A stretch of DNA of 64,000 nt from Zymoseptoria tritici IPO323 (taxonomy: Eukaryota > Ascomycota > Dothideomycetes > Mycosphaerellales > Mycosphaerellaceae): positions 1,488,001 to 1,552,000 of the forward strand of contig NC_018208.1 in assembly GCF_000219625.1 (NCBI RefSeq). The letters run 5' to 3'. The position numbers were made by a program, and so were the translations under genes. How positions within the stretch are numbered: position 1 is the stretch's first letter; each line of letters opens with the position of its first letter. Below, one piece after another: positions 1 to 64,000 of the stretch. Under the pieces are notes generated by a model. The model was not told where the DNA came from, did no database searches, and saw only the letters and a list, made by a program, of their open reading frames with translations.

Positions 1-1
1 C

Positions 2-544
2 GCACCATGTCTCCTGCCCGAACTCTCGACCATCCGAACAGTACACACAGACGACAACCGCTACTGGCGCGTGACCCTCGACTTCGCCGCTAACCCCTCT
101 CATATAGCCGCTTTCCGCGCCAGTCAGAGGGTATATGTCCGCCGCTGCCCCGCCGCTGAAGCGCACCCGACAGTCTTCACGGCGACGCTGGCGGCGCTGA
201 ATGAAGCGCAGAATGTGCTGCCAAAGGAATTGTTCGTCTGGATGGAAGTTTTCAAGTTGGAGGCGCTGAGGGGTATGGAGAGGGCGGATGTGGAGAGGGT
301 GTTGCCCGCTGCTGGGGGTGGGGTTGAGGGAATGGATGAGAGGGGGAGTGTGGTTGATGAAGCGTTGCAGTTGGAACGGGTGGCGAGGTTCGGGACGGCG
401 AGGGAGGGGTTGTGGGGTCTGAGGGTGTTGTTTAAGTGGGCGGAGAGGGCGAGGGAAAGGGGGGATGGGAGGTTGAAGTGGATTGGGGAGGAGGTTGTGG
501 AGGGGTTGAGGGGGTGGATTGAGGGGAGGAGTCGAGAGGGGTGA
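2..544 (+). CDS. 3' end of an unrecognised protein (5' end off the window)
   Basis: The frame is open from the left edge to a TGA at 542-544, giving about 180 C-terminal residues. No in-frame ATG lies near the edge, so the gene must start outside the window. The tail is mostly charged and helical: Glu/Arg-rich stretches are separated by short hydrophobic runs, and the last third is rich in Gly, Arg and Glu. No domain or catalytic motif is recognisable. The high GC and codon use resemble the neighbouring conserved genes. It could belong to a fungal F-box-like or other hypothetical family, but nothing visible settles that. Confidence is moderate that it is coding and low for any function. Confidence 0.6.
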   Translation, partial: APCLLPELSTIRTVHTDDNRYWRVTLDFAANPSHIAAFRASQRVYVRRCPAAEAHPTVFTATLAALNEAQNVLPKELFVWMEVFKLEALRGMERADVERVLPAAGGGVEGMDERGSVVDEALQLERVARFGTAREGLWGLRVLFKWAERARERGDGRLKWIGEEVVEGLRGWIEGRSREG

Positions 545-1536
545 GTGTATGCGAGTTATAGAGATGAGAGGCGAGGATCAGGAAAGCATCTGATGGCATA
601 TTAGCATGGCGTGGATCGACTGTCGTTTTTCCGGAATAACATTGGTTCGTACGCACAGCATTGTTGCCATTACCACAGGCCGAGCGTTTGAAGGTGGAGA
701 GGCACTCGCTTTCTCAGGTCTCTTGGGAGATGTCTTGGACTACGGGCATATACCGCCTGATCAAAAGAAATTGGCGGAGGATGAGAAAGACTGGTTCGGC
801 ATGAATGAGAGCCAGTCCTGAAGCAGGCTGCACGAGAGACTTCCTCCATGATCCCGCTCAAATTGCAACGCTTGTGTCGAACCCCAGTAGCTTGGTGTAT
901 ATAGTCTGCGCCGGAGAACGGGGATGTAATCCTAGATGGTATGTGTCTTCGTGGGAGCAAAGCAGCGACCAACGACAACTTTCGTTCCCCGACACACATT
1001 GTACGATCTGAGCTAATGGAGTCCAAGTTATGTGGTGCGATTTGGCTATGGAGGTAGGGATAAGGAAGCATTTGATGGCATGTCCACGAAACGTCCTGGC
1101 CTGGAGAGAAGAGATCGGCAGAAGATAAGACTCATGCCCGATAGCAATGTTACAATGAGCATTGTATTTTGCTTGAAACTTCGTGGTATGTGCATTCGTG
1201 ATTTTGTACAGACGCCGTCTTTGCGCCGCTTCGACCGCTATGCGCGGTATCGTACAGCGTCCGAGCTACTTTCCCTCGCTCCGCTCTCGATGCTTGTCAA
1301 AGGACTTGCGCCTCCATGACTTCATGTGGTCGCATGGTCTCTCCATCAATTCGCGGCGCTCGGTCTCAATGCCACATATCGTCCTCGCGACTGGCGAGAA
1401 TTCGATCGATGATTCACTTCTTCCAGATCCTGCACTTTCATCGGGCGGGTGTCTCCAGCAAAGGCTCCGTCATCGGCGTGAGCCTTCGTATCTCTTGATC
1501 AAAACAGCTGGCTCCTTCTCATAGCTCTCCTGCCCT
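545..1536. other. Intergenic region with one copy of a dispersed repeat
   Basis: No convincing gene is seen. The ORFs here are short, overlapping and lack recognisable protein features. Positions 844-1045 hold repeat R1, listed separately. The rest shows nothing recognisable. Confidence 0.6.
844..1045 (+). repeat. Dispersed ~200-bp repeat, copy R1
   Basis: By eye this stretch aligns along its length with 23298-23485 (R2) and 47923-48120 (R3), all on the same strand. Shared landmarks in order are a tGATcCCGCTCA-like start, a GCTTGG block, a GTCTGCGC block, an ACTTTCGTTC or AGTTTCGTTC block and a GTGCGAT-like end. No terminal inverted repeat or target-site duplication was found. Each copy lies 3' of a + strand gene: about 300 bp after the first gene, 38 bp after UTP6, and about 390 bp after the histidine phosphatase. 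Confidence 0.7.
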
Positions 1537-2088
1537 TCACTTCTTCCCGCCTTTAGGCTTCCCACTCTTCGCCGCCGGCTCTGGCGTCGCAGCAGCAGCA
1601 ACTTTCCCCTTCTTCGCCTCCTGCTGCTTCGGCATCGCTGTAATCATATCCATCAAACTCTCCTCCTTGACCGCAGAACTGCCGCCCGCCTGTGAAAGCT
1701 CTCGTTAGCATCCTCAATCTCTCCAGCGTACCAATAGACCGCATCTCACCTTCTCATCCCCCTCCTCAGCCTCCACAGCTTCCGCATCAAACCCCCTCCC
1801 GAACCTCTTCCTGAAATTCCTCAGTCGCCCCGCTTCATCCTCCTCCACATTTTGTAATTTCGCTGAGCTCGGATTCCAGAGGAGACTATTTTTCGTGTCC
1901 TTTGCACTTCGGTAGACGGGTTGCGGGGAGGTCGTGCGGTGGGTGAAGGTGCTGCCGTCGGAGAGGGTGATGAGTTGCGTGAAGGTGTAGGGGCGTTTGG
2001 GACGGCGAATCAGGGAGGCGTGGCGAATTTGTTGGGCGGATTGGAGACAGCGGGTGCAGAGCGTTGGTCTGCCGGATTTGAGCAGCAT
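1537..2088 (-). CDS. MRPL36: Mitochondrial ribosomal protein bL31m (MRPL36 type)
   Basis: Component of the large subunit of the mitochondrial ribosome. Two exons: 2088-1750 and 1689-1537, separated by a 60-nt intron (GTGAGA donor, GCTAAC branch-like site, CACAG acceptor), giving 164 residues. The N-terminus is basic and serves as a plausible import signal. The core has the family signature RRPKRPYTFTQL, then LSDGSTF and a VYRSAKD-x-NSLLWNPS block, then an acidic stretch ending in a Phe/Arg/Gly run. Exon 2 encodes a Lys/Ala/Pro-rich tail. The ATG at 2088 is chosen because it directly precedes the basic leader; the longer ORF upstream is low-complexity. The gene is head to head with the flavin-reductase-domain gene, with 161 bp between the start codons. 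Confidence 0.9.
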
Positions 2089-2249
2089 TTTCGTATGTAT
2101 GGCGTGAGGTTCAGTGGTGTGGTCCTTGGAATGATGTTGGAGAGTGAGGGTTGAAGATGCGGAGATCTCGGGAGTGCCAAGGATACCATTCGACATGAGC
2201 TCGACTTCACATCTTCGACTTCAGATGAACATCACTTTCCTGCATTCTG

Positions 2250-5200
2250 ATGTCCCTTCGCAGTGGGACGGCCGCGAGCCGGTTCTACAGGGCTTTCTAC
2301 CGATGGACTGTCCTCAGCTCGTCGCCTTCGGCGGCTCATGGACCTCGATTTACTGGACGGCGCGCGATCTCCGAAGGCGCAGAGGAAAAGAAGGAGGATG
2401 AGCAGGCCACGAAGAAGCGGAACAAAGGTGTCTGGGTCGGGAAGAGGAACCCTGCTGAGAAGAAAATATCTTTCCGCCAAAATACAACGGAAGACGGTTC
2501 CCACAGCAAGATCGATGATGCCACGGTCCTCAGTTCGAATCAAGAAGCAGATCAAAAGAGCTCGCCGCAAACTACAACGGAGGCATCGAGGCAAAGCAGT
2601 AGCAAAGCTATCTCCGGCAACGACTATCAAGAGGGTGCGACAAAAACCATGTCATCGCAAGGCTGGAATATCAGAACAGCTCCTGTCCAGTCGCCTCAAG
2701 AATTGCCATTCACAGCGCTGGGGCCGCGAGAACAGGCCGTTAGGCATCGGACTAATGCAGGCTGCATTGTCGAGTTCGCTGTCGAGGAGAAGGCGTTGGG
2801 CAAATTGCAGTCACGCTGGGGAAGCCTGCTTGAAGGCCTCGGACGTGGTCAGGAAGTCAAGGCTGAAGTACGCGATGCGAGAACCTGGAACCACGCATCA
2901 CGGAGCTATCTCTATCCCGTCATAGTATCAGGACCGACCGACCAGGTCAACACAATCAAGCGACGTTTGGTCCAGGCCTCGAATTACACGAGGTTGACCG
3001 TTCTCGACAAGCCAATGTGGCCAACGCCCATCAAACCGCCGCACAGTAACCAGAACGTATACACAAGCAAAGTCCGGAAACAGCTCAATGAGGAAGTGGC
3101 GATTTCAATCTGTGTTCCAGAAGCTAAGTGGCATAATATCAAGGCAGAGGCGTTGAAGCATGAAACGGTTTCTGCTCTCCCGGGCGTCTCTTTCGAAGTC
3201 GGAACACCCGGAGAGCGCTCATACCTCCTTTGCGAGAACGCATATCTAGTGCAGGCTCGGGACGTCACGATTGTTGGGCCTTGGGACGGCGTCAAGAAGC
3301 TGTCTGGCGAGATTTGGTCGGTCCTCTTTGAACCAGTGGTTCTCAGCGAGGACATTGACTGGTTGAAGATCACGGCAGGCGAATATGGATATGCGACCAG
3401 GGAGCTCCCCCCAGGCAACAGTATGCCTGCAGCAAAGAAGAGACCTGGAACAGTGACACCGTCAGCTTCCAAGCACAAGGATAGTCGGCCTGAGAACGGG
3501 TCAACACCGCCGGGAGTCTCTGCTGTGTTTGAGCCGCTGGGTGTTGGCGAGGACAGAGTGATCCGGAAGATCACAGAGCGCGCACGAACGTCTGAAGCAG
3601 CGAAAGTTCCTCAGCCCAGGATGACGGCCTCTGAAACTGCTGATGTCCGAGGCACTGCAAATAGAACGTCAGCAAATTCTCCGTCTCCGACGCCGATCTC
3701 TCAGCCGGCTTCCGAGCCTCAAGACTTGTTCAAATTGGTTGTGGAAATCACTGCGCACGACATTTGGGCCCTGGGCCGTGCTCTGCTCCATGGTCGGCTG
3801 ATCGAGACACTTTCCGAGGACTCAGGGTGCTCGAATACCATTGTTTCGCCTGTGGTGTTTGAAAAGTCGCCGTTGATAATCACTTCATGGGGCACGCAAG
3901 CGCAGGTCGCCTCCTTTCAGAGCAGGGTGGAGTCCATCGCAAAGCTGAAAGCCGCTGAACTGGATCTAGATGGCTACGGCATAGAGTGTCGGACAAGTCG
4001 CCAAACTAAGATGTCCAAGTTCGAGGGAGAGGTCGCGCAGATGCACGTCCGGGCCGCTATGCGTAGCCTTTCGCATCCAGTCGTGGTCATCACTTCAGCA
4101 TTACCCGCGCCCGGCGATTTTCCCGGCACCGGCGAAATTCGATTTCGGCGGCATCGAGGCGTCACGGTCTCCTCCTTCACCACGGTGGCGTTATCACCGG
4201 AACCTATCATATCATTCAATTTGAAGGTACCCAGTAGCTCCTGGGAAGCCATTCGGAAATCCGAGAAAATGCAGATCCACCTCTTGGCCGCGTCTCCGCG
4301 TGGTGCTGCAATCGCACATGCTTTCACTCAGCCGTACGAACAACCACACGGTGCATTTGACGCAGTGCGAAAACTGGGTGTAACGGTCATGTCCAAAAGC
4401 TCGGCGACTCCTCCATGGCTGAGCGATACCCATGGAGATATAAACTACGTGTTGAAAGCCAAAACATTGGCGGAGAAGTGCGTTGAAGTGGGCGATCATG
4501 TCATTGTCGTGGCTACCGTAACGAGAGTGCAGAAATATCCAGCTTCGCTGCGTACCCTCACTAACCCAGAGGGTCAGGAACCGGATGAGTTTGATGGTCT
4601 TGCGTACGCCAGTGGTGGTTACAGGCGTCGAGGTGCAAGTATACAGCAGTCCAAGGACGAGGAGCCGCCGCAGGATACCCAGCCGGTCGAGTACAAGCCG
4701 CTGCACGTAGAAGAGCGACCCGCACCGCCTCCTCCGAGCATCAAGATGGTTCCCGGCTCATCGACATTAAATCCCTCAGATTCCGCTGTTCCAGATCCTT
4801 CGCCCGTGAGAAAGCACCGGGCCCCCGCCCGCGATAACGATCCCCTCACTTTGGGAGCTGGTCGCAACGACCATGCACCAAAACGGACTCGACAGCCTTC
4901 GACGGTGCCTTTGCCGAAATTTCAAGACGATGATGAGTCTCCACTCATATCCCGTGATCCGATCTACCAGGCTTTGCGCAATGCGAGAGAGGCAGGTCTC
5001 GGGGAAGACGCCGATGAGCCCACTGGTCAATCACCTACCGGCTTCGAAGAGGCGGAAGACCACGATCTGGGTCTCGAGCGCGCCGCTTACCGGAGTGACA
5101 AATCCGCTGAGTCTTCTGCGAGTACGGGAGATGACGCAGAGGCTGCATATGAGGCATTTGCAGCCTACGCCGATGCTCCCGATGATCAGACGCCGACTAC

Positions 5201-6110
5201 AAGTTCAGCGTCGCCTGAGGCATATGAGGGCGAGATCAACCCGGCATTGCAGCAAGGCCACGACGATGAGCTGGACAAGCTCGAGAAGCAAAGCGAGAAG
5301 CAACATCAGGCGGTCGATGCCGAGCACGAACGCTCCGAAACACAAGATCAGAATCCTAGCAATCTTACTGCGTCGAAGCCTGTGGAGCCCACGTCCATGA
5401 ACGCACCCGCCTTCACTCCTTTCGGACTCGGCAGCTTCGAGAAACGATCAATGTCGACCGCAGCATTCCCTCGCCAATTCCATAGCGTGAAGCGCTTCTT
5501 TCACACAACTCAACACATGCACTGGAAAGAAAGGAGAAGAATCGTCAAGCAGGCGAAAGAAGCCGAGGAACGCCAGATTAACAAGGTCGAGCCCACGGCC
5601 CGTCAAATTACCGTAGCAGACTTCTTCAACCTCCCCGACGACACAAACCCCACGACCCCTCCTCGCGTCCGAAGCCTCGTCAGGATGAAGAAGCAAGCCG
5701 ACCGTGCGCGCCGCATCATGGAAAGCATACCCGAACGCCTTGATCCGCAACAAAAGGCAGAGTTCCTTAGCACGATCGACACTCATGAGCGGAAGATTGC
5801 TCGCAAGATGGCGTGGAACTCGGCGAAGGAGTTGAGGGTCATGCTCGACAAGGGCTCGTCGCGGGTGGACTTTCAGAAGGCAAGATGGATGGAAGAGAGT
5901 ATTGAGCGTGGCCAGGCGATTCTGGTGGATGAGGCGAGGAGACTGAAGCAGCAGGCCGAGGAGAGGAGTATCAGTGCTGAGGACTTCACTAAGGAGAGGG
6001 CGAAGTTGGAGGAGCTTCAAGTCGTGCTGCAGACGGAGATGATGAGGTTGAGGGATGTGGTTGAGGAGGCGGATGGCAGCGGAGGGGACCGGTGGGATGA
6101 TGATGATTGA
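2250..6110 (+). CDS. Large mitochondrial-type protein with flavin-reductase-like domain
   Basis: Single exon, 1286 residues. Residues 1-40 are rich in Arg, Ser, Ala and Tyr and lack acid, like a mitochondrial presequence. Residues about 605-795 match the flavin-reductase / FMN-binding split-barrel family: an HPVVVITSA opening, a TVSSFTTVALSPEPIISFNL strand pair (SPEP motif) and an IHLLAAS segment. Family members bind FMN and reduce or use flavins; the substrate here is unknown. Upstream, three segments (about 220-241, 335-356 and 540-564) share a hydrophobic strand followed by a helix ending in basic residues, suggesting three copies of a small alpha/beta module, possibly KH-like. Residues 800-1060 are acidic and disordered. 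Residues 1068-1100 resemble a second mitochondrial presequence (RFFHTTQ), followed by a coiled-coil C-terminus. Either this is a fusion or the annotation spans two genes. Confidence 0.8.
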   Translation: MSLRSGTAASRFYRAFYRWTVLSSSPSAAHGPRFTGRRAISEGAEEKKEDEQATKKRNKGVWVGKRNPAEKKISFRQNTTEDGSHSKIDDATVLSSNQEADQKSSPQTTTEASRQSSSKAISGNDYQEGATKTMSSQGWNIRTAPVQSPQELPFTALGPREQAVRHRTNAGCIVEFAVEEKALGKLQSRWGSLLEGLGRGQEVKAEVRDARTWNHASRSYLYPVIVSGPTDQVNTIKRRLVQASNYTRLTVLDKPMWPTPIKPPHSNQNVYTSKVRKQLNEEVAISICVPEAKWHNIKAEALKHETVSALPGVSFEVGTPGERSYLLCENAYLVQARDVTIVGPWDGVKKLSGEIWSVLFEPVVLSEDIDWLKITAGEYGYATRELPPGNSMPAAKKRPGTVTPSASKHKDSRPENGSTPPGVSAVFEPLGVGEDRVIRKITERARTSEAAKVPQPRMTASETADVRGTANRTSANSPSPTPISQPASEPQDLFKLVVEITAHDIWALGRALLHGRLIETLSEDSGCSNTIVSPVVFEKSPLIITSWGTQAQVASFQSRVESIAKLKAAELDLDGYGIECRTSRQTKMSKFEGEVAQMHVRAAMRSLSHPVVVITSALPAPGDFPGTGEIRFRRHRGVTVSSFTTVALSPEPIISFNLKVPSSSWEAIRKSEKMQIHLLAASPRGAAIAHAFTQPYEQPHGAFDAVRKLGVTVMSKSSATPPWLSDTHGDINYVLKAKTLAEKCVEVGDHVIVVATVTRVQKYPASLRTLTNPEGQEPDEFDGLAYASGGYRRRGASIQQSKDEEPPQDTQPVEYKPLHVEERPAPPPPSIKMVPGSSTLNPSDSAVPDPSPVRKHRAPARDNDPLTLGAGRNDHAPKRTRQPSTVPLPKFQDDDESPLISRDPIYQALRNAREAGLGEDADEPTGQSPTGFEEAEDHDLGLERAAYRSDKSAESSASTGDDAEAAYEAFAAYADAPDDQTPTTSSASPEAYEGEINPALQQGHDDELDKLEKQSEKQHQAVDAEHERSETQDQNPSNLTASKPVEPTSMNAPAFTPFGLGSFEKRSMSTAAFPRQFHSVKRFFHTTQHMHWKERRRIVKQAKEAEERQINKVEPTARQITVADFFNLPDDTNPTTPPRVRSLVRMKKQADRARRIMESIPERLDPQQKAEFLSTIDTHERKIARKMAWNSAKELRVMLDKGSSRVDFQKARWMEESIERGQAILVDEARRLKQQAEERSISAEDFTKERAKLEELQVVLQTEMMRLRDVVEEADGSGGDRWDDDD

Positions 6111-6921
6111 GTGTGCCGTGCCCGCACCGAGGAGCTCGTTGACGATGTGTACACGATTTCGCCCGACCTGTCTTCAACGAGGTAGTCGATGGTGATGACC
6201 AAGACTTCACCGTCGCTGCTTGGAATGCCGTTGTCGTCGTCAAAAGCTCGAGTGCATCGCTCGTTATCCCACATCGTTCCAAGCGCACCTCCATCTCACC
6301 ACTCCAGCTCTCTCTCACCAAAATCAGCACAAGCATGCCAGTGGAGTCGGTCTCATACGTTCCGGAAGGCAAAGGCGACGTCGATCTCTCGATGATAGGT
6401 ATGCTCCCTACCCTGCCAACCACTCGCTTACGATGCATACAGCACAGCTTTCCGTCGTAGAAACGATCCTCCACACCCTCCTAACCTTCTCGCTGCAGCG
6501 TCGATATGGCCAAGACAGACAATGGAAGTTCTTTTCAGATCTCGAACACAAATCAAGCCTTGAGCGCTGCCTTTTTGGTGCTTTTCTCAGCTTTCAATGT
6601 GAGAGCCATGGGACGCCTGGACCAAGCACAGCTAGTACCAAGAAGTTCCAATGCTTCCGACAAATCAGATCCTTGGCATATGGCCTGACTTGACCTCGCC
6701 CAACGGCACCTTCTCTCCAAATTTCCACGCCCAGAGTTGGCAGCATCTACCACCGAGGCACCAGAGTGGCCAGTCACGGCACGTTCGAATTTAATGGCAG
6801 GCTGCCAATACAAAAATGCAGTGCCGGATGCCGTTCTGCCGTACACCACCCATTTTCTATCTTCATCGTCGAGAATATTTACGCCAACCCAAGTCAGCAG
6901 AACATTCGACGACATATCACC
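6111..6921. other. Intergenic region with a short dispersed repeat
   Basis: No supported gene. Positions 6262-6345 match 16379-16470 closely (shared core ACCTCCATCTCACCACTCCA). The remaining ORFs are short and overlapping. Confidence 0.5.
6262..6345 (+). repeat. Short dispersed repeat V, copy 1
   Basis: About 85 bp with strong by-eye similarity to 16379-16470 in the same orientation, sharing TCGTTA, TTCCAAGC and the ACCTCCATCTCACCACTCCA core. No coding sense is apparent. It lies 150 bp 3' of the flavin-reductase-domain gene. Confidence 0.6.
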
Positions 6922-7634
6922 ATGCTCAACCATCGCCTTGTAGCGCTGCTCGTGGCCGTTCTGCCATGCACCTCCTACTCGATGCCCACGACCAATTGGG
7001 CGTTCGCTCTGTCGGTCATGAGATGGAAGTCACCGGACTGCGGAGAAGTAAGTGTACCATCGGCAGAACGTCTGCGATGCATGAGACTGTATCCGTCTTA
7101 TGTCAAGTCTTGGCGGATTTCGCCTTCTTGTCGACGAAGCATTGCTGACCTCATTCTGTACTATCTAGGCACTGTCAATGGAAGGTCCCACGGGTGGCGT
7201 TCACATTAAGCAAGGCGACTGCCACACTTGGGATGATGGAAAGAACTTTCCTTCACTCACCTACTCCTGGGAAAATAACACTCGCTTCCAGGAGTTGCGA
7301 AGCGACAGAACTTGCGCGGTGCTGGTCTACGAGAAGGACGAATGCTATGGTCACTTGCTGGCGGTGAACGACCACGTAAGAGCTCCACAGAACTCCATCC
7401 CGTCCGTCGCTGTCCGCTCACCTCTCTCAGGTCAACACTTGGAAGTCTCTCGGCAACTGTTGGCATTGGGAGGGGATTCCCGGCAGGAGTATCAAGCTAA
7501 AGTGCAGAAAGACGGGAACTGATCCGCACTGGGGGCCCGAGACACACTGGGATCACGCAGAGTCGGAGAATAAGCACGAAGACGAGCTTGATGTGCACGG
7601 GAACCCTGTCGATCCATATCACAAGGCGGCATAA
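6922..7634 (+). CDS. Secreted cysteine-rich family protein, copy A
   Basis: Three exons: 6922-7047, 7169-7375 and 7431-7634; 178 residues. Residues 1-20 form a signal peptide. The mature part has six cysteines in the family pattern: PDCGE, GDCHTW, RTCAVL, DECYGH, GNCWHW and LKCRK. The CAVLVYE-x4-C-x-G segment recalls a beta/gamma-crystallin-like Greek-key motif, but this is only a resemblance. Intron 2 (55 nt, phase 0, just before a Val-Asn) is shared with copies B-E. Intron 1 (121 nt, phase 0, between CGE and ALS) occurs only here; close paralogue F reads straight through that point. The C-terminal tail is His/Asp/Glu-rich and unlike the other copies. A role as an effector or antimicrobial protein is inference from secretion, cysteine content and fast family turnover. 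Confidence 0.8.
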
Positions 7635-8721
7635 GATGTGAAGTATCTTATGCCAGGCCGGCGAGGCGACTTGAAAAGCGATCAGAACTCTTGCATGCTT
7701 GTTATTTGATCAGACGAGCATCTTGACTGGAATGGAGAGGTAGTGAACAGACGCTCTGCTTATGAATTGAGAATATTATAGTCCTTACCTAACATTGTCA
7801 CACCGACGCCTTCGGTAGCTGTGTCTACCATCTGGAGTACCGAGATCGAGTACGAAACCCACTCCGCCGCCTTGACCTCCCAAACTCCGCTCGTCTCCAA
7901 CGTCCACCATACCCTTTTGCGCACGATATCCGTCGACTACAGCACCATACCACACTGACATCGACCGACAATCTGCGCAATATGAAGATCACTACCTTCA
8001 TCGTATGCGCCATCATGGCCCTGACTGGGATCCTCGCTGCTCGAGAGAACGCTTGCCATCTCGCGAAATCAATGGACCACTGTGGTGCTCGATACGATTT
8101 GGAACGTTTGACTGTGATCGCCATTGTCGAGACGATTTCCGCAAGAAGTGGTGTGGGAATCGACATCACACAGCCTTTCGGTTCAATGGCTCTCCCATAC
8201 TCAGCTTGACACCCGAACAACGACTTCGAACACATCTGTCCTAACACGAAGCGATCCGAGGAGCGCAGAAGTCGAGATTTCCTGCTAAGCGATCCGATCT
8301 GGGCAGTTTAGCTTCCCTTGCCTCATTCGAATTCGACTTCGTCAGAAGATGGCATTTCTTCGTTTCGCCGACTCGCTGAACCATCTCATGCTATCATATG
8401 GGGTTAGAATGGGAGCGTCTTTGGGAGAGCGGAGCGTTCAAGAAGAAGCCTAGAGCTAGAACTCTGCCGTAGCTTCCTTGCCGCAGTAATGGGTCAGGCA
8501 CCGGACCCGTCCATGGTACGGTACATTGGGTACCTTAGCCGACCCCGTTCCATCATTTAATTCCGTTATACTTTCAATTTCTGTAGGTGTAGCACGTCCA
8601 ATATTCGTTGAGTCACTGCCATCTTATTCGGACGTATAGAACCACATAAGATATTTCTCTCGATGGCCTACTTTTCAAAATGGACCCTCCATCATTCAGA
8701 GAGTAATCAACAGTGATCATC
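7635..8721. other. Intergenic region between secreted-protein copies A and B
   Basis: Contains one candidate small secreted ORF at 7982-8209, listed separately. Otherwise nothing recognisable. The stretch 8510-8535 is rich in GGTAC repeats near the promoter of copy B. Confidence 0.4.
7982..8209 (+). CDS. Possible small secreted cysteine-containing protein, frame uncertain
   Basis: A 75-residue ORF starts with a convincing signal peptide (residues 1-20, hydrophobic core, cleavage near Ala-Ala-Arg) followed by a CHLAKSMDHC segment. After about residue 40 the next reading frame becomes more protein-like and cysteine-rich, with FDCDRHC and KKWC, and runs to about 8244. A one-base frame change around 8090-8105 would link the two halves, so this may be a decayed or mis-sequenced gene for a small cysteine-rich peptide. 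Not a member of the A-F family. Evidence is weak. Confidence 0.3.
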   Translation: MKITTFIVCAIMALTGILAARENACHLAKSMDHCGARYDLERLTVIAIVETISARSGVGIDITQPFGSMALPYSA

Positions 8722-9317
8722 ATGAAACTATCCCTCATCACGGTGGCCACCGCGGCCCTGACAGTATACCACGCTCAAGCTTCTCACTGGAAGCACTTCA
8801 ACATCCTGTTCAACCGATACCTCAGCGACGACTGCCACGAAGGACGATCCATGGAGCGCGGCTCCGGACTCAAGATCCACGAAGGAGAATGCTCTACCTG
8901 GGGCCATAGCGAGACCTTCAACGCCTTCGCGTACGCCTGGCTACAGCACACCGACTGGGAGGAAATGCCAGCGGACAAGACCTGCGCCGTGCTGATCTAT
9001 GAGGAAGACCACTGTCATGGACGCCTGCTCTTCGTTAACGACGCCGTGAGTACACCTGATTTCGGCCATCCATGATTTTGAGATGCATGCGGTGTAGCTG
9101 ATCATCTGGCCAGGTAAACAACGAGGAAGTGCTTGGTAAGCATGGTGACTGCCGCTACCTGAAAGGAAGCAAAGGGCGCAGCGTGAAGTTGGCCCGTAGG
9201 GAAAAGGGAAAGTCGTCAGTTTGGGCGGATGAGGTCCGGTGGAAGAACCCAGAGTTGATTCCTACTCGCACGAGACTGGTCCCGATTGTGGTTCCAATAG
9301 CAACGAATGCGCAATGA
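8722..9317 (+). CDS. Secreted cysteine-rich family protein, copy B
   Basis: Two exons: 8722-9045 and 9114-9317; 175 residues. A signal peptide covers residues 1-20 or 21. The ATG at 8722 is chosen because it opens the MKLSL signal sequence. Five of the six family cysteines are present (SDDC, GECSTW, KTCAVL, DHCHGR, GDCRYL). The sixth, in the LxCRK motif, is replaced (KLARR), so one cysteine should be unpaired or the last disulphide lost. The intron sits at the family position (phase 0, before Val-Asn, 68 nt). The intron found after CGE in copy A is absent. The C-terminal 20 residues are Val/Pro/Thr-rich. Same strand as copy A, 1.1 kb downstream. Confidence 0.8.
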
Positions 9318-9647
9318 GAATCTCTGCGGCGGTCGTGGTACAGAAATCGAGAGAGGACGGCGGAATGGCAGAATGCAAGGCGGGAGCGGGGAGAGACGGT
9401 CGCGGTGGAAATGGTGGAGGACTGCGTGATCGTAATCGACACGGCGCGAGGTGAGATATCTTCACATGAGATGACTCGGCTCAAGCGACATTTAACACAT
9501 CTCCAGCTTTAGCGCTGTGGTCTTCAATTGGACTGTCGAATCAATGTGCATTCGCTCGGCTGGTTCTGTGATTCTCGAAGCACATTACAATTCCCAATAG
9601 ACTTACACCGCACGCGCTTCTCTCCATACCATACACCTCCGCCCCCT
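9318..9647. other. Intergenic, 3' ends of copy B and TAF5
   Basis: Convergent 3' region. No gene, RNA or repeat recognised. Confidence 0.5.
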
Positions 9648-12292
9648 CTACGGCAAATACGCACCACCCGCCATAACCAAATTCATCTGCGTGAACCTGA
9701 CCCGATACACGGGACTCTTCTTCGTCGGGAACGCCGAGATCTGATCTGGCGACACCACCACATCTTTCTTCTTGCCCTTCCCACCCGCTGCACCAGCCGC
9801 ACCACCCACGCCACCCGCGCCATCGATCTTCGTGCCAGCGCCGCCTTCGCCCACGACTTTACCCTGTGCGTCCTTGTTGGCTTGAATGTCCCAGACTCGC
9901 ACTGTGCCGTCTGCGCCACCGGAGACGAGAACAGATGACTCCACGCTCCAGTCAAGACTCCAGATTCCGCCTCGGCCGTGGCCGCGCATGCGCTTTTCAA
10001 GTCGGCCGGTGGCGATGTTCCACAGCAAGATCTCACCACGATCGTCCGCGCTGGCGACGACTTGTCCATTCGGAGCGCACATCAGCGCAGTGACGTTGCC
10101 AGTATGTCCAGTGAAGATGCGCACGGCTTGACCGCGCTGAACATCCCACATACGCACGGTGCGATCTCCGCCTCCGGATCCGGTGAAGACGTAAGCGGAG
10201 TTGGGATGCCAAGCGACGCATTCGACGTCGGCATCGTGGCCGACGAAGAGGCGGAGAGGTGCAATTTGAGGTGTACTCCAGAGACGAGCGGTGCGATCAG
10301 CGCTTGCGGAGACGAAGTAGTGACCTTGAGGAGAGAAGCGCACATCCCAGACTGGTAATGTGTGGGAGCGGTAGACGACTAGATTGGTCCATGTGTCGAG
10401 AGACCAGAGGCGGATGGTGTTGTCGGCGGAGGATGAGAGAAGGTATCGTGGGTGCGAATCGTGCGAGATGGGGTTGCTGTGACCGTTGGTCTGTGGTTCG
10501 GGAAGAGCGATGGATGGCGAGAAGGAGAGCGAGTAGACTGGACCTGAGTGGCCAACCAATCGGCGAGATGATGAAGGTGTGTAGGATGCGGGATCGGTCG
10601 GAGAGGTGAGCGCTTTGTTGTCGAGAGACCAGACTCTGATGTATGACTCTGACGTGCCAGCAGCCACCAATGTGTTGTCGCCGGAGAACTCGATACAGTT
10701 GATGCTGTCGAAGGTGTTGTGGAAAGTGAACATCGTGACGCTGAGACCGGGCCCAACGCCGCCTGTCCGACCTTCAATCCGAAACCTGTCTCGATTCTCC
10801 TTCACTTTCTGCACTTCCATGGCGACGTCTCTTGCAGTCGATGGTGGGAATGGGAGGACGTCTCGTGTTGGTACGTCGTCGAGTGGTTCGCGTTTTATGC
10901 GCTGCTCAAATTCGTCCAGAAGCGAATTTTGTCCGGCGGCGGGAGGGTTGGCAGAGTCGTGATCTTGAAGCTCGGCTTTGACATCTTCCATGAGATCGGC
11001 CTCCATCGGGAGCGGGCCGAGTGAAAGCTTTGACAGGACAGCTGGAGCCTTCGGGTCGAGATTGGCGGATCCGGGATTGTGTCCGGGTATTCCTTCATCT
11101 TCTGCTGGAACGTCCAGGTTCCCTTCCCGTTGCGCGAGAAGTTTACCAAGACTGCGCTCACCCCCAGTCGCGGCACGGTCTACTATCCGAATGTCGAGGT
11201 TGGCTTGGATGATATTAAGCACAATCTTGCCGCCCTCGTTGTCCTTGGCCTCGAGGTATGTGACGAGCGTTTGGAACGCCATGTTGCTGAGCGACAAGCG
11301 GTATTTGTTGTTGCGGTACAGCTGCGCAATGTCATTGCTGGTCAAGTGCTCCGGTTCGAATATGGCAGAGATCGCTCTAATATCATCTGTATGCTCGCCC
11401 TCGAACTGCTCTCGAAATCGCTGAAACAACTCTTGTCCATCTTTGCTAAAGAAGTCGGAGATGCATTGGAAGAAGGAGTAGACAAACAGCGGCCAAAGAA
11501 GACGCTTCAGCTCGGGTTTGTAGATGTCGAGGACATTGTCGATCCAGTTCTGCGTGAGGTCGAATGCGCGGCCGTACTTCTTGCCGCCCATCTCGTCGAT
11601 CGATGTGGGTACTGGGGCTCCACTCGGATCGGTGTTGGCGCTCTCCCGCCGGAGCATGGCCTCGGTGCGCGCATAACCTTTTTTGTTGAGGTATTCGAGG
11701 ACCTGGCGGCGATAATTAGCATCGTATTCGTACCGCGATTGGTACGACATGATGTGCGCAATATTGAAAGAATCAAGCAGACAGAAGCAAAGGAAGAAGC
11801 CGGCGAGGGCGGCGCTTGGCAAGGTATCCGCACCAGATCACCTATGGGAGGCGTTTTTGTCCCCGCCGGAGGACGAGAAATGGCGCGGCCGGTTTGAGAC
11901 ATGTTGGTGTGGTCGATGTTGCAAAGAGAGAGAGAGAGTCGTTTCGAGAACGAGAGTAGTTCCCAGAGAGGTTTCGAAGTCGGAAAGCGATCGGCGTATC
12001 CAGCCGAGCCAGGATGCGGAGGTGAAGTGATGAAGCGTTCAAGCCCGCAATTCCCATCCCTTCAATTCACGCGCGCAAAACACCCTTCCCTCATCCACGT
12101 GAAAGCCCGCAAATTCGCAACATATGAAAAGTCCAATTCACTCACAATCTGATTCAAATTCTGCTGCGGATTCGCTCCCTGCTGCCCACCAGCAGCGCCA
12201 GCTTGTGCCGGCGGCGGCGCACTCATATTTCCCGCTCCGCCCTGAGGTCCGACACTACTCGTTCGCGACGGCGGCGCCGGCTGCGTCGCCAT
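9648..12292 (-). CDS. TAF5: Transcription initiation factor TFIID subunit TAF5
   Basis: Subunit of TFIID (and usually SAGA) in the nucleus. Two exons: 12292-12146 and 11702-9648, with a 443-nt intron (GTGAGT donor, GCCAG acceptor); 733 residues. Exon 1 encodes a low-complexity leader that ends QQNLNQI. The join continues as VLEYLNKKGYARTEAMLRRE, a LisH motif at about residues 50-75. The TAF5 NTD2 domain follows (about 97-235), with a FDLTQNWIDN-x-LDIYKPELKRLL segment. WD40 repeats fill about 380-690, with repeated GH..V..L.F.P and RLWS/RMWD ends. An ORF that skips the splice would begin at MSYQSRY (11750), but that lacks the NLNQIV start of the LisH region, so the spliced model is preferred. 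The intron is long for this window; an unseen small exon cannot be excluded. Confidence 0.92.
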
Positions 12293-12715
12293 GATTTCGG
12301 TGGGCTTCTCACATGCACTGGGGATCCGTGTCGATTCGCTCGGTTCGATAGGAGGACGATGGAGGTTGTAAAGGGATGTCAAGATGGGATGACTGGGGGT
12401 GTGGAGTGAAGTTTGTCGCGAGGTGAGGTTGGCTTTCACGGAAGGTGGAGATCGACTATTGGAGGAGTGGTGCCTGAGGCAGAAACTTTTCGCCTCCAAT
12501 ACCGCAAACGCACATGAACAGAGAGTGACCGACGAGTTAGCAGCGCGCGTGTTGGACAGAGTCGAAGCACTGTGTCAAATGCAATAAATTGACGACTCCG
12601 ATACATCTTCACGGGAGCGCGAACTCACAAGACTTTTGCATCTCTACTTTTTATACGCTCCTCCCCATTGTCGTCCCTCTTCCATCCGTCCCCCCATCAC
12701 ACCCTCCTAGTATCT
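12293..12715. other. Upstream region of TAF5 and 3' flank of CWH43
   Basis: Holds the TAF5 promoter and 5' UTR and the downstream region of CWH43. Nothing else recognised. Confidence 0.5.
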
Positions 12716-15700
12716 TTACACATAATACCTCGGCTCATCAAACACATGGTACCGATGATCCCTCACGCCCTGGCCCTTGAACATAGCCGGGAATCGATAC
12801 GCCTCCGGAACCTGATCCTCCGAGATCATCTCATCGCTACCCTCCGGCTGGCCGACGATGAATTTTCCGACCTGCAACAACACACATCAGTAAAAACGAT
12901 CTCAAAACACAACTTCCACACAAAGACCGCTTACCTGCAACTCCGTATCCGTAATCGTACTCCTGCTCACTCTTGCGTACCCGGTCCTCCTCATGCCCTT
13001 GTACAAGATGTACTCACACCAACGGTCCCAGTCACTCGGGTCGATGTCCTTCATGCCACTTCTTTCACTGACGTAGGTGTTATAATTGCCTTCTTTAGGC
13101 TTCGTGACGAGGTAACTGAGCAAGATACTCGGTCTTGGCGAGCTACCCATCAGATCGGCGAGGTAGAGACTCTGCTGTCTGCGATCTTCGGGATCCTCTT
13201 CCTGGCCGGAGTGGAAGACGAAGACGTCGATGAGCTCGCCGTATGCGTCGATCGTGGCGTGGATGGCAGGTGCCAGCTCGCCGACTGGGCTGGGGAGAAG
13301 GTGGTGGGTGGAGTTGAGGATTGGGAACTTGGAAAGAAGAGCCGCACCCCAGGTGTGCTTGTTGGGGCCAGGGCCGTAGTCGACGTACATGCCGAGTTCT
13401 TCGGCGAGGTATTGCGTTGTGTCGCGGTTGCCCATGATGATGCGCTGCAAGTCGCTTTCGAGGAGACCGATTAAGTCAAGCTCGGTCTCGCGAATGAGCT
13501 GTTCCATGCGGCGCTCTGACGAATACAGAGCATCGTCAATGCTGAAGTGGATGGTCCAGATACCGGCCGTGATGAGCTTGGCGTCCTCGTGGTAAGGCTT
13601 GTAATTGTAGCTGGGGAAGCGGAGGTAGGCAATGCTGCCGCTAAGGAGTTGCAGAGCCAGGAGAACGTAAATGTAGTAACTCCTTTGGCGACGAGCTGCG
13701 GGGTTTGAGGGTGGTCGGGTGGACTTCTGCTTGGCTGGGCTGCTGTTCTGCTGCGAAGAAAAGACGCCGGCACCGATGGTAAGCATTGTTGTGATCATGA
13801 CCCAGTCAGTGTGTTCGCGAACAAGAGGTCCGCCAGGGACGAAAGCGTAAGCAACAACCCAGACGTGGAAGAGGACCAAAAAGTTGTACAAAAAGAAGCC
13901 CAAGAAAAAGGTTCGGCCAGGTGCGAATCGTACGGCGTTCGAGATGAGAGCTGGAGTGACCGCCATGAGATACGCAGCAAGGACGAGGCCGCCGTAGTAT
14001 CCAGTCCAGTGAGAGAAGGCGGTCAAAAGTGCGGCGCCAATGGACCCAATGCCAAAGACCGACCAGCTTCTTGCGAGATTCGGGTAGAAGAGACCGAAGA
14101 CGAGACCAAGACCCATGGCGAAGATGGTCCAGGCACCGTGAGGAACAGCCTGTGGGCCGCGAACTGGATACCCCTCCCACACCCAGAGAATCATGGTGCT
14201 CGAGTCGGAGAGCAAGGAGTGAAGGCCAAAGAAAGCGCCAGCCAATCCGAGCGAGGCCAAGAAAGAAGTACCCTTTACGGCCTGCTGCGCTGGTGCGCTA
14301 TCGATGTTCTTGCTCTGCTTCTGGTACGCGCGCGCAATCGCAAGAGCGAACAGAACGAGACCGGTCTTGTTCAGCCCGCCATTCTCCGCGTGCATGATGG
14401 GCCAGACTGGATTGTTGGTCTGGTATGCGAACTTGGCGACACTGCTTGCGAGGAGACCAATAAGCCAAGCGGATATCCTACCTTCGAGCATGGCCGGGCT
14501 GTTGCGGTAGCGATGCCAGATGGCTGTCCATGCCAAGCAGCCCTGCCAGACTGCAAAGCTGACCGCGAAGAAGCGGTACTCGGGCTTCTTGATCTGGTAT
14601 GCGATGAGGCCGAGGACGGTGGACAGGAGAATTGTTGGCGTCGACGACGAAACGAAACGTCTGATAGCAGGGATGCCGAGGACGAATGGAGATATCGTTG
14701 ACATGACGGCGACTTCGTAGCCAGAAATGCCCATGTGCCATAGCGGGAAGTACCACACAACGACACCAAGTGCTGTGAGGATAGTCCAGAAGACGAACTA
14801 GAGCATGATTAGAGCTGTCCTACGTTTTGGACGAGGTTGTGCTTACACCCAAGTACACATCAGCTGCCGCATCCAAGAGCTCGTCCCATGAGAAGCGAGC
14901 GTCGAAGACTTGGCCGATCGGCTTGTCCTTCTCATGCGTCAGAACTGTTTGCGCAACATTCTTCTTGTCGCTATATCCAAACCCCCTGTCAGCACGCAGC
15001 CTCTCTTCGGTATATGCACTTCCAGACACGCCGTACCAGCTATTTCGGAAGCCACTGCACGTACCCTCTGCTCAACCCCTTCACATCTTTTACCACCAGC
15101 TCGAAGCTGCTGAAGTCCAAGGCAGTCACGGCATCGAATGCGACATCGAGGAGGACGAGGGCCCATTCGAAGAAGGCGTAGATCGTGTATGCTGTGTTTT
15201 CAGTCAGTGATTGACGACTCGAATCCGCACGATTGTGCACCCACCGCCTGGCACGCGATGCACCTTGTGCTGAATAAAGAAGTAGACCAGAGGAACCAAT
15301 GTGCCGAAGAAAGCTCCAGCCAAGTATTTGCGTAGCTTGATAGCTCGCGGGTTTGGAGGGCTCAGCGCGAGGCAACCCAACGTCCAGGGAAGAGTAGCCA
15401 CAAGGTAGCTAATCATGAAAATGTCATGCCAATCATGGTCGTCCGTGCTGGTAACATACGTCCATCCTCCACAAGTCAATGTCCGGAAGACACCCATGCC
15501 AGCCACGAACTTGGGCAAGGAGCTGTTCGGCTTGTTGGCAAGACAGTACCACATAAACACCAGAGCGAATCGAGGCCCAGAGCAGATGGCGATGAAGAGC
15601 TGAAAGACAGATCGCTCGGGGTATCGGTCTCCAATAGTTGCGCTGACGGAGGGAAACCATTCCACTGGATATCCAAAATGCTCGTTCTCGACAATTTTGT

Positions 15701-15892
15701 GGTAGTGCAGCCACATGCCCACGATGAGGGCGCCGACGAAGGCGGCATAGGCGGAAATCGTGTGCGCATGCGAGATGTAGTGACCGGGAATCTGTTCGAG
15801 GCGCATGAGCTGATGTGGGAGAATGTCTCGGGCATTGGCGGAAGAGAGCTTACCACAGCGACGACGTCGCCGTCACGGTGTTTGGGTGGCAT
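12716..15892 (-). CDS. CWH43: CWH43 homologue, GPI-anchor lipid remodelling protein
   Basis: Multi-pass ER/Golgi membrane protein that replaces the GPI-anchor lipid with ceramide. Six exons: 15892-15854, 15791-15245, 15191-15065, 14970-14847, 14797-12935 and 12871-12716; 951 residues, close to the 953 of yeast Cwh43. The N-terminal part is a PGAP2/FRAG1-like membrane domain: HYHKIVENE, EWFPSVSATIGDRYPER and later ALVLLDVAFDA. The middle has many hydrophobic helices (WYFPLWHMGISGYE onwards). The C-terminal third is an endonuclease/exonuclease/phosphatase-like domain with IHFSIDDALYSSERRM, ESDLQRI and VFVFHSGQEEDPEDR. All splice sites are GT..AG and phases match. Least certain is the exon 1/2 junction: an acceptor 18 nt earlier would add six residues. 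Confidence 0.88.
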
Positions 15893-16516
15893 GGTGGAAG
15901 CTGCCCTGAGGCTCAAGGAGTGACAAATGGGTGAAGAAGTGGAAGAGACTGTGGATATTGAGAGAAGATGAGACGAAAGAGAGAGTCAAGTCAGCTCGAC
16001 GACACCCCTGCGAGTTTCTCCAGCTTCGCGTTCGGCATCGGAAGTACGCGACCTCCTGCCGAGACCGTAGCGCCGGATGCTGCCGGGAGAATATATGATG
16101 AAGTGAGAGGAACGTCCGACTTCGACTATCAAGAGGTCGACAGACCAACGACATGGCCGACAGGGACACGGTGATATTGAAGCGGCAGGGTCGATACCAT
16201 GTCCCAAATGGCATTGTGCACATTACGACTCTCCCCTTAGGGTTATGGACCCAAAACCCAACCTGGACCTTGCGTGGGACTGCTTCAAAATGCTTTCGAT
16301 GGGACAGTTGACGACTACGGAATCGGCTTCATTGACCGTACAGTGAATTTGGAGATGGCAAGTTTTGAAACACAATGGTCGTTAATCGCTACATCATTCC
16401 AAGCAGACCTCCATCTCACCACTCCAGCCCGCTCGCTCTCACAAAACTCAAAGCACAAGCAAAGGGTATCCCGTCCGAAAACATCGCTCACATCCAACTC
16501 TCCACATTCCCTCTCT
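15893..16516. other. CWH43 upstream region with a short repeat
   Basis: Contains the CWH43 promoter and repeat V copy 2 (16379-16470). No gene is supported. Confidence 0.5.
16379..16470 (+). repeat. Short dispersed repeat V, copy 2
   Basis: Partner of 6262-6345; same orientation, about 85-90 bp. It lies just past the 3' end of the minus-strand basic-protein gene. Confidence 0.6.
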
Positions 16517-16894
16517 CTAAGCAACACGATGCGACCCCTTCCCATCCGTCCCATTCATCCTCCTCGTCCCCGCAGCCTTCTTCCCCGGCTTGCGCGTCAA
16601 CGTGCCACTCAACTTCATCATTGCGCCGCTCAACTTATCGCCCATAGTCGGCTTGCGGCGTTGATGATGGACCGGCGCAGCGGTGGTGGTGTGGTGGGCA
16701 GCAGTCGCTCCGCGGGTGCCATGGCTGTGGGTGGCGTGGGGAGTCGTGGTGGTGGTTTGCTTGGTCGTCGTCGTGCCGGTGATGGGGTTGTGGGACTTCT
16801 TGACATGGGTGGTGGAGTGGGTTTTGTTGCCGCGGAGTTTGGAGAGGAGGCCTTGTTTGCGGGGTTTGGTTGTTGTGGCGGTGGTGCGGGCCAT
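16517..16894 (-). CDS. Small basic conserved fungal protein of unknown function
   Basis: 125 residues from the ATG at 16894. An upstream in-frame Met at 16975 would add a Pro/Asn/Thr-rich leader that overlaps a TTAGGG-like repeat and is less likely. The start is very Thr-rich and basic (KPRKQGLLSKLRG), followed by an NPITGTTTT segment and a Thr/His-rich linker. The conserved-looking end reads MGDKLSGAMMKLSGTLT, then GKKAAGTRRMNGTDGKG. This arrangement resembles a family of small basic hypothetical proteins common in Pezizomycotina. The helix-forming GDKLSGAMMKLSG block is the best candidate for a functional motif. Function is unknown and no membrane segment is present. Confidence 0.75.
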   Translation of the reverse strand: MARTTATTTKPRKQGLLSKLRGNKTHSTTHVKKSHNPITGTTTTKQTTTTTPHATHSHGTRGATAAHHTTTAAPVHHQRRKPTMGDKLSGAMMKLSGTLTRKPGKKAAGTRRMNGTDGKGSHRVA

Positions 16895-18088
16895 TGTTGT
16901 GGTTGGTTTGGTGGGTGGGTGGTGGTTAGGGTTAGGGTTGGAGGTGATGGAGTCGTTGATTGTTGGGAGAATCAAGTCGTGTGGATTTGAACGATGTTAC
17001 TGACGACCGCCGACGATGCCTATATATTCCACTCCATACCTCCCTTGTCTCTTCTCAAGAACGAAGCGACGTCACTTTTGTGACACCGGCACACAAATCC
17101 TCCATTCCTACCCTGTGACTCGTCATCTGTCGTGATAGGACGACGCCAGCGCTTGGTCAAAGCAATCTGCCATGCCTGCAAATGTCAACTGTTTCAAGAT
17201 CTTCTTCGCCAAAATAGCGATGACGCAGGGTCAAAAAGGGACAACTTCGCGAACATCAAGGTGACGCTGCGTCAGAGTGCTGACCGGGGTCGGGGAAAAA
17301 AGTTGGCATTGGTGTGGTTGGATCCCTGCTGGTCAAGAACATGCCAAGGGTAGGTTGGAAGATGTCCTCGTGATGGATGTTCAAGATCATCATTGAGGAG
17401 GTAGTGGGACGCGTTCGAGAGACGAAGCGGTGAAGTACACTTACCAGCATCCTCCCGCCCAGACTGCGCACACTTCCCAAGCTACAGAGGACCACTTCGA
17501 ACGGTGCAATCCGAACACGGCGACGAGCTACGTACTCTGGGGACATCTACAGAATCGAGCTGCGCGCAGCTTTCACCGCACAAGTTTCGCCCGTCTAGCC
17601 AGGATTGTGCAGTCTGAGCGGGAGACCGGAGATGACTCCACGACGTGTCAATAGTAAGAGTCGAAGTGAATGCGTTAGCAAAAAGCCACTTCCATGTCAG
17701 ACCCCGCGTACGTTATGCGCCGCCTCCAGATGCGAACGACAGCAACTTCATGCTATGGGGCATAGGTACTTCGATCAGGATGGCTCGTGCTGTACAATAT
17801 ATTGATGTCGGCCGGTCTAACGTACACATCGTCAACGAACGCCTCAGCCGTCCAACGACAAATCAGAGTGCGCTTCAGACGCGTGAAGGAGAGAAGATGC
17901 TCAGAAGCCAAATTCCAGTCCCGCAATCGTTCCAAAGAGCAATCCCGCTGGCAGGGAGAGGCTCCTGCTAGAAGAGAGAGCCCGTTTGTTTACCGTCCTC
18001 TATGTGACAATTTCTCGCTCGCGAAGTGAACCAACCTCACACCAACAAAGTCCACATCACACCGCGCGCAAGAAAACTTTACCCCAAA
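16895..18088. other. Gene-poor region
   Basis: No gene, RNA or strong repeat is recognised. The final ~70 bp before 18089 matches the flank upstream of P3 (see the P family) and probably contains the P1 promoter and 5' UTR. Confidence 0.45.
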
Positions 18089-18538
18089 ATGCAATTCACC
18101 ACCATCACGCGCACCGCGACCGCCTCCGCCCCCTTTCCTTCCGCGACCGCCTCCCACAACCATACCACCAGCGAGGAGATTCTCGGCCTTTGTGGCCATA
18201 TCGCAACGGAAGCTCGAGACATAGTATCTTTTCTCACTTTGTTTTTCTTGTTGCTTTTTTCGCACGTTTTGGTCCGTCCTCGCGTGTGGCGGGTTATCTT
18301 GTTTCTATTACTTAACATCTCGGACATCGTTATTGGCGCTATGAATACCACCTGTGCGACTTCGTACATCTCGTGGGCGGTGGTGAAGATAGTTCTCCTT
18401 TTTTTGGCCACCTTTCTTGTTACCCGGAAGGAGTACCGGGCTCTCCGCAAGGAGACGAGCGACCGCGCCGCCTCCGCCAGCCTCCTGCCATCAACATGGC
18501 ACCATGTCGTCGAGATACAATCAGTATCTTTACCATAA
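18089..18538 (+). CDS. Small membrane protein family, copy P1
   Basis: 149 residues, single exon. It begins MQFTTITRTATA, the family start, followed by a Ser/Ala/Pro-rich stretch. Next comes HTTSEEILGLCGHIATEARD, nearly identical in copy P3. Three hydrophobic segments follow (about residues 45-62, 65-87 and 94-114), then a charged stretch (TRKEYRALRKE). The last 20 residues do not match other copies and may result from a frame change. The upstream sequence (CACACCAACAAAGTCCACATC) resembles that before P3, so the duplication included the promoter. Membrane localisation is predicted only from hydrophobicity; function is unknown. Confidence 0.55.
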   Translation: MQFTTITRTATASAPFPSATASHNHTTSEEILGLCGHIATEARDIVSFLTLFFLLLFSHVLVRPRVWRVILFLLLNISDIVIGAMNTTCATSYISWAVVKIVLLFLATFLVTRKEYRALRKETSDRAASASLLPSTWHHVVEIQSVSLP

Positions 18539-19541
18539 CATACATCAACAGACGGTGGATCCCGGCGCCGGCGCGCGCGCGCCGACCACTTCTAGATTTC
18601 CAACATCACCACCATCAGCATCATAACCAAGCATGATTCTACCTGGAATATCTCAATCTGGCATGATTCTACCCGGAACATCTCAACGTCTTCATACCTA
18701 GCGATGGCCCGTTCTGCATCACAAACCGAGCATGATTCTACCTGGAACATCTCAACGTCTTCATACTGCCCGCGATCGATCTCACAAACGGAGATTCTGC
18801 TTCACAGACCGCAGAGTGAAAAGTCCTACCTTCATCCGATCCGGCAAGCTTGGAGCTGGCGAAAAGTCCGAATGACTGGTCCAGCATCCCCTTCCCGGCC
18901 TGAGAGGAACATCTCAACGTCTTCATGTCCAGGAGCCAGAATTTGGCGACTTTGAGTCACCTGCCGACCACGCTTCCTCCTCGTTGACGCGGAACACGCC
19001 TGTTTCAATGGTGTCAAGGCACGGTCGACAGGGAGCGGCCAACGCGCAGAATCGTCTCATGTTACCGCCGGACAGCGAAATCTACTAGGACAGCACGACG
19101 GAAGAGTATGGGAAGCGCATCACATCATCGAGGAACGGCAATCTTGACCGCCTGGCGTCATCGGACGCCGGTGTTGCGTACGATCTGCCAACGGCCAAAT
19201 CAACTGCCTAGACGACACCTTCTCAAGGCCAGAACCGTGACACATCACCAATGGACGATGATCCTGGTCGCACAGCTTCACCGGGGATAGTAGACTCCGA
19301 GACTGCACTCATATCCACGTTTGGAGCCTGCCACGCCATCAGAGGACCATGACAGTGACACTGGTCGCAAAGCTTCGTCGGCGGAAGCAAACTTCTGGAC
19401 GGGACCCCACGAGAGGCAAGAATCTGCCACGACACCAGACGCATCACGATCATTGCAGGAACATCTCACCGTCTTCGCTTGGTCAGTTCGGACAGGGGAA
19501 GAATCGCGAGAAGGATGCGTACAGGATACGTCTACACCACC
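18539..19541. other. Intergenic region with short direct repeats
   Basis: Contains a 30-37 bp direct repeat at 18631-18766 (listed separately) with a partial copy at 18904-18926. The stretch 19500-19540 resembles 20205-20245 (GCGTACAGGATACGTC shared). No gene is supported. Confidence 0.5.
18631..18766 (+). repeat. Short direct repeat, three copies
   Basis: Units start at 18631, 18661 and 18730. Each begins GCATGATTCTACC and continues GGAAcATCTCAAcgTCTTCATAC in the two longer units. A partial copy of the second half is at 18904-18926. Confidence 0.8.
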
Positions 19542-19775
19542 ATGAAATTCACCACGATCACGCGCACCGCGACTCGCGTCGCGACAAGCTCCGCTCCGCT
19601 CCCTTCCGGCACTTCGATCGTCGACAAGGTCATTGTGGAGGAAGTCTTCTGTTCTGCGCCATTTTGCATCGAAGTCTCGCGACGATTTGGCAGCTTCCTA
19701 CACACCAGCAAGACTCACACCAACAATTCTCACATCACACCACAACACACGCGAACCAACTTCACGCCACCATGA
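19542..19775 (+). pseudogene. Small membrane protein family, truncated copy P2
   Basis: The ATG at 19542 opens MKFTTITRTAT, the family start. The ORF then reads into sequence that, in the other copies, is promoter, and stops at a TGA that overlaps the ATG of P3 (ATGA at 19772). The transmembrane part is missing. The block 19542-19771 is homologous on the opposite strand to 28932-29152 (P6). P2 is best read as a 5' fragment of a P gene fused to the promoter of the next tandem copy. It may still be transcribed. Confidence 0.5.
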
Positions 19776-20119
19776 AATTCACCACGATCAAACGCTCCGC
19801 GACGGCCTGCGCCATCTTTATTATCGCAACGGCCTCTATCTTTCCTCCCGCAATGGCCTCTTACGGCCACACTACCAGCGAGGAGATCCTCGGCCTTTGT
19901 CGCCATCCTGCATCGGAAGCTCACGACGCAATCCCATGCGTGACGGTTCGCCATTCGATCTCGGCGCTCCGCTTTGTGGCCGGGTTCATTTCTACGGCCG
20001 TTGACCTCGAAGGGGATATTGGGTTGGCCTTGCGCTGGCTTAAAGAGCGCAGAAAGCGCAAAGCCGCGGAGCGAGTGATGGTGGTGGCAAGGAGAGCGGA
20101 AGGCGAGGCGGCGGACTGA
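19772..20119 (+). CDS. Small membrane protein family, copy P3
   Basis: 115 residues, single exon, starting MKFTTIKRSATACA. Residues 14-30 form a hydrophobic segment that could be a signal peptide or anchor. YGHTTSEEILGLCRHPASEAHD follows and matches P1. Then comes a weakly hydrophobic region and a basic helix (LKERRKRKAAERV) like the C-terminus of P4 (ERKAAGCAAKR). Compared with P1 and P4, one or two membrane segments are lost, so it may be a shortened family member. It lies in tandem after P2. Function unknown. Confidence 0.5.
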   Translation: MKFTTIKRSATACAIFIIATASIFPPAMASYGHTTSEEILGLCRHPASEAHDAIPCVTVRHSISALRFVAGFISTAVDLEGDIGLALRWLKERRKRKAAERVMVVARRAEGEAAD

Positions 20120-20355
20120 GAGAAACCTCCAATCCTGAGCAAGCGTAGGAAATCGCATAGGCGGTTGGCTCAATAGATGGGGAGGTCAATGCGTTCTGGG
20201 GAAGAATTGCGAGATTATGCGTACAGGATACGTCCACGTATGCGATTAATACATACGGTCACCTGTCCCATCTTCACGCTCCAAGCCACTGTCAGCCACG
20301 GCACAGCAAGGAGCCCTCTTCCGTTCATGAGGTCGACTTTCATCAATTGGCAGCT

Positions 20356-20909
20356 TCATTCCGGCACAGGAAGCACCACAGTCTCATTGTACACCATTGG
20401 AGAAGTCCAGTGAGTTTTATCCATCCAATCTGGCTCGACGCCCTTCTTCCTGCATGTCAACTTCATGCTCCTACCAGGCATCCCATGCATCGCAAAGCAA
20501 TCACCAAGATCTTCCCAAGTGTTGGCCTGCCATAGTATTAGCTCGGAACTTGGGGAAAAATTTACAACTGACTCACATCGTCCTTCCACCAGACCAGATG
20601 CCCACCGCAGTCATCCAGCTCGTACACCAGCAGCGCACACGATATGTCTTCCCGGAACTTCTCCCCGGTCACGTACTTCATCCACTGCCACGTGAACGAG
20701 TAGAACGATTTTCCTTTCGGCCACGATTGGCATCCATCTCCATCCTTGATCTTCGTTCCGAGAGCTTTGGGGTTCTCGAGAGTCTTGTACCCTTCGCAAT
20801 CGAGGTTGTCCCATCGCTTCACGTTGATGCGAAAGGTCCACTTGCGTGCTTTGGCCGAAAGCGCCAGCGAAAGCAAGGCGAGTCTGAGGGCATTCTTGAT
20901 GGCTACCAT
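20356..20909 (-). CDS. Secreted cysteine-rich family protein, copy C
   Basis: Two exons: 20909-20577 and 20526-20356, with a 50-nt intron (GTGAGT donor, GGCAG acceptor) at the family position; 167 residues. Signal peptide about 1-21. All six cysteines are present: LDCEGY, DGCQSW, ISCALL, DDCGGH, GDCFAM and LTCRK. The aromatic-rich core (SFYSFTWQWM) replaces the acidic stretch seen in other copies. It is the most diverged full copy. No flanking sequence shared with D or E was noticed. Confidence 0.8.
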
Positions 20910-21952
20910 GATGGAATGAGTGAGATGGGAGCTGTGGCTTTGAGAAGTGGATGAAGTGAAGGAAGGACGGGAGAGTCGTTGTCGAAAAAGAGGGAATTGC
21001 TAGACAACAACCAGTGAGTGACCAAGTATCCAAGCTTTGCCATATTCCAAGCACGTCGGTGTCATATGGTACGTCGCAGCAAAATGGCGATAGAATGAGA
21101 ACGACGGTTTGGAGCTACCAAATAATGAACACGGCTGTGCTTGACCATCGGCACTAGCATGGCGAATTTGAGGTTTAGGTTAGCTGTGAGGTTCTTGCCA
21201 GGTGAAAGCATACTCAGTGCGTCGACAGGAGCAGCGTTGTACGTACACTGTAGATTGAGATCGTCTTACGACTCTGGTCTCCAGGACCGTCTCGTATGCC
21301 TAGCCAACAAGAGCGTCATCATACGTAGAGCTCCGCCTAACATGCTTGAAGGGAAATGCGCCTGCGAGATTTCAAACCTGCAATTCGAGCCCCTAGGTAC
21401 CGATACATCGAAATCGAGGATGATCTTGCAGCGCACCATGCGCACGGTATCGTATGGGGCTCTCAAACTGCGCTGTCCATGAAACGTGGCTCCTGTTGAC
21501 ATAGTGAGCGGGAAATTTTGGAGAAACGGAGCCGTCTCTCAGCAAAAGCCTCCCTTGTCGCCTCAACGATCAACGAGGACTATGCGCTCTCCGTAATCTG
21601 TGCTCCGATTGTGCAATCAATAATGGAGGCATGCCAACGGAGGCAAGTCGTCTGATGGAATTAGAGCCTGGCGCGTAGTGAAATGCGAGATCCTGGGCTC
21701 GAACGCTTCCTGCGGTGCATCACATGTCTCTGGTTCGGCGATATCCTCGTTGCTCTCCGCAGCCAATGTGTCGACGGCGACAATGTGCTTATAGTCATGA
21801 CTCCAACAGGGAGTCGGGTTCCAGAAGGGCGGCAGACGATTTTTAAGCTTTCGGAAGCGGTCCGAGGTCCGACTGCCAGGGCACCTAGGTGCAAGACTCC
21901 AGACTTCCCAAAAATTAATTTGATCTCGACAAAACCTCGACATACCAACACA
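20910..21952. other. Shared upstream region of copy C and UTP6
   Basis: Divergent intergenic region of about 1 kb. Overlapping ORFs on both strands lack recognisable features. It holds the promoters of both genes. Confidence 0.5.
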
Positions 21953-23260
21953 ATGGCCGCAACCACCGACCGAGCACGGTTCTACCTCGAGCAATATGTA
22001 CCGGAACTTCAGGAATACGAGCGCAAGCAGATTTTCACCCGCGACGAGATCAGCGCCATCACCGCAAAACGAAGCGATTTCGAGCATGTGCTGAATGCCC
22101 GCGGCTCGCAGCCCGGCGACTATGCTCGATATGCCACGTACGAGATGAACTTGGACAGCCTACGGAAAAAGCGATGCAGGAGACTGGGAGTGAAGGCGAC
22201 ATCATTCAATGGTCAGCGGACAGTCTTTTTCATCCTCGACCGCGCGACGAAAAAGTTCCCAGGCGACATGGGCTTGTGGATGCAGTACATCAATTTTTGC
22301 AAGAAAGAGAAGGCAAACAAGAAATTGGCAAAGGTCTTCACGGCGGTGCTGAGACTTCATCCGCGGGATTGGAGCTTGTGGGTGCTGGCTGCAAAGCACT
22401 ACGCAGAGACACAGGGAGACATGGGAACGGCGAGAAGCTACATGCAGCGTGGATTGAGATTCTGCAAGGATGAGAAAAAACTGTATCTGGAGTATGCGAA
22501 GCTGGAGATGGTATACCTGGCGAAGCTGGCGGCAAGAAGGAAGATTCTGGGACTGGACGGGTCGAGGGAGGAGAAGGAAGACATCGAGGAGGACGACAAC
22601 ATGATTGCGCTTCCCACAATCACAGCAGAAGACATCGATCTGGATGCTGGAAAGGGAATCGAAGAGATTGATCAAGCTGCATTGCAACGACTTGCCGCGG
22701 CGCCAGCTTTCAGCGGAGCGATACCGGTTGCGATCTTCGACTCGGCGATGAAGCAGCTCAAGAACAATGCGCTTCCAGCAGCTGAAGATTTCTTCGACCT
22801 TGTCGCATCATTCAACCAAGTCCCAGCCTCCGAAAAGATCTTGCAGCACATCCTCGAACAACTACAAAGCACAGCTCCCACCGCCATCGAGACGACAATC
22901 TGCGAGGCGAAACATCATATGCTCAACATCCCGCTACAATCCGCCGAGTTCCCACCTGCGCTTGGACAGGGTCTGGCAAGGCTAAAGGCAGGCGTCGATG
23001 GTGCATCAGAGAGACAGCGTCCGAAATATGCGGAGAAGGCGGCTGCGGCATTACTTGCATGGGCAGAGACGGCTGTCAAGGACCTGACGGAAGACGAGAC
23101 ACTGGACGAGGACCTTGTGACTGTGGTGGAGGCAACGATCAAGCGATACCGGCGGCTCGGAGGGAAGAAGGCTGCAGAACAGGACACAGTTCCGGCGATC
23201 ATGGCGAGGTTACGAGGTGACGGCGATGGCGATGGAGCAATGCTGATGGTGGATGAGTGA
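21953..23260 (+). CDS. UTP6: U3 snoRNP-associated protein Utp6
   Basis: Nucleolar protein of the small-subunit processome (UTP-B), needed for early cleavages of pre-18S rRNA. Single exon, 435 residues from the ATG at 21953; the frame stays open 5' of this, but the family N-terminus (RFYLEQYVPELQEYERKQIFTRDEI) fits this start. HAT-type helical repeats follow: FEHVLNARG...DYARYATYEMNLDSLRKKRC, FFILDRATKKFPGDMGLWMQYINFCK and VFTAVLRLHPRDWSLWVLAAKH. The C-terminal half is helical and more variable and ends in a Gly/Asp-rich tail. This conserved gene sits inside the accessory block, with repeat R2 starting 38 bp after its stop. Confidence 0.92.
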   Translation: MAATTDRARFYLEQYVPELQEYERKQIFTRDEISAITAKRSDFEHVLNARGSQPGDYARYATYEMNLDSLRKKRCRRLGVKATSFNGQRTVFFILDRATKKFPGDMGLWMQYINFCKKEKANKKLAKVFTAVLRLHPRDWSLWVLAAKHYAETQGDMGTARSYMQRGLRFCKDEKKLYLEYAKLEMVYLAKLAARRKILGLDGSREEKEDIEEDDNMIALPTITAEDIDLDAGKGIEEIDQAALQRLAAAPAFSGAIPVAIFDSAMKQLKNNALPAAEDFFDLVASFNQVPASEKILQHILEQLQSTAPTAIETTICEAKHHMLNIPLQSAEFPPALGQGLARLKAGVDGASERQRPKYAEKAAAALLAWAETAVKDLTEDETLDEDLVTVVEATIKRYRRLGGKKAAEQDTVPAIMARLRGDGDGDGAMLMVDE

Positions 23261-23297
23261 ATGAGCCGGAGCTGTACAGCATGTACCACTTATTATG

Positions 23298-23485
23298 TCT
23301 CCGTGATCCCGCTCAGAATGCTCCGCGTGTGTCAAACTCCAGTGGCTTGGTGTGTGCAGTCTGCGCAGGAGAACGAGAATATGCATGTAGGCGGAACCAA
23401 AGCAACGATCATCGACAGTTTCGTTCTCCGACACACACCGTACCATCTAGGCCACCAGGGAGCAAAATACGCGGTGCAATCTGAG
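23298..23485 (+). repeat. Dispersed ~200-bp repeat, copy R2
   Basis: Matches R1 (844-1045) and R3 (47923-48120) in the same orientation; begins 38 bp after the UTP6 stop codon. Confidence 0.7.
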
Positions 23486-23514
23486 TGTAGCCAAGGAGAT
23501 ACGTCCGCTGCACA

Positions 23515-23855
23515 CTGTCCGGTCTCAGGTCATCCGTTCATGGAAATCCACCTGATGCCTCCGTCGGGCCACTGGAATTGCGCCGCACGACCTGCCCATC
23601 AGTGGCGCAGTGTTCATCTTGAGCAGGAGAACGGAGGTGTCTCTTTGGGAGCGGGCATGATCAAGACGATGGCCAGAGCATGTTGGAACAGCTGAATGAC
23701 GACTGTCCCTCCTCGCTCTCTTTAATTCAACACGCCTCGCTACTGGACTCCGAGTCGGCCATACAGATCCAGCTCGCCACGCCGAAACAACACCCAATTC
23801 TCACTCTCACGCTGCGCCAATGGTAGACAGTTGCAGCTCCTGCTCATGCATCCAT
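23515..23855 (+). repeat. Dispersed ~340-bp repeat, copy S1
   Basis: Aligns with 27290-27665 (S2). Shared landmarks in order: GCGCCGCACGACCT, CATCTTGAGCAG, ACGACTGT, CTCACGCTG, and the end GCAGCTCCTGCTCATG. S2 stops at the stop codon of secreted copy D; S1 has no gene at its end. Confidence 0.7.
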
Positions 23856-24145
23856 GCAATGTTGATAGCACAAGCCTCGCTTGACCGGCTTGGCGATCCC
23901 GTGCATGACGGTCTCGACCTCTTTCAACTCGTGTCGTCCACTCCCAGCTCGGTATCTCGAGCAGGCCAAGAGGCATAAGGGTGGACGTCTGAACGAGGTT
24001 GACGCCGTAGAGAGGCATGACGAGTTGGATCTCGACGAGATTACACAACGAGAAAGCTGAGAAGCGCGAAACTAGAAGTCTGAACGAGCCTGGTGCTGTG
24101 GAGAGGGACCGGGTTGGATCTCCGAATGTAATGTCTTGAGCAAGG

Positions 24146-24282
24146 CAAGGAGCGAAGAGTCATGCGGTTCAGACTGGTCGACGCAACGGAGACAATTTGC
24201 GTCGAGTCTCCCGAAACTAACATCACGACCAACCCAAGGAGCGAGAAGCCACGCAGCTCAAACTGGTCGACGCAACGGAGAG
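24146..24282 (+). repeat. Local direct repeat
   Basis: Two ~47-bp units at 24146-24192 and 24235-24282, both with CAAGGAGCGA and ending ACTGGTCGACGCAACGGAGA. Confidence 0.75.
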
Positions 24283-24329
24283 CATTCGGTGATATCCGAT
24301 CACGACGCTGGAGGAGCCGACTCATCGGG

Positions 24330-24690
24330 AGAGCGTTCTCTGGCTCCATCGAACAGGTGAGCTAAGCAGCAGGATGGTAGCAGCCTCGCAAAGGCAAACG
24401 AAGCGGAGTGGCGACTCGTCTCAGCGTACGCCCATAAGGTTCATCCTGGACGAAGAGTGAGCAGCTGTGCCTTTCGCAGACACAACAACAGCAATAACAA
24501 AGACCACCAAGAAAGAATGCGATGCTGTACCGACAAACACACAACACGTCCGCGAGACTTGAAAGAGAGTCTCATCAAACCAGGTCTTGCACGCACCGCA
24601 AGTTACGACAGTCAGACATTCATCAACTGCGTCCTGATTAGTGCAAGCCGAAAGCCGCAGTGATGTTTCGTCAACGACCTCTTCCTGCGG
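24330..24690 (+). repeat. Dispersed ~350-bp repeat, copy U1
   Basis: Aligns with 42585-42880 (U2), same orientation. Shared blocks: CTCTGGCTCCA, GTGGCGAC, CGTCCTGATTAGTGCA, CCGAAAGCC and CAGTGATGTTTCGTCAA. U1 has about 60 bp inserted in the middle compared with U2. Confidence 0.75.
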
Positions 24691-25271
24691 ACGACAACAC
24701 ACCACGGATACCATGCGGATCTCACGCCTTTCAGAACAGATTCTAGCCATTGAACGGCCGAACGTACTCTCAACTGTGATGCGAGATATCATCATCATCA
24801 TCATCAGCATCATTCTCTCACCGAGATCTTTCCGGTTCATGTCAATCATGCGCATATCCAAGCATCCATCATCGGGCTGAGATATCGAGCGGCGGAGCGA
24901 GATCCTGTGAGATTAGAATGTGCCGACCTCAAATCTCACCTGATCACAAGACTTTCAATGCTGGCCTCGCGATACGCATCTGATGATCGTCCCTGACCTT
25001 TCGCGTCCGTCTCGGTTCTCCATTCCCTCATCCATCGTCTCTGCCTTCGTACAAGATATCCAGGCAATGTCTCTCAATGATTGGCACCCTGTTCTTCGAC
25101 AATCCTGCTAGAGCAAGACACTCTACACGAACTGTGATCATCAAGCGACAGCACTTACTCTGGACCCAAGAAACGAGCTCTGCAACAACGGAAACAAAGA
25201 CGAGACGATCTCTCGCGGGATCAGGTTGATTGATAAAATATATCCCGCGCCCAACTCATCTCTGACCCCCT

Positions 25272-25781
25272 TTAATTGGGATCGCTCACGACCATCCTGG
25301 TGGCGGCCGCCGCATGTGACCGCAGGCCCGTGGTGTGGGCGCCCAACACCGCCAACTCGACCGACTCGACTCCGCGCTGCTCTTCCAGACGCTTGGCGGC
25401 GCAGCCAGCGGCTTTGCGCTCCGCGCGAATCTCGAGAAAATCCCGGAGGAGCTCGACCACCATCGCCGTAAAGGCCGCGAAAAAACGAATGACCGACGGC
25501 CAGTGATCAATGATCACGCAGTGAATGGCCATCCCATCCAGGGTGGTGATTCCAACACCAGAGGCGAGAGCGAGCCCGAAACGAACTTTGGGGTTGCGAG
25601 GGTATTTAACCCCAACGAGAGCGAGGATCACCAGAAACAAAGAAGTTACCCCGGAACGGATCTGTTCGATGACGGGCAGGCAGAAACCGTGGGCGGGCGG
25701 CGCAGCGGCGCAGACGGAGGTCGGAGTCGCGGAGATCGAGGAGAGAGTTGCCGATGCGGTCCGGGTGATGGTGGTCCACAT
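25272..25781 (-). CDS. Small membrane protein family, copy P4
   Basis: 169 residues, single exon, ATG at 25781. Starts MWTTITRTASATL, the family start. Three hydrophobic segments lie at about residues 42-60, 68-90 and 92-113. A charged helix rich in Arg, Glu and Ala follows (LEIRAERKAAGCAAKRLEEQ). It is the longest intact member and the reference for P5 and P7. The 125 bp directly upstream of the start codon is a minisatellite (25795-25918). The protein is probably membrane-embedded; function is unknown. A decayed inverted copy (P5) lies 0.9 kb away. Confidence 0.6.
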   Translation of the reverse strand: MWTTITRTASATLSSISATPTSVCAAAPPAHGFCLPVIEQIRSGVTSLFLVILALVGVKYPRNPKVRFGLALASGVGITTLDGMAIHCVIIDHWPSVIRFFAAFTAMVVELLRDFLEIRAERKAAGCAAKRLEEQRGVESVELAVLGAHTTGLRSHAAAATRMVVSDPN

Positions 25782-25794
25782 GGCGGGAGGTGAG

Positions 25795-25918
25795 GTTCGT
25801 TCGCGCGAGGTGAGATTGACTTCCGCTAGGTGAGATTCGTTTCGGCGAGGTGAGATTCGTTTGCGCGATGTGAGATTCGTTTTCGCGGTGTGAGATTCGT
25901 TTTCGCTGTGTGAACTTG
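25795..25918 (-). repeat. Minisatellite directly upstream of P4
   Basis: Six or so units of about 18-21 bp on the + strand around the core AGGTGAGATTCGTTT. Read on the coding strand of P4, they end 14 bp before its ATG, so they occupy the 5' UTR or core promoter. Units differ mainly in the 4-6 bases between cores. Confidence 0.8.
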
Positions 25919-26699
25919 TTCAACGTGTGGTGCGTGGTGGATTCTCACAAAGTGGCCGAGTGAAGGAAAACAACGCGCGATAACACGGGAGAATTGATAT
26001 ACCATCGCTCTCTTGCAGGTGCTGCTTCCCTATGGCATTGCTGTGGATACCGGCTGTTTAAGGTAGGTCCAACTGCAGGAGGGATTGGTAAGGTCCTGAC
26101 CAGCGAGTGGCAACCATGCGAGAACTAAGCATCTCTCGTCGACCCGAGCTATTGAGTGGCAAGGCGACTTCCTCCAGTAGACGAGTACCTGAAGCTCTTG
26201 CAGATTCAAGCTTTCTGCTTCAACATGAGCCGTTGAGCAGCAACGCAAGATCAAACTAACAGAAGAGCACCGAAACGAATGCAACGACGATCTCTGGCGA
26301 GATCGGGACAATTCATGGCGAACATGCCACAGCCGAGCCCATCATTTCGACTCGAAGTACTGCCTGGCGGAGCAGTAGCGGCGATGTTCATCCCACCACG
26401 GAGACGACATCTGGAGACGATTTCCGGCGAGATCTGTCCCAACATTAGCATCGATGCCTGACCAAACGCAAGGCTACTGCTGTGACTTTTGAGCGGTCGA
26501 GTGGCGGAACAAATTCAGGACCAGAGAGACAAGACTCAAACAGCTACGCTGGTGCGATGCGTCCGGGTATCACGCGAGACTCAAGCACTTCCAAGGACCA
26601 TGAGCGGCGGAGCGATGGAGCGAGCTCTTTGCCCAGCAGATGGCGCATGCATGGTGTGTGTGAAACAATAGAGCTAGGGTCGGTCACCATATCTCGCAA
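25919..26699. other. Intergenic between P4 and P5
   Basis: No gene is supported. Two short similar segments occur near 26288 and 26420 (TCTGGCGAGATC and TCCGGCGAGATC). Confidence 0.45.
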
Positions 26700-27054
26700 T
26701 TGAATTCGATCGCAATCCCGACGAGCTCGTTTCGTAGCCGCCAGCTCCGCCGCTCCGCCGCCCATCCTCGGTTTCTTTCTGCCCCTTTTCGAAGAGATGG
26801 GTACAACTGAAGATCCTCGCTCTCGTCGGGGTGAAATGGCCTCGTCGCCGCTGTGTTCGTCTCGGGCTCGCTCTACTCTCTGGTGCCGGAATATCTATAT
26901 TAGATGGCCATACCCATCCACTAGATGCGCCGCAAAGCGCATAGAAGAGCAGCGCGGAGTCGAGCTGGCCGAATTGGTAGGGCACACTCACGCCACGGGA
27001 TACCTGCCGCCACGCGCGATGGTCGTCACGAGGATGGTCTTGAGCGATCAGTGA
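26700..27054 (+). pseudogene. Decayed inverted copy of the P membrane-protein gene, P5
   Basis: Aligns by eye with the coding strand of P4 from about codon 10 to the stop: GATCCTCGCTCTCGT-x-GGGGT, TTCGTcTCGGGCTCGCTCT, then AAGAGCAGCGCGGAGTCGAG, and an end encoding VTRMVLSDQ versus VTRMVVSDP in P4. The P5 frame is broken at several places and about 100 bp of the middle is missing near 26920. Only the last ~43 residues read cleanly. Clearly a non-functional relic. Confidence 0.8.
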
Positions 27055-27666
27055 ATCCGACCTCGGTGGTTTCGACACTATCTTCCTCGTCGACGACAGC
27101 GACTCCGCGGCCGGTAGCCGTTGGCACGAAACCGCCAAAGCCCTCGAGACCATCACACCAATGTGTAACTCAATCGCTCCGCTCAAACTGCGCCGTACGA
27201 CCTGCTCTCCAGTGGCCTAGAGCGTGCATCTTGAGGAGGAGAACGGAGGTGTCTCTCAGCAGAAGTCACAAGCGGGTTGGAATGGGCAATTCATCTACGG
27301 AAATACACAATACCTCCGTCGTTCCACTCGAGCTGCGCCGCACGACCTACCCTCCAGTGGCTTGGAGCGTGCATCTTGAGCAGAAGAGCAGAGGCATCTC
27401 TCAGCACAAGTCACAAGCAGCCCGAAGTGGGCACGACCAAAATGGCATCACGAGATTGAGTACAAGCAAAGCGTCGCAGTGAATGCGTTCGCGGAATATT
27501 AAGGCAGCTATGTAACGACTGTTCATCCTCACTCTCGGCTATTCACATCAAAACTCGCCACTGGAACCCAATCCAACTCTCCACGACCAACCAATCTTCG
27601 ACTCAATTCCTTCATTCTCGCCTCACGCTGTGCCGATGATAGATAGTGGCAGCTCCTGCTCATGTC
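27055..27666. other. Repeat-rich intergenic region 3' of copy D
   Basis: Contains repeat S: a partial first unit (27157-27266) followed by a full unit S2 (27290-27665). No gene is supported. Confidence 0.6.
27157..27665 (+). repeat. Dispersed repeat S: partial tandem unit plus copy S2
   Basis: The front ~110 bp of the repeat is duplicated in tandem (27157-27266 and 27299-27410). The full unit continues to 27665 and matches S1 (23515-23855). It ends next to the TGA of copy D (27667-27669 on the other strand), so the repeat boundary coincides with the gene end. Confidence 0.7.
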
Positions 27667-28238
27667 TCAAGTCCTAGCGGTCGAGATGGGAACGACGGTA
27701 CCCGGGATTGTAACCACCATCGGCGTCTTCCAGGCCCTCTCCTTTTCCCAGTCCGCGGCTTCGCCCCTCTTCCTGCACGTGATCTTCGCACTCCTTCCCT
27801 TCATACCATGCAGCCACCAACACTTTCCCAGGTTTTCCGGAAGGTTCGCCTAGAGCGCAAAGTCAGCGTGATGAAAGGTGGTGGCATGAGCAATGCACAG
27901 CGACGCACCTGATCTCTATCCAAGAGCAGACGTCCACCGCAATGATCGTACTCATAGATCAGCACTGCGCAGTCTCTGTCTGTCGGCAGTTCGTCCGGAG
28001 ACCAATATTTATCGGCGAAATAGGTGAATGTGAAGGAGTCGAAAGTCTGGCCGTCATCCCAGTGGTGACACTTCTCCTGGTGGATCGTGGCTCCATCACC
28101 GTGCTCCAAGGACTGGCTTTGGCATTTGTCGCTTTGGAATCGATTGAATGAGATGTCGAAGTGGTCTAAGTGGGGATTGTAAGCGCCAGAGACCATTGGC
28201 AAAGCCATTGCGGCTACGAAGCTGAAGGAGAACTTCAT
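27667..28238 (-). CDS. Secreted cysteine-rich family protein, copy D
   Basis: Two exons: 28238-27909 and 27849-27667, with a 59-nt intron at the family position; 170 residues. Signal peptide about 1-18. All six cysteines are present: DKCQSQ, EKCHHW, RDCAVL, DHCGGR, GKCWWL and ITCRK. The aromatic cluster FDSFTFTYF lies between cysteines 2 and 3. The start at 28238 is chosen because MKFSF opens the signal peptide; the longer ORF reads into conserved promoter sequence. Upstream sequence to about 28422 is homologous to that of copy E, so D and E are a recent duplication with promoters. Confidence 0.85.
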
Positions 28239-28931
28239 GGTGTTGGGTGCGTGCTTCTTGTTGTGGTGGAATTTGGTTCTGCAGTTGGAGAGCGTGAGTG
28301 TGCGAGAAAGAGACAGAGGACTGTTGGGAGAGAAGACGACCTTGCCGCGATCGTGGACCGACATATATATATGGCTCTGCTGCCATCGAATTCCGACGTA
28401 CGGGGACTACTTTGGTACGTTCGAATAAGAAGGCAGTGGCTTAGCTGACCTCCAGGACCTTACCAATGATCGTGATGGTAGGAGCCAATCGCAATAACCA
28501 CGGATTCGAACACGGACGTAGCCGGTGGGACTGCAGAGTCTTCTCATTGGGATCGAAACCTGAGCCATGGGACCAAAGAAGCAAGCTGCGGTAGAGTTTC
28601 GAAGAACGAGCTAGTGGTGAGCTTGTTGCTTCCATGTCACAAGTCCAAATTCCAGGCCACGTACACAGATACACGATCATGAGCGCGGGGGCAGTGTTCA
28701 AAGGACCCGCAATCGAGTCCCTTCACTTGGAGATTCTTCGCCGATTCGAACCTCAATCCTGCCGTTGGTAGCATCCCCAGCACCTTGAAACCATCATTCC
28801 ATGTTGAAGCGATACATAAGAGTGTTGAGGGTGAGCTGATGATGTTCTCTTCGCGTGATGAAATCTAATCCTGTCCAAGGAGGTAGCCAGGTAGATGGCG
28901 GTCCCACGGCAGCGACGACCAACGCGGCGAC
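28239..28931. other. Promoter of copy D and spacer
   Basis: 28239-28422 is the D promoter block shared with copy E. Beyond it, to 28931, nothing is recognised. Confidence 0.55.
28396..28422 (-). promoter_or_regulatory. Inverted-repeat promoter element upstream of copy D
   Basis: ACGTACGG and GGTACGT flank a short spacer, forming an inverted repeat. It lies 158 bp upstream of the ATG of D. Nearly the same 27-bp element is at 30295-30321, 156 bp upstream of E. It is the outer edge of the shared block; similarity between the two loci ends just beyond it. It could be a transcription-factor site; this is inference. Confidence 0.5.
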
Positions 28932-29152
28932 TCAGGATGCATCTGTGGTGACAGTACAAGATGGAGCTCGCGTGCGGTATGGTGTGAGGTGAGTTCTGTT
29001 GGTGTTAGTCTTGCTGGTGTGATAGAAGCTGTTCGCGAGACTTCGATTCCGATGTGACCGCAAAGGCCGACAACTTCCTCTACAATAACCTAGTCGACGA
29101 TCCGGGTGCCGGAAGGAAGGGGAGCGGAGCGCGTGATCTTGGTGAGTTTCAT
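28932..29152 (-). pseudogene. Small membrane protein family, truncated copy P6
   Basis: On the minus strand the ATG at 29152 opens MKLTKITRSAPLPSG, but the frame hits TAG at 29092-29090 after 20 codons. Sequence beyond the stop still aligns with P2 (19542-19771), including GAGGAAGT, ATCGAAGTCTCGCGA and the CACACCAGCAAGACT promoter-like block. P2 has AAG where P6 has the TAG, so a single base change ended this copy. No membrane segments remain. Confidence 0.65.
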
Positions 29153-29205
29153 CGTGGCGTAAAGTTCTCCCGTGGAGTTGTGTGATGTGTAAGGTTGGTT
29201 CACTT

Positions 29206-29547
29206 CGCAAGCCACTCGAGCGGACTCTTTACACATGCTAAGTAGATGACGAGGTGTCTCTCCTTCGCAGGCGCCCCTCCCTGCTAGTGAAAGTCATCGT
29301 GTAGGTAGAACGCAGGTTACTTGCGTTGAAGCAAGATCTCGCAGGCGCACTTCCCTGCAATATCAGTAGGCTAAGCTGTAAGTATAGGGTCGCTCTTGTT
29401 AGCATAGTACAGGAGACGCTCTACGAGAGGAGGCGCAAAGCGAGGAGCAAAGTTGGGTCGGAGATCTTTTCGGCGTAGAGAGTTGGATCTGTACGGTCGA
29501 CTTGGGTTTAAGGGAATGCCGCCATGAGCTCAAAGCGGATTTCCTCT
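29206..29547. other. Intergenic between P6 and copy E
   Basis: Two short similar segments (CGCAGGCGCCCCTCCCTGC near 29269 and CGCAGGCGCACTTCCCTGC near 29340). No gene. Confidence 0.45.
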
Positions 29548-30139
29548 TCAGTTCGTAGCGGTCGAGACTTGAACCACTTCCGTAGTCAAGAACGTGACCA
29601 CTAATGGCTCCTTCCAAACGAGCTCCCTCTCCCAGTCCGCTTGGGTGTCCTTCTTCCTGCACGTAAGCTTTGCACTCATTCCTTTGATGCCATAATTCAG
29701 GGACCAGCATTGACCCAACTTTTCCCGAGTATTCATCTGAACATAATGGTCAGCGAGATGGACAGTGGTATTATGGTTTTTGTGCGAAACGACGTACCCG
29801 ATCTTGTGCCCAGAGTAGACGACCACCACAATGACCTTCCTCATAAATGAGCAGTGCGCAATCCTTGTCTGTCGGCAGTTCTAGCTCTTGGACCAACGTG
29901 TACTGGTCGAATCTGAAGGAGTTGAACGTCTTGCCGTCGGTCCAGTCGTGGCAGCCCTCCTGATGGAGTATGGGTCCAAAACCATCTGCCATATTGCCGC
30001 CTTCCAAAGACTGGGCTTCATGGCAGTCCTTGCTCTCGAAGCGATTGACATGGACTCTGAAGCCGCGCCGGCGGTGAGATACGTCGCATGAGGCCAGAGG
30101 TAGGGCCATCACGACCATCAGGCTGGAAGAGAGCTTCAT
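29548..30139 (-). CDS. Secreted cysteine-rich family protein, copy E
   Basis: Two exons: 30139-29798 and 29736-29548, with a 61-nt intron at the family position; 176 residues. Signal peptide about 1-18. All six cysteines are present: KDCHEA, EGCHDW, KDCALL, GHCGGR, GQCWSL and LTCRK. Compared with D it has a short insertion between cysteines 1 and 2 (NMADGFG). The promoter block up to 30321 is homologous to that of D. A partial inverted relic of the same gene starts 0.3 kb upstream. Confidence 0.85.
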
Positions 30140-30445
30140 GATGCCGTTTGCGAACTTCTTGGGCGAACTTCTTGTTGTGGTGGATCTTGAACTGGGACTT
30201 GGAGAATGTGATCGTGCGGGAAAGAGAGAGCTCCGCAGATTGGGCATTTTGCATGGCAAAGGAGCTACTTATGCATGTCCCGCTGCCATGAAAAACGTAC
30301 GGAGACCACTTTGGTACGTTCACTCCCAACCATGGGTTCAATCGTGGAGTGGACACCAGAAGTGTGCAAAGTTCCATGGTCGAGATCGGTGCTTAAACCA
30401 TGGGAAGAAGTCAGAACGCTGCGATAGACTTTTGAAGAACCAGCT
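30140..30445. other. Promoter of copy E
   Basis: 30140-30321 is the promoter block shared with copy D. Nothing further is recognised up to the relic at 30446. Confidence 0.5.
30295..30321 (-). promoter_or_regulatory. Inverted-repeat promoter element upstream of copy E
   Basis: Same ACGTACGG...GGTACGT arrangement as at 28396-28422, 156 bp upstream of the ATG of E. Internal differences are two transitions. Confidence 0.5.
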
Positions 30446-30600
30446 AAGTGAACACTCCGGATCAGCTGCGATCCTGTGGGTATTTGACTGGTACAAAAGG
30501 AGTCAGTGCGAAGCTCGAAAAGGAGGTGGCCTGGAAAACGCCGATGGTGGTTGCAGTCTCGACTATCGTGGTGCCCACCTCGAGCGCCACCGTTGTTGTC
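30446..30600 (+). pseudogene. Inverted relic of the second exon of the secreted family (E')
   Basis: The + strand reads VNTPDQL...GTKGVSAKLEKEVAWKTPMVVAVST, aligning with exon 2 of copies D and E (GMKGRSAKITCRK...ADWEKERAWKTPMVV). The CRKxxxxxDW part is deleted and the first cysteine-aromatic motif is altered. No exon 1 lies upstream. It points away from copy E and ends where the truncated P7 ORF begins on the other strand. Confidence 0.7.
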
Positions 30601-31457
30601 CTGCGCAGACTGTACAAGCCAAGCCGTCCGAGATCACGACCCTGAAACCAGACAACACAACCAGCAGGAGATGAAGCCAGAGGTTCCGTCGCCATTTGTA
30701 GGTCGCAAGGATGCGGCACACGACAAGTATGGTATTGATACCTGTGATGATGTCGGCGCCGTGCTCCGAACAAACGCCGCGAGGGGCCTTGAGAGTCTCG
30801 GAGCTGAGGATGGAGGAGATGGTAGTGAGTTGCGGCGGAATGGTGGTCGGCATCGCGCCGCGAGGCGAACCAGAGGGCGTCTCGGCTGCCTGGCTTCCAT
30901 TCTCTTCGGAATGGACATAGCCATCCTGAGGATCCGTCGCGGCAACTTCCTGCTTGCGAGTGACTTCGATCACGATCTCGTATGCCCAGATGCGGGAAGG
31001 CGCGTCGTTATAAAGATTGTTGCTGCGAAAGAACCTCCGCTGTGAGCTCTTCAAGCCAGATGTTCAAAGGCGTAAGGATGGTCGGGTCGTTGTTGCCGGA
31101 CTGAGCAGCGACGCCGCCGCCGTGAGAAACGAGCTCAGCGTGCGTGCCGGTTGACTGACTTCCGTTCTCCTCAGTCGTGATGGAAACATCGACCAGAACC
31201 GAGTCGACCACATCGAGTGAAGTTGACGAATCGTCCTCTTGGAATGAGCTCGCCTCGGCATCGCTCACACCAGGCATAGTGTCCGTGATTCCCTCCACAT
31301 CGTCAATCTTCAATTCTTCCTCGTCGCTGTTCTGTGTGGATTGGACTTGGTCGGTGGCAGAGTCCTTTCTCGCTTGGTTGAGGGAGTGCGCCCACATGTC
31401 AGTGTCAGGCGCGGTCGGGGTGTTGCTCTTTGCCGCGGCCGAATTGTGACTCTCCAT
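30600..31457 (-). pseudogene. P-family-like membrane protein with acidic N-terminal extension, P7 (frame broken)
   Basis: An ATG at 31457 opens a 149-residue acidic, Ser/Asp-rich ORF ending at 31008. A second ORF in the +1 frame (to about 30563, no own ATG) continues with GVCSEHGADIITGINTILVV...YKWRRNLWLHLLLVVLSGFRVVISDGLA. This aligns with the P4 segment from GFCLPVIEQI to TTLDGMA. A splice or a one-base frame change near 31000-31050 is needed to join them. The C-terminal part of P4 is missing because the sequence runs into the E' relic at about 30600. The ENGSQ motif occurs in both halves. Probably a pseudogene or a rearranged gene. Confidence 0.4.
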
Positions 31458-32620
31458 GGTACGGAGATATGTGTGTGATGAAAGGGAAGTGCGCGGAGCT
31501 GTGGTGACTGCGGCAGTGGAGAATCAGAAGTATTTCATCCGGTTGGATCGACTCCAGCGACGCGATAGCTTAACGTCAAACACTCTCCGTTCCGCCGACA
31601 TTCCTCAGCTGCATGTCTCTACGATCCTTGGCTTAGTCGTGGCTTTGCTTCTCGAGATCCTTCTCGAGATCCTTCGCGGGAGCACGCTAAGCTAACGGCG
31701 GAGGACACGGCGAAGGAGATAATAGCGATTTACGGAGGCATGGTGATCAACATCGCGCGAGATGTCATCTTTGCCGCCGACACAGCGGTAGGGTAAACGA
31801 CGTCGCTTTCCAGTCCGGGTTTGCACCATCGAGCGCCTCGATTAGTTGGTGGACATGTTCTGGCACGCTGCGCGGCAAACTTGCCGACGACACTCCGACT
31901 TGGACACCCTCTTTGTTGTAGTAGCGCCCAATGAAGGGTAGGGTAAAGCCCGGTGGTTGGTTGGCGAGCGGTGCAACCGGAGGCCATATGTTTAATTGTA
32001 TAATGCGGTTGTAAATCTGCAAAGTAGCCGACTAAAGTCAGACGACGCGAGAAAACACAACTGGAGAATTGTCATGCCGTGTGTTCTTTTCACGCGAGGT
32101 GAGTTGTATTCAACTTGAATCTGAGCGCTTCGATGTATGCGTGTTGTGATCCTACGGAGTGGTAAGAAGCCAGTACGACAGGAAGAAGCAGGGACGAGAT
32201 GGAGCCGGGGTTTGGTCTTCCAGGTTTTGCCGAAGATGTAGTTCGTCTGTTATTGGGCGGTTGTTATCTGCTTCGAGCTCCGTGTGGCCGAAGAGTGTCG
32301 TAAGGCGTTGGGAATTGGTGCTTTGATCGTCTTGGTTTTCCCAGGAGAGAGACTTGCATCGATGCCCGGGATGGAGAGGTCGGAGTAAAGATGGACCACA
32401 GTCCAAGTCAGATGTGATTTTTTCCAATCCTTCTTCAGCACTCTCCTGCGACTCACCTCCTTCTTCAGCACAGTCCTGCGACTCACCTCATGCTGGCGCA
32501 CTGACATCGACTCTGGAGCTCTCGTTAGCATCCACCAGTCGGAGAGAGCAGATAAAAACCCCAACACCCACGTGAAATGCGTCTTCATAAATCACATACC
32601 CAAACACCTCTCTCATAATC
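31458..32620. other. Gene-poor region
   Basis: An 85-codon ORF on the minus strand at 31765-32022 has no recognisable feature. A ~34-bp direct repeat lies at 32429-32490 (CTCCTTCTTCAGCAC twice). Nothing else supported. Confidence 0.45.
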
Positions 32621-33877
32621 TTACAACCTCCCATACCCACTCCCATTCCACTTCCCCTCCATCAACACCCTCTGACTCTCCACCCCCTCCCCACCACTCA
32701 TCATCCTCCGATACTCCAAATTCTCCTCTTCCTGCTTCTCCCACTGCATCTCATGCATCGCCCTCTCCGCCCGTCCCGCCTTCCGTTCCCTCACACAATA
32801 CGCCGCAAACGCCACCGCCGCCACCGCCACGGCGCCCAATATCCCCGCCGCGACGCCGATTTTCGCTCCGGGGGACATGCCCGCCCAGGTGGAGGAGAGT
32901 TTGGCGCGGGTGGATTCGTGGTGGATGGCTTTGTAGGCTTCGGATTTTCCGGCCGTGACGGCGATGGATTGGTAGGAGCCCGTGCGGTCGGACCAGGTGT
33001 AGGTGGAGGCGTTGGTGTGGGCGTCGGTGACGCGGAGGGAGGCGATGGAGGCTGTGAAGGGGCTGTGGAATAAGAGTGTAAGTCTCTTGTCTAATGAGGT
33101 GAAGGGAGGATTCCAATGCTCACCCTTTGCTGAAGTCTGGCGCTCCACCTGCCCACTCGACTGTTCCTGGTTGGTTGGAACATCCACCACACCAGACGCC
33201 GAATTGTACGCGCGAAGGAGTTTGCGGGTAGAGACCTGGTTCGTCGTAGTGTACTGTCCGCACGACGTTGCTGTCAATCAGGTACTCGATGCGTTCCTGC
33301 GTCCAGTCGATCGTGTAGTTGTGGTAGTCATTTTGCGGACCGTCGAGAGCGGGATCTTCAGCGAATCGTTGGTCTTGATTGCCCCATCCTGCAAAAGAAT
33401 GTTAGTCCTGAATTCCAACGTACCACTTCCCCCATCCTCAGCTCACTCACCATAGTAATTATTCGACACAGCCGTCGTATTCCCACCCTTGATCTCCCAA
33501 TCAATCTCATCCAGATCATCACTCAACAGAATGACCGTACTGATAATCCCATTCCCGGGAGCGGCTTTCATGATAAACTCCAGTGTCCCGAAGAAGATGT
33601 AAAAGTTCGACTTGATGGTAACGGTATCGCCTTTCTCCTTGAGCGATAGGTGGACGCCATCTTTGCCGAACGAAACGAGCTCTTGACCGCCGTCAAAGTG
33701 CCAGTATTTGGAGTTTAGTTCGGTGGAGGAGGAGTTGAAGACTTCGAGGAGTTCGGTTCCCAGGGCGGGGTTTGGAGGACAGGTGGAGTTGAGGGGGCTG
33801 CATTCGGTGTGGGTTTGGGCGAAGGTGGTGGTGGTGGCGAGGAGGAGGGCGGAGAGGAGGGTTCGTGCGAGAGACAT
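32621..33877 (-). CDS. CRH-like GH16 cell-wall transglycosylase
   Basis: Glycoside hydrolase family 16 enzyme of the Crh type, which links chitin to beta-glucan in the cell wall. Three exons: 33877-33451, 33388-33124 and 33062-32621; 377 residues. A signal peptide covers residues 1-20. Two early cysteines (CSPLNSTC) follow. The catalytic motif DEIDWE is at 123-128, followed by the YHNYTIDWT and FGVWCGG motifs of the GH16 fold. Instead of a GPI signal, the C-terminus has one transmembrane helix (AKIGVAAGILGAVAVAAVAF, then AAYCV) and a charged cytoplasmic tail of about 55 residues. Both introns (62 and 61 nt) are GT..AG and phases match. Confidence 0.9.
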
Positions 33878-35068
33878 CGTTCGTGGCGTTGACGGGGATT
33901 CTGTGGAGGATCGTGTTTCAAGGCAGTTTGGAGTTTCGTGGTAAGGGACCTGCCCAGAGGAGGGTCGTATAGGCGTATAGTCTTGAAACGAGAGTGTTTT
34001 GCGATTTCGTTAACGAGTGACTGGAAACGACGACAACAACGACAGCGAGGGGAGGAGAGAGAAAGCAATACAAGGAAGATGCCGTGCGGTCGAAGAAGAA
34101 GATCACAGATGGTGTTCTCGATCACTGGACGCGCTTGCAGGAATGCCGATCCAGGGGTACAGAAGCCGACCAACGCGCATGATTGGCCGCTTCGACGCAG
34201 GTACCGCCAAAGTCTAAAGTATTTCTCCAGCGATCACCCCTGCATGAAATGGTGAAACGAGGGCGAACCGTTCTTTGCGGAGATGAAACAAGAGGACTGA
34301 AGTGACAGCTTGAAGTATTTCTCCGTGGTCCGACATTGCATCGATTGCTCGCAGTGGGGAGACCCAAGTCGAAGAACGAGAGATCTCGCGATCAAGGTCC
34401 AGAACACAGATGCGGAGGCCGCCAAATCTTGCTCAAAAGAGGTCAAGCTCTGCTGGTTGTGCATGGATCATTACGAAGGCATGCCTGCTAGTCTGGACTC
34501 GTGATGCACTCATACGAGCTCCAAGCGAGGCACGAATAGCGTCATGGAAGGACAGGTCGAATGCGATGGATGCTTCTTCTTCTTCTCGATCGCGACTGAG
34601 CTGTGTGATCTCGCAGTAGGACCGTTGGTGGCTGGAGAGGAAGTCCAAATGTGCAGGCAAGATCCCACGAGAGACGTGTGCGACAAAATGTCCGGGACAG
34701 GATAGCTGGTCTTTTCTGTGCTCGGCGCTGCCCAACTTCGTCGGCATATGCAAAAGTTCCAAGTCAACCAACATCAGCCGAAGAGATCGTGGAGGTTCCA
34801 GCGGCAGATCTGGAGGATAGTCGGCTTGTGCTCTCTTTCTTCCTTGCTCGTTCTTTTGGTACAGAGCGGAACGCACTGGAGCGGTCAATCATGTAGTCTG
34901 CAGAGCGGTCCATCGGTAGACTTTCGAAGATTTGATGCGGGTAGGAGTCCTCGCAGCAGCGTCGATAGTGCCTCTTCAGCCACGCCAGCATGTGTCTCGC
35001 TTTGACATCGCTCGAGCGAGTATCCTCTCTGCCCGACAAGAACGTGATGTCTGTGTGTACACCCTCCT
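33878..35068. other. Intergenic, upstream of the CRH gene
   Basis: Several short ORFs on both strands; none has a recognisable domain. A motif CTGAAGTATTTCTCC-like occurs twice (34200 and 34315: AAAGTATTTCTCC / GAAGTATTTCTCC). Confidence 0.45.
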
Positions 35069-35824
35069 TCAACCTCCCTCCAATCTCCTCAACGCCTCCA
35101 CCCCCTCCCTCCTCACCCTCTCCACCCCCCTCGCCTCCCCCAACTTCTCCAACACCCTCTCCACACACCTCCACTCCTCCCTCGCCTCCTCGCCCTTCCC
35201 CTCATCCACCAACCCCCTCACCCTCTCCGGTCCACCCAAAACCCACCTCACAACCTCCCTCTGCCTTTCCTTTCCCCTTCCAAAATCACCATCCGCGGCA
35301 GACTTCGCAGCACCCTCCCTCAACCCCCTCGCCGTCTCAGCAATATGACCCACCGCCAAACCCAACGTCCTCGTCCCCGGCGTCATGGGATCCATCTTCT
35401 CCCTCATACTCCTAATCGTATCCGTCGCCGCGATCAATTTCGAGTAGTTGTCATACACCAGGGCTTTTTTCTCGCCGTCTAAAGATCTTATCTCACTCAC
35501 TAGTCCCGAGGAGACGCGGAGTACGCCTTCGAGGGAGGTGGTGGAGAGCACATTCGCAACATATGTCTCAGGTACGAAGCCCGGTGCGTCGAGTTCGGAG
35601 GGGGAGGAGATGGGAGATGGGGGTGAGGAGTCGGAGGCGAGGTTGGTGGATGAGGTGACGGGAGAGGGCACGCTGAGGTTGTAGTAGTCGCGGAGAGCGG
35701 CGCGGTTGCGGCGGAGAGAGGCGCGGTCGAGGGTGGATTTTTGGGTTGGGTCGGTTGTGGTTGTGGTGGAGGTGGTGGAGCGTTGGGAGGAGAAGGAGGG
35801 GCGGGGGGAGGCGATTGTGGACAT
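35069..35824 (-). CDS. VPS51: GARP complex subunit Vps51
   Basis: Subunit of the Golgi-associated retrograde protein tether, acting in endosome-to-Golgi transport. Single exon, 251 residues. The Ser/Thr-rich N-terminus contains LRDYYNLSVPSP. Then comes the Vps51/Vps67 domain: FVPETYVANVLSTTSLEGVL and ALVYDNYSKLIAATDTIRSM. A helical, Arg/Glu-rich C-terminus ends LRRLEGG. The size fits the short Pezizomycotina form rather than the longer animal protein. Head to head with RMI1, 245 bp between start codons. Confidence 0.88.
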   Translation of the reverse strand: MSTIASPRPSFSSQRSTTSTTTTTDPTQKSTLDRASLRRNRAALRDYYNLSVPSPVTSSTNLASDSSPPSPISSPSELDAPGFVPETYVANVLSTTSLEGVLRVSSGLVSEIRSLDGEKKALVYDNYSKLIAATDTIRSMREKMDPMTPGTRTLGLAVGHIAETARGLREGAAKSAADGDFGRGKERQREVVRWVLGGPERVRGLVDEGKGEEAREEWRCVERVLEKLGEARGVERVRREGVEALRRLEGG

Positions 35825-36069
35825 TTTTTTGATTGCAAGAGGGGTGTTATCGTGGCATATTCGTCGGTTGGTTGTGTGTTCTCCGATGTGTTCGTGAGGT
35901 GTTCAGTCGGAAGTTCGAAGGGAGACATCGATATCTCCATTCTCCAAGCCTCCGCTGTCAGCAGCCATGCGCCGGAGCTGACTCCGCCCCCGATCTCGAC
36001 TTCACAGCTCCCCCTCCCCTCCACTTCCCTCTCCAAAACAACAACAACCCCCACCTCATTCACCCAAGA

Positions 36070-36768
36070 ATGCCACCCTCAACAACCGCAGACCTCACCA
36101 CCGCCCTCCTTACCTACCTAACCTCCAAACACCTCCCCCCGCGCCCCCAATTCCTCACCTCCCTCCTCCCCTCCCTCAACCCCTCCATCCCCCTCGCCGC
36201 AACCCAAAAAACCGCCCTCTTCCGCCTCCTCGCAACAGACATCACCTCCACCCTCCAGTCCACCCCGACATCAACTTTCCCACCCAACATCTCCAACCCA
36301 GCCGTCAAGGAAGTCACCCTCCCGGGACCCATTACAGTGCAAGTCCTCGACATCGAAGACGTGGGACGCAGCGCGTGGAGTCAGGTTGAGATGATGGAGA
36401 TGGAAGAACGGGGGGAATTTCGAAAGGGGTCGGAGATTATTCGTGTCACGGAGGAGGAGGAGGAGGAGACGTCTGATCCGGCGGGGAGGCCAGCGGCGTC
36501 AGGGCCGCATAAGTTGTTGGTGCAGGATGCGAGGGGAGTGAAGGTTTTTGCGTTTGAGATGGAGAGTGTGGCGGGTGTGGGAATGGGGATGGCGATTGGG
36601 AGTAAGATTGTGTTGAAGGGGTGTGTGGTGGCGAGAGGGGTTGTGTTGTTGACGCCGGGGAGTGTGGAGGTGTTGGGTGGGAAGGTGGAGATGTGGGAGA
36701 GGAAGTGGAGGGAGGAGAGGAAGGCGAGGTTGAAGGTTAGGGCGGGGGGAGGGGAGGGGGGTGGATGA
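36070..36768 (+). CDS. RMI1: RecQ-mediated genome instability protein Rmi1
   Basis: OB-fold partner of the Sgs1/BLM helicase and Top3, acting in recombination-intermediate dissolution. Single exon, 232 residues from the ATG at 36070. N-terminal helices (LTTALLTYLTSKHLPP, FRLLATDI) precede an OB fold. Its strands are seen as ITVQVLDIEDVGRSAWSQVE, KLLVQDARGVKVFAFEM, GSKIVLKGCVVARGVVLLTP and VEVLGGKVEMW. An acidic loop (TEEEEEETS) sits between strands. The Gly-rich C-terminus is short. The longer ORF upstream of the ATG is promoter sequence. Confidence 0.85.
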   Translation: MPPSTTADLTTALLTYLTSKHLPPRPQFLTSLLPSLNPSIPLAATQKTALFRLLATDITSTLQSTPTSTFPPNISNPAVKEVTLPGPITVQVLDIEDVGRSAWSQVEMMEMEERGEFRKGSEIIRVTEEEEEETSDPAGRPAASGPHKLLVQDARGVKVFAFEMESVAGVGMGMAIGSKIVLKGCVVARGVVLLTPGSVEVLGGKVEMWERKWREERKARLKVRAGGGEGGG

Positions 36769-37289
36769 ATGGATGGAGAGGTGATGCGGATGAAAGATTT
36801 CTGAGGGTTGAGACGCAGCGCTTCTGAGATGCATTGTCTCCTGCGTCCACCGATGGCGAGCCAATTGGCCAGATATGAGCACGTTTCGAAGACATGCTTG
36901 TCAAGGTATGGCGATTCTCTGTGCGAAGTTCTTCCTGCGCTGACGAGTCTCTCCAGAATCCACAGCGCAGACCGAGTGACGCGCACCGCTTCCGGCCTTG
37001 CAACGAAAGCTTCCACAACTAAGATACCAGAGCATTTGATACCGATACCACTGGTCCGCTCAAACCCCCAAAAGACATGTCGTACGCACGGTCAGCTCTA
37101 CCTCGCCACACAAATCGAACGTCAAAGATGCAATGCCCGCTTCGGCGGACACATCTCCCGCCTGCAGCTTCCCGTCCTCCCCGATCAAACGCAGCACACC
37201 GCCTCCCTCCCCGCGCTTCCACCCTTCTCTCTCCGATGGGGAAAGCAATGCATATAACTCTCCCAATCCTGGCTGTTTTCCAACGAAAG
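36769..37289. other. Intergenic, 5' flank of tRNA-like unit T1
   Basis: No gene. A TATA-like element (TATAAC) at 37253 lies 37 bp before T1. Confidence 0.5.
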
Positions 37290-37397
37290 GGGGATGTGGT
37301 CTAATGGTAAGATTCTGTTTCGAGTGTACGGTGCCGATGGCAGAGCTCAACCCACTGCGCGGATTCAGAGACGTCGGTTCGATCCCGGACTTCTCCA
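37290..37397 (+). ncRNA. tRNA-like Pol III unit T1
   Basis: 108 nt. The 5' half reads GGGGATGTGGTCTAATGG, containing an A box, then TAAGATTCTG. The 3' half is CAGAGACG, a B box GGTTCGATCCC, then an acceptor-like CTTCTCC plus A. The ends pair as an acceptor stem with one mismatch and one G-U. Between the anticodon-stem halves (TTCTG/CAGAG) lies a 48-nt insert instead of a 7-nt loop. A TATA-like element is at -37 and a T5 run at 37407-37411. Overall form is tRNA with an extended anticodon region; no standard anticodon loop is assured. Confidence 0.75.
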
Positions 37398-37599
37398 TGA
37401 ACTTTCTTTTTGCCTGCCGGCTTTGAGGTATATGCTATCGGCGGTGAACTCATCGGCACCGTTCTGCGGCTGATTCTCTGAAGCAATGCTCCTGGTCCGC
37501 TGTCTGGCCTTTTACATGAACATGATCGACCATGCGCTTCGCATTGAGCTCCGGCAGGCAAGCTATAAAATGCTCATGGCATCCAGTCGTTTCATCAAA

Positions 37600-37736
37600 G
37601 GGGATGTGGTCTAATGGTAAGATCCTGCGGAGAAACCGGACGATCGCCGCGCATTGGCTGGCCATTCTTGCCGCCTGACTGCCTGGCCTGTTCCGTTACT
37701 ACCTCAGGGACGTCGGATCGATCCCGGACTTCTCCA
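37600..37736 (+). ncRNA. tRNA-like Pol III unit T2
   Basis: 137 nt, same halves as T1 with a different insert (about 77 nt). The stem closing the insert is TCCTG/CAGGG. The B box is GGATCGATCCC, one base off the other copies. TATAAAA at -36; T5 run at 37744-37748. Its 5' flank (about 70 bp) is homologous to that of T3, 22 kb away on the other strand. The first 65 bases of its insert resemble T5. Confidence 0.7.
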
Positions 37737-38241
37737 TCGATTCTTTTTGTGTATCTGCGCGTTCTTCTTCTTTGTGGATAGCAAGTGGACACCACGTGAA
37801 TTGAGGGCCCAAGGTCTAGCTTATTTTGTCTTGCGTCTTGAGAGGACTGAGCTGCTAAGAGTTTGGGATGTAACAGACCTGCCTGGAGATTGTGGTTTTG
37901 ATCGTCTTGCGCTGACGATGATAAAGTCGAGATGTAGATCGCCATCGTAGAGTTTTCATTGTCCTTCAAGATCCTGCCTTGGCTCTAATGTTGAAATGTC
38001 CTGGAACAGGAGCTTAGGTCGTAGTTCTTGCTCGGTCTGAGATGATGGTTGAAAGACATCTCAAGATTCGATGATCGACTTGATCGAGGCGCCGCGGGTG
38101 GGCACTTTGACTCACTCACCATAGCTGGTTGGAAGCGTCTGCTGCATTGTCAGGTGTTCGCTTGATGAATGCGTTCAAGAAAATTTGGTCAAGGTCGGCT
38201 CGGCGTCCGTGGCGTCTCGTCTTCTCGCCGCTGGTGGACCG
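37737..38241. other. Intergenic between T2 and the HET-NACHT gene
   Basis: Contains the T2 terminator and the 3' flank of the HET-NACHT gene. No other feature. Confidence 0.5.
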
Positions 38242-41200
38242 CTACGCGCATAATAGCGCTTCGACTGAGATTCCTCGCTTGCTCGCCGTAGGCATCCCTG
38301 GCGCAGAGGCGGCATACTGCAAAGTCATCGTCCCACTCACAGAGTTGGAAGTCTGACGACGTTCAGTTTGCTGTGCAGCTCTTTTCGTAGCCATATCTTG
38401 CAGTCCATCTACTCCGTTCCCTAGCTGTGGTCGCAGATACTCCAGTATGTCCACCACTGCCACTTTCCCGTCTTTCGCCGCAACTCGTTTCCACGGCACA
38501 GGCCATGCCTCCGGATGCAAGTCATGACACTCTGCGCCTACACAGTAAGCACACATCGATAGATTTGCTCCCCAGTCCAGAATCAGCGATATCGAAGCGA
38601 TGCACTCTTCGATGTCACTCACCCCATATCCTACAACCCCTATGTGCGAAAGGAAGTTTGCGAATATGGAATGACCATGCCACTGCGCATTGGGATCCGC
38701 GCCGTACTCGAGCAGCTGTCTGACTCGACTAGACACAGGGCTGGAAGAGTCTTTGCGTCGTAATGCGTAGTCCAATGGAGGCCGGCCAGTCTTGTTGTGT
38801 ACGTGTGCCGCTGTCAGGTTCTGGTCCAGAAATGTGGTGAACTCGGACTGCACCGCGAGTGAAACGAAGTCGGTCCCTTCCGAATGCCACTCTGCCGACG
38901 TATAGCCCGCCATGATCCGAGCATTTGGGTCGGGTGCGCTTGTAAGGAAGTCGGCCGCAGTCTCCAGCACCTTGAAGAGACCCACCCACCGGGGATCTTC
39001 TGGGCTCAGTAGCGCTCCGTATATAAGGGAGTCTGCTAATTCTGTCTTCCAAGTGTGGCAATTGCGGCTGCTGGCGTGCTGCAACATGAGGACTTGAGCC
39101 ACTTTTGTACTTGCGAGGAAGAATTCCAAGTCTGAGGTCGCCACGGGAGCCGTGGCAAAGTGTTCATTCGCGAACTGCTGAAATGTTTCCTCGAGCAGGA
39201 AATCGTGCAACGTGCGATGCATGAAGTCCACCACGAAGCAGCCCGCCAGCGTGATGTCCTGCGCAACGAATGAGGCCAGTGTAAGGGGAATTTCCAAAAT
39301 TTCTTCAATTTCATCCTTTTCCGTCGTCGAATCTCCATCGGTCAAATCTCCTTCAGTTGTACTTTTTCTTCTTTGTTTTTCGAAGGAGATCCGAGCTTCT
39401 TCCGCTGAAGTTTTCTTTGAAGTTGTCCGAATAATATCGAGGGTCGGGTAGAAAGCCGTCCATGAGGCTGACGCCGGAGGACCTCTTGAGGTAGAAGCAA
39501 TCAAGCAAACCTTTGCAGCGACTGGATAGGACACGAAGGAGGCCGTTCAGACGATGGACGAGAGCGAGAGGATTTGAGAAGAGTTGCCGATCTGTAAAGG
39601 GATGGAGAACAAAATCAGGATTCGAGGAGGCAATGTCGAGGAATAGGAGATCTATCAGCTGTAGCTTGTCGTCGACGTAGTCATCCATCTTCTCCTGTTC
39701 GTCAGCCTTCAGTGCGAGTAGGAATATCATACAAGCTTGTTTCCGATGGTGTACTTCAATAGATCCGAGGATCTTCCCAAAATACTTGTCCAGATCCGGA
39801 GGCACGGAGTACACGTGTTGTAACAGTGTGCTGTAGGAATCGCCATCTCGAATGCCGCGGACGAGCTCTCTGACAACAAGGTGAGCCCAAAGAAATACAC
39901 CTTCAGCTCTACTTGTTACCACTGCGATGAGGCTGGCGGCATGAGAATCGTGGTCCAGCATTTGGAGAAATCGAGGCTGGGCGCGCAATTCCTCGCGCAC
40001 GAAACTGTGGATATCCTCGTAGTTGAGATCCTCCAGGCGGAGTTGAGGGCAGCCCGAGAACGCATCGTAGAAGATTGTCCAGCGACGACTGGAAATGAGC
40101 ATTTTGATGCCGGGACAGCTGGTGATGTCTTGGACGAATTCGATCAAGGCTTCGCGGGCGTCATCATCTCCGCCGAGCTCATCCAGCCCGTCGACGATGA
40201 ACACAACTTTGCACGACTGCGTGATTGTGCGCAGAGCATTGGCAAGAAACCCCCTCAGTTCCGAGTCCGACCAGGAGATCATGGGGCCATTGGGACTGAG
40301 GGCGCACGCCAACCTCCATATGTGCTCCGGCACGTGGTTGATCATATCATCCGGTAGCTGCCGCAACAGTTCCAGCAGCGCCGTTCTCATCAGTCCTGTC
40401 AGCGACTTCTGCAGATCAGACCCAGAGATCCAAAAGTAGTGCGCAATCCGCACAAGCTCTGACCCTTTGACCCAGGGACGCATATGCTCGGTGGTTAGTT
40501 GCTCGTTGAGGAACTTCATAAGACTGGATTTCCCTGCACCAGGCTTGGCGCTGATCCAATATATGTTGCTTGGAGGGCGCTCGGCCCCTAGCCACTCAAC
40601 AATGTTGTCCCACTTGCCCGGCGCTGAGGTGGAGGCCAGGAGGGACCATAGGTATGTGCCGTGATGTGCGCCGGTAATCTGACTTTGGCGAGCGTCGAGC
40701 AGGTAAAACCGAAGACTGTCCATCAATGAGTTCACAGCGTCTTTCGTGGTGCGATAATGGGGATCAACTCGTGCCGGCTCGTCAAAATAAGCCTTTCGTT
40801 TGAGGCCTCTCGAGCCCGGTGCTTGTGTGTGTGCATCCTCGTCGATCTCAGCGATTGCCCTGAGCAATTTCCGCTTCGCGTTTCCTTCCCCTTCTCCATA
40901 ATTTGCTCCGGGCGCAACTCCAAAAATGCCGAACAATGAATACCACATGTCCTCTCCTTTAGTCGTCTCGCGGCCTTGCATCCACTGCATTTTCTCCTCG
41001 AAGCCCAAATTCTTGCTGCATTGATAATGCCTCAAGACAGCAACTGGGATGCGAGTCACTTGCGCCAGGTCCTCGTCCAGTGAGTTCCCAACATGCCCAA
41101 AGTTCCCGGCAACAGTCTCTTCGTCAAATGGACCCTTGTGGCCAATGATGTTCCACTCAAAATTCAAGAATACGACCCATCGTGGCGCCAATAGTTCCTG

Positions 41201-41638
41201 TAAGGTCCAGCCTCGCCGAAACCATTCGCTGTGTCTCCAATTCTCCTTCAAGACTTGCTGTTTCGTTGAAACACTGCCGTGCTCCGGCAGAGCAGGGCCT
41301 GCGACATCCCATAGCCAGACCAAGCATATCTCCGCAGCTGCGTACCACTGAAACATGCAATTCACACCCTCGGACACCTCCAAGCTGCTGTCCTGTTTGA
41401 GACATACCGTGTCGATCCACAGCCATTCGATGCGAGGGATGTTGTCTTTGATGTGCTGACAAGAAGCGAGAACTTTGCGGTATCCCGACGAAGTCGTATT
41501 GCGGCGTTTGGATATATCCTTGAACGTCGCCTCGTCGGATCGCCAGCGATGAGATGCAACGGCGTAAGGCGGTGTCGCATCATGTGGAGGATTGGGAAAT
41601 TCCACAAATGTCAAGGAATGGCAGTTGAGGAGTCGCAG
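38242..41638 (-). pseudogene. HET-NACHT-ankyrin protein (fungal NLR-like), start codon and frame disrupted
   Basis: Class of proteins that control allorecognition and cell death in fungi. Frame 1 (41638-39353) encodes an N-terminal HET domain (YAVASHRWRSDEATF, WLWIDTVCLKQD) and a NACHT NTPase. Walker A is AKPGAGKSSLM (about residue 360-370); Walker B is VVFIVDGLDEL (about 480). SSRCKGLL follows. The expected MRLLN start reads CTG-CGA-CTC-CTC-AAC, so the ATG is replaced by CTG at 41638; a stop lies two codons further up. Frame 2 (+1; 39534-38242) carries VDFMHRTLHDFLLEE and ankyrin-like repeats (RQLLEYGADPNAQ, LILDWGANLSM). The two frames overlap by 180 bp. A short intron or a one-base change is needed to join them. 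Could be a live gene with CTG start and intron, or a pseudogene. Confidence 0.75.
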
Positions 41639-42261
41639 CTTGGGTCATGTGTAAGTTACGGTGGCGCGGTTATGTCTTTTGCCCAGACTATTTGCCCGAA
41701 CGACGCCTGAGAGTCCAGTCCCTTCGAAAGATGAGGCGTGTGTACGAACGGGAGTGTTGACTTCGATTCCGACAGACCAGGGAGATGATGGCCTTGAATG
41801 AAGGCATAGCGAGAAGACAGGCCCTCGGCCTGGTTTCTGCCGGATACTTCATCCAGCTGAGAAGTGGCGCGAGAGCGCCTCGTCACGCTTTGCCGCTCGG
41901 TTGGAACATGCATGCATGCAGGAGGCCTCTTAAGGTACCTTCCAGGTTACCTACGTTAGGCAGCGAGCAGATGACTAAGCAAACTGGAATGCCTTAGGCA
42001 TGAACATCCAGGAGACGGGAAACTTCACACCCTGTATCCAACCAAGATCGTTCAACCATTCGAGCAAGCGATAAGAGACCATATCTTACCTTCCCGTCCC
42101 TATGACATGGTTTCACGTTTACCGCCGATTCCCCATGAAGATTCCTTAAGCATTACAAAGAGGCTGCGCTCATGGCTAAAAGGTCATGCGCTTGTCGTCT
42201 TTGTTTCCCGAGGAAATACTCTCGCTGGCTGTTTGGCGGCTTCGCTTTCCATCTCTCGATT

Positions 42262-42545
42262 CATCGCCGGGGGCAAGCCAAGGATCTTAAGGCCAACAAG
42301 CTAAAAAACGACGATGCGAAGGAGATATCTGAGGGCTGGACGATCGGGTTACTGAGCAAGGATCCTTCCGCTCTCTCGATTAATCGTCGCGAGCAAGCCA
42401 AGGATCTCGAGGCCAACGAGCTTGAAAAGGTCGAAGCGGTGGAGACGTCTTCTTCTCTGGATCGACCGCTGCGAACAAGCCAATGATCTCGAGGGCAACG
42501 AGTTTGAAAAGGTCGAAGCGGTGGAGACGTCTTTGGGCTGGACAA
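42262..42545 (+). repeat. Three-unit ~80-bp direct repeat, coding-like
   Basis: Units begin near 42267, 42387 and 42470, each with a GCAAGCCAAgGATCT-like start followed by GGCCAACgAGcTtGAAAAgG and a GGAGACgTCT-like end. Translated, they give QAKDLKANKLKND, QAKDLEANELEKVEAVETS and QANDLEGNEFEKVEAVETS, the last in a different frame from the first two. The protein-level pattern suggests decay of a gene with ~27-residue repeats. Confidence 0.7.
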
Positions 42546-42584
42546 CCGGCTCGATTAAACACTCCTGCCAATGCGCAGAGCAGG

Positions 42585-42880
42585 ATTTCCTCTGGCTCCA
42601 CCGAAGAGGCGAGCTAAGCAGCGCCTCGCAGAGGCTGTCCGGAGTAGAGTGGCGACCCGTCTCGCGGTACTCGTACAAAGTTCATCTTTGTCGAAGAGTG
42701 ATGGAGCTCTCCCTTCAATCTTGCGAAAGAATTCTAGCGAAGGGAGTCGAACCGAACCAGGTCCTGCACGACCCAAAACAAGCTACGACAGTTAGATGTT
42801 CGTCAATCGCGTCCTGATTAGTGCAGGCCGAAAGCCCCAGTGATGTTTCGTCAATGACCTCTCACTGCGAACAACCAATC
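42585..42880 (+). repeat. Dispersed ~350-bp repeat, copy U2
   Basis: Partner of U1 (24330-24690). Ends at GTTTCGTCAATGACCTCT; lacks about 60 bp present in the middle of U1. Confidence 0.75.
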
Positions 42881-43044
42881 TGTGTCATCCATCCCAGGAA
42901 CCTGGGATTATTCTTTACTCACGAAAGGGTCGACAGACTCGTCTAGTTGGATCGAGCGACGTCAGGGCCAGGACTTGCCATGAGGCAGGCTGAACATGTT
43001 ATAGCCTGTATGCGTCCGTGGAACCCTACGCATTGCGCAGGGCA

Positions 43045-43338
43045 TTAGCAAAGGAACTCAATACATGGCATCTCTTGGTGGTCCGTGTACTTCTCCCACT
43101 GGTATGTGAACGAGACGAAATTCTTCCCGTCATCCCGGGTGTGGCACGTCCCTTGTTTGACGTGCACACCTCCGTATACACCTTCCGGCGACAGCGCCTC
43201 GCCGCAGTCCGGGGATTTGAAACGCATGACTGGCAGTGCGAATGGCCAGTTCGTCATGGGTGCAGCGGCGGTGGGTCCAATGGGGTTGATGGCCGGCAAC
43301 GTGGCGAGGAGTGCGACGATTCGAGCGGAGCTCATCAT
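43045..43338 (-). pseudogene. Secreted cysteine-rich family, 3'-truncated copy F
   Basis: From the ATG at 43338: a signal peptide (about 1-26), then PMTNWPFALPVMRFKSPDCGE continuing to ALSPEG without the intron that copy A has at this point. GTCHT and DDGKNF follow. Similarity ends after DHQEMP at about 43070; the next codons (CIEFLC, stop) are unrelated, and exon 2 is missing. Closest relative is copy A. A truncated secreted peptide of 97 residues could still be made. Confidence 0.75.
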
Positions 43339-43870
43339 TGCGGCGAAGCTGGGTTTGGTACGGCGGAGTACTTGATTCCCTCGGAGAGGCAGTCTGAATT
43401 CAGGAGAAGATCTTGGGCGGTGGTTGGGAGACAAGATTTGGAGAAGAGCAAAGGAGATGCCGCCATGTCTTTATTTTTGCGGCGTGCCATTATTTTCGAG
43501 CGTGTGGTGGAAATATGGCAGTCGGTTCGCATACGCATCATTTCAGCTGGTCAGGTGTTTAAACGTCGGTAGAGGATGTTGACCATGGAAGTGGTTCATC
43601 ACCTCAGTGGGTCTGAGTTTGTCCCAAACCAGCGGGCCCACCGAGAGAAAGTGCGCTAAATCTGAAGCCTGGAAGATTATTGATTCGCTGTGGTCCCTGA
43701 TTGTGACACTCAATTCCGCTGCGCAATTGTACCTTGTTTTCGGTTGCGCTTCGAAAAGCAATCTGTCTTCTGTACCTTTGCCTGGAGATGGAGCCGCCGC
43801 ATAGTGGTACCCTTGACGCTTCCCGCCTCCAAATTCTTCACCGTCCCGGTCGAGCTTTCCTAGTCTCTTC
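43339..43870. other. Intergenic, upstream of F and 3' of the HET gene
   Basis: No gene or repeat recognised. Confidence 0.5.
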
Positions 43871-45895
43871 TCACTCGAGTTCGATGACAGTTTGAAAGTT
43901 GACAGCTGGAGACTTGGACATGATCTGTCCATGCATAAGCCCATGCACGTAAGCCGCTCCCACAAGCCGATATCTTGCACTCCCCTCCTGCTTCCGCAAG
44001 ATCAACGGCACTCTCGAGCCCGGCACGATAAAGACCGAGTCGCCGGGCAGTATTGCCTCAGCACCGCATCCAAGAAGTCCTCCGGCGGTGCGAAAGACTC
44101 GGAGACATACTCTCAGTGAGAAAGCGGTATCGAACTCGCGAATGTCGGCTTCCAGTGTACATGAGGCCAGTTTGAGCTGTTCGAATGCTCGCAACGTACC
44201 GGCGACAGCGCTACTCCTGTCGAGAGCCCCGAAGATTATGTCACCGCCGGGTTTCAACTGCATCCATGATCGAAAGGCGTTCGACATGGCTGAATTCGCC
44301 GGACATGTCTTTCCCCAGCCGGTGTTGAACATGATTGTTCTCCAAAATGCTTCTGTCAGGTCCTGCCGAGAGTCCTCCGTGCCGGACATCTTGTCGGGCC
44401 GCGTGGGCTCGTCGAGCGTGGGATACATGTCAGGCATGGGACGCAAAAGCTCGGCGGTGGCATCCAGGTTGCTGCATTCGCGGAGCTGCTGTTTGGTGTT
44501 GCCAATCGCAGCAACAGTGCCGACTTGAGTGACACGAAGCCGCAGAACAAGCTGTTCGCGGTCAGCGAACTCGATTCGTTGCAAGAGGTTGTCGCCGGCC
44601 CAGTAGCGCCTGTATCCTGTTATACCAAGGCCGACCTTGTCCTTCACGGACCAGTCGGGCACCCACGACGGAACAGCCTTTCCCTCTGCTTGCAATGCCG
44701 CGCTCCTCAAACTTTCGGAGTATGCCAGAATATGTAGATTGTTCGACATCTCAAGTACAGCCCGTGCAGTCTGCGTGTAGGCCTGTCCCAGGCTCTTGCT
44801 GTAGTCCGGCTCGGGAAAATGAAAGTCTTTAGGCCAGCAGCGGAGACCAATGCCGTAGCAGCAGTAGACCTTGTCTCGCGCTTCCTGGCAATCGAACTCT
44901 CTCGCTCTGATGAGCGTGTCCAGGAACAAGTCATGTTGTTCGTGCTCGCCTTTGCTCTTCTCTGTCATCGCCTTGATATCATCCTCTGTTCCGCCGATCT
45001 TCGCAGCGGCACCAAGCCGAGGATCAGGTCCGAGGTCCCTTAGAAATTTTGAGTCAACAAAGCGATCCTTCCACTCGGATTGTGCTAGCCAGCCGGACAC
45101 CTCACGAAGGGCTTTCCACTTGATCTCCAGGTCACCGCACCAAACGATCTTGTTCTTTGCTAGAATCACCTCCTGTATAACCCACGCTCGTGTGAACCAA
45201 GTGCGCCGAAAGAACTTTGCTAGGGCTATCCAGCAATCTCGATAATCAAGGTCTGCAGCGTAAATTGCGGCAACCTTTGATGCGACCTTTGCGTCGCTGA
45301 TGCCATCGGGACGAACCGTCTTCCGCTGTTCAGGTTTCAAGTCTCCTAGCACACGAAGGAGATCTACAGCAACGGTGCTGTTGTTGCGGAGGTCTTCTTT
45401 GCCCAGCCAAATGAGTACTTCGAGGGCAGTAGCATAGATACTGCCCATGAGCTGAATTTGCTGCGTCTTCTCAGTCTGATCATCGGGGTCCTGGTTGATA
45501 CACAAAGCGTCGATCCATATGAGCCTGCGAAATCTCTTCCGCCGAACTTGGTCGAGAGCTTGAAACAGATTGTGACTGACCCAGCATGTCTCGCCATTGC
45601 AGTAGATTTTCATCAGAGGGTCATCTCTCACGGGAGATCCTGACGACCAATCATGGTATTCCAGGGCGTTGTGCCAGGTGTATGAAAGTGCTGAGAATCC
45701 TAGGCCGGAGGAGAGATCTTCGATGGTCATTGCACAAACCACCTTTCCATCTTGCAGCTCGGACTGGACTCTGATCATCCGGACTTGATTCGGCCCTAAG
45801 CGATCGATGTATAAGCTGGGAGGGACCTCCATTTCGAACGTGACAAACTGCCAGATCGTTGGACAGCGAACACGAGCACAGCTTCTGTGACGCAT
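43871..45895 (-). CDS. HET-domain protein (heterokaryon incompatibility type)
   Basis: Single exon, 674 residues from 45895, or 653 from the Met at 45832, which opens the MEVPPSLYIDRL segment and is equally plausible. The HET domain spans about residues 65-230: FSALSYTWHNALEY, VSHNLFQALDQVR, RLIWIDALCINQDPDDQTEKTQQIQLMG, IYATALEVLIWLG and FTRAWVIQEV. The C-terminal part follows the het-6-like layout with VPSWVPDW and ILPGDSVFIVPGSRVPLILR near the end. HET proteins trigger cell death upon non-self recognition; the target here is unknown. It is the second HET gene within 8 kb. Confidence 0.88.
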   Translation of the reverse strand: MRHRSCARVRCPTIWQFVTFEMEVPPSLYIDRLGPNQVRMIRVQSELQDGKVVCAMTIEDLSSGLGFSALSYTWHNALEYHDWSSGSPVRDDPLMKIYCNGETCWVSHNLFQALDQVRRKRFRRLIWIDALCINQDPDDQTEKTQQIQLMGSIYATALEVLIWLGKEDLRNNSTVAVDLLRVLGDLKPEQRKTVRPDGISDAKVASKVAAIYAADLDYRDCWIALAKFFRRTWFTRAWVIQEVILAKNKIVWCGDLEIKWKALREVSGWLAQSEWKDRFVDSKFLRDLGPDPRLGAAAKIGGTEDDIKAMTEKSKGEHEQHDLFLDTLIRAREFDCQEARDKVYCCYGIGLRCWPKDFHFPEPDYSKSLGQAYTQTARAVLEMSNNLHILAYSESLRSAALQAEGKAVPSWVPDWSVKDKVGLGITGYRRYWAGDNLLQRIEFADREQLVLRLRVTQVGTVAAIGNTKQQLRECSNLDATAELLRPMPDMYPTLDEPTRPDKMSGTEDSRQDLTEAFWRTIMFNTGWGKTCPANSAMSNAFRSWMQLKPGGDIIFGALDRSSAVAGTLRAFEQLKLASCTLEADIREFDTAFSLRVCLRVFRTAGGLLGCGAEAILPGDSVFIVPGSRVPLILRKQEGSARYRLVGAAYVHGLMHGQIMSKSPAVNFQTVIELE

Positions 45896-46482
45896 CGTGC
45901 CTTTAGGCAGATCCGTGTCGATTTGACAGATTCCTCCTTAATTGTGCTGCACTTTGTTTGTCGAGAGGGCAATCATGTCAGTCAGCCCTGCACCGCACCG
46001 CAGGCGAGCTCTGTTCATGCAGTGTGATGTCGCCATGCATGGGCCGACTCCGCTCCATTAGATGTCCATCGACTCGCAAAGCCTCGTCGTTACTCTGCTG
46101 CATCTCCCAATCGCTCTTCGATCGTGTTCATGCCTCAATACATGTTCCATGGACGAAGAAGCCAAGTGAAAGCTCCAGAAGTGGGAAGTTTGTGGTGCAA
46201 AGAAAGCAACCTAACAGAAGGACGGCCATCATCAAGGCGTTTCTGCCTCAGGCATCCTAGCATCACGGTGAACCTGTTTTGTTTGCTACACACTGCATGC
46301 GCCTCCTCCTCGTCTACGATGAACTGCATCAAGCCTTCATCGAACTCGCCAAAGCATGACAGCTGGCGAAGAGATACTCTCGCGCAATGTACTGCCGTCG
46401 GTCAACGTACATTTGAGCCATCAACAACGGCAAGCAAGAACCACAAAACTTGACAGGCTACAGGCGCAGCGAGGCGGCCCAT
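45896..46482. other. Divergent upstream region of the HET gene and the phosphatase
   Basis: Holds both promoters; no other feature recognised. Confidence 0.5.
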
Positions 46483-47533
46483 ATGTGTTCGTTGTCGCGA
46501 ATCGCCATATGCTCGATCATAGGCGCTGCTCTTCTTGCATGGACTATCTGGATGCCGGCTCCATCGAGCATGTCTCCTCTAACAGACTTCTCTTACGTAC
46601 CAGACATCTTTACACACGACACGCTTGCAACGGGACCGAATACGCCTCGCGCTGTAGGCAATATCGGTCATCCGCAGCAGAGTACTCCTTGACGCTGACG
46701 ATTGATAGGAAACTCTTCCCAGATTCGGCATTCTGGAGCGCCAATATGAAACAGATACGCCTGAAGATGCTTTCAAATCACAATGGCAGCGCCTTGCCAA
46801 GTACCTCCAGCATTTGAATGCGAAAGCTCCATACGAAGAGCAATACAAGGTTCTGTTTGTAGCGCGACATGGAGAAGGCGTTCACAACGTCAAGGAGCGG
46901 GAGGTCGGCAGAGAGCAGTGGAACGAGTATTGGTCTAGACTGGAAGGCGACGGCAACCTGACTTGGGTTGATCCTCGCCTCACCAACAAAGGCCTCGAAC
47001 AAGCGAAAGCAGCGGGCAAATTCTGGATCAACGCCCACGACGTGGACATGGTTCCGCTGCCTCAGAAGTTCTTCACCAGCCCGCTCACTCGATGCCTGCA
47101 AACAGTCGAAGCGACCTGGGCAGACGTACCAATGCCGGAGTCTCAGCCATTTCAACCAGTCGTGGTCGAAGCGATCCGCGAACTGTTCGGAGTACACACC
47201 TGCGACAGGCGAAGCGCGCGTTCCGCTATCGAATTTGCATTTCCAACCTTCAAGATTGAGCCGAGCATGACTGAGGAGGATGAGTTATGGAGTGCTTACT
47301 TCCGCGAGACAGCAGAAGATCACGGGAAGCTCTGGCGGGACTTCCTGAGTCAGCTATTCGAGGACAGCGACAGCACGTATGTGTCCATTACGACTCACTC
47401 AGGCGCCACGCGGGCACTTTACATGGTTCTAGGCCATCCAGATGTATGGACCGCGGCGGGATCTGTGGTGCCCATTGTAGTGTGCGCAAGGGGAAGAAGC
47501 GCGATGCGGTCAGAGTCTTTGACAGAGCTATAG
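46483..47533 (+). CDS. Histidine phosphatase (phosphoglycerate-mutase-like) with signal anchor
   Basis: Two exons: 46483-46653 and 46709-47533, with a 55-nt intron (GTAGGC donor, GCTGAC branch site, GATAG acceptor); 331 residues. Residues 5-23 are hydrophobic and act as a signal peptide or anchor. The catalytic RHG motif is in VLFVARHGEGVHN at about residue 110. LTNKGLEQA and the FTSPLTRCLQTVEATW block follow. The second catalytic His is in SITTHSGATRAL at about 286. Members act as phosphatases on varied substrates; the substrate here cannot be told. The ATG at 46483 is chosen because it gives the N-terminal hydrophobic segment and phase match. Confidence 0.82.
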
Positions 47534-50500
47534 CAGGACAAATGCTGATATCTTGCTGGTCGCACGAGCTTCGCCTGGTTCCAATTGGAGCCTGCCATCC
47601 AGACTGCTCCAATTCTCTTTGCATCTTGATCAGGATGGCGGAATTCGAACCTCTTCCTCACGGCCTTGACGGTACATGTAAGAAGTCAACCGACCATGGA
47701 AAGTAGAATGTCGTGTATCGTTGCTACTCGTGGTCAGAAGTTATGGTTCTAGCATGTGACAGAGTCCACCCCTGCTTCAAAGGATTCGGAACATGTCACG
47801 AGGAAAGAGCTAGTGATGGATCAGATGACCCGAGAAGGTAAAAGGAAGTCTCTTCTCGCTTGCCTCGAATGAGAGAGCGATCTTGGATGGGCAGGAGATG
47901 GAAAAGATGAACCAAAACTTAACTCCGTGATTCCGCTCAAACGGCACTGCATGTGTCTGACTTTGCGGGCTTGGACTGAGCAATCTGCGCCAGGGAACGG
48001 TAATATAATTCGAGGAAGATGTGTGTCTTCGGGTGGAATGAAAGCAATGACAAAACGTTCGTGCTTCGAGCTCACACGATACCGACCGAGCCACTGGAGC
48101 CCGATTTGAGTGATGCGGTTTGAGCGGAGCCATGGAGGTACTGTACCGGCATGGGCAACACTGGTCCTACTTCGAGCTCCAGATCTTGTGCAATGCTCCA
48201 AAGGTCCTGCAGAACCCGAACCTTGAAGGGAGACAGTGCACTGCATCCCACGTAAGCCACCGAAGACCCAACGGATCTTCAACGAATATGGCCCACGGCC
48301 CTCGAGACCATATGGCACGCATGCACGCAACACGTTGCCCATATTACTCACTCCACAAACAACCACGTACCATCCAGGATCCGATCTGCAGACCATACCG
48401 CAAACAACCTCTCCTGCAGCAGGGCCATGCCGTCACCAACCCGACATCCCCGACCTGCACGATAGCAATCGTAGAAATCCTTCGCTGGTCTGTCGGTATA
48501 TGTCGGCAACCTTGCCTTGCTTGCATCATGCACCCGTGTCGAGGACGCCGATCGTGAGGCTATGCTGGGAGTCGACCACAAGTAGGAGTAAGTGGATCCG
48601 GAAGGTATGCACCGCGGCGGTTGTGGGGACCTTATCTGCGTAGGATGGCGATCATACAGAAGTTTGATGTGTACCGTGGTGGCACAACTGGAGCAGAATG
48701 GATGCCAAGGTCTGAGGCTCCACTGCGCCCAGGAGGTGAAACGCGGGAGAAGGAAGGCTGGGGAATGGAGAGGTGGAGCGTGGGGGTGGGAGGGAGTTTG
48801 TCGGGTATGCTGTGCTACATCGGATCCTTTATCAGATGCAGGAGTGTAGAGTCCATAGATCGAAGGACATGCAGTCGTCGTAGAAAGAACCTAGCCGCTG
48901 CCGACAAATGTGCCTGAATACACCCATGTCAATTCCCAACTCAAGCACCGCGCGAAACGCCCACTCCATGTCCATTTCCATTGCTTGGTGTATCTCAAGT
49001 CATATGACGAAGCTCCTGTACCCTGTGCGTCCAAGGCCGCCTCATCATGCCTTATCTCTCCTTGGTCTCATCATCGCCGCGCGCCAAGCCAGAGGGTTCT
49101 GGGCGCTGCTAGCCATCGACGTGTTAAGTCGGGAGAGGCTAGCACGGGGGAATATAGGGTACGACGGGCCCGTCGATCTTCCGTATGCAGGAGAAGGTTT
49201 GCTTGCTTGGGAGGCGGAGCTGTGCGAACGATCCAATGGTGGTTGAGGTGGAATGTGCTTTGGTTCGGACGTCCTCCTCCTCCTGCAGGACCAGATCTCT
49301 GAGAGGCATGGCAGGACTCTAGCTGTCGTACAAACGTCCACACCATGCGCATGCGCAATCAATGTCACGTTCTCGATGTCGGTGTCGACGTCCACTCACG
49401 GGATGGCAAGAATGGGTGCTTCTGGCCGGAGTGCAGTACGATGCTGGCGGAATGATCGACCGCCAAGTGTCCTTGGCAGTCGGGATCATCGTGCATCCGG
49501 GATCATCGCGCAACTACCGCAGCCTCTTACTCGGTCGTGCAGAACTTCTTTGTTCAAATAGAACGACTCGTTCATGATACGCCCGACGATCTTTCCGCCA
49601 TAGTCTTGGGTCGCATCGGTGTGATGTCGAATCCAGGTCGGACTTGAACGGTTTCAACTGATTCTCTTGGCGTGCCATCTATCGTTCCGCTCCTGTCTTC
49701 TGTCATTCCGCCGGCCGCGGAGTGGACTATAGACGCGGACATACTATGGGAAGAGCGGAGGCACACCGATACCCCATGTTCGACACGATCTAGGCGAAAC
49801 AGTTGGGCATATCTTGTCGGACCTGGTAAAGTCCAGACCCCTGTTGGTGAAATATACCGCTCCTGGGTGGAAGGAGCAACAAGACTGCCGCAGCCGAAAC
49901 GCCTCTCCCGCCGACCTTATCTGCTCATCCCTGGGTGTATGCATCATACTTTCTCACAATCTGCCTCCCAAGCACTTGGCAGGTGGTATATCGGGTCACA
50001 TCCAGTCAAAATTTCACACCGCACCTGCACCACCGGCCTTGGACTTGGCAATCTGCTTTCCACTCCGCCCCCTGCGCCGATCCTCACCTCGCGGACATTA
50101 TTCGTCGTCGCTATCGAGCACGTTGATGGCACGATGGCAGGCTCGGGGACACACTCGTTACACACTCTGCTTCCAACTGCATCGTTCAATGACGACGTGC
50201 ATCACTCCAATCCCCTTGGCGGATATCCACTACGCGCGTACGGCAGTGGCAGGCAGCTCTTGCCAATTGCACATTCTGCAAGCAGCCTCGACGCCTTTGA
50301 TGGCATTTGGCTTTACCGTGGCTGCGTTCCCCCAGCGCAAGGGTGCCTTTGCCATTCAACCCGGCCAAGAACAGACGGTCTGGAAGGTTTACGGCTAATC
50401 TGTCGTAGCTTCGTCCTTTATCTCTTGAATCTTTGACTACTGACCACATCCGTACTCCGGCCGCACCTTCTCCAGGTCGGAGGTGGGTCACTCTCCCGTC

Positions 50501-50814
50501 CAAGGCTTGTGCTTGGGCGCCGTGGAGGAGGGGCCAGGAACTCCACCTTCCACTCACTACTGCCTCGTCCTCCACTCATCGGCAGGTAAGGAAGGAAGCA
50601 CCACTACCCGACGGCGTGCACTTGGACCGTTGCTTGGCATCGATGTGTTTCATCGATATATATCGGAGGCTCCAATCTTCCATGTCGATCGGTCTTCATA
50701 TCAACTCTCCCTCACTCTTTTCGCTCCCGACCGCACTGACCTTCCTTCTCACCTCCGACGGCAACTCCTCCGACGACAACACCTCACATCCACACCCACC
50801 TTCACTCCACCATA
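47534..50814. other. Gene-poor 3.3-kb region
   Basis: Contains repeat R3 (47923-48120). A 254-codon ORF at 49672-50436 and several shorter ones have no domain and biased composition. No gene is supported. The last ~300 bp are the promoter of the MCT transporter. Confidence 0.55.
47923..48120 (+). repeat. Dispersed ~200-bp repeat, copy R3
   Basis: Partner of R1 and R2, same orientation. Starts CTCCGTGATTCCGCTCA; ends TGATGCGGTTTGA. Confidence 0.7.
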
Positions 50815-52575
50815 ATGCCGTTCCCAGACCGAGATGAACGACGTGCTAGCTTCGCTTCCACCATCTCCTCCTCCGAAAAGTCATACAAGTCAGATGCTGC
50901 AACACCATACGCCTCACGATCCATCACCAAGCCTCGAGATCTCGACGAGATCGACACTCTCGACGCTCAACGAACCATCTCCTTCGACAACAGAAACGAA
51001 AAAGTCGAAGATGAACTACCGCGGCCAGCACCCACCGCACGGAGGAACTGGCGGGAGATAGAGACTCCCCAAGGACCCGTCCGACAGAACACAGCCACAT
51101 CACTCGCTTCCTTGTCGCAGCAGCAGTACCGAGGAACGTCATTCGATGAGAGTGAACCTGTTTGGCCGACCGATTGGAGAGCCTACACATGTCTATTCGG
51201 CGGCTTCTTGCTAATGTTCAATTCTTGGGGTCTTGTCAACACTTATGGAACGTACTCTTCGTTCTACATGCAACACCTCCTACCGGGACGAGACATCCTA
51301 CTCCTCAATTTGGTCGGATCAACGCAATCATTCGTCGTGCTCATCCTCTCCGCCGTGGTGGGACGCTTCCTCGATGCCGGATACTCCAGGACGCTGATGA
51401 TTGTCGGCACTATCTTCGTCAGCATCGGCTCTTTCGTTCTTTCCGCTGTCAACGGGAATGCCGAATATAACGACGGCAACTATCCTCTTATTTGGCTCAC
51501 ACAAGGCTTCTTGACCGGCTTGGGCATGGCTTGCTTCTTCGTCAGCTCCTCTCAAGGTATGATCTCTGTCTACACCTTCAAGTGAGACCAACACTAACAT
51601 CTCACAGTCGTCGCAACATGGTTCAAAGCCAAGAAAGGTTTCGCCATCGGCGTCGTCGCATCAGGAGCCAGCATCGCCGGTCTCCTCTACCCCATGATGA
51701 CAAAATTCCTCATCCAAAAGCAAGGCTTCAACATGGCAACCCGCTACGTAGCCGTTGTCGTCCTCCTCACCTCCGCTCTCGCAGTCATCATCGCTCGTCC
51801 GAACCCGGCACACCAAATCCGCAAACCCGACACTTGGTTCAAAGTCAGCATCTTCTGGGATACCTACGCCTTCCACAACCACGCGTACTCCTTCCTCGTC
51901 GCCGCCATCGCATTCCTCTTCTTCGGCTTCTACGCAGTCTTCTTCAACCTCGAGGAATGGGCAGTGGAAGAAGGCTTCGGATACCGTAAAGCCATCAACA
52001 CTGGTGTCAATGCCGGTATCAACGCCAGACCACCACGCAACTCGATCGAGACCTTCTGGCTTCTTTCCATCATGAACGCTACCTCCACGATCGGCCGTCT
52101 TGGCTCCGCTTACCTCTGCGACCACTTTGGCGCATTGAACGTCCACGCCATAGTGACAGCCGTCGCATCCATCCTCGTCCTCGCGCTCTGGTCTCTGGCC
52201 AGCACCCTCCCCTCCGCCATCGCATTCGTCGTTATCTTCGGCGCTTTCTCCGGCGCGGTGATTGGTCTGCCACCCGCTTCAGTCGCATACATTCTCGGTC
52301 CGACACCCGAAGCGCAGGCAAAACTCGGACAGTGGACGGGCATGATGTACTCGTGCGCGGCGATCTTCGCTTTGACAGGACCTGTCATCGCAGGCCATCT
52401 CATCACTGAATATTCGACTTTCCTGACGGTACAGCTCTGGAGCGGAGCGTGCATGATGATGAGTGCGGCGTGTATGGCCGGCGCGATCTGGTGTCGACGA
52501 AAACAGGACCAGGCGAGGGACAGGAAGATGTCGGGTGCTACTGCTCTTATTGGGGGCGATGCTGAGAAGGCTTGA
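50815..52575 (+). CDS. MFS monocarboxylate-type transporter (MCT family)
   Basis: Two exons: 50815-51556 and 51608-52575, with a 51-nt intron (GTATGA donor, ACTAAC branch site, CACAG acceptor); 569 residues. About 115 residues of Ser/Asp/Arg-rich cytoplasmic N-terminus precede twelve membrane helices. Fungal MCT-family features: DWRAYTCLFGGFLLMFNSWGLVNTYGTY in helix 1, VGRFLDAGYSR in loop 2-3, GLGMACFFVSSSQ, and WFKAKKGFAIGVVASGASIAGLLYP in helices 4-5. Likely imports or exports a small organic acid; the substrate is unknown. Confidence 0.88.
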
Positions 52576-53316
52576 GAGAGTTCCGCCTGCATTTACGATT
52601 TTTGCTTTTCTTTTCTCTTTGTCGGCAAGGCGTCTGGGACGGCTAGACTTTGATTCTGGCATGGGATGGATGGACACGGATGGGAATATTTTATCATTAC
52701 GACAGTGGGAATGGAGGCTGGCCATGGATACAAAAACAGCCCGGGCGTTTTGTGGAGTTCGAGTCTGGGGTTTTTTTGAGGAATGACTGAGAGCATGAGA
52801 CATGAGTGCATGACCTTTTACTTTCGCGGGATATATAGATGTGAGAAGGGGATTTGAATGGAGTATACATGATGAATGACTATGTATCAGTTGGTCGGAC
52901 TTCTCTTCGGCTGTGCAGTTCCTCATGGTATTGGCAATGATCGCAACACATGCACCACTGAGACAGGAATGGCAAGAATAAAGTAGCACAGCATCTGCAA
53001 GTCGTCCACTTCAAGTGGAGCAGTTGACAGCAGCTCGGGTCTACTCCCCGGAACCTCACCATCCGCGGAAGCATTGATGCCACGGATATGTCGTCCAAAC
53101 AAGAAGATCGGCCGGAAGCACGCCACTGCCGAAGGGATCCTTGCCGTGCATGTGCTTGTGAATCCTACTTTACCTTGCCTTACGTCGCCTGACCAGACTA
53201 TGTCCATGTCGTGACAAAAGGGCGTGTAAGGGGAGGAGAGTGTATGTCGAGCAGATCGTGAAAGCTCCAGTTCTTCATCAGGTTGATGATATCGTGGGAT
53301 TCGTGGGCGGGATTCC
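52576..53316. other. Intergenic
   Basis: 3' region of the MCT gene. No gene, RNA or repeat recognised. Confidence 0.5.
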
Positions 53317-54180
53317 ATGATGGAGAACGGAACGAGAGACTCGTATGAGGCTGTGAGTAAGACGGACGTTGGGGATGAGATCATTGCGCTTGATCCGAAG
53401 GTCGATGTGGTGGTGGCATCGTCACGGTTGAAAGTTCTTCGACTGGACGACCATGAGGATCCGAGGAACTGGGCTGCTAATGTAATTCCCTGTTTTCCAA
53501 GCTACTTCACTCACGATGTAAGGTAGACTGACATGAGTCCGAAGGGCTTGACACCAGCCTCGCCGCTCTAATGACCGGTATCATCGGCTTCCGTTCAAGC
53601 GTGCAGACGGCCACGCTCCCTGCCATTGCGAAGCAATTCCACATCAGCGCCTTAATCTGCAATTTAGCATTCATGGCATTTCTCGTCGGAGGCGCTTTTG
53701 GGCCACTGTTGCTCGCACCTCTGTCGGAGACAAGGTTCACAGCTCTCTGAGAGACACGCCCAGCTTACCAATACGTCTCTGACTCTCTTCCCAGCGGCCG
53801 CGACCCTCTCTACTCCACCTTCTACTTAATCTTCACCCTCTCCAACCCCGGGCAAGCCCCCTTGCCTAGCTTCGCCGCCTTTCTAATGTTCCGCTTCCTC
53901 GCCAGCTTCAGAGGTCTCGCCGTCTGCGCCCACCCCGGCGGAATTATCATAGACCTTTGGTCGCAATCCCACCGCTCCGTCCCGTGATGCTGTTCCTGGC
54001 GATCAATGGGTACTTGACGGGCACGCGGCGAGTGCGTTAGCGGCCAATACGATGCTGCGGTGTCTTTTCGGAGCGGGATTCGCATTGTTCGCGAATGATA
54101 TGTCTCTGAGAATGGGAACCCCTTGAGCGACGACGTTGTCGGGTTTCGTGGCGACGAAAATGGGTGCCGCCTTGGGTGCT
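53317..54180 (+). pseudogene. Decayed DHA1-type MFS transporter
   Basis: Starts with an ATG and an acidic leader ending LDDHEDPRNWA, as in DHA1 drug:H+ antiporters. Helices 1-2 are recognisable (TLPAIAKQFHISALICNLAFM, VGGAFGPLLLAPLSE), and after a possible intron GRDPLYSTFYLIF and FLMFRFLASFRGLAV. The frame is broken between 53480 and 53560, and stops appear from 53982 on. The remaining eight or so helices are gone. A few later words (SDDVVGFRGDENGC) are unlikely to be functional. Confidence 0.75.
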
Positions 54181-54669
54181 GTATCGGGATGAAGCGAGGC
54201 TGAGGGCGAAGAGTAAGGTAGGTTTCATGTTAGTGTGACGATGCAGCCTGAGATGGTGGATGAGCTGGAATAGGGGGTTGGGGTGGAAGCTGAGGTTTGA
54301 GGTGGTGAGGTGGGAGGGTGTTTGGGTAGAAATTGGGAGACTTGAGTTGTAATTACCCTTTGAGATGGTTATTTCGACCAGTGCTGGCTTGGAGTTTGGC
54401 TCTCCCTTGACCGGCGGAAGGCCTCTGTGTATGGATGAATGAAATACACTTCATGGAGGAGAGACTTACCGGTGCAGTCTGCGGGCGACCGAATTGAACA
54501 CCTTGCTCTTCTGATCGAGCATGGACTCCAAGCTGGTGAATTTCAGTGTGGTTGAAGACCGGAAGGATTTGCATTGCCAGTGTCAGCCGTCTCTTCTGCT
54601 TCCGACTCTCGACTCGCAGAGCTACCAGCCAGCAACCAGCCCTCCTCTTACTCCAACTCTCTCACCCAT
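54181..54669. other. Intergenic
   Basis: No feature recognised. Confidence 0.5.
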
Positions 54670-56266
54670 CTACCCTTGCGTAACCCCAAACCAGACCAAC
54701 CCCATAACACTCCCCAACCCCACCGCCATCGGCGGACTAACCCCAAAATGCATCCCGCCCACAAAACTCGTCGCAACAACAACCAACCACCACGGATCCC
54801 GACTCAAACTCGCTCCATTCTGATTCTCCCCATCCAAATACCCAATCTGAAAAATACGATACACCGCCGTGAAAACCAATCCCACCGCACTCGCGTGGAT
54901 ACCCCTCAACAGGGCCCTCACGACTTGCACTTTACGCACACTTGACCACAATCCGATGAATCCCGTGTGTAGCCACATACCCGGGAGGAAAATACCGACG
55001 TATCCAATCATCGCTCCCACCACGGGTGGTATACGGGATCCCTGGACAGCTAAGGTGCCGCAGTAGACGGCGAAGTTGAAATTCGGGCCGGGAAACGCTT
55101 GTGTGATGGCCAGTCCGAGGATGAAGTCTCGCGGGGACACGAAACCGGGGGTGACGATGTACTCGCGGAGGAGAGGGATGACGACGGGTCCGCCGCCGAA
55201 AATGATGGTTCCGGCGAGGTAGAGGTTGGAGAAGAGGTCGAAGCCGCGGTTTGCGCCGCCGAAAGTGCCGCGGCAGACCATGACGGTGATGAAGGAGGCG
55301 AAGAAAGCGGTTATGATGGCGGTGGCGAGTTTCCAGGAGGACAGGACGGGGGTGGGTGGGGTGGAGATTTCTTCGGCGAGGACGGATTGGTGGGAGACTG
55401 CTGCGGTGGGTTCGGTGGGATCGGTGGGCGTCTTGATGGTGGAGGTCCGGGCGTGGAGGTTGGAGGTTGATGCTCGTGGCTCGGCGGAGTGGTGGATGCT
55501 GCCCATCTCGATGGCGCTGTGGTGGACTTCTTCCGGTGGTGGTGCTTCCTGACGCGGCGAGAGTTTCCTCCATGCCCTCTGTACTAGCTTCAAGTCGAAT
55601 ATCACCGTGACGATCCCACCAGCCGCCATCAGCACAGGGTAGTACCATCTGTTAAGCATGGTCAGCGCATACGCCTCACTCCCCACCCCAAAACAACCTC
55701 GTCACTCACAGCGCATTATACAACATCCCCGCCGTCCCCCCCAAAAACACCAAACACCTCGTCAACGTATCCGTAATCGCCTTATTACTCAACTGCACCG
55801 CCGCAAGCGCAATAATCCCCACCGTCGCCGAATTAAGTCCACTCAAAAGTGCATACACCGGCGCCGGCAACTCCTCCCCAATATTACCCACTCCCAACCC
55901 GAGACCAAACGCCGCAATCGCCATGGGTAAACTCCACACGAAAAAACTCCCCACCCCCACGGCCAATCCATAATGCAGTACATTAATCGCATAGATCATT
56001 TTCGTACTCGCGGGACCACTGAGAGCTTGGCATAAAGCGAACAGTTCGAGGTAGGTCGCCGCGTCGATCCAGGCGTATTTTTCGACGAAGAGTTCTTGGA
56101 AGATCTGGAAGTGGACCGTGGGCCCGCCGAAGCAGGTTAGGCCGAGGTGCCAGTTGTGGGCGAGCATGTCCAGCAGAGGAGTGGAGGAGATGGCATCGCC
56201 GCTGGGGAGGAGGGCGGAGCGGAGGGATTTGTAGGAGGAGCGGAGGCGGGTGAGGAGGGAGGGCAT
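54670..56266 (-). CDS. CHR-family chromate transporter
   Basis: Plasma-membrane anion transporter of the CHR family, usually linked to chromate efflux or sulphate-like anions. Two exons: 56266-55710 and 55648-54670, with a 61-nt intron; 511 residues. Two homologous halves. The first carries LGLTCFGGPTVHFQIFQ, ALCQALSGPASTKM and several helices. The second carries IIFGGGPVVIPLLREYIV, GLAITQAFPGPNFNFAVYCG and GMWLHTGF. A ~90-residue hydrophilic linker (HHSAIEMGS...) separates them. The ATG at 56266 is used; the ORF extends further upstream without domain features. Confidence 0.9.
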
Positions 56267-57293
56267 GGTGGCTATCCTTTGGAGGGAGAGTGCTGTTGGA
56301 ATGAGGGCGGGGGTTTTGTATGTTCTGTCGTTTGTGGTTCTTGCGGAAGGATGGGTCTTGTGTTCTGCTTTCATGTTGGAATGATGTGTATTGATTCTAT
56401 GATTGATGCCTCTCATGTCCTTGGCTAGTCGAATGACCTCTCTCGTCTTCCGAATGACATTCTTCTTGACCGAAGTTGGCGGGTGCCGTTTCCTTCGCCA
56501 ATCGGTGTGATGGCGCCATTGCACGTGTCAAAGCGGGAGACCTTGGAAGAGACTTGGCGTGGGGTCCAAAGACGACATCCTCTTCCGTCTCGATGTGCTC
56601 CATTGTTCTTACGGCCACGATTCAGCAGCAAGGTGTCAGAGACAGTCGCAAAAAGGTCGAGCATGAACGACTGACGTTGACATCGAAGACCTAGGTTGCG
56701 AAACCTGACTCTCTCCCTGGTCATCAGCAGGCATCCCCTGCAAGTCGAAAGTCAGTGCCCTAGTGCGATGTCACGGAGCCAGCGATACACGACATCTTCA
56801 GTATTTGAAAGACCATGTGGTGCTTCGTTGCAGCTTGGAGCCAAGTCTGCCACTGCTGTACTTCGTGCGCTTGTGGCACCATGAAGGCTCAGCAGTGCGA
56901 CTTCGAGGTCAGTGCTAGGTCATGCACGAGCATTGGCAGGTTGCACTGGCGCCACGACATGGAGTATTGTAAATTGTGTAGTTTCGTCGCCGTCGCTAAA
57001 CTCATCCGTCATGCTAGCTACCGCAGCTTGATCTAAGCTATGAACGCTCGACAGTCCCCCGATCCTCCGTCCCGCTGTTCATGCTCGAGCGAGCATCATC
57101 CGCTTTTGCTTCCGAGCCTAAACGCCAAGTCTATGCTCATCGCCCCATGCATGAACACATGGACGCCGAGCCTTCAATGCGAGTTCTCTCGCAGTCGGTA
57201 GAATTCATCCGACCATCATCATATCCACATCAACCACCCCGGACCCGAGTCTCTGCTTTCAGAAGTGTAAATGCTACTTTGCACAAGACTTCT
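56267..57293. other. Intergenic
   Basis: Upstream of the chromate transporter and 3' of eIF3e. No feature recognised. Confidence 0.5.
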
Positions 57294-58673
57294 TCATCTC
57301 GCCACCGCAGCGCTGAGAACTTGTGTCCGGAAGAAGCCACCCTTGGTTCGCTCGATGACCTGCTGGTAGACGCTGACGGGTGGGTGGTTCATGACCACGG
57401 TACCGGCCTTGTAGTCGATCTTGGCGTCTACACGGGTGTCGCGGATGAGGTTGACGATCCACTTCTCTCCTTCGTCGTGCGAGAGACCGAGACGCGTTGA
57501 AAGGTCCCTGAAAGCTTGTTAGTACACGAAATGGAGAATCTGACGCTTCGATGCAACTCACTTGATGTCAATCCGCTGATGAATCTTGCAGTACGACTCG
57601 GAGATGAGATGGCGCGCAGAGTCGATGAAGGAGTCCGCCGCAGCCGCGAGGAAGAAGTCGGCACGCAGAATCTCATCAGCCTCGAGCAGACGCTTCTGCG
57701 CCTCCTCAAAGTCAAAGTCGACGTACAGCGCCTTGACGAAGCTGGTCACGGGGTCGTTGTACTCGTATTGCTCCTGGCGAACAATGCGGACCAAATCCTT
57801 CAACTGCTTCTGGTAGTTGCCGTACATGAAGTTGCCCTTGCTACCAGGTCGGTTGCGGTTTGTGATGACAGCAGCGCAAAGGTATCGCAGAATCCACGGG
57901 CATGAGGTCTGAATGGTGTTGATGTAGGCGGGAGAGAAGAAGAGCTCGGTCAGAGCTTCACGGGCGGGCTCGTGGTTGAAGAATGGGAACAGCGACCAGT
58001 GAAGCAGCCATGTGCGGTGCTGAAGTTGTGCGAGTGGGTTGTTGAAGAGGCGCGTGTCGATGCTCTCCTTGATCTTCATGACCTCCTCCATTGCGCTCTC
58101 CCAGTTGACCGTCAAGATATCGCATGCCAGCTTTCCCCATGTCGCCGCATTGACCTTGTCGTTGTCGGTGGAGAGAATGCGGAATTGGTAGAGCAGCTCA
58201 GCGGCGGTGCCGTAGTCGCCGCAGGTGTATTGGAACTGGCCGAAGTCGTACAGCTGATCGACCATTTGTGGTGTCACGCCGTGGTTCTCCTTCAAGTAGT
58301 TCATGTTGCTGTTCTTGTCGCTGCGCAAGTTGTTGATGACGTCCGCATCGCCGAGCAGACTCTGAATCTTCTCCGTCTCCTCATGGAATATCCGTTGTCG
58401 CTCAAGAACCTCCTCGCTCTTCTTCGTGTATTCATTCGGTCGCTCCGGAAGATCATTCAATTCTGCGTACAGATTGCCCACGAATTCGTGCATGTTCGTC
58501 TGTTTGAGGAGCGCATATTTCAATTTCGTGATGTCGGTCGTGTCCTGGTCTTCGGGGGTATCCTCTTCCTCGAAATTCAGCAGTGGGAAGACGAGATGGC
58601 GATCGAGGTTCGGGATGAGTTGGGAGAGCAGGCTGTTCTCCTTCGCGAAGTCCTGTTGTGTTGAAGTGGCCAT
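57294..58673 (-). CDS. INT6: Translation initiation factor eIF3 subunit e
   Basis: Subunit of the cytoplasmic eIF3 complex. Two exons: 58673-57562 and 57507-57294, with a 54-nt intron; 441 residues from the ATG at 58673. The N-terminus ([23 protein letters not shown]) is typical. The helical repeats are followed by the PCI region: [15 protein letters not shown] [62 protein letters not shown] and exon 2 [20 protein letters not shown]. Head to head with mL49; 200 bp between start codons. Confidence 0.93.
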
Positions 58674-58874
58674 GATTGCGGTGGTATGTTTTGTGAGGTT
58701 GTGAGAGAGAGTCGTTGTCGCTGTCGTGAAGTTTGGTGGGGAGGATTTTAGTGCCAAGATGTCGGAGGTCGGAGGCAGGTGCGAGGGTCTGAAGATCTGA
58801 AGTCTCCTGACGAACTTCACCTCATCACAGCCAGCAGCAAACGACCGACTCGTGCCACCACATTCACCATCCTC

Positions 58875-59534
58875 ATGACTTCAACATCGATCATGCCATT
58901 CCTGCGCCCGCTGGGGCTTCCACGACCAGCGACAGTCCGGAGCTTCCTGAGGTTCTCCACCAGTACAAGATGTCGCGCGAGCCAGCACGAGACCACGAGC
59001 GCAAACGATGAAGGTGAAGACAGCTGATATCGTGCCATTGCCATCGCATATACTCACACTCTGTCAGATCCCAATCTCCGAGCTTCTCGATACGCTCCCG
59101 AAAGCTACCCACCTCCGAGCATGCGATCAAACCCTCGACCGAAAGAATCCAAAGCCTCCCGCCGAACCGCACATCCAACCAAGGAACGCCCATATCCAAC
59201 TCGCAGAGCATCTCACCATCAACCAGCCGTATCAAAATTGATTCCCGAACCCGTCGAGCCGCTGAACGCCGAGCAATGCGCCCCAAACCTGCCATACTTC
59301 GTCTCACGCAGCGCAAACAACGAGCTGCCGATCTATACATTGAGGAAACGAGGAGGAAACTTGAAGATGACGAGGATCAAGAAGATTGATGGAGACAGGC
59401 ATATTCTGAGGGACGAGCTGAAGTCATTGCTGAAGAATTCGGACTGCGTGGTGAATAGCGTTACGGGGCATATCATGATCAAGGGACATCATAAGCCGCA
59501 GGTGGAGAAGTTCTTGAGGGAGAGGATGTTCTAG
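58875..59534 (+). CDS. IMG2: Mitochondrial large ribosomal subunit protein mL49
   Basis: Two exons: 58875-59013 and 59068-59534, with a 54-nt intron (GTGAAG donor, GTCAG acceptor); 201 residues. The N-terminus ([18 protein letters not shown], then LRFSTSTR) is a mitochondrial presequence; a second Met at 58893 may be the true start. The conserved core is in the C-terminal half: [36 protein letters not shown], then [25 protein letters not shown] and [10 protein letters not shown] at the end. Size and core match the Img2/mL49 family. Confidence 0.9.
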
Positions 59535-60034
59535 GAAGTCGGTCCCGGGTAGAGGCTGGGAGGAGGCCACCCTTGACGGTCAGACTATGTACAAATGTGA
59601 CACAAATGGATATGCATAATGCAGCCCGCCCCAGCCACGTTCGCCGCAGTCATCGCTCTCGGGATCCGAACAGCTTAGCGAATCCCTGCTCGGCTTTTGG
59701 TGCATAGGTCTTCCTTCGGTCTGAGAGCTCCGTGTCTCGCTTCAACAAGTGCACACCCCTAAGAATGCCCACACGGGCGATATTGTTGACCTGCTCCTGG
59801 ATGCCGTCTTGGAGTCAATTTGCTTGCCGGCCTTCACAATGCGTATCAGGCCATTTGGTGGCACACCTGTCGATCCTGCGACCGGACTCTGCTTCCAGCT
59901 CGACTATCGTACGCTTCACGATCCTTTCGGACCGGAGCGACTTGCCTGTCTGCAGCATTTCAGACTCCTACTCTTGCAAAAAGCATTTTCACAATAGCAC
60001 ATCGACTCCAGAGCCATGAAATCGCAAAAAGATA
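59535..60034. other. Intergenic, 3' flank of T3
   Basis: No gene. The A-run at 60026-60030 is the T-run terminator of T3 on the minus strand. Confidence 0.5.
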
Positions 60035-60162
60035 TGGAGAAGTCCGGGATCGAACCGACGTCTCTGAATCCGCGCAGTGGGTTGGAGTTGCCGATTCCGG
60101 CTTCCTTGCCGAATTCGGCACCGTACGCTGAAGACAGAATCTTACCATTAGACCACATCCCC
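60035..60162 (-). ncRNA. tRNA-like Pol III unit T3
   Basis: 128 nt. Same halves as T1; insert of 68 nt closed by TTCTG/CAGAG. The insert starts and ends like T1 but has 20 extra bases in the middle, including a GCCGAATTCGGC palindrome. Canonical A and B boxes. TATACA at -36; T5 run directly downstream. The 5' flank is homologous to that of T2. Confidence 0.75.
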
Positions 60163-60352
60163 TTTGATGAAATGACTGGATTCGATGAGCATTGTATAGG
60201 TCCCATGGCGGACCTCAAGGCGGAGAGCGCGGTCGATCATATGAAAAATTTGGATTTTGTGCTAGAGCAGAACCTTGAACAGTCAGCCGCCGGCTATAAG
60301 AAGGAAGCTGCTGCCGATAGGAACCCTCAAATCTGGAAAAAAGAAAAAAGAT

Positions 60353-60507
60353 TGGAGAAGCATGGGATCGAACCGACGTCCCTAAGTTATTTACGCCTAG
60401 GAGATCTTTCAAGCGACCGGCCCAGACAATACAGTCTGGCCAGTTGGCAAGGGGCGATCTCGACCGGGTCGTTTTCCCCTAGGATCTTACCATTAGACCA
60501 CATCCCC
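60353..60507 (-). ncRNA. tRNA-like Pol III unit T4
   Basis: 155 nt, the longest unit. Insert about 96 nt closed by TCCT/AGGG, with a strong internal hairpin (CCAGAC...GTCTGG). B box intact; the base after it differs from other copies (CCATG instead of CCGGA). TATATAA at -43 to -37; T6 runs follow within 20 bases. Confidence 0.72.
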
Positions 60508-60744
60508 TTTTTCGAATCGTTGTGAGAACGAAGGTACTTCTTCTTATATAATCCCACTAGCAGGGCACATTGTAGCTCGAAACGGTATAACCGCCTACTG
60601 AGAGTAAGATTCGAACACTGTCACATGCCAAAACCTTAGCCCCTGAAAATGTAAACGAACGGTTCACGAGAAAGGCGGTCTACAGCCGGTCGACAGTCGA
60701 CTTCTGCCCTTTATTGTTAGGGTTATGAAGGAATATTCCTAGTG

Positions 60745-60843
60745 ACGAGCCAGCCAGGCGGCGAGAGGCGGCAAAGATGGCCAGCTAATGCGGCGGCAAT
60801 CGTCCGATTTCTCTGCAGGATCTTACCATTAGACCACATCCCC
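60745..60843 (-). pseudogene. Truncated tRNA-like unit T5
   Basis: Intact 5' half with A box, and about 70 nt of insert resembling T2 (CGGACGAT and CTGGCCAT shared). It then diverges with no 3' half, B box or acceptor end. TATATA at -37 to -34 remains. Probably a broken copy. Confidence 0.7.
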
Positions 60844-61053
60844 CTTAGTTCTGTTTCTTGCTCAATCGTCTGGTATATGTACGCTGCTTGTACGTGCGTG
60901 GCAAACAAAATCAGAGGAGGGGTCTCCCGCTTATGCAACTTCCCGATACGGAAAGTTTAACGTCTGTCACATGCGAAATGGCTTTTCACCACTAGTATAC
61001 ACAAGTCTTTGGCACATCGAGATGTCTATGCTATCGTAAGCAAAAAGCATGAT

Positions 61054-61185
61054 TGGAGAAGTCCGGGATCGAACCAACGTCTCTGAGCTCAAAGGTGAAG
61101 CATCGCTCCGTTGTGAAACTTGCGTTGTGAAACTTGCGCTTCGGAATCAATTGAGCCCAGAATCTTACCATTAGACCACATCCCC
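61054..61185 (-). ncRNA. tRNA-like Pol III unit T6
   Basis: 132 nt. Insert 73 nt closed by TTCTG/CAGAG, extended by GGCTC/GAGCT-like pairing. The insert holds two tandem CGCAAGTTTCACAA units. B box is GGTTCGATCCC. TATTTG at -36 is the weakest TATA match. T5 run at 61046-61042. Confidence 0.72.
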
Positions 61186-61411
61186 TTAGCTGTTCTTCTC
61201 AAGATTCATTGGCATCAAATAGTCCATCATCATTCGTCAGAGGGCAGAGGTAAAAGCGAGTCAGGGGCAGCCACCCTGCCTGCAACTTTTAAAGGAATGG
61301 CGCAACTCGTACGTACAGTTCTCGGTTCGAGTCTTCGAGACACAAGTCGTGCATACGTGAGCCCCACGAGGATCGAGTCGTCTCTTGTACTCAGGCAAAC
61401 GGCAAAAAGGT

Positions 61412-61511
61412 TGGAGAAGTCCGGGATCAAACCGACGTCCCCGAGGTACTTGCAGTGATGTATGAACCTAGCTGGGTTGCCTGCGGGATCTTACCATTAG
61501 ACCACATCCCC
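61412..61511 (-). ncRNA. tRNA-like Pol III unit T7
   Basis: 100 nt, the shortest unit. Insert of about 40 nt closed by TCCCG/CGGGG. The B box is GGTTTGATCCC, one base off. TATAAG at -33; T5 run at 61408-61404. Confidence 0.72.
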
Positions 61512-61957
61512 TGAGTTGCTTTATTACCATCCGCAGGACTTATATGCATGCAACCGCCCTCGTGGGCGCGGAGGCTGTTGACATAGATAACGCAGAGGGT
61601 GCGCAGCTGAACCCGATTGAAAGGGGCACATGGAAGCGCGCGGACATGAATGACATTATGCCCTTGGTTGTTTCTCGTGAATCGCAGAACTTATGTACAT
61701 GCGAGTGCTCCCGTCAGCGCTGAGACTGTTGACACAAGGAAAGCAGGAGGTGCGCAGCTGAATGGAAGGCCCACATGAAAGAGGTCGGAATTGAGGAATC
61801 GAGACGTTCCGAGAAGATGGTACAGTCAGTGTGAGCAAGGTTTTGGATCCTCATCTCGCATTGCACTAAATCTACCACACGATCCTCTGCGCGCAAGTTC
61901 TGTTCGCACTCCTCACGAGGACACGTCCGTTTTCAGTCCACCAGCCAAAGCCCTTCC
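61512..61957. other. Intergenic with a local direct repeat
   Basis: 61529-61635 and 61680-61785 are similar (GCAGgACTTATaT, CTGTTGACA, GTGCGCAGCTGAA). Otherwise nothing recognised. Confidence 0.6.
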
Positions 61958-64000
61958 TCATGAACTCCCATTCGCCCCCGGCGGAGGCTGCGGCTGCAAA
62001 TTCGGCTGCGGCGTCCCACTCGCCGGCCTCGGCGCAACAGCCCTCTGCGCTGTCCCTGCTTGGAACCCATTCACCGGCGTTTGCGGTTGTGAAGGGTAAT
62101 TCACTGGCGTCGCGCGACCGGAGCCGGGGTTTTGAGGAGCTTGCTGTTGTTGAGGGACGTACGTAGGTCTTGGCGGCTGTTGAGCTGGCTGCGGTGCCGG
62201 AGAGGCGTACCCGCCTGGTTTGATTGGCGAGACGGTGCGTGCGTAGCTCTGCTGTTGGGGAGTGCTTGTTTGGTAGTTTACGGCTGCGAGCGCGGCGTTC
62301 GGCGGGCGTTGTTGATACTGCTGCTGAGGTGTCTGTTGGGTCGCGTACGCCGGACGCTGGGCTTGAGCGCCTTGCTGGAATTGTTGCAGTGCGCCGTAGG
62401 TGCCGGGAGTTTGCTGCGCGGCACGTTGTTGGTAGTATTGTTGCCCGTTGGACTGGTTGTAGCTTGGTGCCGGAGCACCCGTACGGGCGTACTGCTGTGT
62501 TGAAGGAGCGTATGCTGGCCGTTGTGCAGTACCGGAGGGTGTACCGTAGGACTGGTTGCTGGTCGATCGGGAGAACTGAGGTGCAGGTGCAGGCGTTCTG
62601 GTGGTGGCGTATTGCTGTCCGTAGCGAGTATTGGCGGCCTGACCTATGGCCGGTGTCCGCGACGATGTGGTGCTGTAATGCTGGCCAGCAGAGGAATTGG
62701 GTCGTGCAAGGTTTGCAATGCTGGATGCGGTCGCAAGCGCGGAGAGTTTTGCTTGGCGAGCGACTGAATCTTCAGCGAGAGTACCCTTCGTGTCTTTCGT
62801 CTGGAATGTGATGAGCTTGCTGACGCCGAGGTCTGACAGTCGATCACCATCAAGCTTAGCGACGGCGTACGGTGGCAGCTGTAAGATCAGATATGCCAGC
62901 TCATGCCGTAGAGTGTTGTATGTAGAGATCTCTTCCTCGGATGGCTCGTCTGGCTTGCCGATCTTCGATGCTGAAATAGGAGCGGGACTGATCGGAGGAC
63001 GAGAGGTTGCGCCGGAGGTGGGCAAGGATGCGTTGCGTATGCGTTGGTGTGAGGCCAAAGTCTCCAGCAGCTCGGAGATTTGGCGCAACACTTGGTCGAC
63101 TTCGGTCTTGGACCTGACCTGCTGCGGTAACGGCGATGCCTCCTCGAGATCATCGAGGCTCTCCATGACTTTGCTCATCTCTGCCTCTTCCAGTAGCGGC
63201 GTCTCCTCTGTTTTCTCCTCTCGTCGTGGTGGATCGTCGAGCAACGCTGGATCGAGGGCAAATGTCTCGTTGAACCTCTTCTCGCCGACCTTTGCCCACC
63301 ACACATCGTCTTTCACCCGCGTTGGCACGATTGCGCCGTTATTGTCATATGACGGAGCAAAACTTGAGTACGCTCTGCGGAACAGGGCAGCCTCCTCTTT
63401 CGCGAGTGCGTCGTCGAGTGCAGCATCAGGCGAGAACTTTTGTAGGCTCCCACCACCACTCAAAGCTCGATCCCTCTGCTTGCGCTTCTCTCGTGTTGGA
63501 TCCGCTGATGCATCCAGTCCTCCATATCCCAACCAAGCACCTGTAGTCTGAACTTGTACTGTGTATCCGCCTTTCCTGCTGTTCCTCTGTACTGGGTCTT
63601 TGAATTCCCAGTTGATGGAGTTGTCGCGAGTCGTCGATCTTTTGTGGGCTTTTGGAGGGAGAAGCGCAGCAAGATTGTGAGGTGGTGCAAAGGCGTCTCC
63701 GAACGTCGGACCTTTCTTCCCATGGTCTGCTGGCGTCGCCATAATCTTGGTAGCTGTGACCCCAATAGGTAGACTCATCTCTTCCACTGGCAGCTCAAGC
63801 TTGATGGGAGAATCTTTGCGATCAGGCTGGGCAGTCTGGATGGAGGAGAACAGCTGTTTTGGAGTCGGCGCGTTCCCAAACAATGTAAGCACCGTGCCAG
63901 TCTTGCGATCAACCGCGCCATTGAGGACCGATGTACCATTCTCCTCCTTCTTTACGACCTGCTCGTCCCTGTGCAAGTAGCCCATTTCCCGATCCAAGAT
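61958..64000 (-). CDS. Large Q/P-rich conserved protein, 5' end off the window
   Basis: Open from the right edge to a TGA ending at 61958; about 680 residues, no start codon in view. The N-terminal part has a VLTLFGNAPTPKQLFSS segment and a PTFGDAFAPPHNLAALLPP segment, then INWEF and GAWLGYGG. The middle is charged and helical (EEAALFRRAYSSFAPSYDNN, VWWAKVGEKRFNETF, and a helix YNTLRHELAYLILQLPPYAVAKL). The C-terminal 250 residues are Gln/Pro/Tyr/Ser-rich and prion-like. The ordered motifs look conserved in filamentous ascomycetes and suggest a nuclear, chromatin-type protein, but I do not recognise the family. Confidence 0.7.
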   Translation of the reverse strand: MLDREMGYLHRDEQVVKKEENGTSVLNGAVDRKTGTVLTLFGNAPTPKQLFSSIQTAQPDRKDSPIKLELPVEEMSLPIGVTATKIMATPADHGKKGPTFGDAFAPPHNLAALLPPKAHKRSTTRDNSINWEFKDPVQRNSRKGGYTVQVQTTGAWLGYGGLDASADPTREKRKQRDRALSGGGSLQKFSPDAALDDALAKEEAALFRRAYSSFAPSYDNNGAIVPTRVKDDVWWAKVGEKRFNETFALDPALLDDPPRREEKTEETPLLEEAEMSKVMESLDDLEEASPLPQQVRSKTEVDQVLRQISELLETLASHQRIRNASLPTSGATSRPPISPAPISASKIGKPDEPSEEEISTYNTLRHELAYLILQLPPYAVAKLDGDRLSDLGVSKLITFQTKDTKGTLAEDSVARQAKLSALATASSIANLARPNSSAGQHYSTTSSRTPAIGQAANTRYGQQYATTRTPAPAPQFSRSTSNQSYGTPSGTAQRPAYAPSTQQYARTGAPAPSYNQSNGQQYYQQRAAQQTPGTYGALQQFQQGAQAQRPAYATQQTPQQQYQQRPPNAALAAVNYQTSTPQQQSYARTVSPIKPGGYASPAPQPAQQPPRPTYVPQQQQAPQNPGSGRATPVNYPSQPQTPVNGFQAGTAQRAVAPRPASGTPQPNLQPQPPPGANGSS

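Follow-up and report, generated by a model that had tools for sequence, protein, structure and literature searches.

A 64-kb stretch of the Zymoseptoria tritici IPO323 genome (the window; C11:1488001-1552000) carries seven tRNA-like units, which together with two relatives in tandem on contig C1, U8 and U9, make up a family of nine genes as counted by motif searches. The units combine tRNA halves with an insert in the anticodon arm, carry promoter-like and terminator signals of RNA polymerase III (Pol III), show compensated changes in their stems and fail to yield one tRNA upon excision. The explanation that we favour, at about even confidence, is that these few Pol III genes descend from a tRNA gene and no longer decode; their transcription and processing, the persistence of the insert in the RNA and a possible function are inferred. 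The genome searched comprised 39,686,251 bases in 21 contigs, with 1,624,292 bases on C11.

Anatomy and distribution of the family

Six units of the window are complete, and T5 is without its 3' half (Table 1). As originally predicted, T3 to T7 form a same-strand array (60035..61511, minus strand), with T1 and T2 on the plus strand at 37.3-37.7 kb. All seven units start with the same 24 nt, GGGGATGTGGTCTAATGGTAAGAT, and six end on the nearly identical GACGTCGGTTCGATCCCGGACTTCTCCA. The predicted pattern of near-identical halves around a variable middle was found in all six complete units, the middle being located in the anticodon arm and measuring 40-95 nt. An A box and a B box are present in the T units, with T5 lacking the B half.

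The 21-nt 5' core GATGTGGTCTAATGGTAAGAT occurs seven times without mismatch in the 39.7-Mb genome, each time within the window, and a motif search outside the window found no further copy at 0 mismatches; one additional place appeared at 3 mismatches, and none in the reversed-pattern control. The 3' half has six genome matches with 0-3 mismatches, again all within the window (control 0). In a covariance-model search, which had been proposed as a check on the original prediction, the Rfam tRNA model matched only T1 (30.2 bits) and T6 (31.8) among the T units at its gathering score; at E <= 1, applied to 60000-61600, T3 (28.4) and T7 (24.6) were added, and T4 was still without a match. ARAGORN run without introns called no T unit.

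The T6 insert contains a 14-nt tandem repeat unit, present twice. Neighbours of the units in the window are the genes for an eIF3 subunit (57558-58880) and for RMI1 (35833-36768), and two HET-domain genes (39353-41644 and 43871-45937), one of them with NACHT-like matches, lie between both tRNA-like clusters.

Table 1. Coordinates of the tRNA-like units, of their flanking signals and of tRNA genes with GT-AG inserts. Positions without a contig are those of the window; insert lengths of the T units are measured between the 4-nt stem strands.
Feature	Position	Strand
T1, complete unit; insert 37318-37365 (48 nt)	37290..37397	+
T1 TATA-like element (about -38)	37252..37257	+
T1 TTTTT terminator	37407..37411	+
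T2, complete unit; insert 37628-37704 (77 nt), partly homologous to T5 insert	37600..37736	+
T2 TATA-like element (-36)	37564..37569	+
T2 TTTTT terminator	37744..37748	+
T3, complete unit; insert 60067-60134 (68 nt), homologous to T1 insert	60035..60162	-
T3 TATA-like element	60193..60198	-
T3 TTTTT terminator	60026..60030	-
T4, complete unit; insert 60385-60479 (95 nt); T stem partly broken (CCCATG)	60353..60507	-
T4 TATA-like element	60544..60550	-
T4 TTTTTT terminator	60344..60349	-
T5, truncated: 5' half (from 60843) and partial insert, no 3' half	about 60766..60846	-
T5 TATA-like element	60873..60878	-
T6, complete unit; insert 61086-61157 (72 nt); 11-bp extended anticodon stem; no upstream TATA match	61054..61185	-
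T6 TTTTT terminator	61042..61046	-
T7, complete unit; insert 61444-61483 (40 nt)	61412..61511	-
T7 TATA-like element	61540..61545	-
T7 TTTTT terminator	61404..61408	-
U8, complete relative; 108-nt insert	C1:4796743-4796911	
U9, complete relative; 269-nt insert of small hairpins	C1:4796093-4796421	
tRNA-Asp(GTC), L071	C1:2149712-2149858	-
tRNA-Asp(GTC), L109	C12:180080-180390	
tRNA-Asp(GTC), L110	C5:695690-696010	
tRNA-Ile(AAT), L076	C1:5763870	-
tRNA-Gln(CTG), L079	C2:1333763	-
tRNA-Tyr(GTA), L102	C11:1197300-1197580	+
tRNA-Pro(AGG), L060	C12:1153719	-
tRNA-Arg(CCG), L058	C3:2189790	-

U8 reaches 43.2 bits against the Rfam tRNA model despite its insert and forms one acceptor-to-T cloverleaf with a non-standard pair in the D stem, and in U9 the D, anticodon and T stems are all paired. 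The U9 insert consists of tandem repeats (23-24 and 47-nt units; L105 1241-1488) that can be read as hairpins, 11 of which were used from 16 listed loop positions, five being dropped as overlapping or unpaired. Their stems measure 5-6 bp (4 bp in two), and the loop is CTTGT, CTTGA or TTGTG. Across the nine distinct hairpins, 94.4% of 54 cells are paired vs 73.0% in shuffles, and covariation is 0.630 vs 0.229; both values were reached by 0 of 500 shuffles. Both sides are changed in four of the six pairs, a count also seen in 20 of 500 shuffles. Such compensation could alternatively arise from template switching within tandem palindromes, which counts against the favoured reading.

Neither of two degenerate end searches of the whole genome added a member: the first returned nine places (eight units and L108; control 0) and the second ten (nine units and L107; control 5). 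L107, L108 and L059 were rejected as family members, not being tRNA-like by eye. These searches relied on motifs with few mismatches, so that more distant members could escape them. The 21-nt motif had 0 matches in public viral contigs. In public collections the 18-nt core GTGGTCTAATGGTAAGAT was found in two bacterial records, one an exact match in a true tRNA-Gln (L047 3164-3237) and the other apparently a chance match; its presence in bacterial tRNA-Gln is probably a convergence on the A-box consensus.

At least five Ts stand within 22 nt of the end of all eight complete units (chance 0.9% each), and a TATA-like element is found at -33 to -43 in seven of the nine units (chance 1.5% per 22-nt slot), T6 and U9 having none upstream. 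Among tRNA genes of this genome an upstream TATA is common and no rule. It is present at -39 to -42 in the Asp (L071), Ile, Gln and Pro genes, and only further up, at -55 to -69, in the Tyr and three Arg genes; none was found within 90 nt of the Val and Leu genes or in the 43 and 33 nt examined upstream of Asp L109 and L110.

Conservation of the tRNA body

When the arms of the eight complete units are joined, pairing amounts to 86.4% of 176 cells vs 83.6% in shuffles, and covariation to 0.183 vs 0.133. Neither value was equalled in any of 500 shuffles or in a slid control, in a test of only eight sequences, six of them close kin. Four pairs are changed on both sides, three of these within the anticodon stem (TCTG/CAGA, CCTG/CAGG, CCCG/CGGG and CCTA/TAGG, for example); as many are seen in 21 of 500 shuffles and in the +2 slide, and the count of further pair types is equalled in 490 of 500 shuffles. 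The stems of a four-arm cloverleaf are present across the eight units, with better pairing in U8 and U9. Two mismatches are common to the six complete C11 units, T-T at 6-67 and a second at 49-65, which is G-G in T4 and G-A in the other five; further T-stem pairs are lost in T4. These are signs of relaxed constraint.

Folded whole by minimum free energy, the T units do not adopt a cloverleaf and have no clear advantage over shuffles (z -1.42 to +1.35). The inserts by themselves have z values of -3.55 (U9), -2.84 (T3), -2.34 (T4), -1.72 (T2), -1.52 (U8), -1.43 (T6), +1.01 (T7) and +1.50 (T1); only T3, T4 and U9 fold better than shuffles at P < 0.05, and the T1 and T7 inserts fold worse than the average shuffle.

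The inserts had been predicted to differ in sequence. They share sequence in the pairs T1/T3 and T2/T5 and otherwise do not align. The T2/T5 alignment spans 81 columns with 7 mismatches and 1 gap, 28 columns being the identical half, and this divergence might be about equal to that of unconstrained sequence. T3 is a mosaic, since its insert is homologous to that of T1 and its upstream flank to that of T2. T2 and T3 differ at 15 of 78 upstream flank positions and at none of the 24 positions with which the units begin (Fisher P = 0.013), a contrast that favours selection on the halves. Nonetheless, recent copying or gene conversion may contribute to the identity, because T5, without a 3' half, has an equally perfect 5' half; this weighs against the non-decoding RNA family.

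The observations on T5 and T3 would also suit intron-bearing tRNA pseudogenes, in which the intron site drifts freely and the halves are alike because the copies are young or interconverted, with no selection at work. We regard this as a possible, if tentative, alternative, to which the mismatches common to the six complete C11 units, the broken T stem of T4 and the variable positions 33-35 lend further weight. Decaying copies would not be expected to keep T runs after eight of eight complete units, TATA elements in seven of nine and compensated stem changes, and U8 and U9 retain nearly all cloverleaf pairs on a separate contig. In addition, the inserts are unalignable save for T1/T3 and T2/T5, whereas the first 24 nt are unchanged in seven copies.

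A somewhat doubtful possibility is that the tRNA body and its Pol III promoter only deliver a fast-evolving RNA, the inserts being shuffled from one tandem unit to another by recombination at the shared halves. The variable RNA would be either the extended anticodon arm or a released intron, and the units would form a natural tRNA-scaffolded cassette system. The original prediction was of a fixed scaffold with variable payloads. The constant tRNA-like frame, the Pol III signals and the compensated stem agree with the scaffold; the variable middle is a possible payload.

Position and fate of the insert

The insert occupies the region of the canonical tRNA intron site (37/38), in an uncertain register. 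Insert positions 6-7 are A in seven of the eight complete units and then a purine in all eight, and the last two bases before the 3' stem are a pyrimidine and then T in all eight; the canonical cut lies next to these bases. When T3 was set aside for its homology to T1, the best pair of neighbouring boundary columns was equalled by 0 of 5000 shuffles on either side, and the best single column of the 5' side by 0.9%, in a test that was chosen after looking and that took the maximum over 19 positions. The earlier statement that this is not the pattern of ordinary tRNA introns was therefore too strong: the insert lies at the intron site with a conserved A-purine, and on our own reading 12 of the 13 tRNA genes resolved in this genome have an intron of some kind.

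If the tRNA splicing endonuclease excised the insert, the latter could itself be the working RNA and the tRNA body a mere carrier. We consider this unlikely. The canonical site and the boundary bases would be accounted for, several true tRNA genes here have canonical introns, and a loop-intron pair between base 32 and the third base before the 3' cut is possible in seven of the eight units when the stem is shifted by one pair. However, in the register that fits U9 this pair is found in only two of eight, and a general search for pairing columns across the units gave no significant result (12.8% of 1000 shuffles scored at least as well). In T6, U8 and U9 the 3' strands are paired straight across the splice site, without a bulge. 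Moreover, U8 and the U9 insert matched only themselves in the genome, in a search insensitive enough for the U8 query to miss U9 and the T units.

Decoding capacity

With the intron fixed at 37/38 and limited to 130 nt, a limit that the U9 insert exceeds, ARAGORN called none of T1-T7 and read U8 weakly as Ser TGA (104.1). A free intron position and a limit of 400 nt gave Lys TTT for U8 and Asn GTT for U9, and again no call for T1-T7. Excision of GT-AG inserts with a branch site produced no call for the six complete T units (154 candidates, 35 sequences); without the branch rule these units were likewise uncalled. In these tests U8 gave only weak Val AAC calls (102.8, 100.6), and the U9 insert exceeded the intron limits set (130 and 70 nt). 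The top four calls considered per unit after exhaustive, unconstrained deletion included CGA for T1, ACT for T2, CAG for T3, TTT for U8 and GTT for U9, while T6 gave four different anticodons; T4 (7875 deletions) and T7 (2556) had no call. The excisions tested thus gave no anticodon common to the units, which do not all reduce to one normal isoacceptor after intron removal. The claim that they are not decoding tRNAs of one kind is upheld by this absence of a shared anticodon and by T4 and T7, which are without any tRNA call.

The loop of 7 nt was correctly described as having no conserved anticodon, but the observation that only T1 has a T at position 33 depends on the register. Under the canonical 37/38 cut with the stem as in U9, T33 is found in T3 and T6, and with the stem shifted by one pair it is found in T1, T3 and U9, so that U33 is present in only two or three of the eight complete units. 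In the U9 register T1, T3, T4 and T7 obtain no U33 loop with a paired 31-39, whatever the cut; in the shifted stem T1 and T3 gain a U33 loop with no 3' part, and T2, T4 and T7 gain none.

Decoding tRNAs of several specificities with unusual introns are very unlikely on these grounds. The ARAGORN calls for U8 and U9 would be explained, the free-deletion scores of U8 (115.5), U9 (118.2) and T6 (109.2) are in the range of resolved tRNAs here, and other tRNAs of this genome have introns at odd sites. Nonetheless, there is no common anticodon, T4 and T7 are uncalled, U33 is rare, GT-AG excision rescues 0 of 6 complete T units, and U9 as Asn would, by tRNA identity rules, require G37 and A73. A mobile element whose head derives from a tRNA, SINE-like or of another kind, would share the A and B boxes and the presence of several copies, but is hardly credible for nine copies that lie in two regions only and are tRNA-like at both ends, the motif search having found no dispersed copies, in line with the prediction that these are not decaying SINEs.

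Candidate introns in other tRNA genes of this genome

The Rfam tRNA search of the genome scored 63 of 1206 candidates and returned 58. Outside the T/U family we examined 28 tRNA-like places, a motif-picked sample and no census: 23 came from one motif search (54 distinct sites by hand count, minus 25 of two dispersed repeats and 6 T/U units), and three and two from further searches. The decoding tRNA was resolved, by judgement, at 13 of the 28 and left unresolved at 15, where seven ARAGORN calls were rejected (L080, L089, L096, L099, L100, L101 and L104). Eight of the 13 resolved genes contain one or more GT-AG inserts that leave a restored tRNA once they are taken out, namely three for Asp GTC and one each for Ile AAT, Gln CTG, Tyr GTA, Pro AGG and Arg CCG (Table 1). 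These spliceosomal-looking introns are probably a larger finding than the T/U family, and an exact-phrase search of the open-licence literature for spliceosomal introns in tRNA genes found none.

All three Asp genes combine a GT..TAAC..ACAG intron of 53-58 nt at 30/31 with a 17-nt canonical intron, and L109 and L110 have a second intron (GTGAGT/GTAAGT..AATAG; 54 and 56 nt) in the T loop; after removal of both GT-AG introns, ARAGORN reads L109 and L110 as Asp GTC. For L071 a longer deletion gives Leu CAA at 111.8 vs 110.6 for the Asp reading, and we preferred Asp, since L109 and L110, with both of their GT-AG inserts taken out, read as Asp GTC with the same 17-nt canonical intron. In the Ile, Gln and Tyr genes a spliceosomal-looking insert with GT, branch site and AG lies within the D arm, and a canonical intron is present besides in Tyr (by ARAGORN) and Ile (by eye). 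The T loops of the Pro and Arg genes are split by GT..AG inserts of 57 and 54 nt, respectively, with TACTAAC in the latter, and the B box is interrupted in both. When deletions were scored without an end rule, the GT-AG deletion was exactly the best for Pro L060 and Ile L076 and tied for best for Arg L058; for Gln L079 and Tyr L102 other boundaries scored as well or better.

One further tRNA-like unit (L057; C3:350589, minus strand) has a long insert in the anticodon arm, acceptor, T and anticodon stems that pair by eye, a TATA-like element at -29 and a TTTTT end; the excisions tested there yield no tRNA. A dispersed repeat with a tRNA-like part accounts for 28 of the 30 Rfam loci that were cut out (L003-L005, L007-L012 and L014-L032). 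It is present on many contigs, its tRNA-like part resembles tRNA-Cys(ACA) or Tyr, and with their many C/T differences the copies look like those of a RIP-mutated element.

A model for a possible non-decoding family

If the units are non-decoding Pol III genes, the upstream TATA, the A box and the B box would drive their transcription by Pol III and the T run would stop it. RNase P and tRNase Z would trim the ends, as in any tRNA-like fold, leaving a product in which the acceptor, D and T arms are kept, as is the anticodon stem at its base, and an extension of 40-269 nt replaces the anticodon loop. We lean, by a little, towards an extension that stays as an extended arm, because U9 and T6 have helices of 9-11 bp that span the splice position and because the U9 insert is a chain of hairpins that share a loop. 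Against retention stands the conserved A-purine of the boundary, which fits excision better. The RNA could then act as a tRNA-shaped handle, providing stability and binding of tRNA-handling proteins, for a fast-changing arm.

If transcribed, the units would represent a tRNA-derived RNA family that does not decode, in which the body is kept and the codon-reading arm is free to change fast. They would offer a compact system for asking what purpose a retained tRNA body serves, whether the splicing endonuclease also acts on RNAs that do not decode, and whether regulatory RNAs can come from tRNA introns or arms.

Comparison with known systems

No title or abstract start on this tRNA-like insert family was found in the open-licence literature. 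The free introns of tRNAs (FITs) of budding yeast are working RNAs that derive from tRNA introns. The likeness lies in a tRNA gene that delivers a variable small RNA as an intron, provided that the T/U inserts are excised; FIT host genes decode, whereas the T/U genes seemingly do not.

Nuclear tRNA introns are described as always residing at 37/38, save in Cyanidioschyzon and a nucleomorph (PMC3978253). Canonical intron-containing tRNA genes have Pol III signals, cloverleaf ends and the insertion site in the anticodon loop in common with the T/U units (PMC3978253, PMC6391926). In contrast to them, the T/U units have no kept anticodon or U33, their inserts extend to 269 nt and form a hairpin array in U9, and no single isoacceptor results. 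Nuclear tRNA genes of Cyanidioschyzon merolae are likewise broken by unusual insertions, but there BHB-guided processing restores the tRNA, while no tested excision restores one common tRNA from the T/U units (PMC3978253).

In two Z. tritici small-RNA studies, tRNA-annotated reads or loci are set aside (PMC6620828, PMC6960233); such studies could therefore have missed the T/U units, if these were so annotated. The precursor of the tRNA-linked milRNA milR-4 in Neurospora, a Pol III product released by RNase Z, is likewise a fungal Pol III join of tRNA and non-tRNA sequence with a TATA-like element and poly-T (PMC3547838), a parallel that for the T/U units would presuppose transcription. The T/U helices look too short for an obvious Dicer substrate. 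The milR-4 small RNA adjoins whole tRNA-Ala genes, whereas the extra sequence of the T/U units lies inside the anticodon arm (PMC3547838).
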